35,689 bases of DNA from Gammaproteobacteria bacterium (GTDB lineage Bacteria; Pseudomonadota; Gammaproteobacteria; UBA4575), in contig JABDMD010000091.1 in assembly GCA_013001685.1 (NCBI GenBank), forward strand, positions 1 through 35,689. The letters are read 5' to 3'. A model generated the notes under the pieces. That model made no database searches and was not told the DNA's origin. It worked only from the letters and a program-made list of their open reading frames with translations. The position numbers were made by a program, and so were the translations under genes. Positions 1 to 35,689 of the stretch are shown here, one piece after another (position 1 is the first letter of the stretch; each line of letters opens with the position of its first letter).

Positions 1-384
1 GTGGCTTCAGGCGGTGAACTTTCCAGACTTAGTCTTGCCATACAAATGGCGACCTCGAATAATTTAAAAATCCCTACACTTATATTTGATGAAGTAGACA
101 CTGGCGTGGGCGGAGCCACTGCAGAAATTGTTGGCAAACATCTACGTAAATTAGGCAATAGCGCACAAGTCTTTTGTGTGACTCACCTACCACAGGTTGC
201 TGCACAATCTCACCATCACTATAAAGTGAATAAATTTGAAAAAGATGAATCCACCGCCACGAAAATTACACACTTAGCTGAGGGTGACCGCATTGAAGAA
301 CTTGCGCGCATGTTAGGTGGCGTAGAACTTACAAAAAATACTCAAGAGCATGCTAAAGAAATGCTTCGTCAAAGCAAATTATGA
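1..384 (+). CDS. recN: DNA repair protein RecN, C-terminal part (cut by window start)
   Basis: This is the last 127 residues of RecN, an SMC-like ATPase that acts in recombinational repair of double-strand breaks in the cytoplasm. The visible part begins at the ABC signature (ASGGELSR, residues 2-9). It continues through the Walker B and D-loop segment (LIFDEVDTGVGG) and the switch histidine region (CVTHLPQVAA), which together are diagnostic of RecN. The GTG at position 1 is an ordinary valine codon of the longer protein, not a start. The stop overlaps the bamE start by 4 bases (ATGA), so the two are translationally coupled. The N-terminal head and coiled coil lie outside the window. Confidence 0.96.
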   Translation: MASGGELSRLSLAIQMATSNNLKIPTLIFDEVDTGVGGATAEIVGKHLRKLGNSAQVFCVTHLPQVAAQSHHHYKVNKFEKDESTATKITHLAEGDRIEELARMLGGVELTKNTQEHAKEMLRQSKL

Positions 385-884
385 AATATTTAAAAATTTT
401 AGTCTCAGTATTAATTTTAACATCATTGCTTGCATGTCAAAGCAAGTTACTTACCGTGCATAAAATTGATGTGCAACAAGGTAATGCATTAGACGCAGAA
501 ATGGTTGGTAAAGTCGAAATTGGTATGACCCAAGAACAAGTGCTATATATACTTGGTAGTCCATTAATTACTGATAGCTTCCACCCCGACAGGTGGGATT
601 ATATTTATTTATTCATACCTGGTTATGGTGAAAAAGAACGCAGACAGTTAACACTTATATTTGATCGCGGCGAAGTCATAGAAATAGACAGACACAATAT
701 TGTTGAAAGCGATCTTGCCGGCACTGCTACTGATGATACTGAAAAGAAAGATGAGCAAGATAAAAAAGCAGAGGAAGAGAAAGAAGAACTCAGCAAAAAA
801 GAAAAGGAAGAGCTAAAAGAATTAGAAGAGCAAGCTGATGCCTTAGAAAACGTAGAAGATGCGTTGGACAGCAACACCCCCTAG
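381..884 (+). CDS. bamE: Outer membrane assembly lipoprotein BamE (SmpA/OmlA)
   Basis: BamE is a lipoprotein of the BAM complex, which inserts beta-barrels into the outer membrane. A signal peptide ends in the lipobox LLAC with Cys19, and the BamE core follows (GMTQEQVLYILGSPL, then DRWDYIYLF and LTLIFDRGEV). The protein has 167 residues, about 50 more than E. coli BamE. The extra part, from about residue 115, is a Glu/Lys-rich segment likely to form a charged helix or coiled coil, and is not part of the known fold. The gene overlaps recN by 4 bases, the usual gammaproteobacterial recN-bamE arrangement. The function of the tail is unknown. Confidence 0.93.
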   Translation: MKYLKILVSVLILTSLLACQSKLLTVHKIDVQQGNALDAEMVGKVEIGMTQEQVLYILGSPLITDSFHPDRWDYIYLFIPGYGEKERRQLTLIFDRGEVIEIDRHNIVESDLAGTATDDTEKKDEQDKKAEEEKEELSKKEKEELKELEEQADALENVEDALDSNTP

Positions 885-912
885 ATAATTAAATTAGTTA
901 GTATCTAAAAAA

Positions 913-1335
913 TTATTTACAATCACCTATACGATTACCTTCCCATTTTGTATTCATCGTTACTTCCTGGCCATTAAAGTTAGCATTCATATCCATACTT
1001 CCAACAATGGAAGTGCCAGTAGAATTAGCATGCCCGTTACCAGTCATAGCCACACCTTGGTTTTCACAGTATAGAGTCCATTGCATTGACTTAGCATCGG
1101 AACTTGAATCAGTAACCTCACAACCCGAATTTTCATCCATCATATTCTCGGGAGAATACTCAGATTCTTTAATGCAGTCTTGAGAAATATTTTCATGTGT
1201 GCCGCCTGGACTGGTGACTTGACTCTTAGTTTCCCACAAGCCTGGCTCTACTTTCATACCCTCTGCAGACACTGAACTTACAAAAATTAAGCATGAAAAT
1301 GCTACCACGAGTGTTTTGTATAAGCTTTTTAACAT
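913..1335 (-). CDS. DUF3617 family periplasmic protein
   Basis: This 140-residue protein has a Sec signal peptide (about residues 1-24, cleavage near VSAEG). Its mature start, KVEPGLWE, matches the conserved beginning of DUF3617 proteins. Several cysteines (in QDCIKES, SGCEV, LYCEN and the terminal GDCK) could form disulfides in the periplasm. The family has no established function. The gene converges on bamE with only 28 bases between the stops, and is not obviously co-transcribed with rnfH, which lies upstream on the same strand after a 65-base gap. Confidence 0.8.
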   Translation of the reverse strand: MLKSLYKTLVVAFSCLIFVSSVSAEGMKVEPGLWETKSQVTSPGGTHENISQDCIKESEYSPENMMDENSGCEVTDSSSDAKSMQWTLYCENQGVAMTGNGHANSTGTSIVGSMDMNANFNGQEVTMNTKWEGNRIGDCK

Positions 1336-1400
1336 AGTGTTGATCTAACTCCAGTTTATTATTATCTGACTAACGTCATGCCAACTAGTTCTAACAGCAA

Positions 1401-1691
1401 CTAACTCTGCATTTCTGCCCGTTTGCGACGCGCATGCATGGGGTCAATAGTTAACGGTCTATAAATCTCAACTCTATCTTGGTCATGCAGAATTTGACTA
1501 CTTTTTACGACTTTCCCATAGATACCAAGCGAATTTTTTGTAATATCAATTTCACTATACATACGCAAAATATCTGACTCAATAATAGCTTGTTCTACAG
1601 TACTATTAGCAGGCAATTCTACTGTTATTACTTCTTGATGGTGAGTCAATGCATACACCACTGTCACCGAAATAATTTTCCTGTTAGCCAT
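1401..1691 (-). CDS. rnfH: RnfH family ubiquitin-fold protein
   Basis: This 96-residue small protein is of the RnfH family (beta-grasp fold, related to ThiS/MoaD in shape but without their C-terminal Gly-Gly). The family signature is clear near the end: DRVEIYRPLTIDP followed by a basic RRKRAE tail. Its role is unsettled; in some bacteria it is encoded with the Rnf electron-transport complex, and elsewhere, as here, with ratA. The start overlaps the 3' end of ratA by 8 bases, indicating coupling. No rnf genes are visible in this window. Confidence 0.92.
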   Translation of the reverse strand: MANRKIISVTVVYALTHHQEVITVELPANSTVEQAIIESDILRMYSEIDITKNSLGIYGKVVKSSQILHDQDRVEIYRPLTIDPMHARRKRAEMQS

Positions 1692-2115
1692 AAAGCTGTT
1701 GAGCTCTTTCCGTAAACGCTGACACTAGTTTATTTGCCACCTGATTAAAAATTGGCCCCAATGTAACTGCGTATAAACGGTTTGAAAACGAGAACTGCAA
1801 ATCAAGCTCAACCCTGCATGAATGCTCATCTAACTCTTTAAATATCCAAGTACCAACTAAACGTTTAAAAGGGCCTTTTAATAAATGCATGGTAATTTTT
1901 TTGTCTGCATCTAATTCATTACAAGTGGTTACAGAAGCATTAATACCATGTTTAGCAAATTTCATCGTAGCTTGTTTTTCATTTTCGCTATCACTATGAA
2001 CTTCGCACTTCACACACCAAGGAATAAATTCAGGATATGAATCTACATCATTTACTAGATTAAACATTTGTGCCGCAGAATATGGCAACAACGCACTACG
2101 CTGAACATGAGTCAT
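1684..2115 (-). CDS. ratA: RatA / COQ10-type START-domain protein
   Basis: This 143-residue protein consists of a single polyketide-cyclase/START (COQ10) domain. Recognisable segments are the N-terminal RSALLPYSAAQMFNLVNDV, then YPEFIPWC and the C-terminal FNQVANKLVSAFTERA. E. coli RatA was described as a toxin that blocks 70S assembly, while homologues such as Coq10 bind ubiquinone and help respiration, so the toxin label may not apply. There is no separate antitoxin gene; rnfH is the coupled neighbour. It starts 8 bases after the end of the upstream transporter gene, suggesting read-through from that gene. Confidence 0.92.
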   Translation of the reverse strand: MTHVQRSALLPYSAAQMFNLVNDVDSYPEFIPWCVKCEVHSDSENEKQATMKFAKHGINASVTTCNELDADKKITMHLLKGPFKRLVGTWIFKELDEHSCRVELDLQFSFSNRLYAVTLGPIFNQVANKLVSAFTERAQQLYG

Positions 2116-2123
2116 AAAAATTA

Positions 2124-3521
2124 CTATGTAATATTAAGTTTCTCAAGAACACCCAACACGTGTAGAAATATAAGAACCACGCCAATAGGTGTGAGATACC
2201 TTGCTAAGAAGCGCCATAACTTATATGCAACCTCATATTTGATTTTTAATTCATCTCGTCGCGATTTTTCTGACATTAGCCATGCTGCAAAAATACAAAT
2301 TAATATACCACCCAAAGGCAACATAATATTTGAAGTCAAGTAATCCAATAAATCGAAAAAAGATTTTCCCTCAAGGATAGTACCATCGAAAACATCAATT
2401 TTTTTCCAACTATTAAACGAATATACGGTTCCCAAACCAACTGTCCAAGCTACTAATCCGCAAATAATTGAAGAAATAAAACGAGAAATTGAAAATTTCT
2501 CAACGAGCCAAGCTACAGCAGGTTCTATTAGCGATATCGCAGAAGTCCATGCTGCAAATACGAGTAAAATAAAAAATAATGTTCCAAAGATTAAGCCACC
2601 CGTCATTTGACCAAACGCCAATGGCAAAGTATTAAAAATTAAACCTGGCCCTTGACCTGCTTCTAAACCATTAGCAAGGACAATCGGAAAAATTGCCAAG
2701 CCTGCCAAAATAGCTATCAAGGTATCTGCAATGGCAACCTGAAAACTTGTTGTGGCAATTGATGCATCATCTGGCAAATAGGAGCCGTACATCATGATTG
2801 CTCCCATACCTAGACTCAAACTAAAAAACGCTTGTCCCATGGCCTTGAGTACAACTTCTGGGCTAAGTTTGGAAAAATCTGGAGCAAACAAAAACTTTAA
2901 ACTTTCCAAGAAATCACCGTGTAACATGGCATAGCCAATCATAATTATTATTAAAATAAATAAAGCCGGCATTAAAATACGTACAGCAGTTTCTAAACCT
3001 TTATTCACCCCTCTTATTACCACAACCATAGTGAGAAGAATAAACACGCTATGCCAAAATAATAAACGCCGTGGATTTGAAATTAAATTATCAAACACTT
3101 CACCCGCTTGCTCACCACTGACGCCTGAAAAAGTACCTGTTGCAGTTTCAAGCACGTATGCTAACGCCCAACCAGCAATCACACTATAGTAAGAAAGTAT
3201 TAAAAAACCTGCCAGCACTCCCATTAAACCTAATAAGCGCCAAACTCTGCTGCGCTTTTCTTCTGCTGCAAGAGTGGTCATGGTATTAACTGGGCTACTT
3301 CTGCCGCGACGCCCCAGCAACACTTCAGACATCATTACAGGTAAGCCGAATAAAGCGATACATATCAAATACAGAAGTACAAACGCACCACCACCGTTTT
3401 CCCCTGCCATATAAGGAAACTTCCAAATATTTCCCAATCCAACTGCGGAACCCGCCGCCGCTAATACAAACGCAAAGCGTGAAGACCAGTATCCGTGTAT
3501 TGAGGTTCTTACAGTTGCCAT
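2124..3521 (-). CDS. Sodium-dependent transporter, neurotransmitter:sodium symporter (SNF/LeuT) family
   Basis: This 465-residue polytopic inner-membrane protein belongs to the LeuT-fold NSS family, which couples Na+ entry to uptake of amino acids or related solutes. The first membrane helix carries the family hallmark GSAVGLGNIWKFPY (residues 24-37), followed by GENGGGAFV. A later segment, FFSLSLGMGAIMMYGSYL, matches helix 6. About eleven hydrophobic segments can be counted. The substrate cannot be told from sequence. It sits between ratA and smpB, which are usually neighbours, and starts divergently from smpB with about 107 bases between the starts. Confidence 0.92.
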   Translation of the reverse strand: MATVRTSIHGYWSSRFAFVLAAAGSAVGLGNIWKFPYMAGENGGGAFVLLYLICIALFGLPVMMSEVLLGRRGRSSPVNTMTTLAAEEKRSRVWRLLGLMGVLAGFLILSYYSVIAGWALAYVLETATGTFSGVSGEQAGEVFDNLISNPRRLLFWHSVFILLTMVVVIRGVNKGLETAVRILMPALFILIIIMIGYAMLHGDFLESLKFLFAPDFSKLSPEVVLKAMGQAFFSLSLGMGAIMMYGSYLPDDASIATTSFQVAIADTLIAILAGLAIFPIVLANGLEAGQGPGLIFNTLPLAFGQMTGGLIFGTLFFILLVFAAWTSAISLIEPAVAWLVEKFSISRFISSIICGLVAWTVGLGTVYSFNSWKKIDVFDGTILEGKSFFDLLDYLTSNIMLPLGGILICIFAAWLMSEKSRRDELKIKYEVAYKLWRFLARYLTPIGVVLIFLHVLGVLEKLNIT

Positions 3522-3628
3522 AACTTTCTTATTCTATTTATCTACTTGTTAGCAAGATATCGATGCGAGTGTTTCAATTTTATAAATTTGCCATCGAATG
3601 CTCATGATAAATACACCATAATAGCCGC

Positions 3629-4102
3629 ATGGCAAAGCCTAAGCATAAATCAGATAACGCTATCGCAGTTAATAAAAAAGCCCGACATGATTATTTCATT
3701 GAGGAAAAGATTGAGGCTGGGCTTGTACTAGAAGGTTGGGAAGTCAAAAGTTTACGATCAAAAAGTATACAATTAAAAGAAAGCTATGTACTTGTAAAAA
3801 ATATGGAAGCTTGGTTACTTGGTGCACATATCAGCCCGTTACCGTCAGTTTCAACACATAAAGTAGCTGACCCTACTCGTACCCGCAAGCTGCTACTGCA
3901 TAGAAAAGAACTAGCAAGATTAATTGGCGCAGTGGACCGCAAAGGTTACACCCTAGTGCCATTATCGATGTATTGGAAAAATGGCATAGCCAAACTAGAA
4001 ATTGGACTTGCCAAGGGAAAACAGAAACAAGACAAGCGCGCCAGCATCAAGGAAAGAGACTGGCAGCGCGATAAACAGCGAGTTTTAAAACAAACCAGAT
4101 AG
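3629..4102 (+). CDS. smpB: SsrA-binding protein SmpB
   Basis: SmpB binds tmRNA and brings it to stalled ribosomes for trans-translation. The 157-residue protein has the expected length and motifs: [18 protein letters not shown], the GWEVKSLR core, RKLLLHRKE, and the basic C-terminal tail with [11 protein letters not shown] that enters the mRNA channel. The start ATG at 3629 (MAKPKHK) fits the family. The tmRNA gene itself is not seen downstream in this window. Confidence 0.97.
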
Positions 4103-4142
4103 TATAACTATCGTGCAAATGTGACCTTAATTTGTATTCTTT

Positions 4143-4161
4143 TAATACTCGTTAAGTATTA
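4143..4161. terminator. AT-rich hairpin between convergent genes
   Basis: A perfect 7-bp stem (TAATACT / AGTATTA) with a 5-base loop lies between smpB and the convergent small lipoprotein gene. It is placed where a two-way terminator would be, but it lacks GC pairs and a clear T-tract, so the assignment is weak. Confidence 0.3.
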
Positions 4162-4177
4162 CTAATTGATAAATTTA

Positions 4178-4408
4178 CTAGTAAGTTTTTACACCACAGT
4201 TAAAAATACCAGACTTAGATTCTTTCTGTGTTGCTTCCACACATTCGGCATAAGAACCGAATTCACCAACAATGGTTGAAGTCTTTGAGTTAGAACTTAC
4301 ATACACCTCTCCTACCCATTTGCCACCTGCAGAACCACCATTATCGCCACAAGCTATAAGCGATAGCGTTACGGCAAATAAAATACATACAAAAAGCTTA
4401 TGTAACAT
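4178..4408 (-). CDS. Small putative lipoprotein, unknown function
   Basis: I do not recognise the family. The ATG at 4408 is preferred over an upstream ATG at 4423 because GGAG lies 7 bases ahead of it and it gives a proper lipoprotein signal: MLHKLFVCILFAVTLSLIAC, with Cys20. The mature part is only about 56 residues and holds two cysteines in the pattern YAECVEATQ then FNCGVKTY, which could form a disulfide. Membrane attachment is inferred from the lipobox. It follows smpB on the opposite strand and has no obvious operon partner. Confidence 0.65.
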   Translation of the reverse strand: MLHKLFVCILFAVTLSLIACGDNGGSAGGKWVGEVYVSSNSKTSTIVGEFGSYAECVEATQKESKSGIFNCGVKTY

Positions 4409-4527
4409 AAAAGTTCTCCACATTGTTAATCCTTGGGTTTGTACTGATTAGTGCATTAGTAAGATTGGGCAAAATGTAACTAAATTCAAGCTGATCGGCA
4501 ACCGTAATCATCACTTTCGTATTGATT

Positions 4528-5244
4528 TTATTCAGGCTTGTCTTTTACCCAGACACAACCTGTCTCGCTTTCCTGCTTTATTTTATTCAAAAAAGCATCA
4601 TGTGCTTGTAACTCTTCATCACTAGCATAGATTATTTTCAAAGCTTCGCGCTCAGAATTCATTCCGGCATTTGCACTATTACGCTTTGCCGCAGCTCCTG
4701 AATTAGCCGCCAAACTAAGTGTTGTTTGCCCGCCTGTTAATGCCAAATAAACATCGGCAAGTATTTGTGCATCCAGCAGTGCTCCGTGCAACTCACGATG
4801 AGAATTATCAATCTCATAACGCTTGCATAACGCATCTAAATTATTTTTTTGCCCGGGGTGCATTTTTCGAGCCATGCTTAGCGAATCAATTACTTTGCAA
4901 CAATCATTGATATCCGTGATGTCATGCCCAGCCAACTTAAGCTCAGCATTGATGAAGCTCACGTCAAAACTCGCGTTGTGAATAATTAACTCAGCATCAG
5001 CAACAAATTCTATAAAGTCATCAGCAACACTTGAAAATTTGGGCTTATCAGCAAGAAATTCTAGCGATATTCCATGCACTTCTTGCGCACCTGCATCAAT
5101 TACACGCTCTGGATTGAGAAACTGATGATACTGTTGATCAGTTGTTCGACGATGCAAAACTTCTACACAGCCAATTTCTATTATCCGATGCCCTTGCGAA
5201 ACTTCTAATCCGGTGGTTTCTGTATCGAGTACAACTTGTCGCAT
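4528..5244 (-). CDS. dnaQ: DNA polymerase III epsilon subunit (3'-5' proofreading exonuclease)
   Basis: DnaQ proofreads for the replicative polymerase III core. All DEDDh exonuclease motifs are present: Exo I LDTETTG with Asp7 and Glu9, Exo II HNASFD with Asp94, and Exo III HGALLDAQ with His153 and Asp158. The 238-residue length is typical, and the C-terminal part (KQESETGCVW) resembles the segment that contacts the alpha subunit. It lies downstream of rnhA on the same strand with a 29-base gap; E. coli has the two genes side by side but divergent. Confidence 0.95.
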   Translation of the reverse strand: MRQVVLDTETTGLEVSQGHRIIEIGCVEVLHRRTTDQQYHQFLNPERVIDAGAQEVHGISLEFLADKPKFSSVADDFIEFVADAELIIHNASFDVSFINAELKLAGHDITDINDCCKVIDSLSMARKMHPGQKNNLDALCKRYEIDNSHRELHGALLDAQILADVYLALTGGQTTLSLAANSGAAAKRNSANAGMNSEREALKIIYASDEELQAHDAFLNKIKQESETGCVWVKDKPE

Positions 5245-5273
5245 TTTAAAAAATTAGTTAGCTTTAAGAAAAA

Positions 5274-5717
5274 CTACAATAGCAGATTATCGATTGCTTC
5301 ATTCGCTAATTGATCGACTTGTTCGTTTTCGTCATGACCGCTATGGCCTTTCACCCATTCCCATGTAACCTCATGAGATTCAACTAATTTGTCTAATTGT
5401 TTCCATAAGTCTTCATTCTTAACAGGTTTTTTTGCAGCAGTTTTCCAGCCGTTACGCTTCCAATTCGCAAGCCATTGCTGAATACCATCCATTACATAAC
5501 GAGAATCAGTAGTAACGTGAACTATACAAGGTTTAGTTAGCCTTTCAAAAGCAGAGATGACCGCCTGCAATTCCATACGGTTATTAGTTGTCTCTTCTAC
5601 CGCTCCATTTAACTGTGTTTCCTTTCCAGCATAACGAAGAATTGCTCCCCACCCACCTGGCCCAGGGTTACCTCTGCAAGCTCCATCAGTAAAAATTTCA
5701 ACCCGGTTTTCGGACAT
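5274..5717 (-). CDS. rnhA: Ribonuclease HI
   Basis: RNase HI cuts the RNA strand of RNA-DNA hybrids. Starting at the ATG at 5717 ([19 protein letters not shown]) gives 147 residues, close to the E. coli protein, and the active-site residues fall one position later than in E. coli: Asp11, Glu49, Asp71, His125 and Asp135. An upstream in-frame ATG at 5765 would add 16 residues but has no ribosome-binding site and reads through the end of the preceding methyltransferase gene. With the chosen start the two genes overlap by 20 bases, consistent with coupled translation. Confidence 0.95.
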
Positions 5718-6486
5718 GTTTATTTCTTGTATATTTACTTTGGCGTGCGGTTGGCTCTGTGACATTAACAGGAATCATGCGTCTGCGCGGTCTCCAAGGC
5801 TGTGGCGTTGGCGTAAGCGTAAGCTCGCGTTTCTTGGCTACAAGAATTTGCAGCGCACCTAATCGACCCAATCCCACTTTCTCGGCTTTACTTAAAAACT
5901 GCATTCGCTGTTGAAAGTGCATATTCTGTATCGGCGGTTGCAACCCTAAGTGCTCGACGATTAATACCTTAAACCCTAAGAGCGATAACCAATCTTTCAG
6001 TCTTCTTTGTGTATAAAAATGTGCCGCCCAAGGTGCGCGCTGACTACGGATAAAAAGCAGTTTGCTCAAGCCCATCATGCTGAACGGATTAAAACCGATC
6101 ATCACCAAATGACCTTCTGAAATTAGTACACGATGGATCTCACGCAGAACCTGGTGTGGTTTAGGTGAAATATCTAATGTGTGAGGTAAGACAATTAAAT
6201 CTAGGGTATTTTGTGGAAATGGCAAAGCTAATGGATTTGCAGCAACATTACCTTTTTCAGTATTAAAGGTCATGTATATTTTTTGCCCAATTTTACTGCT
6301 AGAAATTAAATCTATCTCATTCGCCAAACCACCAATTTGTAGTGCGTGATAACCAAACAGACTCGGTAGTAGTTTGTCTAATTTAGCTAACAACCCTTTG
6401 TATAAAATTTGTCCTGCAGGAGTTGCATACCAATCCTGTAACTGTTGTGTGTATTTAACAGAATTAAAAAGCACAGATTCTTTCAT
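5698..6486 (-). CDS. SAM-dependent methyltransferase, YafS-like
   Basis: This 262-residue protein has a class I methyltransferase (Methyltransf_11-like) core. Its nucleotide-binding part (YHALQIGG) is weakly conserved, but the later motifs [15 protein letters not shown] and [21 protein letters not shown] are clear. The C-terminus is basic (WRPRRR). The position directly upstream of rnhA and dnaQ and opposite mltD matches that of yafS in E. coli. The substrate is unknown. It starts 147 bases from mltD on the other strand, so the interval holds two divergent promoters. Confidence 0.85.
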
Positions 6487-6633
6487 GTATTAATTCTACC
6501 TTAAAACAGTCGCTTGTAATGCAAACTTTTCATAATAGTTCAAGATCACATTAATCTTTGTAAATATCCTTTTAAATTTAGTTGTTGATCTATTTATATC
6601 GTATCTTTATGCTTCGCGGCCATGGAGGAATGG

Positions 6634-8010
6634 GTGTTAAACAAGAACGTTTTAATGGTATTTTCCTTGGCTTTTTTTGCCATTGGCTGTACACACACTC
6701 CAACAAATGCTGACCTCGACAATTCTGCACATACAGATGCAATAGCGCAAAAAGCGGATTTTGTCAGCCCGCTACTTAGTGATTCTTTTGACAAAGATTA
6801 TTCAGCTATTTCTAACAGCAATCAGCTTATATGGCATCACATTGAAAACAAACTTGAATTAACTAAGTTGTACGATCATCCGCGAGTAGTTCTACAAAAA
6901 CATAAATTTTTAAATGATAGTGACTACTTAGATATAGTTACAAAACGTTCTGAACCTTTCATTCACTTTATATTAAGCGAAATTGAAAACCGTCAAATGC
7001 CTGCTGAATTGGCTATTTTGCCTATTATAGAAAGTGGCTATCACCCAAGGGCTCGTTCACGCGCAAAAGCAGAAGGCCTCTGGCAAATTATGCCCTATAC
7101 AGCCAAAGACTTGGGTCTAAAACGCTCTGTTGGCTATGATGGTCGTCATGATGTTTATGCATCAACCTCTGCAGCACTCGATTATCTTGCACAGATGTAT
7201 AAAAAATTTGATGGTGATTGGTTGCTTGCACTCGCGGCATACAACGCTGGCCCACAACGCGTGAAACGCGCATTAAAAAATGCCAGTGCCCGCGATGAAA
7301 ATGTTTACTGGGGTTTACGCTTACCACGGGAAACACGCGAATACGTTCCAAAGATTTTAGCTTTATGCGCAATTATCAAAGACAAAGAATTTAGCAGCAC
7401 ATTACTACATCCAATTGAAGATGCTCCTTACCTGGCTATTATTGAACTTAGCAAGCGCATTTCACCTGCGAAATTAATTCAAACCGCTGCAGTAAACGAA
7501 AGTGAAATAAAATTACTCAACCCAGCAATACGAAACCTTAGTACGCCGATTCCAGCTGGCTATCATTTAATGGTGCCAAAGCGAGATGCTGAATTCTTAG
7601 CCCTTGCAATTGATAATATGCAAGAAGCACCTCAACCAAGTTGGGCGAAACATAAAATTAATCGTGGTGAATCTCTAAGTAGTATTGCAAGACGCTATGG
7701 CACCACCATCCGCGCATTACGCGAAGCAAATAATATGCATAGCAACACAATTGTTGCCGGACGATCTTTAGTCATACCCTTAAAACAAACACACTCCACC
7801 GAAGTTGTACCAGCGAGCGCTAAAACAAAATCACCAGTGGTTGAAACTATCAGCACAATAGACGTGCCATATATTTATGTTGTAGCAATGGGCGATAGCT
7901 TTTGGAAAATCGCAAATCGCAACAACACTACAGTTCAAAGACTATTTGAAATTAATGGCCGTAGCGCTGACCAGCCACTTCAGCCGGGCGAAACCATCTT
8001 AGTCGATTAG
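6634..8010 (+). CDS. mltD: Membrane-bound lytic murein transglycosylase D
   Basis: MltD cleaves the glycan strands of peptidoglycan in the periplasm. The GTG at 6634 is chosen because GGAGG stands 5 bases before it and it yields a lipoprotein signal ending AIGC (Cys19); an in-frame ATG at 6622 has no ribosome-binding site. The SLT domain covers about residues 115-260, with the catalytic Glu133 in IIESGYHPRA, then GLWQIMP and AYNAGP. Two LysM domains follow (about 344-386 and 413-457), which bind glycan strands. The E. coli neighbour gloB is absent here. Length is 458 residues. Confidence 0.93.
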   Translation: MLNKNVLMVFSLAFFAIGCTHTPTNADLDNSAHTDAIAQKADFVSPLLSDSFDKDYSAISNSNQLIWHHIENKLELTKLYDHPRVVLQKHKFLNDSDYLDIVTKRSEPFIHFILSEIENRQMPAELAILPIIESGYHPRARSRAKAEGLWQIMPYTAKDLGLKRSVGYDGRHDVYASTSAALDYLAQMYKKFDGDWLLALAAYNAGPQRVKRALKNASARDENVYWGLRLPRETREYVPKILALCAIIKDKEFSSTLLHPIEDAPYLAIIELSKRISPAKLIQTAAVNESEIKLLNPAIRNLSTPIPAGYHLMVPKRDAEFLALAIDNMQEAPQPSWAKHKINRGESLSSIARRYGTTIRALREANNMHSNTIVAGRSLVIPLKQTHSTEVVPASAKTKSPVVETISTIDVPYIYVVAMGDSFWKIANRNNTTVQRLFEINGRSADQPLQPGETILVD

Positions 8011-8404
8011 GACTTCTCAGCCTCCCTCTTAAACATAACTTTACGATAGCTCCCGACAGCACCTCACATCTGTCAGAATGCAATATCCATCATATAATTC
8101 ACTGATTTTAATGGCTTACGTCTCTAAAATGAGATGACTCGTCGCACTTCCAGCCAGTGCATATAGTCGTCTTTGCTGTGTCTGTAGTATGCTCCAAAGC
8201 CTTGAAATGCCTATACACTTGCTATGGAAATAACCATTAAACACACTTACCTGAAGACAATATTGGGAGAACCCAATCGTGGTCTCTAAGAGCCTACAAG
8301 CACAGTTCATATTGGCCAGAATTGTCATCGTAATTAACTTCGATAAGACAATGAGATTCAAATGGATGTGTGCATAAGTCTAGCGTCAGACTTGATTAAG
8401 CATC
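8011..8404. other. Intergenic stretch without a convincing gene
   Basis: These 394 bases separate mltD from the kinase operon. Only a poor minus-strand frame (8116-8361) is open, without recognisable protein features. An inverted repeat AAGTCT / AGACTT (8376-8393, 6-base loop) lies 11 bases before the kinase start and could be an operator or a 5' leader hairpin. The kinase operon promoter presumably lies in this stretch, but I could not pick a convincing -35/-10 pair. Confidence 0.4.
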
Positions 8405-9889
8405 ATGCTACATATGCTTATAGAAAATAAAATAAATACTAAATGGTTTGCGTTAAGCCTACTTGCATCAGCGTTAACAGCCGTATTGCTTTGGGTTACA
8501 CAGCCACCGATATTAGTAACCCAAGTTACCGTAATCACTTTAATTTCATTGATCTCACTTAGCTGGGCGTTTACGGCTCCATCCACTAGTAACATTGTAG
8601 ATGAATCTCAAACAGATGCGGCAAACCGATTTGAATCGCGCAACAATCAACGTAGTGTAGGACTTAAACTACAAGGATTAGGACAATTAAACCTAGCGTT
8701 TGAAAAATTTAAACAATGCGCAAAAAACCACGACACAGCAAATTTAGTTTATAACTTAGCAATTGATTTTCAGATCAAAGGTGAACCTGAGAATGCTAGA
8801 AATGCATTTGAATATATTTCTACATTTGAACCCAACTTTAAAGATGTACGCGCACGCATTGCAGCTTTTACTGGCGAAATAATCTCTGAAAGCGATAACT
8901 TTGAGAAAGAAACACAAGAAGCACCTGAACAAGCAGCTATAACTCAACACTCAACGATTATAGAAAAAGCCGTTGCGTCCGGTAAAACCATAATCTTAGC
9001 TCCTGGAGCAGAACCTGAAGAAGAGACCGTTCTTGCTGAAGAATTAAGCGAATATCCAACACTTTATGGTAGCCGCTATAAAATCAAAAGCGTATTAGGT
9101 CAGGGTACTACTGGTGCTGTGTTTAAAGGCAATGACATTGTCACCGATGAAATTATCGCCATTAAGGTACTCAACTTATCTTCTGAGCTTGAAGCCAATC
9201 AATTGGAAGAATATAAATTTCGCTTTCACAGAGAAATCGAAACAGCTGGCAACTTAAACCACCCCAATATAGTAAAGATACTTGATAGTGGCGAAACTGA
9301 CGGTTTTGCGTACATTGCCATGGAATATGTTGATGGCACAAATCTTCGAAGCTATGCTCGTGCAGACCGCCTATTACATCCCAAAACTGTACTAAAAATC
9401 ATTGCCCAGTGCGCAGATGCTCTTGCCTATTCCCACAAGCAAGGTCTTATCCATCGAGACATAAAACCTGCAAATATCATCTATAACCAAGCCGATGATT
9501 ACGTTAAGCTTACAGACTTTGGTATTGCGAGAATTCCAGATTCAACAAGAACGCGCGCTGGATCCATTTTAGGCACACCTTTATATATGTCCCCAGAACA
9601 ACTTGCAGGTGAAAGACTAGATGCTCGTTCAGATCTATATTCATTAGGAGTAACGCTATACCATCTGTTAACCGGTTCACCGCCATTTCGACCAAAAACA
9701 ATGGCAGAGTTAATGCGCTCGATTGCACAAGAACAACATAAAGATATTTCTGAAATAAATCCTGACACACCCTCATGCATTGCTTGGACTGTAAACAAAG
9801 CGCTCGAAAAAGCTCCAGACAAACGCTTTCAGTCTGCAGCAAGCATGGCCAATAAATTACGCGAATGCGAAATGATGCTGGACAGTTAA
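8405..9889 (+). CDS. Membrane-anchored serine/threonine protein kinase with TPR-like region
   Basis: This Hanks-type kinase has 494 residues. Two hydrophobic helices (about 14-31 and 36-56) are followed by a TPR-like helical region (about 84-155), a Glu-rich linker and a C-terminal kinase domain (about 225-490). The kinase looks active: G-loop GQGTTG (232-237), Lys254 in IAIKVL, a C-helix glutamate in FHREIE, the catalytic loop HRDIKPAN (350-357), DFGIAR (371-376) and the activation-loop end GTPLYMSPEQ. The threonines and serine in TRTRAGSILGT are likely autophosphorylation sites. Having membrane helices first and the kinase last is the reverse of PknB-type receptors, so both domains probably face the cytoplasm. 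It is followed after 7 bases by its probable phosphatase. Confidence 0.92.
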   Translation: MLHMLIENKINTKWFALSLLASALTAVLLWVTQPPILVTQVTVITLISLISLSWAFTAPSTSNIVDESQTDAANRFESRNNQRSVGLKLQGLGQLNLAFEKFKQCAKNHDTANLVYNLAIDFQIKGEPENARNAFEYISTFEPNFKDVRARIAAFTGEIISESDNFEKETQEAPEQAAITQHSTIIEKAVASGKTIILAPGAEPEEETVLAEELSEYPTLYGSRYKIKSVLGQGTTGAVFKGNDIVTDEIIAIKVLNLSSELEANQLEEYKFRFHREIETAGNLNHPNIVKILDSGETDGFAYIAMEYVDGTNLRSYARADRLLHPKTVLKIIAQCADALAYSHKQGLIHRDIKPANIIYNQADDYVKLTDFGIARIPDSTRTRAGSILGTPLYMSPEQLAGERLDARSDLYSLGVTLYHLLTGSPPFRPKTMAELMRSIAQEQHKDISEINPDTPSCIAWTVNKALEKAPDKRFQSAASMANKLRECEMMLDS

Positions 9890-9896
9890 CTTAATT

Positions 9897-10724
9897 ATGA
9901 ATCTCAAAGGCATTCTAGATATTGCTGGCCGTTCAAATGTCGGACTAGTTCGCTCGAATAATGAAGACAAAATTGGCGAAGACCAAGAAATAGGTCTAGT
10001 TGTACTTGCCGATGGCATGGGTGGCTATAAAAGTGGCGAAGTCGCAAGTGAAATTGCGGTAAACACTATTCTCGAAGAACTACGTGCAGCAATACCTGAT
10101 CTTCCGCCAGGCGAAATAGACGATCAAACAGGTTACACAAGAGAAAGTTTAGCGGCTAGAAATTCGGTAGTAAAAGCTAACGAAGCTATATTTTCTATGA
10201 GTAGCAACGAAGCACAGTATCGTGGCATGGGAACCACTTTAGTAATGGGAATTTTTTATGATAACCAAATTACTATTGCACATGTTGGCGATTCTAGAAT
10301 GTACCGCTTTCGCGATGGAAAATTACAGCAAATCACTGTAGATCACACATTATTACAAGAGCTCGTTGATCGTGGCTTCTACACACAAGAAGAAGCAAAC
10401 ACATCGTTAAATAAAAACTTAGTGACCCGTGCTCTAGGTATTGAAGGTAGTATTGCAGTAGACATTAAAGAAGATATGGCTATGCCTGGCGACATATATC
10501 TGCTCTGCTCCGATGGTCTGACAGATATGGTCGATGATCAGGAAATTCATGCAACGGTAACCGCCTTTAGAGACAATCTTGATCAGCTAGCTGACAAACT
10601 TGTTGCTATAGCAAATGATAATGGTGGCCGTGACAATATCTCGGTTTTACTAGCACAGCCAAATAAAGAATTCCCTAGCAAGAAAGATTGGAAGTCTAAA
10701 TTCGGTAAATTATTGTCGAAATAG
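9897..10724 (+). CDS. PP2C-family protein serine/threonine phosphatase (Stp/PppA-like)
   Basis: This 275-residue single-domain PPM/PP2C phosphatase would reverse the phosphorylation made by the upstream kinase. Metal-binding and core motifs are all visible: RSNNEDK (19-25), ADGMGGYKSGEVAS (38-51), HVGDSRMYRFRDG (129-141), CSDGLTDM (204-211) and NGGRDNISVLL (242-252). No signal or membrane segment is seen, so it is cytoplasmic. It begins 7 bases after the kinase stop and ends 3 bases before the FHA gene, so all three are almost certainly one transcript. Confidence 0.93.
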   Translation: MNLKGILDIAGRSNVGLVRSNNEDKIGEDQEIGLVVLADGMGGYKSGEVASEIAVNTILEELRAAIPDLPPGEIDDQTGYTRESLAARNSVVKANEAIFSMSSNEAQYRGMGTTLVMGIFYDNQITIAHVGDSRMYRFRDGKLQQITVDHTLLQELVDRGFYTQEEANTSLNKNLVTRALGIEGSIAVDIKEDMAMPGDIYLLCSDGLTDMVDDQEIHATVTAFRDNLDQLADKLVAIANDNGGRDNISVLLAQPNKEFPSKKDWKSKFGKLLSK

Positions 10725-10727
10725 AAT

Positions 10728-11618
10728 ATGAGTACACCAAAACTAATTATAAGTCTGGAAGATAAAGTAGTAGATGAGATTCCTATTGAAAAGGAAATTA
10801 TTACTATTGGTCGACGCACTGATAATGACTTATGTTTAGATAACCTAGCCATCAGTGGTTACCATTCGCAAATCAGCTCTGTATTAGACGATTGCTTTCT
10901 TGAAGATCTAGATAGCACTAATGGCACCTTTGTGAATTCTAAAATCGTTAAGAAACATGCGCTTAAAGATGGCGATATCATTGATATCGGCAACCATCGT
11001 ATTAAATATGTAAACCACTTGGCATCTAGTTCAGCTAACAGTGAATTTGAAAAAACACTGATAATGACTGCAACTTCAGAAAGAAAAAATGCACTTAAAG
11101 ATGAACAAGATGTGCAATCTTTGGAAGATCAGATCAATTCACTTGAAGAAGAGATGTGCGAAAGTACTGACAATGATTTACTAGATTCATCATCACAAAA
11201 AGATGAAGAAACTAATAGCGAAATTAGTAACTCAAGCGATGCTGAAGACAAAGAAAGTAAATTCGTGCAAGTCATAGCATCACAACCAACTACAACATCT
11301 CCATATAGTGATACTGATGACATTCAAATAAATTCACAACCGCCCGCTTCAAGTATTGGACGCATTCAAATACTGAATGGGAAAAACAGTGGCAAAGAAA
11401 TCGCGCTAGATAAATCTTTAACTACTGTAGGAAAACCAGATGTTGCGGTAGTAGGAATTACAAAAAGAAATACTGGTTATTTCATCATGCACATAGATGG
11501 CAATCCAGAAACCCCATCAAAACTTAATGGCGAAGTGATTGCTGCCAAAGCAGAACCTATTGAAGACCATGACATTATTGATGTTGCAGGTATCAAACTT
11601 GAGTTTTTTGTCGAGTAA
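10728..11618 (+). CDS. FHA-domain protein (phosphothreonine reader), tandem arrangement
   Basis: This 296-residue protein starts with a canonical FHA domain (about 5-97) containing IGRRTDND (27-34), ISGYHSQI (42-49) and DSTNGTFVN (62-70), the set that contacts phosphothreonine. A long acidic, Ser/Thr-rich linker (about 105-205) follows and offers many possible phosphorylation sites. The C-terminal part (about 210-296) looks like a second, degenerate FHA fold, with TVGKPDV, YFIMHIDG and KLNGEVI but no clear Ser-x-x-His. It probably links phosphorylated kinase or substrates to a downstream partner not encoded here. It is the last gene of the three-gene operon. Confidence 0.88.
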   Translation: MSTPKLIISLEDKVVDEIPIEKEIITIGRRTDNDLCLDNLAISGYHSQISSVLDDCFLEDLDSTNGTFVNSKIVKKHALKDGDIIDIGNHRIKYVNHLASSSANSEFEKTLIMTATSERKNALKDEQDVQSLEDQINSLEEEMCESTDNDLLDSSSQKDEETNSEISNSSDAEDKESKFVQVIASQPTTTSPYSDTDDIQINSQPPASSIGRIQILNGKNSGKEIALDKSLTTVGKPDVAVVGITKRNTGYFIMHIDGNPETPSKLNGEVIAAKAEPIEDHDIIDVAGIKLEFFVE

Positions 11619-11695
11619 CTATTCTATCTAGACTTCGTAAATTAATTCTTCTATTTCTGAATAACTGCTTTCGGCCAATAGCAGACATTAACTAT

Positions 11696-12349
11696 CTACC
11701 AAAATTTATACCATTGTCCTGAGCGTTTCCGTTTAAATCCAATTAATGGGATTTCCTCAGGATCAATATATGAAGATTCGTCATAGCCTTCAATTTGATA
11801 ACCAAACATGTCCAGCAATGCTGCATCTCCTAAATCAAGCGGGTGAAATGCAAATGGATAAGATTGGTCTTCCTCCCCCGGTTCAAAAACTGGATGGTCA
11901 CCGGACCAATATGGTCTTTCAAATTCTCGTCGTACACCTATGTCTTCGATAACACCGTTATCAGGTGCGAGGCTAAGTGATCTAATTAGCTTTCCATTTT
12001 CCCAAATGGCGTAGGCAAACCAATCAACAACACTATGCATTGCATGTAAATAAACCGTTTTGCCGTAGTTTATGTTAAGGAAACTTGCAGGTAATTTTGA
12101 TGGGTAATCAATACCAAATTCTTTAGCAGCAACAATACTCAATTTAGGAAAACAGCCAATATATATGTCTTTCCCTCTTGGGCAACAGTTATATGCTAGA
12201 TTGCCGTCATCTATCGTTTCAAACCGAGCTGCAGGAAATAGTTGCTGCGCAAATTCAGCAGAATTTTGTCGATCTAGCTTAGGTCTAGACTGTAATATTT
12301 CGGCCGCATTACCGTTTGAATATACGAGCATCCAACATTTTGCTCCCAC
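11696..12349 (-). CDS. DUF6928-like protein, unknown function
   Basis: This 217-residue soluble protein starts with GTG at 12349 behind an AGGGGGAG ribosome-binding site and opens with MGAKCWMLVYSNGNA. That opening, together with the RPKLDR and YIGCFPKLSIVA segments, resembles what I recall of the DUF6928 family; I cannot confirm it by search. The protein is rich in Trp, Tyr and acidic residues (WFAYAIWENGKLIRSLSLAPD, then YPFAFHPLDLGDAAL). There is no signal peptide or membrane segment. It is convergent with the FHA gene and lies downstream of the ABC transporter operon on the same strand after a 109-base gap. Confidence 0.6.
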   Translation of the reverse strand: MGAKCWMLVYSNGNAAEILQSRPKLDRQNSAEFAQQLFPAARFETIDDGNLAYNCCPRGKDIYIGCFPKLSIVAAKEFGIDYPSKLPASFLNINYGKTVYLHAMHSVVDWFAYAIWENGKLIRSLSLAPDNGVIEDIGVRREFERPYWSGDHPVFEPGEEDQSYPFAFHPLDLGDAALLDMFGYQIEGYDESSYIDPEEIPLIGFKRKRSGQWYKFW

Positions 12350-12458
12350 ATTCTCCCCCTATATTTATCATTTGATACGGTTGTAAATAAATGCCCCTTT
12401 GGGCCCATTAGCGAACATTAAGTAAGAATTGAATCAGTTGCATCGTTCCTGATGTATC

Positions 12459-14159
12459 TCATATTCGCACATCCATGTGCTCACGTTCAGGCGGCACTAA
12501 CTTTGGTACTGCAGCTAATAATTTCTTTGTATATTCATGTTGTGGGTTGGTAAGTACCTGCTCTACTTCTCCTTCCTCTACAATCTTACCTTGATACATC
12601 ACTGCTACACGATCTGCAAAATAAGCAACAACGGACATGTTATGAGTGATAAATAAATAACTAATTCCCAGACGCGCTTGTAAATCGTTCAATAAATCAA
12701 GAATTTGTGCCTGCACCGAAACATCTAAAGCACTGGTTGGTTCATCACAAATAATTATTTTTGGATTTACGGCTAATGCTCTGGCAATACAAATCCGCTG
12801 GCGCTGCCCACCCGAGAATTCATGTGGATACCTTAAGTGCGCATCTTTTGATAAGCTCACTTGTTCTAAAAGCTCTAATACACGTTCCTTGCGTGCCTCA
12901 GAATCCTTTAACACATTAAGGGCTTTCATACCCTCTTCTATTATATCTCCTACCAACATGCGCGGGTTCATTGAAGAATATGGATCTTGGAAAACGATTT
13001 GCAGATTAGTTCGCTGTTCAAGTAACTGCTGTTTATCAATTTGATGAATGGGCAAGCCTAAATAAGTGACTTCACCAGAGGTGGGCTGCACTAAACGCAA
13101 AATACCTTTTCCAACAGTAGTTTTGCCACTTCCCGACTCGCCTACCAATGCCACCGTTTTGCCGGGTGGAATTTCAAGTGAAACGCCATCAACCGCTTTT
13201 ACATAACCAACCGTACGTTTAAATATTCCTTTTTTGATTGGGAAATGAACTTTTAAATCAGCAACACGTAACGTATCTTTTTCTGTGACATGTTGATCTA
13301 TAATCTTTTCAATTTCATTCGTTGCAAGTAAAGGCTTGCCGCGTTTTTCCATTGCAGGCAAAGCTGAAAATAAATCCCAACTATAATCATGCTGCGGATT
13401 AGAGAAAAATATTTCGTTGCTGGATTGCTCAACAATCTTGCCTTGTTTCATTACTGCAACATGGTCGGAGACTTGCTTCACTACACCTAGATCATGGGTA
13501 ATGAACAAAATTGCCATTTTAAACTTCTGCTGAAGCTCATTAATTAAATCTAACACTGTAGCCTGAATCGTCACATCTAAAGCAGTGGTGGGTTCATCAG
13601 CGATTAATAATTTAGGTTCACATGCTAACGCTATCGCTATCATCACGCGTTGCTTCATGCCTCCAGAAAGCTCATGCGCAAAAGTATCAATTGTATGCGC
13701 AGGATCCTTAATGTTTACTGCATCTAATAGATCTAATGCACGCTGCCTTGCTTGTGCCTTACTCATACCTTTATGACGTATCAATACTTCTGAAATTTGT
13801 TTACCAACTTTGACAACTGGATTAAGTGATGTCATCGGCTCTTGAAAAATCATTGAAATTCCACTGCCACGGATATCACGCATCTCTCGTTCTGGAAGTG
13901 ATAGTAAGTCTTGCTTTCCAAAGTGCACTGAGCCGGATGTAATTCGAGCTGCTTCGGGGAGCAAACGAATTACTGAAAGCGCAGTAACCGATTTGCCACT
14001 TCCTGATTCACCTACCAAAGCAAACGTTTCACCTTCATTAACTTCAAAACTTACACCATCCACAGCTGTAACCTTGCGAGCTCCTGTCTCAAAAACCGTA
14101 GTTAAGTTTTCTACACGTAGTAGCGGGAAAGAGCTTATTTTTTTTTCGAATTCTGACAC
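12459..14159 (-). CDS. Oligopeptide-type ABC transporter, double ATP-binding protein (YejF-like)
   Basis: One 566-residue polypeptide carries both ATPase domains of a peptide importer, as in YejF or GsiA. Domain 1 has Walker A GESGSGKS (50-57), signature LSGGM (164-168) and Walker B LLIADEP (184-190). Domain 2 has Walker A GESGSGKT (340-347), signature FSGGQ (448-452) and Walker B IIICDEP (468-474). Each domain ends with the oligopeptide-transporter extension (NPQHDYSWDLFSALP and NPQHEYTKKLLAAVP). It is the last gene of a four-gene operon, starting 17 bases after the permease stop. Confidence 0.93.
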   Translation of the reverse strand: MSEFEKKISSFPLLRVENLTTVFETGARKVTAVDGVSFEVNEGETFALVGESGSGKSVTALSVIRLLPEAARITSGSVHFGKQDLLSLPEREMRDIRGSGISMIFQEPMTSLNPVVKVGKQISEVLIRHKGMSKAQARQRALDLLDAVNIKDPAHTIDTFAHELSGGMKQRVMIAIALACEPKLLIADEPTTALDVTIQATVLDLINELQQKFKMAILFITHDLGVVKQVSDHVAVMKQGKIVEQSSNEIFFSNPQHDYSWDLFSALPAMEKRGKPLLATNEIEKIIDQHVTEKDTLRVADLKVHFPIKKGIFKRTVGYVKAVDGVSLEIPPGKTVALVGESGSGKTTVGKGILRLVQPTSGEVTYLGLPIHQIDKQQLLEQRTNLQIVFQDPYSSMNPRMLVGDIIEEGMKALNVLKDSEARKERVLELLEQVSLSKDAHLRYPHEFSGGQRQRICIARALAVNPKIIICDEPTSALDVSVQAQILDLLNDLQARLGISYLFITHNMSVVAYFADRVAVMYQGKIVEEGEVEQVLTNPQHEYTKKLLAAVPKLVPPEREHMDVRI

Positions 14160-14176
14160 GAGTTATTGCTTAACAA

Positions 14177-15589
14177 TTATTGTTTAGCTATTCGGGGATC
14201 CAGTGCATCACGCACCACATCAGCAAATAAATTAGCGAACAACACTAAAGTAAACATAAAAAATAAAGAAGCTGCTAAAGACCACCACACGACAGGTTCA
14301 CGTGCCATTTCAAGTCGCGCACTATTAATCATATTGCCCCAACTATTCATTGTGGGATCAACCCCAATATTGATATAAGACAACACCGCTTCAGCAAGTA
14401 CCAAGCCACTAAAATCGAGCACTATGGTTATCAAAACGATATGCATCATATTAGGAAGAATATGACGAAATATAGTTTGTGTAGAACCTACACCGAATGC
14501 AGATGCAGCTTGCACAAAATCCACTTCACGCAATTTAAGCGTTTCGGCACGTAACAATCTACACAATCCAGTCCAGCTAGTAAGACCTAAAATAAGACAT
14601 AAAAATAATAAACGCAGATCCGCACGTTGAGTAAGGCTTGCAAATTCTTCTGCATGTTTACCCATATAAACATTCAGCATCAGTACCGCAGCAGCTATTA
14701 ACAGTACTCCAGGAATTGAATTCAGTGTGGTGTATAAATACTGAATAACATCATCAATCCAGCCTCGAAAATAACCAGCCATAATTCCTAAAGTAATCGC
14801 AAATGGCAGCATTAACAAAGTTGTTAAAGTACCAATTACAACACCGGTACGAATACTCTTTAAAGCTTGATATAAAACATCCTCGCCAACTTTATCAGTA
14901 CCTAATACATGATACTTAGTAGCCCACTCTGCTCCCACCAACAGCACTAACAATAAGATTGCCAAAGTAGTCGCAATCGTTCGCCATGGAATATCCGATT
15001 CACCATGCACTATATTTTTAACAACAGTTGAAAGTGAATTTTTAGTGCGTAGAGATAACATCAAACATAACAATGCCACCAATACCAACCACGCAATGAA
15101 GGCCTTAACAATTCCCGTGACAGCTAAACTTAGAATATCAGCACTTTTCTCATTTTCAGGATTATCTAAGTGCACCCCACCCCATTTTAATCGCGGATGC
15201 TCGCGCAGTTTTGATCCGTCTTCTAACTGCACTGTTTCTTTAGCAAATAAATATGCTGCAAAGGGAGCCGAATAGGTTTTTTCTGTACTGTTACGAATTT
15301 CAGCAACAATTTGATCAAATACGCTTTGTATTTCACCATTATATTGTTCTTCACCTTCAACTGATGAGTTTTCAATTTTAGGATGAAAGTGCATCGAATC
15401 AAGAATCGCTATACTGATGTATACCAATAAAACCATTATTGAAATCACACCTGCCTTGCTACGCACAACCTGCCTCCAAGGTGCTCGTAAATGCGGTTTA
15501 CGCATGGCATATATAAAGAAAGCAATAATTACGAACACTAATGCAAAAATTAGCAAATCCGTAATTAAAAATACTGGCTTACCAAACAT
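14177..15589 (-). CDS. Oligopeptide-type ABC transporter permease, extended (DppC/YejE-like)
   Basis: This is the second inner-membrane permease of the importer. The C-terminal half (about 240-470) is a standard DppC/OppC permease with the coupling motif EVDFVQAASAFGVGSTQTIFRHILPN and the terminal DALDPRI. The protein has 470 residues, clearly longer than the roughly 300-340 usual for this family. The extra N-terminal part has a first membrane helix, the RSKAGVISIMVLLVYISIA helix, a hydrophilic loop of about 100 residues and a further membrane segment (AFIAWLVLVALLCLML). It follows the other permease by 1 base. Confidence 0.88.
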   Translation of the reverse strand: MFGKPVFLITDLLIFALVFVIIAFFIYAMRKPHLRAPWRQVVRSKAGVISIMVLLVYISIAILDSMHFHPKIENSSVEGEEQYNGEIQSVFDQIVAEIRNSTEKTYSAPFAAYLFAKETVQLEDGSKLREHPRLKWGGVHLDNPENEKSADILSLAVTGIVKAFIAWLVLVALLCLMLSLRTKNSLSTVVKNIVHGESDIPWRTIATTLAILLLVLLVGAEWATKYHVLGTDKVGEDVLYQALKSIRTGVVIGTLTTLLMLPFAITLGIMAGYFRGWIDDVIQYLYTTLNSIPGVLLIAAAVLMLNVYMGKHAEEFASLTQRADLRLLFLCLILGLTSWTGLCRLLRAETLKLREVDFVQAASAFGVGSTQTIFRHILPNMMHIVLITIVLDFSGLVLAEAVLSYINIGVDPTMNSWGNMINSARLEMAREPVVWWSLAASLFFMFTLVLFANLFADVVRDALDPRIAKQ

Positions 15590-15590
15590 G

Positions 15591-16568
15591 TTAGTTAAGC
15601 CTCACTCTGGGATCTACAACAGTGTATGAAATATCGGTTAGTAGTAGACCGATGATGTATAAAACAGCACCGAGAAAAACCATCGACCGTACAATTGAAA
15701 AATCTTGTCGATTGATTGCATCAATAGTGTAACTACCTAAACCCGGAATACCAAAAAACGACTCGGTGATTAAGCTGCCCATAAACAACAAAGGAAGGAT
15801 GACTACCACGCCAGTTAGAATAGGTATCATTGCATTACGTAACACATGTTTGAACAATACCATTTGTTCAGAAATACCTTTCGCACGCGCAGTGCGCACA
15901 TAATCTTTATTAATTTCTTCTAAAAATATAGTGCGATACCAACGTGTACTCGAACCAATCCCACCTACAATACCAATCAGCACCGGCAACACTAAAAACT
16001 TTATGCCAAATATTCCATCCTCAAAACCAGAAATCGGCACTACACGCAAAATTTTACCCATGATGAATTGCCCACCGATAATGTAAAACAAACCGGAAAT
16101 GGACATAAGCGCCACACAGATCACGACTGCCCAGTAATCTATATAGGTTCCACGGAAGAACGCGATCAGCAAGGCCAAGGAGATCGTCACCAGTAAGCCA
16201 ATAAGTAGTTGTGGTACTGCAATCGCCAAACTTGGCCACATGCGCTGACTGATATCAAAACTGATATCTCTACCACTATCAGAGCGTCCAAAATCAAATA
16301 CAAACAAGCGTACTGATTTAGTATAGAAAATGGTTTTAGTGAATTTTTCAGCACCCTGCTCTTCTGTGTTATAAAAAAGAGGGTGGTGGTAACCACGCTC
16401 GGTTTTCCAGTCTTCAATTTGCTCTTCAGTGACATGTTTTTGGCCTAGAAACATGCGAGCCATGTCATCAGGCGAATTGACTACGAAAAATAATAAAAAC
16501 GTAAGAATATTTACGCCAATTAGAATCGGTATTGCATATAAAATGCGACGAACTATATAAGCAATCAC
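15591..16568 (-). CDS. Oligopeptide-type ABC transporter permease (DppB/YejB-like)
   Basis: This 325-residue inner-membrane permease has the family's N-terminal signature (YIVRRILYAIPILIGVNILTFLLF with a following periplasmic loop). Its cytoplasmic EAA motif reads YVRTARAKGISEQMVLFKHVLRNA, and the end is SYTVVDPRVRL. About six membrane helices are visible. The gene overlaps the substrate-binding protein gene by 4 bases and is followed after 1 base by the second permease, so the order of transcription is binding protein, permease, permease, ATPase. Confidence 0.92.
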   Translation of the reverse strand: MIAYIVRRILYAIPILIGVNILTFLLFFVVNSPDDMARMFLGQKHVTEEQIEDWKTERGYHHPLFYNTEEQGAEKFTKTIFYTKSVRLFVFDFGRSDSGRDISFDISQRMWPSLAIAVPQLLIGLLVTISLALLIAFFRGTYIDYWAVVICVALMSISGLFYIIGGQFIMGKILRVVPISGFEDGIFGIKFLVLPVLIGIVGGIGSSTRWYRTIFLEEINKDYVRTARAKGISEQMVLFKHVLRNAMIPILTGVVVILPLLFMGSLITESFFGIPGLGSYTIDAINRQDFSIVRSMVFLGAVLYIIGLLLTDISYTVVDPRVRLN

Positions 16569-18730
16569 TTCAAAGTACTCCGCTCACGCTTTCTAAATGC
16601 AATCACTGCGGGAATTAGCGATACTAACAAGAACAAGCCTAAAAATATCAAAGGCCAATAATTAGGTTTATTCCAAGCTTCTCGTTTAGCTTGTCTTGCT
16701 GCTCCATCGACACGTTTATATTTCAAAAGATTGTTTGCCATCAAGTTTGGTTTTACGTTTTGATACCAATCATGAAACAAAGAAAATGCTTTAGGATGAA
16801 AACCCCATAACCATGGTGCATCTTTTTGTACTATATATGTCATTTCTTTAATTGTGGCCAAGCGTTCTGGTCCATTTTTAATATTTTTCATTTTCTCAAA
16901 CAAACGATCAAACTCAGGATTAGAGTAATTCGCAGCATTCTCACCATGATGCTCTACTTTTGCATTCGAACCATATAATAGAAAAAAGAAATTTTCCGGA
17001 TCAGGATAATCTGCATTCCAGCCCCATTGAAATATTTGGCTAGTGCCATTACGCATTTTTTCTTGGAAGCGATTATAATCGGTTGCACGTATCACAAGCT
17101 GAATTCCAAGTTTTTGATATTGTTTGCGCATCCAATTCAACTGTGCTTTAGCATCCGGTCCTGCAGAAGGCGTATCAAAATTTAGCACCAAAGGCTTTTT
17201 GGTTTTTGGATCAATACCATTCGCATACCCTGCTTCTTTCATCAGTTGCTTTGCAACTGCAATATCTTTTCTTTTCGGTTCATTAAACTTCCAATCGTAT
17301 ACAAATGGATTAATTCCAGCTTCACCTTCTATATTGCCAAAAATTCCAGGAGGAATCGGGCTTTGCGCAGCAACTCCACGACCGTTAGCAAAAATAGAAA
17401 TATATTCTTCGTAATCTACTGCGATAGAAATTGCGCGACGTAACAGTCTAGATTGCTCAGAATCGCCTCCGACAACTGGGTCAATCATATTGAAACCCAT
17501 ATAAAGTATTGAAGTGGTAACTGCAGTTTCTAATTGTATGCCTTTCTCCTTCATTAAATCGGTCAACTGAACATCACCACCCGAACCAAACTGAATGGCT
17601 TGATCAAAACTATCTGAAGACACACCTGAAGCATCATAATAACCTTGTAAAAATTTACTCCAATACGGAATAGTTTCTTTTTCTAAACTGTAAACCGCCT
17701 TATCTACTAGTGGTAATTTTCTACCAGCATCTTTAAGCAATCCGTTTGCTTTATCTTCAGGTTCACCTTCAGATGGATAACGTTCATCATGAAAGTTAGG
17801 ATTCTTCTCCATCACCATACGCAAGTTTGGGTTGTTTTCCGTCAACATATATGGACCCGTACCGACCGGGTACCAATTAAGAGAAATATTGCGTTCTTCC
17901 ATTCCTTCTTGCGCATAAAATTTTTCTGCTTCCCAAGGCATCGGCGCAAAAAACGGCATCGCCATCCAATATACAAGTTGCGGATACTTGCCTTTAATGC
18001 GAATGCGATATGTGTAACGATCAACAACACTTACACCAGCGAGTTTAATATCTCGTAAATCATGCCAACCTCCATTTGGGTTTGGATATTTTTCGCTTGC
18101 TTGTTTACGAAACTCATCAAACCCAACTATGTACTCACGCATTACACCTGCAATTGGTGAATGCAAATAAGGACTGGCAATTCTTTTTATTTGATACACA
18201 TAATCTTCAGCAGTGAGTTCGCGCGTTCCGGTAGCCTCAAAATCGCTTAAGGTATGAATATCATCTAATTCATCTACTGTTAAATTTAAATATACTGATT
18301 CACCCTTTACATTTTTTGCAAATGCTGGATGCGGCTGAAACATAATGCGTTGATCAATTTTAATTGTATATTCTGAATACTTAATGCTATCCAAAGCATC
18401 TTCATCAACCAGCACTTCGTTCTCGCCAAAATAACGAACTTCCGGCAAGCGACTCGCAGTAAGTGGAACTAATGTGTAAGGACGCAGTAAATAATGATAT
18501 TGCAACGGCGGCTCATAAATTTGCGCAATGAATTGATATTCATTTGAACTGTAAGAGCTAACAGGATCTAAACGCTTGGGTCGCTCACTAAACGAGGAAT
18601 AAATTACATTCTTTGTATCGCCTTCACCCTTACCTTCACTTGGATAAGGATTGTTCCATGCACCATCACTGCAAGCGTTAAGCAGAAACGCTACAAAAAT
18701 AATGATTAGAATTGCGGAACGACTGTTCAC
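16565..18730 (-). CDS. Oligopeptide-type ABC transporter substrate-binding lipoprotein with C-terminal membrane anchor
   Basis: This 721-residue extracytoplasmic solute-binding protein of family 5 (SBP_bac_5) starts with GTG at 18730 and has a lipoprotein signal ending LLNAC (Cys20). Recognisable segments are SERPKRLDPVSSYSSNEY near the start, VGTGPYMLTENNPNLRMVMEKN in parts mid-protein, and IFQWGWNADYPDPENFFFLLYG. Unusually, the last 30 residues hold a hydrophobic helix (PLIFLGLFLLVSLIPAVIAF) with a basic tail (RKRERSTLK), predicting a second anchor in the inner membrane. It is the first gene of the operon, and its promoter should lie in the 160-base divergent interval shared with fabI. Confidence 0.9.
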   Translation of the reverse strand: MNSRSAILIIIFVAFLLNACSDGAWNNPYPSEGKGEGDTKNVIYSSFSERPKRLDPVSSYSSNEYQFIAQIYEPPLQYHYLLRPYTLVPLTASRLPEVRYFGENEVLVDEDALDSIKYSEYTIKIDQRIMFQPHPAFAKNVKGESVYLNLTVDELDDIHTLSDFEATGTRELTAEDYVYQIKRIASPYLHSPIAGVMREYIVGFDEFRKQASEKYPNPNGGWHDLRDIKLAGVSVVDRYTYRIRIKGKYPQLVYWMAMPFFAPMPWEAEKFYAQEGMEERNISLNWYPVGTGPYMLTENNPNLRMVMEKNPNFHDERYPSEGEPEDKANGLLKDAGRKLPLVDKAVYSLEKETIPYWSKFLQGYYDASGVSSDSFDQAIQFGSGGDVQLTDLMKEKGIQLETAVTTSILYMGFNMIDPVVGGDSEQSRLLRRAISIAVDYEEYISIFANGRGVAAQSPIPPGIFGNIEGEAGINPFVYDWKFNEPKRKDIAVAKQLMKEAGYANGIDPKTKKPLVLNFDTPSAGPDAKAQLNWMRKQYQKLGIQLVIRATDYNRFQEKMRNGTSQIFQWGWNADYPDPENFFFLLYGSNAKVEHHGENAANYSNPEFDRLFEKMKNIKNGPERLATIKEMTYIVQKDAPWLWGFHPKAFSLFHDWYQNVKPNLMANNLLKYKRVDGAARQAKREAWNKPNYWPLIFLGLFLLVSLIPAVIAFRKRERSTLK

Positions 18731-18890
18731 GTGATGAGTTTATGATAATCTAACAAAGAAAGATTATTCTTCCCTTAAACATAAATTGAATGGCAGTATT
18801 ATAGACTGTTTAGCGATAAATGTAGTTCAGTCTTAACTAATCTACTAGTATAACTTTTAACCTCTACGCAAAATAAAAACGGAATAAATC

Positions 18891-19679
18891 ATGGGATTTT
18901 TAGCAGGAAAACGCGCCTTAATCGTCGGTATCGCAAGTAACCGTTCCATAGCCTGGGGCATCGCCGAAGCGATGAAACGAGAAGGTGCAGAACTGGCCTT
19001 TACCTATCAAAACGAAAAACTTAAAGGCCGAGTTGAAAAATTTGCAGCTGAATGTGGCGCAGATATCATACTGCCTTGCGACTTAGGTGAAGATGAAGAG
19101 ATAACCAACCTGTTCACCGAACTTGGCAAACAATGGGATAGCTTAGATATTCTAGTTCATTCAGCAGCTTTTGCCCCTAAAGAAGAACTAGCTGGTGATT
19201 TTGTAGACATGACCACCCGCGAAGGCTCAAAAATAGCTCACGACATCAGCAGCTACAGCCTCACCGCTCTCGCCAAGGCTGCCAGACCAATGATGAAAGG
19301 CACCAATGGCGCTATTGTCTCACTCACCTATATGGGCTCTGTTCGCGCTATGCCTAACTACAATGTCATGGGCCTCGCCAAAGCTAGTTTAGAAGCTAAT
19401 ATCCGTTATATGGCCTACGCTTTAGGCCCTGATGGTATTCGCGTCAACGGTATCTCCGCGGGCCCAATTCGGACCTTAGCAGCAGCTGGGATTGGTAATT
19501 TTAGAAAAATGCTCGACCACGTTGAAGAAAATGCCCCGCTACGCAAAAACGTTACCATTGAAGAAGTCGGCAACACGGCAGCATTTCTATGCTCCGATCT
19601 AGCCAGTGGAATAACAGGTGAAATTACCTACGTCGATGCTGGATTTAATATTGTCGGGATGTCTGGATACGGCCGTTAA
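18891..19679 (+). CDS. fabI: Enoyl-[acyl-carrier-protein] reductase FabI
   Basis: FabI reduces enoyl-ACP with NADH in the last step of each fatty-acid elongation cycle. The 262-residue protein has the family's nucleotide-binding start ([20 protein letters not shown]) and the catalytic Tyr157 and Lys164 in YNVMGLAK, with Tyr147 nearby, each one position later than in E. coli. The loop reads HSAAFAP, with Ala93 where E. coli has Gly93, the site of the classical triclosan-resistance change. Several other FabI proteins have Ala here naturally, so no resistance is implied. The gene stands alone, divergent from the ABC importer. Confidence 0.96.
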
Positions 19680-19691
19680 GACAACGGAAGT

Positions 19692-19718
19692 GCAGAAATT
19701 GCAGGAGCAAATTTCTGC
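19692..19718 (+). terminator. Perfect 9-bp hairpin just after fabI
   Basis: GCAGAAATT (19692-19700) and AATTTCTGC (19710-19718) form a perfect stem with a 9-base loop, 12 bases after the fabI stop. No T-tract follows on the plus strand, so it is not a classical intrinsic terminator. It may protect the fabI transcript's 3' end or weaken read-through into the next gene. Confidence 0.4.
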
Positions 19719-19787
19719 CAGTTAACCAAGCTTTGCAATTGATCATGTAGGAGTAGAATACTCAATCTCACTACAAGTAGACGCCAC

Positions 19788-20228
19788 ATGACTATATCTA
19801 GCCGAACAAAAGCTCCATGGCACCTTTGGGTAATCGGTATAATTGCTCTGTTGTGGAATGCAATGGGCGCAGTTGATTATTTCCTATCGCAAACTAAAAA
19901 CGAAGCCTATATGAAGATGTTCACACCTGAGCAACTTGAATTTTTTTATAGTTTCCCCTCATGGTCAGTAGCTTTGTGGGCCATAGCAGTTTGGGGAGGA
20001 CTACTTGGATGTATTCTCTTATTGCTAAGAAACAAATTAGCAGCAAGCGTGTTTTTAGTTTCTTTGATATGCATGGTGATCAACACTATTTATATCTATG
20101 CGTTTTCAAATGGTATGGAAGTAATGGGTGGTGCCTTTGAATTAGCCTTTAGCGCAGCCATCTTTTTAGTTGCAGTGTTTTTATATTTTTATTCTAAAAA
20201 TATGCAAGCGCAAAACATAATTACCTAA
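19788..20228 (+). CDS. Small four-helix inner-membrane protein, unknown function
   Basis: This 146-residue protein has four hydrophobic helices (about 11-32, 57-80, 86-106 and 115-137). The opening KAPWHLWVIGIIALLWNAMGAVDY and the segment FTPEQLEFFYSFPSWSVALWA belong to a widespread proteobacterial family that is often loosely labelled sugar transporter. I know of no experimental basis for that label. It follows fabI on the same strand after 108 bases, but the hairpin between them suggests separate expression. Confidence 0.8.
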   Translation: MTISSRTKAPWHLWVIGIIALLWNAMGAVDYFLSQTKNEAYMKMFTPEQLEFFYSFPSWSVALWAIAVWGGLLGCILLLLRNKLAASVFLVSLICMVINTIYIYAFSNGMEVMGGAFELAFSAAIFLVAVFLYFYSKNMQAQNIIT

Positions 20229-20299
20229 ACAAAAATAGAGAAATTATATAGACAGCAGTGATATAAGAGGTAAAAGTAATACTGATCCCTAGTTACTCT

Positions 20300-20506
20300 T
20301 CAAATCTGATCTTCTGGCGCACCCTCATCACATTTTTTACATTCAAGTTCATAGCCAAGCATGCTATCTCTACCCTTCGCGGTGAGCACCCATGGACGAC
20401 TTACCATTGGAGGGTTATGTCTAACATGTTGAAAATGACCACAAACAAGTTCTGCAACCCAATAATTTTCATCGTCTTTATGATAGGTAACAATATTTTG
20501 CTTCAT
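20300..20506 (-). CDS. DUF3565 domain protein
   Basis: This 68-residue cytoplasmic protein matches the DUF3565 pattern: YHKDDENYWVAELVCGHFQHVRHNPP, then RPWVLTAKGRDSMLGYELECKKC. The conserved Cys-x-His and Cys-x-x-Cys pairs (CGH and CKKC) look like a metal-binding site, probably zinc; that is inference. It lies 41 bases downstream of the SpoIIAA-like gene on the same strand and could share its FNR/Anr-type promoter. Confidence 0.85.
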   Translation of the reverse strand: MKQNIVTYHKDDENYWVAELVCGHFQHVRHNPPMVSRPWVLTAKGRDSMLGYELECKKCDEGAPEDQI

Positions 20507-20547
20507 ATACTAATAAATAAAGCCACCTTATTAATATTGCGAAATAA

Positions 20548-20913
20548 TTAACTCGTGAGCCAACTCTCAGCTTCCGCCTCTTGATTAAGATCGAATGCTT
20601 TAATCTTAAGTCCGGGAATAAATGCACCCTCTATTTCACTGGCTTTCTTAACCCATTTTTTATCTGCTAACACGGCTGCGCGATCAAATTTCTTAATAAA
20701 TCTGAATGCCTCAGGGAGGTGTGAAAGCTCTACACCAATGGCGCCTAATGTTGGAAGATCGAAGTCCCTAACGCGATAAAGCATTCGACCGTGCTCAATA
20801 TCTTTAGCATTATTAAACAGCTCATCAAGTGCCGTTTTCATCTCATAACTATCGAGCTTTCCACCAAAATCAATATCTAGTCTATTGGGACCATTTTTTA
20901 CTACTTCAAACAT
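20548..20913 (-). CDS. SpoIIAA-like (STAS-fold) protein
   Basis: This 121-residue protein resembles the SpoIIAA-like family (STAS/CRAL-TRIO-like fold): an N-terminal strand pair (FEVVKNGPNRLDIDFGGKL), the helix YEMKTALDELF, then MLYRVRDFDLP, and the typical KFDRAAVLADKKWVKKASEIEGAFIPG segment. The biochemical role of these proteins is unknown. A good ribosome-binding site (AAGGAG) precedes the ATG. A perfect FNR/Anr-type box lies 69-82 bases upstream of the start, suggesting induction at low oxygen. Confidence 0.8.
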   Translation of the reverse strand: MFEVVKNGPNRLDIDFGGKLDSYEMKTALDELFNNAKDIEHGRMLYRVRDFDLPTLGAIGVELSHLPEAFRFIKKFDRAAVLADKKWVKKASEIEGAFIPGLKIKAFDLNQEAEAESWLTS

Positions 20914-20981
20914 GTGTACTCCTTAGTGACTATGCACTGAATTATATTGAGTAAAATACAACTTCTAAACAGGAGTAATCG

Positions 20982-20995
20982 TTGATCTAAATCAA
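20982..20995 (-). promoter_or_regulatory. FNR/Anr-type binding site upstream of the SpoIIAA-like gene
   Basis: TTGATCTAAATCAA is a perfect match to the TTGAT-N4-ATCAA consensus. On the minus strand, TATTTT at 20958-20953 would place transcription start near 20946, putting the box centre about 42 bases upstream, the class II FNR position. A TATAAT at 20946-20941 is an alternative -10. Confidence 0.7.
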
Positions 20996-21054
20996 TGCTT
21001 AATGATAAAAAAATAAATCAGTTTAACTTCCACATTAGATTCATATAATTTCTT

Positions 21055-21834
21055 TTAGTTCTGATCCAACCAAGCTGGCAAACCAGCTATTGAATCGATA
21101 ATTGCGTCTGGATGAATTCCACTATCAATATCTGATGATCGGAATTTTCCAGTACGCACAAGGACACCTTTAATTCCTGCATGCTGTGCACCTTGAACGT
21201 CTCCTAGAATATCATCACCAATCATAACTGCCTGTGAAGGTTCACAATGTAATATTCGCAAAGCTGCATTAAAAAATTGTGCTGATGGCTTGCCTAGCAC
21301 AACAGCCTCACAACTTGCAGCATATTCTAATGCCTTAACAAATGGCCCAACATCTAGCTGCAAACCTTTTGCTGTTTGCCAGTAACGAGTCATTCCTAAG
21401 GCTACTAATTTAGGTTTGGGTTCCTCCATGAGAAAAGTGAATGCACGATTCAACTCTGAAAATGTCCACTCTTCACCTATATCACCTAAAACAACAGCAA
21501 CTACAGAAATTTTTCCTTGTTTTAATATGGGGATACTATTGAAATCTTCTCGAGTGCTGCTTGGAATAAATAATGCAGTTTCCCCTGTCACATTTTCTGA
21601 AAGCCATTCACATGCTGCAATTGGAGGAGTAAGAATTGATTGTTCGGATATATCAAAACCAAAACCACTTAACTTTTCAACAATTTTTCTTCGTGGACGT
21701 GAAGTGGTATTAGTAATAAATAAATGAGGAATAGATTGATTTTGAATCCATCTTATTGCTTCTAGTGCACCAGGTATAACCTTTGCGCCTTGGTAAAGCA
21801 CACCATCAAGATCAATTAATAAAGCATGTTTCAC
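21055..21834 (-). CDS. HAD-superfamily (subfamily IIA) hydrolase, LHPP/NagD-like
   Basis: This 259-residue phosphatase of HAD subfamily IIA has motif I LLIDLDGVLYQG (nucleophile Asp8, acid Asp10), motif II FITNTTSRPRR, the conserved lysine in VLGKPSAQFF and motif III MIGDDILGDVQGA. The overall pattern is close to the LHPP/TIGR01458 group, which acts on small phosphorylated compounds; the substrate is not predictable. It starts 78 bases from the FNR/Anr-type box at 21913-21926, and a TATTAT at 21888-21883 is suitably placed for activation from that box. Confidence 0.88.
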   Translation of the reverse strand: MKHALLIDLDGVLYQGAKVIPGALEAIRWIQNQSIPHLFITNTTSRPRRKIVEKLSGFGFDISEQSILTPPIAACEWLSENVTGETALFIPSSTREDFNSIPILKQGKISVVAVVLGDIGEEWTFSELNRAFTFLMEEPKPKLVALGMTRYWQTAKGLQLDVGPFVKALEYAASCEAVVLGKPSAQFFNAALRILHCEPSQAVMIGDDILGDVQGAQHAGIKGVLVRTGKFRSSDIDSGIHPDAIIDSIAGLPAWLDQN

Positions 21835-21912
21835 AAATTAATACAGTGCTTTAACGCTCCACAAAAATTAGCTGCCGAATAAATAATATCCGCTTTGATT
21901 CATTAGCTGTCA

Positions 21913-21926
21913 TTGATCTGTATCAA
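21913..21926. promoter_or_regulatory. FNR/Anr-type binding site between the HAD hydrolase and cupin genes
   Basis: TTGATCTGTATCAA is a perfect TTGAT-N4-ATCAA site in the 126-base divergent interval. It can serve either gene. For the HAD gene, TATTAT at 21888-21883 puts the box about 43 bases upstream of the start of transcription. For the cupin gene, TAGATT at 21950-21955 puts it about 42 bases upstream. The site shares TTGATCT at one end with the box at 20982. Confidence 0.7.
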
Positions 21927-21966
21927 TGCTTATTGATTTATATTTAAAGTAGATTAATATTTGAAT

Positions 21967-22296
21967 ATGGCAACCCATCACGCAAACCCTGGTGAAATCG
22001 TTGATCTGCAAACGTGGGCTGCGGATTTACCCAAAGAACACACCAAAGCTATCGTTAAAAATGACGAGATGGAATTAATTAGAATTGTTTTACCCGCAGG
22101 CAAAGGAATTCCTAATCACAATGCACCAGGCCCCTTAACCATCCAATGCGTGTCAGGAAAAGTAGCCATTACTACAATGGGTACCACACAAGAACTCAAT
22201 TACAATCAATTATTACACCTAATGTCTGCTGAACCTCACTCTTTAAAAGCGATAGAAGATTCTGTAGTTCTATTAACTATCATATTTAATAAATAA
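21967..22296 (+). CDS. Small cupin-domain protein
   Basis: This 109-residue single-domain cupin has the beta-barrel pattern MELIRIVLPAGKGIPNHNAPGPLTIQCVSGKVAIT in its parts, then LLHLMSAEPHSLKAIEDSVVLL. Metal ligands are incomplete: His in PNHNA and His in EPHSL remain, but the usual second HxH histidine and the glutamate are not obvious. The ATG at 21967 (MATHHANPG) is preferred to the in-frame TTG at 21961. No Shine-Dalgarno sequence precedes it. It is divergent from the HAD gene and shares the FNR/Anr-type box. Confidence 0.82.
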   Translation: MATHHANPGEIVDLQTWAADLPKEHTKAIVKNDEMELIRIVLPAGKGIPNHNAPGPLTIQCVSGKVAITTMGTTQELNYNQLLHLMSAEPHSLKAIEDSVVLLTIIFNK

Positions 22297-22479
22297 ATAG
22301 CAATAGTAAATACGGCACTTACATAGATCGTAAGAGGATGTATATGTATTGATATATCAATTGAACCTTCTATTTCAAGGAGAACTAAGTTCAATCGAAA
22401 CTCTCTATTGAGTCAGAATTTATAAAGTTAAATTGCAGTTTTTTTTGCTGTGAGTAAGCTTTAGCTCGAATGAAATAAA

Positions 22480-23202
22480 TTAAAAATGAAATCGTGTGCT
22501 AAATATATAATTTGTATCATTTGGACCATTTAAATCTTGTGTAAGCCCGCCCTCTAACACCCAACGCGGTGTGACCACCCATTGCAGGCCGCCAGTGAGT
22601 TGTTGCACTACGGTATTTCCTTCCACCCCGCGCCCTGCAAACTCAACTACAGTATTCACTAAAGTAGACAAACCCCACTCCGGATATTCTTTAGGAAAAA
22701 GGCGGTATTGATACGATAAGTCATAACGCAACTCATTTTTTGCATCATCAATACCTTGTTGCCAAAGCGCATCTGCATCGAATTCATGTTTATCATTCAC
22801 ATAGGTATACACAAATCCCGCTGAGGCTTTAGGATCACGATCACTATCAGTGGGCGCAACACCACCCAACAGAATTCCTAAACGTGATGATTTAATTCCA
22901 GAATTAATATCTTGCCAAACCAAATTACGATACAACAAACCAATGTCGCCTAAGCGATCGTCTTTACCATCAGAAATTCGATATGGTGAGGCAAGAAAGA
23001 AAGCTTGTTTATTATCAAAGCCGTAGGCTAGATTAGCTGTGAGTTTGTCGTTATTGGTTTCAGGAACCTCATCCAGTACCAATCTTGTTACCAAACCACC
23101 TTTATTAACTGGCAATGCTACGAACGAGCGCAGACCCATTGCATAACTATTAGAACTGATTAAATAAATACTAGCAAGAACTAGCAGGGAGTAGATTCGC
23201 AC
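22480..23202 (-). CDS. Predicted outer-membrane beta-barrel protein
   Basis: This 240-residue protein has a signal peptide (about 1-21, ending NSYA) and many alternating strands, and it ends in FSTRFHF with a terminal aromatic residue, typical of BAM substrates. I do not recognise a named family; it resembles the loosely annotated transporter or phenol-degradation MetA-like barrels. The start overlaps the end of the MerP-like gene by 22 bases, which strongly suggests co-translation and a shared role in metal handling or transport across the outer membrane. Confidence 0.75.
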   Translation of the reverse strand: MRIYSLLVLASIYLISSNSYAMGLRSFVALPVNKGGLVTRLVLDEVPETNNDKLTANLAYGFDNKQAFFLASPYRISDGKDDRLGDIGLLYRNLVWQDINSGIKSSRLGILLGGVAPTDSDRDPKASAGFVYTYVNDKHEFDADALWQQGIDDAKNELRYDLSYQYRLFPKEYPEWGLSTLVNTVVEFAGRGVEGNTVVQQLTGGLQWVVTPRWVLEGGLTQDLNGPNDTNYIFSTRFHF

Positions 23203-23513
23203 GGATGTTCTGCTCTGCCATAATGTTGAGATTCTCCCGAACCAAAACCAGCATCCTTAATAATTTCTTTTAGTTCTTCTTCAGTAACCTTTGCACCCGA
23301 CTTTAGATGAATGCGGGTTTTATTCTGCTTTAGACTAATCTCTGCCTTTTTGACATCATCATGTTTTTCTAAATTCTTTTTTAATCCATACACACAAAAG
23401 CTACAGGTCAGACCACTTAGATCAATATCAACAACCTGCTCATGCTTAGCCATGGAAGGAAATGAGAAAAATAATAGTGCAGTAAAGATAAGAATTTTCA
23501 TATTTTTCAGCAT
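23181..23513 (-). CDS. MerP-like periplasmic heavy-metal-associated (HMA) protein
   Basis: This 110-residue protein has a signal peptide (about 1-22, ending PSMA) and one HMA domain with the metal site GLTCSFC (Cys37 and Cys40) followed by the YGLKKNLEKHDDVKKAEISL pattern. It should carry a soft metal such as Hg(II) or Cu(I) in the periplasm. A tail beyond the HMA fold adds HYGRAEHPCESTPC, with two further cysteines (105 and 110) and histidines, which MerP lacks. It follows the MerT-like gene by 2 bases. Confidence 0.87.
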   Translation of the reverse strand: MLKNMKILIFTALLFFSFPSMAKHEQVVDIDLSGLTCSFCVYGLKKNLEKHDDVKKAEISLKQNKTRIHLKSGAKVTEEELKEIIKDAGFGSGESQHYGRAEHPCESTPC

Positions 23514-23515
23514 AG

Positions 23516-23905
23516 TTAACTATCTAACCACATGCGAACCGGCAAAGCGATGTAAGCTGCGATAAAGCCGATAATCCATAACAATGTAGCACTTATAAAT
23601 AGTCGTGCACTCCATTTTTTAATTCGTTTACAACTTTCGGCCAGTTTAGGATCTGCCGGACAAAGATTTCGCACGGCATACAACTGCCATGCTGAAATTA
23701 AAAGCAAACCACCAGAAAACAAAAAAGCCCAAATTTTATACTTAGCAAGACTATTGAGAAAAGGCAGCTCTACATTTAAAGCTACCAATACCGAACCTAA
23801 CCCCACACTCACCAAGATAATTGGCAACGCACAACACACCAAGGTGCCTGACGAAGCCAACAAAGCAAACATACTAAAGAAAAGTGAATTCTTACCTGTT
23901 TCCAT
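23516..23905 (-). CDS. MerT-like membrane metal transporter
   Basis: This 129-residue inner-membrane protein has three hydrophobic helices. Helix 1 carries the vicinal pair Cys24-Cys25 (LVCCALP), and a second pair, Cys82 and Cys92, sits in the loop after helix 2, the same plan as the mercury transporter MerT. The ATG at 23905 (METGKNS) fits the family; an in-frame ATG at 23944 would add 13 residues, and neither has a good ribosome-binding site. It is the first gene of a trio with a MerP-like protein and an outer-membrane barrel. No merR, merA or merB is nearby. Confidence 0.82.
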   Translation of the reverse strand: METGKNSLFFSMFALLASSGTLVCCALPIILVSVGLGSVLVALNVELPFLNSLAKYKIWAFLFSGGLLLISAWQLYAVRNLCPADPKLAESCKRIKKWSARLFISATLLWIIGFIAAYIALPVRMWLDS

Positions 23906-23944
23906 TAAGAGCAGAGGTCTATTACAAAATGCCGATATTAGCAT

Positions 23945-24439
23945 TTAATGAAGAATCACTTTATTTTCATCAAAATCAAGCAGATAGAACTTCACCACAC
24001 AATGAAATTTATATTAATGAAGTTGGCAATAATAAAAAAGCAGTATAAAAGTTTTTTTGAGCTGCAAAAAAATGCAGGAGTTAGTTGTGATTAATTTATT
24101 CAGTGCGTTACAAAGTAAAACGTATAGTGAATAAACAATAGCCTGTCCAAAAATTGAACATTAATAATGCTTTGAATTAAAATTCAATAATAGTTTTTAT
24201 TGCAAACGACGATGAAAAGTGGAGAATAATTGTGTACTTCATGAGATAAAATATAATGAAAAAAATAAAAGAAGTTACAAAAACCGATCGACAATATTTA
24301 CAGACACAAAAAGATATAAATGCTGCAGGAATTTAACTATTAGTACTAATAGCAATAATGACACTTTACTTTTTGCATGGATAACCTATATCAGTTAGCC
24401 ACGCATCGAGTGTAATATATTTAGTAAATTTTATACCTA
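23945..24439. other. AT-rich intergenic stretch
   Basis: About 500 AT-rich bases upstream of the MerT-like gene hold no intact gene that I can support. The only feature of note is a nonsense-split small ORF at 24256-24384, listed separately. No MerR-type dyad operator was recognised upstream of the metal trio. Confidence 0.4.
24256..24384 (+). pseudogene. Possible small membrane-protein ORF split by an in-frame TAA
   Basis: From ATG 24256 the frame encodes 26 residues of charged, helical sequence (MKKIKEVTKTDRQYLQTQKD, then INAAGI) and stops at TAA 24334-24336. The same frame then continues as LLVLIAIMTLYFLHG to TAA 24382-24384, a plausible membrane helix. Read together, it looks like a 42-codon single-pass membrane protein with one nonsense change. 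It may equally be chance in AT-rich DNA. No ribosome-binding site stands out. Confidence 0.3.
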
Positions 24440-24850
24440 TCAGTTTTTGGGCATTAACGTCTTCGCATTATTAATTCTGTGAATCAATGGTTCACACAAT
24501 GGCATTAATTCGGTATCAATATATTGTTTTGATGGTTTATGTTTGTAAACGTATTTGTTTACAAGATCTACATACATCTGACAAATTGCAATTTCATTTT
24601 CATAATTTCTAACACTTCTTGAATACATCGCTGCTTTTTCAAAATGTTGTGGAGATGGAATATCTCCCTCTGATTCAGAACGTGCAATTTCTTCTCTACA
24701 TGCAGTAACCGCTTGAAACAAATCCGATTCACTAACGTCAGTTACATCAATGGATTCTTCTTTAAAGTTTTTACTTCTCGCGAAGATACTGCTTAGAGTA
24801 AAGCTGCTTTTCCGAATTAACGAGTTAATAAGTGTGTCTAAAACATTCAT
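24440..24850 (-). CDS. Hypothetical protein, unrecognised
   Basis: This 136-residue protein shows no family I recognise. It is predicted mostly helical and soluble, with polar segments such as DLFQAVTACREEIARSES and NYENEIAICQMYVDLVNKYV and a basic, Lys-rich stretch (YKHKPSKQ). There is no signal peptide or membrane helix. The length and the balanced amino-acid content favour a real gene, but no ribosome-binding site is obvious before the ATG and no neighbour lies close enough to suggest an operon. Confidence 0.5.
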   Translation of the reverse strand: MNVLDTLINSLIRKSSFTLSSIFARSKNFKEESIDVTDVSESDLFQAVTACREEIARSESEGDIPSPQHFEKAAMYSRSVRNYENEIAICQMYVDLVNKYVYKHKPSKQYIDTELMPLCEPLIHRINNAKTLMPKN

Positions 24851-25086
24851 TTATAAAGTGAAGAAAGTAACTGGCATATAGAACGATATTTTCCGCCAAT
24901 TAAAAGAACGTGGATGATCAGAAACGACTAATGGTAGAAATTATGGTGTAATTGAATGCGGATTCATTAATTAATTGATGATTGATATTATTGAATATTC
25001 TACAAAGGTTAACACCCTGCTAAAAGTGTGCTTATTTCTGCTGATCGCCAGCAAAGATTTAATATTTTAGAATATATGAGCTGAGT

Positions 25087-25782
25087 TTAGGCAGCCTTAA
25101 TTTTAGCCTGGCCTTGTAAAATCATGCTCACCGCTTGGTCCGCTGATAATACGGGACAAACGATATTATTAATTCTTTCCATGGTTGATATGTCATTCTC
25201 CGGATTCTGACATGAGCATGCATCACCAATCACAATCGGAATATAACCCTCATCCCTTGCTGCACGTGCATTGCCTTCAATACACCAGTCTAAATGTATA
25301 CCACAAAGAACTATCGTCTTAATACCTGCCCTTTCTAACATTAATTTTAGAGGTGTTCCTACAAATGAGCTTTGGTGCGCATACTCAAAAAATTCTGTGT
25401 CTTCGGGACGTGAAATTTCTTTTAGCTCATCAACCAACTCTGCGTCCCATTTTTTAAATTCTGTAGATTTATTTTTTGCATCAAAAGCTTCACTCCAATA
25501 ACCATATTGGGCTTTATCCAATTCTGTCATTGGATAGTCTTCACGAAACACATCGTAACCAATCCAAAAGAACTTCATATCTGCTTCACGGCAAGCATTC
25601 GCAACCTTAATTGTGTTCTCTAGAGTGCCACGCTCCCACTGTTTCTCTCCCCCTTGAACTCCCTCAGGCCTATACAGACTATTACACTGACTAATAGAAA
25701 CAAATGCAGCCGGCTGAGCTAAAATATTAATAATGTCCAAGTTTTTCCACTGCTCTGGTAATTCAGGAACGATTGAAGACAT
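25087..25782 (-). CDS. Isochorismatase-fold (cysteine hydrolase) protein with altered active site
   Basis: This 231-residue protein of the isochorismatase-like family is recognisable by SSFVGTPLKLMLERAGIKTI and the nucleophile segment VLCGIHLDWCIEGNARAARD, with Cys167. The other two catalytic positions appear changed. The first strand reads AAFVSISQ where the family has an Asp (as in LLVIDMQ), and Tyr134 stands at the place of the usual Lys ahead of the SxF motif. It may bind rather than hydrolyse its ligand, or use different residues. It appears to be transcribed alone, with an AGGAAAA sequence near the start as a weak ribosome-binding site. Confidence 0.8.
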   Translation of the reverse strand: MSSIVPELPEQWKNLDIINILAQPAAFVSISQCNSLYRPEGVQGGEKQWERGTLENTIKVANACREADMKFFWIGYDVFREDYPMTELDKAQYGYWSEAFDAKNKSTEFKKWDAELVDELKEISRPEDTEFFEYAHQSSFVGTPLKLMLERAGIKTIVLCGIHLDWCIEGNARAARDEGYIPIVIGDACSCQNPENDISTMERINNIVCPVLSADQAVSMILQGQAKIKAA

Positions 25783-25894
25783 AGCTGTTTTCCTATATTT
25801 AATTCTAACGATGTCAAAATTTTAGCGGAAGTCTACTGCATAAAGTAATAAATAAAACAGCTTTTGCGGATTAACTAGTTCTATTAAGAAATTG

Positions 25895-27157
25895 TTACTT
25901 ACTAAATATGTAGCGTGACAAAGAGATGCTAGCGATCAATCCAATTGCAGCAAATGAAGAAAGAAACATAAAAAAGTGTTGATGTCCTAGTAAGCCAGGC
26001 GAATTATCCATCAATAAACCTGCAATAAATAAGACAAATACATCTGGAGTAAAGCCTATGACTGAAACTAGCCCAACTGCACTTCCTGTAATTGCGATGG
26101 GCATTTTCACTTCTTCATAAATCGCAAAATACAATCCACGCAAACCAAATATTGCAATACACGTTACCAATACATTGCCAATAAAAATCCATGAAATATT
26201 ATGTATGGGAGTTGAAAAGGCAAAATACATGTCGGCAGCAAGCAGCATTAAAAAACAAATCGAAAGCATCTTTACTACATGAAATCGATCTGCAAGAAGC
26301 CCCGCAGCAATTGCAGCAAAAGGACGAATCCATGACCCCAAAGTAACTAGTTTTGCAGCTTCAATTTCACTATATCCATACACATCCACAGCAAATAATG
26401 TGTAGTTATCAAAACCTTTGTACCCAACATAAGCACATATAACAATTAAGGATTGAAGCCAAACGCTGGGATACGAAAAAACTTCCTTAATATTTATAGA
26501 AAAATTACTCCAACGTTTAACTATAATTAATTCATGTTTACGTTTTGAAAATGAACTAAATGCAAACCAGATATATATACCAATTAAAGCCGTTACAAGC
26601 GTATAACCATAAATGACGATACGAAAAACTTTTGTTTTCTCTACCAAAGTTGCGGTCTCATAACCCATAGGAAAAGAATATTGAAAAACGAGTACCGCAA
26701 TTGTAGCCAACACAACTGCTAGTAAGCCCCGCCCTCCTTCAAGAATGCCAAAAGCCAATCCCTGCTCGTGGCTACCTCCCCATTCTCTCGTAGCGCGAAT
26801 TAAAGCACCCCAAAAAAGAATGATAGTGGTAAAACCAAAAAACCCATACAACAAAACTAATTCAGGATAATTTGGCAAGGTCGCCATAAATAATCCACCC
26901 AATGCAGTCATCCATAAGGATAAGGCGATTAACTTATGAACTGGATAGCGATCTGCGATAAACCCACCTGGAAAATAGCAAAGCATCGCCACAATTCCAT
27001 AAATACCTTGTGCAGCACCTAGCTCAGTAGCCGAAAGATTAAACATCTCGAGCATAATCGGCCTAAAGAAACGAGCAATGTGAAATGGCAGTGCAAAAAT
27101 AGCTTCGCCTGCAAGGATGAGACCTAAAATTAAATAAATTCTATTTTGATTTAGCAA
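25895..27157 (-). CDS. Major facilitator superfamily transporter
   Basis: This 420-residue inner-membrane protein has about twelve hydrophobic helices and the MFS loop 2-3 motif GGFIADRYPVHKL, with a weaker repeat in the second half (AGLLADRFHVVKML). The start codon appears to be TTG at 27157; the first membrane helix (IYLILGLILAGEAIFALPF) begins at residue 7, so a later start would remove it. The substrate is not predictable from sequence. It lies downstream of the decayed gene, separated from it by a strong hairpin at 27191-27213. Confidence 0.85.
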   Translation of the reverse strand: MLNQNRIYLILGLILAGEAIFALPFHIARFFRPIMLEMFNLSATELGAAQGIYGIVAMLCYFPGGFIADRYPVHKLIALSLWMTALGGLFMATLPNYPELVLLYGFFGFTTIILFWGALIRATREWGGSHEQGLAFGILEGGRGLLAVVLATIAVLVFQYSFPMGYETATLVEKTKVFRIVIYGYTLVTALIGIYIWFAFSSFSKRKHELIIVKRWSNFSINIKEVFSYPSVWLQSLIVICAYVGYKGFDNYTLFAVDVYGYSEIEAAKLVTLGSWIRPFAAIAAGLLADRFHVVKMLSICFLMLLAADMYFAFSTPIHNISWIFIGNVLVTCIAIFGLRGLYFAIYEEVKMPIAITGSAVGLVSVIGFTPDVFVLFIAGLLMDNSPGLLGHQHFFMFLSSFAAIGLIASISLSRYIFSK

Positions 27158-27190
27158 TTAGAGATTCTTTAATAAAATTAAATAGTTCTA

Positions 27191-27213
27191 AAAAAGGGTC
27201 GGACTCCCTTTTT
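27191..27213 (-). terminator. Intrinsic terminator (palindromic GGGTCGGACTCCC core)
   Basis: AAAAAGGG and CCCTTTTT form a perfect 8-bp stem with a 7-base loop, giving a run of T at the 3' side on either strand. It lies 6 bases after the end of the decayed coiled-coil gene on the minus strand, the place expected of its terminator. Its core resembles the element at 28386-28403. Confidence 0.7.
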
Positions 27214-27218
27214 ACGAC

Positions 27219-27663
27219 CTATCTATTTACCCCATATTCAGAAGATGAACTACCATTTTCAGAACCATACCCCTGGCTTTTAAGCTCAGCAATCTGTTTA
27301 CGCATTTCAGTCATTGCTTCTTCAAGGTTCATTGAGTTTTCAGAACCCCCTTGAGCATCCTTAATTTCTTGAAGCTTTTCTTGCCCTACCATTTCCGATA
27401 TTCTCTCCATATCTTTAAGCGATTGCTCCATTTGTTTCAATGCTTGTTCCGCTGCTTTATCTCTAGCCTTATCAAGATCAATACTGTTTGCTTCTTGTAA
27501 TTTTTTTTGCATTCTCCATAACTGCAGCTTTTTCAGCTTCATTTTGCACAGATGGTGTAGGTATAGAAACAGGTGCAGGTTCTGGCTTAGAAATTGACGC
27601 AGGTGCATTTACAGATTATTCAACGTCCTCAATAAAAACTTCAGGCGCAGTACCGGATTTATC
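27219..27663 (-). pseudogene. Decayed C-terminal part (linker and coiled coil) of a membrane protein gene
   Basis: In the frame of the upstream membrane protein, past its TGA, the sequence still reads as protein: DKSGTAPEVFIEDVE, then a TAA (27618-27616), then a Pro/Ala-rich linker (NAPASISKPEPAPVSIPTPS) and NEAEKAAVMENAKK. At an A8 run (27508-27501 on the minus strand) the frame shifts and continues as LQEANSIDLDKARDKAAEQA, a charged coiled coil (KQMEQSLKDMERISEMV) and a Ser/Gly tail to the stop at 27219. Two stops and one frameshift mark this as a broken gene. An open frame starting at 27608 translates the linker out of phase and is probably not the true product. Confidence 0.65.
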
Positions 27664-27948
27664 TCATGCATTGGTGATGATTCCATATACACCTCCGATA
27701 GCCAAGACTATACCAAGCACCCAGTTTGGAATGAGAATAACTGGTGTGACGATATTAATAATATTTTTAGCATTTAATAAATAACACCATGCAGCAGTTA
27801 GTAATCCACCAATAATCATAACTACGCCAATACTTAATTTAAACGGTAATAGTGCAATGAAGGGCAGAAAACCTACAATTAAAACAAAGAAACTACCAAC
27901 CAGTGGTATAGATGCGATCCCTCGTATAATTTTCCCTAAAATTTCCAT
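27664..27948 (-). CDS. Small membrane protein; probable N-terminal half of a broken gene
   Basis: From ATG 27948 (MEILGKIIRGIASIPLVG) the frame encodes 94 residues with about three hydrophobic helices (about 12-32, 35-56 and 70-90), ending GGVYGIITNA. An open frame extends upstream to 28023, but those residues look like non-coding translation. I do not recognise the family. The frame continues as sensible protein beyond the TGA, so this is probably the membrane part of a longer protein whose linker and coiled coil are now out of reach. It could still be expressed as a short membrane protein. Confidence 0.5.
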   Translation of the reverse strand: MEILGKIIRGIASIPLVGSFFVLIVGFLPFIALLPFKLSIGVVMIIGGLLTAAWCYLLNAKNIINIVTPVILIPNWVLGIVLAIGGVYGIITNA

Positions 27949-28087
27949 ATCTACTCTTTTATTAATATTATTTTGTTTTAATTTTACATGAGCATCCGCG
28001 CATAAAAAATAGACATACGCCAAATAATATCAATCCATTCAGGCTGTCAACCAACAACAGCATTTGAACTAAACTTAGACTGAAAGA

Positions 28088-28252
28088 TTATGCTTCGAGC
28101 TTATGAGATGGAAAAATTTCAATTTTCCACGTCATATTTGTACGTCGACTAACCAACTTACAACTATGACTATCGATTTTTGTTATGCGGTAGCGTTTGA
28201 GAAGATGTTTAAAATAATCTTCGCTATATCCACGGAAACTTGATGATTTCAT
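28088..28252 (-). CDS. Small basic protein of 54 residues, unknown
   Basis: An ATG at 28252 is preceded by AAGGA at 9 bases and opens a 54-residue frame: MKSSSFRGYSEDYFKHLLKR, then YRITKIDSHSCKLVSRRT, NMTWKIEIFPSHKLEA. It is basic, soluble and has a balanced composition, unlike random AT-rich sequence. I do not recognise it. It stands alone in a 500-base gap. Confidence 0.45.
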   Translation of the reverse strand: MKSSSFRGYSEDYFKHLLKRYRITKIDSHSCKLVSRRTNMTWKIEIFPSHKLEA

Positions 28253-28375
28253 AAGACAACATCCTTGTTGTTGTAGAATAATAATATATCAATTTATAAA
28301 AATTACTATTGTGATTCACTCGGCGCTTCTCAAACCCATTCATCATGTTTGTATATAGATTCAGTAACTTACTCT

Positions 28376-28403
28376 AGAAAAAATAAAAGGGCCTGACCCC
28401 TTT
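28376..28403 (-). terminator. Probable intrinsic terminator with GGGTCAGGCCC-type core
   Basis: AAAGGG (28386-28391) and CCCTTT (28398-28403) pair around a 6-base loop. On the minus strand the stem is followed by TTATTTTTTC, a good T-tract, so it can end transcription coming from the DUF779 gene about 145 bases upstream. It is also the left end of the repeat-like element at 28386-28480. Confidence 0.55.
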
Positions 28404-28480
28404 AATTTACGGGAAACACGACTGCATGAATGCAGGAGCAGTTACCGAGGATGTCGAGAACGGTCTGACTCTATTAATTT
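28386..28480. repeat. Short palindromic, repeat-like element
   Basis: CTGACCCCTTTAATTT (28393-28408) and CTGACTCTATTAATTT (28465-28480) form an imperfect direct repeat (14 of 16 bases). Between them lies a perfect palindromic hairpin CTGCAT-GA-ATGCAG (28422-28435). The GGGYCKGACYCC core also occurs at 27191-27213. The layout resembles a small non-autonomous or REP-like element; no transposase is nearby. Confidence 0.4.
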
Positions 28481-28546
28481 GCAGTTTGACTCATTGATTT
28501 GCAATTGATCTAAAATATTATTGCGACGTTTTGCCGCGTTAAATTG

Positions 28547-28915
28547 CTAGCTTGCAACGGGTCGAATATTGCTTATTTCATCATCCTCAAGAAGTCTTGA
28601 AACGGCCATAAATCTTACCCCTAGGGGAATTTCCAATGAGAAGCTCGACCCTCTTCCCTCTGTAACATCTATGTTTATATGCATGTTTTGATAATATTCA
28701 AACTGATCAGATGCCATATAAAATTTACAACCATGAATTTCTCCTAAACACAGGTCTCTAGAACCTATTAAGAAATCACCTTTTGCAAAACACATCGGAG
28801 AAGATCCATCACAACATCCGCCACTTTGATGAAACATTAGCTCTCCATGCTTCTCACGCAACTGATCAATAATAGCTTTAGCCTTATCGGTAACAGATAG
28901 TCGCTCTACAACCAT
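28547..28915 (-). CDS. DUF779 protein associated with aldehyde dehydrogenase
   Basis: This 122-residue protein is a clear DUF779 member, with the signature SGGCCDGSSPMC (Cys34, Cys35 and Cys42) and the segments LCLGEIHGCKFYM and EIPLGVRFM. The cysteines suggest a metal or redox role, not experimentally established to my knowledge. A strong ribosome-binding site (GGAGGG, 6 bases ahead) precedes the ATG. It starts 62 bases after the aldehyde dehydrogenase gene on the same strand, a pairing seen widely in bacteria, so the two are probably one operon. Confidence 0.9.
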   Translation of the reverse strand: MVVERLSVTDKAKAIIDQLREKHGELMFHQSGGCCDGSSPMCFAKGDFLIGSRDLCLGEIHGCKFYMASDQFEYYQNMHINIDVTEGRGSSFSLEIPLGVRFMAVSRLLEDDEISNIRPVAS

Positions 28916-28977
28916 ATAAGCCCTCCAGTCAAAGCTACGTGCAGTTCATTATAAACTGCTCGTAACTCAACAAATAT

Positions 28978-30474
28978 TTAGAAAAATCCTAATGGATTTT
29001 TGTCATAAGACATCAGCACATTCTTGGTATGTCGATAATGATTAAGCATCATTTTATGATTTTCTCGTCCAAAACCAGATTTTTTATACCCACCAAATGA
29101 AGCATGAGCAGGATATGCATGGAAACAATTGCACCAAACGCGACCAGCTCCAATGCCACGTGAAAATGTTTGCATTTGATGTATATCGCGCGTCCAAACA
29201 CCCGCACCTAGTCCGTACAAAGTATCATTGGCAATTTCCATTGCTTCGGCTTCATCCTTGAATGTGGTTACACTCACGACAGGACCGAATATTTCCTCTT
29301 GGAAAATACGCATCTTATTGTTGCCCTTGAAAACTGTTGGCTTAATGTAAAAGCCATCTGGGTATGTCTCATTCTTATAAGCTTCACCTCCAATCAAGAC
29401 CTGTGCACCTTCTTGTTTACCAACATCAATATAATTCAGTATTTTTTCATATTGATCATTAGACGCTTGCGCGCCCATCATAGTGCTTGCATCTAGTGTG
29501 TCACCCATCTTGATCGCCTCAACTCGTTTTAAGCACCGTGCCATAAATTTATCGTAAATATTTTCTTGAATTAATGCACGTGATGGACACGTACATACCT
29601 CACCCTGATTAAAGGCAAATAAGACGAATCCTTCGATAGCCTTATCTAGGAAATTATCATCTTCCGCCATGACGCTATCAAAGAAAATGTTAGGTGATTT
29701 ACCACCAAGTTCTAAAGTAACAGGAATTATATTCTCAGATGCATACTGCATGATAAGCCGACCTGTTGTCGTCTCACCTGTAAAGGCAACTTTTTTAATA
29801 TCCGGATGAGTTGCTAGCGGTTTACCTGCTTCAGGACCAAAACCATTCACAACATTTAAGACTCCAGCAGGAAGCAAATCAGCAATGGCTTCAATCACAA
29901 AAAGTATAGAAACCGGAGTTTGTTCTGCGGGTTTTAAAACAATGCAATTACCAGCTGCTAAAGCTGGGGCAAGTTTCCAAGTCGCCATAAGAATCGGAAA
30001 ATTCCAGGGAATGATTTGACCTACCACCCCTAATGGTTCATGGATTTCCATGGAAACGGTATTTGCATCAAGATCAGACACCTCACCCGTTTCAGCACGT
30101 ATGATGCTTGCAAAATAACGAAAGTGATCAACCGCCAACGGAAGGTCTGCCGCCATGGTTTCTCTAATCGCTTTACCATTATCCCAAGTTTCTACAACAG
30201 CCAAGTTTTCTAAGTTTTCCTCGATTCGATCTGCAATTTTGTTTATAAGATTACAACGTTCCGTCACGGAAGTTTTATTCCAAGTTGCGGCGGCCTTCCA
30301 AGCAGCCTTAACCGCAAGATCTATATCTTTACTATTAGATTGAGGTACTTTCGCAATAAAACTTCCATCAACAGGGGAAGTATTATCAAAATACTGACCA
30401 TCAACCGGAGCTGTCCATTGCCCACCAATATAATTTTCGTATTGTTTTTTAAATGCAGGTCTTTGATAGGACAT
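28978..30474 (-). CDS. aldB: NAD(P)-dependent aldehyde dehydrogenase (AldB/ExaC/AcoD type)
   Basis: This 498-residue enzyme oxidises aldehydes such as acetaldehyde to acids in the cytoplasm. Catalytic residues are visible: Asn158 in PWNFP, Glu255 in ELGGKS, and the nucleophile, by alignment to the family, Cys294 in GEVCTCPSR with a second Cys at 296. The FTGETTTGR motif binds the cofactor. The C-terminus ([18 protein letters not shown], then GRENHKMML and LGFF) is typical of the AldB/ExaC/AcoD group. The ribosome-binding site is strong (GAGGAGG). Substrate range is inferred; the DUF779 partner supports this clade. Confidence 0.92.
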
Positions 30475-30593
30475 AACGACCTCCTCATGATTTTATAATT
30501 ATTCATTTTCGGCTAAGCATGGATAGCAAACTCTGGCTACTGCTTATTAATGACATGTTAGGCTTTTTCTGTCGCGAACAATAGTAATTACTA

Positions 30594-30621
30594 GTTAACT
30601 TCAATTAGAAATGAAATTAAC
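30594..30621. repeat. Inverted repeat upstream of the aldehyde dehydrogenase
   Basis: GTTAA-c-TTCA and TGAA-a-TTAAC form a near-perfect inverted repeat with one mismatch and an 8-base centre, 120 bases upstream of the aldehyde dehydrogenase start. It is flanked by two copies of ACTAGT (30590-30595 and 30630-30635). It could be an operator for the aldB-DUF779 operon; there is no T-tract for a terminator. Confidence 0.35.
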
Positions 30622-30724
30622 TGTATAAAACTAGTAACTATTTTTTTTGTTTTGATTTAATTACAGACTATTCCGATCAGTAACCTAGAAGTTTGCCTTA
30701 TTCTAACTATAAACAAACCTTATA

Positions 30725-31441
30725 TTAGCTGAGAGTTTCTTCTTGCTTTACAACCAAACTCAAAAACTGCTTAATACTTTGAGCGGCTTGTTCTGGTTGT
30801 GTTTGCAAAAGCATATGTGGCGCATCAAATGATTCAACAGTTACATTTTTACCTATTTTCTCTACCAACTTCATAGAGCTTTCATATACCAACCGATCAT
30901 TTTTTGCTCTGAGATATAAAATCGGAAGTTCACATTTCTGCAATATATTAGTTACATCCATATCTGCAATTTCTCTTAAGCGATAAAAATAAACTTCACG
31001 TGTTAACTCAGCAGTTGCAGTTTGAATATTACGAATTAATTTAGCATCTGAAACACCATTAACTAGCATGGCTCTTATATGCCAAGCAGGGGTTTCTTTT
31101 TGCAAGTGTTTCGGTTTTAGAAAAGGCCGAATTAACCTAGAGAGAAAAACCTGAGGATTTTTAACAAAAGAGACACATAAAATAATACCTTTTAGATTTT
31201 CATCTGCATACTTCGAAAGCATCATCGCCAACGGCCCACCGAAGGACTCACCAAGAATTACATACGGCAAATCGGGCAACTCATCTTTTAAGTAATGACA
31301 CAAATCTGAATAAGTCATCACCTTATTACTTGGATAAGACAGAACGATCGTATTTACACTATCGGATAATTCTTTATGAATTGGAGAAAACAACCGACCC
31401 GTACCATCGAAGCCTGGCAACAAGACAAGAGTTGGTTTCAT
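30725..31441 (-). CDS. Alpha/beta-fold hydrolase
   Basis: This 238-residue soluble hydrolase opens with LVLLPGFDGTGRLF (oxyanion-hole region). It has the nucleophile elbow GESFGG with Ser66, a likely acid in RAKNDRLV and a likely catalytic histidine in FDAPHMLLQ. The substrate is unknown; the family includes esterases, thioesterases and acyltransferase-like enzymes. It lies upstream of the aldehyde dehydrogenase on the same strand, but the 250-base gap and the inverted repeat between them argue for separate transcription. Confidence 0.85.
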   Translation of the reverse strand: MKPTLVLLPGFDGTGRLFSPIHKELSDSVNTIVLSYPSNKVMTYSDLCHYLKDELPDLPYVILGESFGGPLAMMLSKYADENLKGIILCVSFVKNPQVFLSRLIRPFLKPKHLQKETPAWHIRAMLVNGVSDAKLIRNIQTATAELTREVYFYRLREIADMDVTNILQKCELPILYLRAKNDRLVYESSMKLVEKIGKNVTVESFDAPHMLLQTQPEQAAQSIKQFLSLVVKQEETLS

Positions 31442-31560
31442 TCTTTATAGATTAAAGGGCAGCATTCTTTAAAATTTTAAACAATGTTATTTAAAGGATA
31501 GTGTTGCCTTTATTTTCGGTTTTCTTGGCTAACTTTGCGGCTTTCTTTTCTTTTGGCTCG

Positions 31561-31584
31561 TTTTCTTTGGACAAGCAAAGAAAA
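31561..31584. repeat. 9-bp inverted repeat in a CTTT-rich tract
   Basis: TTTTCTTTG and CAAAGAAAA pair perfectly around a 6-base loop, inside a pyrimidine-rich stretch (about 31540-31590) lying downstream of the PH-domain gene. It may be a dispersed intergenic repeat or a terminator-like structure; the window holds only one copy. Confidence 0.35.
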
Positions 31585-31656
31585 TGAACAACTAAATCTC
31601 AGAAGTTTTAATTAACGAACTGAACGTTCACTTCTTATAAACATAAAACAACAACC

Positions 31657-32100
31657 TTAATAACTTTTTAACTTATCCATAAACTTTTCAGGCTCTGCAA
31701 CACTTAACATCAATGAATAATTATCTCTTGTTGGAAGATAAACAACCTTATTGCGATTGGTAACATACAAAAGTGCTTTTTCACCGTTACGTAGACGAAA
31801 CCAACCGGAAGCATACCCTGGCATTCCTGTTCCGAAAGTTCGCCACTTTGGTTTATATTCTGAATCTTTAGTAATATTTAAAATACGTGCCGAAGAAATA
31901 TCAAGCTTGCTTAATGGAATTTCCCTGCCCCAAAAGTCTCCTTTTATTTTTAGATGCTCACTATTTAGATGCACACTAGATGTCTGAGAAGCATACGCTG
32001 TTAATAATAATGTAAGAAGAATAATAAGTAGAAACAAACAAATGACTGCTAAAAACCATAAAGGTTTGGAACTAGCAGGTGTGATTGCAAAAACATCCAT
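31657..32100 (-). CDS. Bacterial PH-domain (bPH_5-like) membrane protein
   Basis: This 147-residue protein has one membrane helix (about 15-37, WFLAVICLFLLIILLTLLLT) followed by a bacterial PH-like domain: HLKIKGDFWGREIPLSKLDI, then RTFGTGMPGYASGWFRLRNG, LLYVTNRNKVVYLPT and LSVAEPEKFMDKL. This matches the pattern of bPH_5 proteins, whose function is not established. It is transcribed in the same direction as the symporter gene, 40 bases downstream of it, so the two could form one transcript. Confidence 0.8.
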   Translation of the reverse strand: MDVFAITPASSKPLWFLAVICLFLLIILLTLLLTAYASQTSSVHLNSEHLKIKGDFWGREIPLSKLDISSARILNITKDSEYKPKWRTFGTGMPGYASGWFRLRNGEKALLYVTNRNKVVYLPTRDNYSLMLSVAEPEKFMDKLKSY

Positions 32101-32140
32101 TTGGGCCCCTAATTAAATATACTCAAAAATCTAAATTTAT

Positions 32141-33406
32141 CTATGCAGCCAATATCCCCTTCTCTCCTTCCGTCCTACCAATAATCACTGCCCCACATGA
32201 ATCACTAAACACATTCACTGCGGTTCTACACATATCCAACACTCTATCCACTGCCAAAATCAAACCAATCCCTTCAGCTGGTAAACCAATCGCGGCCAAA
32301 ATAATTGCAATGGCAACCAAACTTGCAGATGGAATACCTGCGACACCTATCGATGTCATTAACGCAAGAATGACAATCGACACTTGTGTGCCAAATGTTA
32401 AATCTAAGCCATAGGCTTGTGCGATAAAGATTGCCGCCACGCATTCATATAACGCCGTGCCATCCATGTTTACTGTTGCACCGAGTGGCAACACAAAACT
32501 GGTGACACGATTGGACACACCGGCACGGTCTTCTACACAATCAATCGTCACAGGCAGTGTTGCAGAAGATGAAGCGGTAGAAAATGCAGTGAGTAATGCG
32601 GGTGCCATAGCTTGATAATGTTTAATAGGACTTACCCCACCAATAAACTTTAATAACAACGGCATGACGATGACGATATGAATGAGTAACGCGATGATGA
32701 CGGTAAAGAAGAAAGTTAATAATGGTCTAAACGCATCAAAGCCTGAAATGACCACCACTTTTGCCACCAATGCAAACACACCGATAGGTGCAAACTTCAT
32801 GACTAAATCGGTGATCAACATCATGACGTCAAACACACCTTGCCAGAAGGTTTGCAGCACTTTCTGTGTTTCGAGTTTTATTCTGGTCATGAAAAAACCA
32901 AATAACAGACTGAAAAAGATTAGCCCTAACATCTGACCTTCTGATGCGGCTTTAACAATGTTGGTGGGTATCATGCGTAAAAAGATCCCTACAACATCTC
33001 CCGCAGACTTACCTTCAACTTTCATCATCACTTCACTAGTATCTTCACTTAGACCGAGCATTTCTTTTGCAGGTGTACCATCCACAATTCCTGGCTGAAC
33101 AATGTTTACTACTGTTATGCCAATCATAATGGCAAAGAAGCTGGTGACTACGTAATACAATAGCGTTTTGCCACCTAAACGCCCGAAGGCATCACCCGAA
33201 CCTAAATTGCTCACGCCCATAATGATGGACGAGACAATCAACGGCACGATGATCATCTTTAAGGCGTTGAGGAATAGCTTGCCGACAAAGTCGAAAATGG
33301 AAACAATAGAGACGCCGAAGATGCTGGTCTCTGGGCTGACTAACCAGCCGATGAACACTGCGAACAGCAGTGCGATAAGAATTTGCCAATGAAGCTTAAG
33401 CTGCAT
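32141..33406 (-). CDS. Dicarboxylate/amino acid:cation symporter (DAACS, GltP/DctA-like)
   Basis: This 421-residue inner-membrane secondary transporter takes up glutamate/aspartate or C4-dicarboxylates with Na+ or H+. Family landmarks are LNALKMIIVPLIVSSIIMG near the start, the serine-rich re-entrant loop STASSSATLPV, and ATVNMDGTALYECVAAIFIA with the NMDGT cation site; a second loop reads SIGVAGIPSAS. The ATG at 33406 is preferred over the in-frame TTG at 33415. Substrate choice between acidic amino acids and dicarboxylates cannot be settled by eye. Confidence 0.92.
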   Translation of the reverse strand: MQLKLHWQILIALLFAVFIGWLVSPETSIFGVSIVSIFDFVGKLFLNALKMIIVPLIVSSIIMGVSNLGSGDAFGRLGGKTLLYYVVTSFFAIMIGITVVNIVQPGIVDGTPAKEMLGLSEDTSEVMMKVEGKSAGDVVGIFLRMIPTNIVKAASEGQMLGLIFFSLLFGFFMTRIKLETQKVLQTFWQGVFDVMMLITDLVMKFAPIGVFALVAKVVVISGFDAFRPLLTFFFTVIIALLIHIVIVMPLLLKFIGGVSPIKHYQAMAPALLTAFSTASSSATLPVTIDCVEDRAGVSNRVTSFVLPLGATVNMDGTALYECVAAIFIAQAYGLDLTFGTQVSIVILALMTSIGVAGIPSASLVAIAIILAAIGLPAEGIGLILAVDRVLDMCRTAVNVFSDSCGAVIIGRTEGEKGILAA

Positions 33407-33465
33407 GGGATGCAACTATACTAGACTTAGCTAGCTGAATGAACGGAATTTATTGATGTTGCGGC

Positions 33466-35385
33466 TTATTGATCTGGATCCGCAACTTGATCTTCAAAGA
33501 TAATGACTTCGCCACCTTCTTGAATGGCATCGATCACTGCAGAGAATTCTCTACGTCCGTAATTCACTCTTTGTGAAAGCTGTTGGTAGGTAGCATCGTC
33601 TAATTCTTCTGAACCAGGCGTTACTTTATTTAATTCAATCAGTGCAAAGCTGCCATCGGCTTGTGCTAAGCCATCGACTACGCGATCACCTTCTGCTGGT
33701 TTCGGCATTGAAAATACGTGCTGGCTTAAACTCTGTGGCACACGATTGTCATCACGGCGAATTGCGCCATGTGAAACTACTTCTAATGAATTTTCAGATG
33801 CTATGGATTCCATACTTGCGCCATTTTGCATCTTCACAAACAGGTTTCTACCGTGTTCGGATGTTTCTTGTGCAGCTTTACTTATAGTGACTAAGTTTTT
33901 AACTTCTTCTTTAACGGCACTTACGGGTTTTTGCTCAGATGGCTTATGTTCAAGCAAGCGGATGGCTATAACATGTCCATCTGCTACTTCAATTAAGTCA
34001 CTATTTAAATTTTCAGTCAGCACATCCTCTGAAAACGCTAAGGTTTTCACTTTGGGATAAGCAAAAATTCCGTCATTATTGGCTGCGGTTAAAAGGCCAG
34101 TTTGTTTAATTTCTAAATCAAAACTTTCTGATACCTCTAGCAAGTCATCGGGCTGTTCTACTAGTAAGTTTGCAATTTCATCTGCGACTTCGATAAAACG
34201 TTCTTGTGCTAATTGACCTTTACGCTCATTGATGATTTGCTCACGCACATCTGCAAACGGTTTTTGCTCAGACGCTTGAATTTCATCTAGTTGTATAATT
34301 TGCACGCCTTGTTCGGTACGTATCGGTTTACTGTAGCCACCGATATCCAATGAGAACAAAGCATCTTCAAGTGCTTTGCTGGTGAAATCACCCGATGCGA
34401 TGAATCCCATCTCTCCACCCTTTTGTGCAGAAAGGGTGTCATCAGAATTCTTTTCAGCAAGTTCTGCAAAAGAAGCTCCACCTTCTAATTGTGTAATCAT
34501 GCCTTCGGCTTTTTCTATTGCCATGTCCCACTCGATGGCATCTGCATCTAACTCACTTGGCACTTTAAACATGATATGTCTTGTTTTGCGCAATTCTGGA
34601 GTTCGATAGCGCTCGCTTTGCGAATTGTAAATCGCTTCTGCATCTGCATCGCTAATACTGATGCTATCGGCTAGATCTTCTTCTTTTAATTCAACGTATG
34701 CGAGCTTGACTTGCTCTGGCGTTTTATAGGCTTGCTTATTATCATTGTAATATGCGTCGATTTCAGCATCGCTAACCGTAATCGTTTCAGGCTTTACCGT
34801 AACCACTGCATATTTAAAATCACGTGTTTGTTCAGCAATTTTTTGGAAACGCTGTAGCTCAGCTTTAGGAATAAACGATGACGAAGCTAAAGAGCTTTCG
34901 AACTGTCTTAATTTGTCTTGCTCACGCAACTCATTTTCAAATTGCGCTTGGTTATATCGCTGTGCTTCAAGTATTCGTTTGTATTGCTCTGGATCAAACT
35001 TGCCGTCTTTTTGGAACTGTGGGATTTCCTGAATTCTTTTAATTAGGCTCGCATCGCTTATTCTAAAACCTGCATCACCTACTTCTTGGCGTAATAACTC
35101 GGTACGCACCATGTCTTTAATGACTTGCTTGCGCACGATGCTTTCGTCTGGATATTGCTGTTGATAGTTTGCACCGAGAATGGATTGCAAAGTTTGTTTA
35201 CGCTGTTGCACCTGCTGATTAAATGCAGGCAGTGTAATTTCATTGCCATTGATAGTAGCCACCGGTGCTGCACCGCCACCACCAAAGTATTCTTGTATGC
35301 CCCACATGGCAAAAGACAAAATCAGTAAGCCAATAATGATGTAAGCGACCCAACTGGTAGCTCTGTCTCTAATATCTTGTAGCAT
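33466..35385 (-). CDS. ppiD: Periplasmic folding chaperone / peptidyl-prolyl isomerase PpiD
   Basis: PpiD is anchored in the inner membrane and assists folding of proteins leaving the Sec translocon. The 639-residue protein has an N-terminal anchor (about 12-30, SWVAYIIIGLLILSFAMWG) and a SurA-like helical chaperone region with a Gln-rich stretch. A single parvulin domain follows (about 265-365: RHIMFKVPSE, then GGASFAELAEKNSDD, GGEMGFI and GGYSKPIRTEQGVQIIQ), then a long C-terminal chaperone part. Length and order match E. coli PpiD. It lies downstream of tRNA-Asp on the same strand, separated by a terminator-like hairpin. Confidence 0.93.
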   Translation of the reverse strand: MLQDIRDRATSWVAYIIIGLLILSFAMWGIQEYFGGGGAAPVATINGNEITLPAFNQQVQQRKQTLQSILGANYQQQYPDESIVRKQVIKDMVRTELLRQEVGDAGFRISDASLIKRIQEIPQFQKDGKFDPEQYKRILEAQRYNQAQFENELREQDKLRQFESSLASSSFIPKAELQRFQKIAEQTRDFKYAVVTVKPETITVSDAEIDAYYNDNKQAYKTPEQVKLAYVELKEEDLADSISISDADAEAIYNSQSERYRTPELRKTRHIMFKVPSELDADAIEWDMAIEKAEGMITQLEGGASFAELAEKNSDDTLSAQKGGEMGFIASGDFTSKALEDALFSLDIGGYSKPIRTEQGVQIIQLDEIQASEQKPFADVREQIINERKGQLAQERFIEVADEIANLLVEQPDDLLEVSESFDLEIKQTGLLTAANNDGIFAYPKVKTLAFSEDVLTENLNSDLIEVADGHVIAIRLLEHKPSEQKPVSAVKEEVKNLVTISKAAQETSEHGRNLFVKMQNGASMESIASENSLEVVSHGAIRRDDNRVPQSLSQHVFSMPKPAEGDRVVDGLAQADGSFALIELNKVTPGSEELDDATYQQLSQRVNYGRREFSAVIDAIQEGGEVIIFEDQVADPDQ

Positions 35386-35498
35386 GATGGATGGTAATTT
35401 TCTGTGGCGTTGAGTGTTTATGAACTAACAACTAACTCAAATGCGTTGTGATTGTTAAGACCTATTTCTTTTCAAAAATTTTACATCGTTGATTTTAA

Positions 35499-35521
35499 AC
35501 CAGTGCTTGTTTAGCACTGGT
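35499..35521 (-). terminator. Terminator hairpin after tRNA-Asp
   Basis: ACCAGTGCT and AGCACTGGT form a perfect 9-bp stem with a 5-base loop. On the minus strand it is followed by TTTAAAATC. It lies 66 bases beyond the tRNA-Asp 3' end and before ppiD, fitting an intrinsic terminator for the tRNA transcript. Confidence 0.65.
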
Positions 35522-35587
35522 CAATTTCTACTTTCTCTTACACGGCCGGGTTTAATGTCGAGTCGCTATTTATTTTTTGGGAATAAA

Positions 35588-35664
35588 TGGCGGAGTGGAC
35601 GGGATTCGAACCCGCGACCCCCGGCGTGACAGGCCGGTATTCTAACCAGCTGAACTACCACTCC
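35588..35664 (-). tRNA. tRNA-Asp (anticodon GUC)
   Basis: A complete 77-base tRNA is read on the minus strand. The acceptor stem is GGAGTGG paired with CCACTCC, followed by discriminator G and an encoded CCA. The D arm starts TAGTTCAGCTGGTTAGAAT. The anticodon arm CCGGC-CTGTCAC-GCCGG gives anticodon GTC, and the T loop carries GGTTCGAATCC. The sequence is nearly the same as E. coli tRNA-Asp. No integrase or duplicated 3' end suggests its use as an attachment site within the window. Confidence 0.97.
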
Positions 35665-35689
35665 GTCATAACTATGGTGGGTGCTGAGG

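What the first reader, a model, noticed from the sequence alone, without database searches (positions are those of the whole stretch)
8405..11618. Self-contained kinase-phosphatase-FHA operon with a TM-TPR-kinase architecture
Three tightly spaced genes (7 and 3 bases apart) encode a writer, an eraser and a reader of Ser/Thr phosphorylation. The kinase has its two membrane helices at the N-terminus, then a TPR-like region, then the kinase, so it has no external sensor domain; the TPR part is a likely input or partner site. Kinase, PP2C and FHA sets are known from type VI secretion loci, but no secretion genes are present here, so this looks like a stand-alone circuit. The acidic Ser/Thr-rich linker of the FHA protein is a likely substrate.
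Basis: partly seen in the sequence, partly recalled or inferred. Interest (0 to 1): 0.55.

Follow-up and report, generated by a model that had tools for sequence, protein, structure and literature searches.

The report
Sensor-stripped bacterial kinase–phosphatase–FHA switch
Three adjacent genes make a membrane-bound protein kinase, the phosphatase that should reverse it and a reader protein; relatives in other bacteria carry the same trio with an outside-facing sensor on the kinase, and this lineage appears to have lost that sensor while keeping the rest of the circuit.

Summary
In detail: three genes, 7 and 3 bases apart, encode an intact Hanks-type kinase, a Stp1-type PP2C and an FHA protein. 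The same ordered trio was found at 78 of 99 related loci, picked by similarity. In 47 of 78 kinases compared a CHASE2 sensor precedes the kinase domain; the window's family has none. The phosphatase tree (midpoint root) nests this family among CHASE2 loci, so the bare N-terminus is best read as derived sensor loss; a second clade shows an apparently independent loss. The FHA protein has a canonical FHA, a variable linker and a degenerate, strongly constrained second FHA-like domain. A Thr motif (FEK-T-φ-φ-I/L) stands just after the first domain in 91 of 99 FHA proteins. The kinase's disordered linker has a T-x-x-L site (T195) also seen in part of the family. This fits a PknG–GarA-like switch: kinase marks its own linker, docks the FHA protein, phosphorylates T110; PP2C resets. 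No T6SS link was found. In Betaproteobacteria the trio often neighbours cyclic-nucleotide and secretion-ATPase genes. Docking, phosphosites, input and output are inferred; nothing was tested biochemically.

The parts
8405..9889 (+). Hanks-type Ser/Thr kinase, 494 aa: 2 TM helices, TPR-like helices, disordered linker, kinase domain
   Evidence: catalytic residues K254, H350-R351-D352, D371-F372-G373 invariant in alignments of 11 and 34 sequences
8444..8566 (+). two hydrophobic helices (residues 14-32, 36-54); they align with the last helices of the CHASE2-3TM module of long homologues
8648..8872 (+). TPR-like helical region (residues 82-156)
   Evidence: AlphaFold2; profile of this region hits most of the kinases listed; weak TPR hits in homologues
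8873..9070 (+). linker between TPR-like part and kinase domain (residues 157-222), largely predicted disordered, with T-phi-phi sites; T195-I-I-L198, T195 codon at 8987-8989
9077..9835 (+). protein kinase domain
9897..10724 (+). PP2C phosphatase, Stp1/IreP type, 275 aa
10728..11618 (+). two-domain FHA protein, 296 aa
10728..11021 (+). FHA1, canonical; R29, S43, H46 and N65 invariant in 56 aligned sequences
11040..11066 (+). conserved Thr motif SEFEKTLIM; T110 at 11055-11057
11349..11615 (+). FHA2, degenerate FHA-like domain

Best explanation
A membrane-tethered Ser/Thr phospho-switch that works like the actinobacterial PknG-GarA/OdhI pair. The kinase autophosphorylates T-x-x-L site(s) in its disordered linker (inferred). 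FHA1 of the partner docks on that phospho-Thr (inferred). The kinase then phosphorylates T110 of the FHA protein, about 14 residues after FHA1 (inferred). The neighbouring PP2C resets both sites (inferred from co-occurrence). Ancestrally a CHASE2 ectodomain gave the input; in this family CHASE2 is absent (shown; that it was lost is inferred from a tree and gene order), so input must come through the TPR-like region, the two membrane helices or expression level (inferred). The output is unknown; homologous loci point to cyclic-nucleotide and pilus/secretion-ATPase control.
For: Kinase-PP2C-FHA in that order at 78 of 99 loci. Thr followed by two hydrophobic residues within 25 residues of FHA1 in 91 of 99 FHA proteins; a stricter motif also in 91 of 99, and in 49 of 54 representatives at 70% identity, +3 = I/L/M in 46 of those 49. 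F107, E108 and T110 are nearly invariant while residues 111-215 hold no such column. FHA1 keeps the binding residues, and its closest solved folds include OdhI, GarA and DgcB FHA, Z 16-18. Kinase linker: T195 in 32 of 34 and L198 in 34 of 34 kinases chosen for a strong TPR-like score; the linker is largely predicted disordered. In PknG, autophosphorylated Thr sites in a disordered segment recruit GarA by its FHA (PMC8546545, abstract and one section read). +3 is a known FHA specificity position, and DgcB's FHA reads its own phospho-tail (PMC6733907, passages read). Low dN/dS in kinase domain, PP2C, TPR-like part and FHA2.
Against: The kinase-linker motif is not universal: in a wider set 41 of 74 linkers hold a T-phi-phi site (shuffles mean 11.9, max 21). 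It is missing in the same-family kinase of G005 (L041), in the nearest CHASE2 kinase G065 (L045), in all Woeseiaceae-type (about 695 aa) and in the Steroidobacteraceae-type short kinases, all of which keep the FHA-protein motif. The 34 kinases were picked in a way that leaves most of these out. The strict FHA motif was written after seeing the data, so its shuffle control is not independent. 20 of 99 loci had no trio kinase upstream, some because of contig ends. FHA2's fold was not tested by structure search. No phosphorylation or binding data exist.
Confidence: 0.48

Rival explanations
1. The FHA protein is mainly a trans adaptor: FHA1 reads phospho-Thr on other targets (cyclase, pilus or secretion ATPase), and the T110 motif makes FHA-FHA chains rather than a cis switch.
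For: Within the next seven ORFs, same strand: CHASE2-cyclase 20, class II phosphodiesterase-like 20, GAF/MshEN ATPase 24, HD-GYP 24 of 62 loci with at least 8 kb downstream (labels by BLAST cluster, one example of each scanned, four more cyclases). A gene matching the trio FHA profile at 198 bits lies in a kinase locus of G062 whose gene sizes resemble the HEAT-kinase/two-T2SSE/cyclase-FHA locus of the window genome; the G062 genes were not scanned.
Against: None of the four gene types lies beside the trio in the window or its genus. In 14 loci, of the kind with RadA and Alr neighbours, only the phosphodiesterase-like gene is near, several genes upstream.
Confidence: 0.28
2. The window's kinase is a relic: after losing its sensor it is constitutively active or on the way to loss, and PP2C plus FHA are what matter.
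For: In G060 only an 89-aa weak kinase match (20 bits) lies beside intact PP2C and FHA genes; 96 of 99 loci have the PP2C but 79 a kinase upstream.
Against: Kinase domain dN/dS 0.02-0.04, TPR-like part 0.06-0.09 within the genus; intact catalytic residues; the window genome and the 3 genus relatives searched all keep it. Some missing kinases are contig ends.
Confidence: 0.15
3. A stray type VI secretion threonine-phosphorylation module (PpkA/PppA/Fha).
For: Same three activities; weak TagH similarity, 41.1 bits.
Against: TagH cut-off 120.25 bits not met; TssC absent from the own genome and from 17 of 18 genomes with the trio, on another contig in the one that has it; no T6SS family among the 10 recurrent neighbour clusters scanned, one example each.
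Confidence: 0.03

Closest known systems
CHASE2-type Ser/Thr kinases (named in the surveys PMC2176072 and PMC2877116, passages read)
   Same: Kinase domain homologous to trio kinases that carry CHASE2 in front of it
   Different: The window kinase has no CHASE2; the passages read speak of CHASE2 kinases in cyanobacteria and mention no PP2C-FHA trio
PknG-GarA/OdhI (Actinobacteria; PMC8546545)
   Same: Kinase with TPR and a disordered Thr-bearing segment, paired with an FHA regulator that carries a phospho-Thr motif; OdhI and GarA are among the closest solved FHA folds
   Different: TPR-like part is N-terminal and membrane-tethered; the Thr motif follows FHA1 instead of preceding it; an extra degenerate FHA2; NCBIfam OdhI cut-off not met (48.6 vs 200 bits)
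DgcB of Bdellovibrio (PMC6733907)
   Same: FHA that reads its own phosphorylated tail, hydrophobic +3 residue
   Different: DgcB is a diguanylate cyclase; here a second FHA-like domain takes the effector's place
T6SS PpkA/PppA/Fha pathway (PMC3953482, abstract and passages read)
   Same: Kinase, phosphatase and FHA reader
   Different: No T6SS nearby; TagH cut-off not met

Membership tests
Hanks-type Ser/Thr kinase | Pfam Pkinase above cut-off with Lys, HRD and DFG residues | tested here: met
Stp1/IreP PP2C | NF033484 above cut-off (230 bits) | tested here: met
   246.6 bits
FHA phospho-Thr reader (FHA1) | Pfam FHA above cut-off with conserved R, S, H, N residues (which residues matter is recalled) | tested here: met
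   binding itself not testable here
FHA domain (FHA2) | Pfam FHA hit for the domain alone | tested here: inconclusive
   17 members scanned, window included: window 0 families, 4 FHA, 7 YscD_cpl at E<=0.05; hhalign with FHA1 prob 87, E 4e-6; no FHA among PDB sequences matched
CHASE2 sensor kinase | CHASE2 domain on the kinase | tested here: not met
   absent in the window kinase, in the upstream gap and in the whole own genome
TPR protein | Pfam TPR above cut-off | tested here: not met
   none in the window protein; sub-cut-off in homologues; the predicted helical hairpins agree with TPR
T6SS threonine-phosphorylation pathway | T6SS genes with the trio; TagH model above cut-off | tested here: not met
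   one T6SS marker (TssC) only
GarA/OdhI | OdhI model above cut-off; ETTS-type motif before the FHA domain | tested here: not met
   48.6 vs 200 bits; Thr motif lies after FHA1
PknG-GarA mechanism | autophosphorylated linker recruits the FHA partner | not testable with these tools
   motif and predicted disorder only

The most novel reading that the evidence does not exclude
A widespread, uncharacterised proteobacterial phospho-relay in which kinase linker and FHA partner carry the same T-x-x-(I/L) code read by one FHA domain, with a pseudo-FHA output domain and a detachable sensor: lineages lost the CHASE2 ectodomain at least twice while keeping the inner circuit, so input can be re-routed through the TPR-like region.
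Probability: 0.33. Interest if true: 0.62.

Novelty: new variant of a known kind. Interest (0 to 1): 0.45.

Why it matters
To my knowledge few Ser/Thr kinase circuits of Beta/Gammaproteobacteria outside T6SS are understood (recalled). This one comes as a portable three-gene unit with one candidate phosphosite conserved in nearly all FHA linkers examined, which makes it directly testable, and natural sensor-less versions give clean comparisons with CHASE2-bearing ones. The pseudo-FHA domain is a candidate output surface.

Tried and rejected
T6SS origin: rejected. Reading the short kinase as the ancestral state: not favoured. The kinase-domain tree puts the family on a long branch next to a midpoint root and does not settle it. 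The PP2C tree, also midpoint-rooted, nests it among CHASE2 loci (98/83; sister G065 97/78, just under the star threshold), and G065 has the same gene order (MT, mltD, kinase, PP2C, FHA, ABC) with an 892-aa CHASE2 kinase. CHASE2 remnant in the 394-base gap upstream: none. Universal fourth partner: none; partners are lineage-specific. FHA2 against solved-structure sequences: no FHA hit. The structure-aligner rows spanned residues 1-102 only, so FHA2's fold was not tested that way. Promoter/terminator scan: no more hits than shuffles. The kinase model was not searched against structures. Of the 14 'no CHASE2' rows, L075, L106 and L112 are cut by contig ends, L103 is split in two ORFs, L050 and L056 are unresolved; only the window family (5 rows) and L118, L128, L133 count as full-length losses, the latter three with an opposing gene 25-97 bases upstream. 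L042 (kinase cut by a contig end) was left out of the kinase tree.

Publication searches, lists capped and most hits unread: 25 papers, 15 listed; 632, 20 listed; CHASE2 with adenylate cyclase and threonine protein kinase: 0; 67, 15 listed; CHASE2 with FHA domain: 3; passages of two read, the third seen as a listing; 1, seen as a listing. 'Not described' holds only for these searches of an open-licence library.

Full report
What is there. The window holds three + strand genes at 8405-9889, 9897-10724 and 10728-11618, with gaps of 7 and 3 bases. They encode a Hanks-type kinase, a Stp1/IreP-type PP2C (246.6 bits against a cut-off of 230) and an FHA protein. Catalytic residues are intact. The kinase starts with two hydrophobic helices, then predicted TPR-like helices to residue 156, then a stretch of low confidence (below 50 at 159-183 and 192-215), then the kinase domain. 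Against three genus relatives dN/dS is 0.02-0.04 for the kinase domain, about 0.02 for the PP2C, 0.06-0.09 for the TPR-like part and 0.03-0.05 for the second FHA-like domain, but 0.20-0.37 for the two linkers. dS is near or above 1 in most comparisons, and without a usable value for FHA1 in two of three, so the ratios are rough.

The trio is widespread. The kinase search matched 64 of 94 genomes, many of the hits being other kinases; a profile of the FHA protein matched 40 of 94 at E<=1e-15, some only through one domain. Of 20 fetched regions and 80 named loci, 99 had the FHA protein; of these 96 had the PP2C, 79 the kinase upstream and 78 all three in the order kinase, PP2C, FHA. These loci were chosen by similarity, so the figures describe linkage among relatives and not frequency in nature. 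Record titles of the named loci mostly give Beta- or Gammaproteobacteria, such as Gallionellaceae, Rhodocyclaceae, Burkholderiales, Woeseiaceae and Steroidobacteraceae; some say only Proteobacteria.

The missing sensor. All 5 long kinases scanned (L045, L046, L047, L053, L055) carry CHASE2 above the Pfam cut-off. By a profile made here, 47 of 78 kinases have CHASE2, 17 a weak or unclear match (the Woeseiaceae-type of about 695 aa) and 14 none; six of those 14 are cut, split or unresolved. The window genome has no CHASE2 at all, nor do 18 relatives of its genus and family, though only part of these have the trio. There is no remnant in the gap upstream of the kinase. The PP2C tree nests the window family among CHASE2-bearing loci (98/83), next to G065 (97/78), and G065 has the same chromosomal surroundings with an 892-aa CHASE2 kinase. 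That tree is midpoint-rooted, and the kinase-domain tree does not resolve the point. A separate clade, L118, L128 and L133, also lacks CHASE2, with an opposing gene 25-97 bases upstream; it lies with CHASE2-bearing Steroidobacteraceae-type loci in both trees (97/87, 100/93). I read this as at least two losses.

The FHA protein. AlphaFold2 gives two confident beta domains (about residues 1-98 and 208-296) and a poorly defined linker. FHA1 matches solved FHA domains, Z up to 18.1, including OdhI, GarA and DgcB, and keeps R29, S43, H46 and N65. FHA2 looks like a degenerate FHA: hhalign against FHA1 gives probability 87, E 4e-6; of 17 members scanned, window included, 7 hit YscD_cpl and 4 FHA weakly, the window's copy nothing. 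The FHA2 profile made here hits 99 of 100 FHA proteins (the window and 99 loci), L049 being the exception. In the variable linker one motif stands out: a Thr followed by two hydrophobic residues within 25 residues of FHA1 in 91 of the 99 (shuffles mean 5.8, max 11). A stricter form, written after seeing the data, is also in 91 of 99, a partly different set, and in 49 of 54 representatives, with I, L or M at +3 in 46 of 49. Five representatives lack the strict form, though L041 has a near match.

The kinase linker. In 34 aligned kinases chosen for a strong TPR-like score (the window and 33 of the 80 named loci), position 195 is Thr in 32 and position 198 Leu in 34. In a wider set 41 of 74 linkers have a T-phi-phi site and 24 have two or more (shuffles mean 11.9 and 0.8). 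The site is missing in G005 of the window's own family, in G065, and in the Woeseiaceae- and Steroidobacteraceae-type kinases. So the linker site is a feature of part of the family, while the FHA site is nearly general.

How it most likely works. The parts match the logic of PknG and GarA/OdhI, where autophosphorylated Thr sites in a disordered kinase segment recruit the FHA regulator (PMC8546545, abstract and one section read), and of DgcB, whose FHA reads its own phosphorylated tail with the +3 residue as a determinant (PMC6733907, passages read). I therefore propose kinase autophosphorylation, FHA1 docking, phosphorylation of T110, cis or trans reading of pT110, and resetting by the PP2C. 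None of these steps is shown here. Input after sensor loss is unknown; the TPR-like region is the best candidate.

Output. Of the 100 loci (window included), 62 have at least 8 kb downstream. Within the next seven ORFs and on the same strand, a CHASE2-cyclase lies in 20, a class II phosphodiesterase-like gene in 20, a GAF/MshEN secretion ATPase in 24 and an HD-GYP gene in 24, any of them in 31 (labels from BLAST clusters, one member each scanned, four more cyclases). By record title 27 of the 31 are Betaproteobacteria and four say only Proteobacteria or Pseudomonadota. In 14 other loci a gene of the phosphodiesterase-like cluster lies several genes upstream. The window has none of the four next to the trio. 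Its genome does have one class III cyclase, fused to an FHA domain, in a locus with a HEAT-repeat kinase and two T2SSE ATPases. This is a lead, not a shown output.

Type VI secretion. Rejected as the home of this trio: TagH cut-off not met, TssC absent from the own genome and from 17 of 18 genomes with the trio. The comparison system is described in PMC3953482 (abstract and passages read).

Verdict. A real, intact, conserved circuit; a sensor-stripped variant of a CHASE2-kinase/PP2C/FHA cassette for which my searches of an open-licence library showed no description among the listed papers. Moderately interesting, mainly because the conserved Thr and the repeated sensor loss make it easy to test.

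Noticed in passing
window 11696-12349 (-): A DUF6928 gene lies between the FHA gene and the ABC transporter genes; G001 and G002 have a different small ORF there.
   Followed up: no
L139 (G000:C32), 5846-11985: HEAT-repeat Ser/Thr kinase, two T2SSE ATPases (PilT/PilU-like by inference) and a class III cyclase fused to an FHA domain close together: a second phosphorylation/cyclic-nucleotide locus in the same genome.
   Followed up: partly
L141 (G000:C7), 6639-7946: Ser/Thr kinase fused to a cyclic-nucleotide-binding domain, next to a Mur ligase gene.
   Followed up: no
L154 (G060), 7815-9611: PP2C and FHA genes intact while only an 89-aa weak kinase match is left upstream.
   Followed up: partly
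L042, L152, L155, L156: In four genomes of the window's family the contig ends inside or next to the trio, so the kinase is cut or missing there.
   Followed up: no
L094, L095, L130: PP2C-FHA followed by phosphodiesterase-like and GAF/MshEN ATPase genes (and HD-GYP in L094 and L130), with no trio kinase detected upstream.
   Followed up: partly
window genome G000:C102:3248-3781: A second PP2C in the genome, outside the trio.
   Followed up: no
L084: Record titled Bordetella parapertussis, but it is a MAG contig and the label looks doubtful.
   Followed up: no
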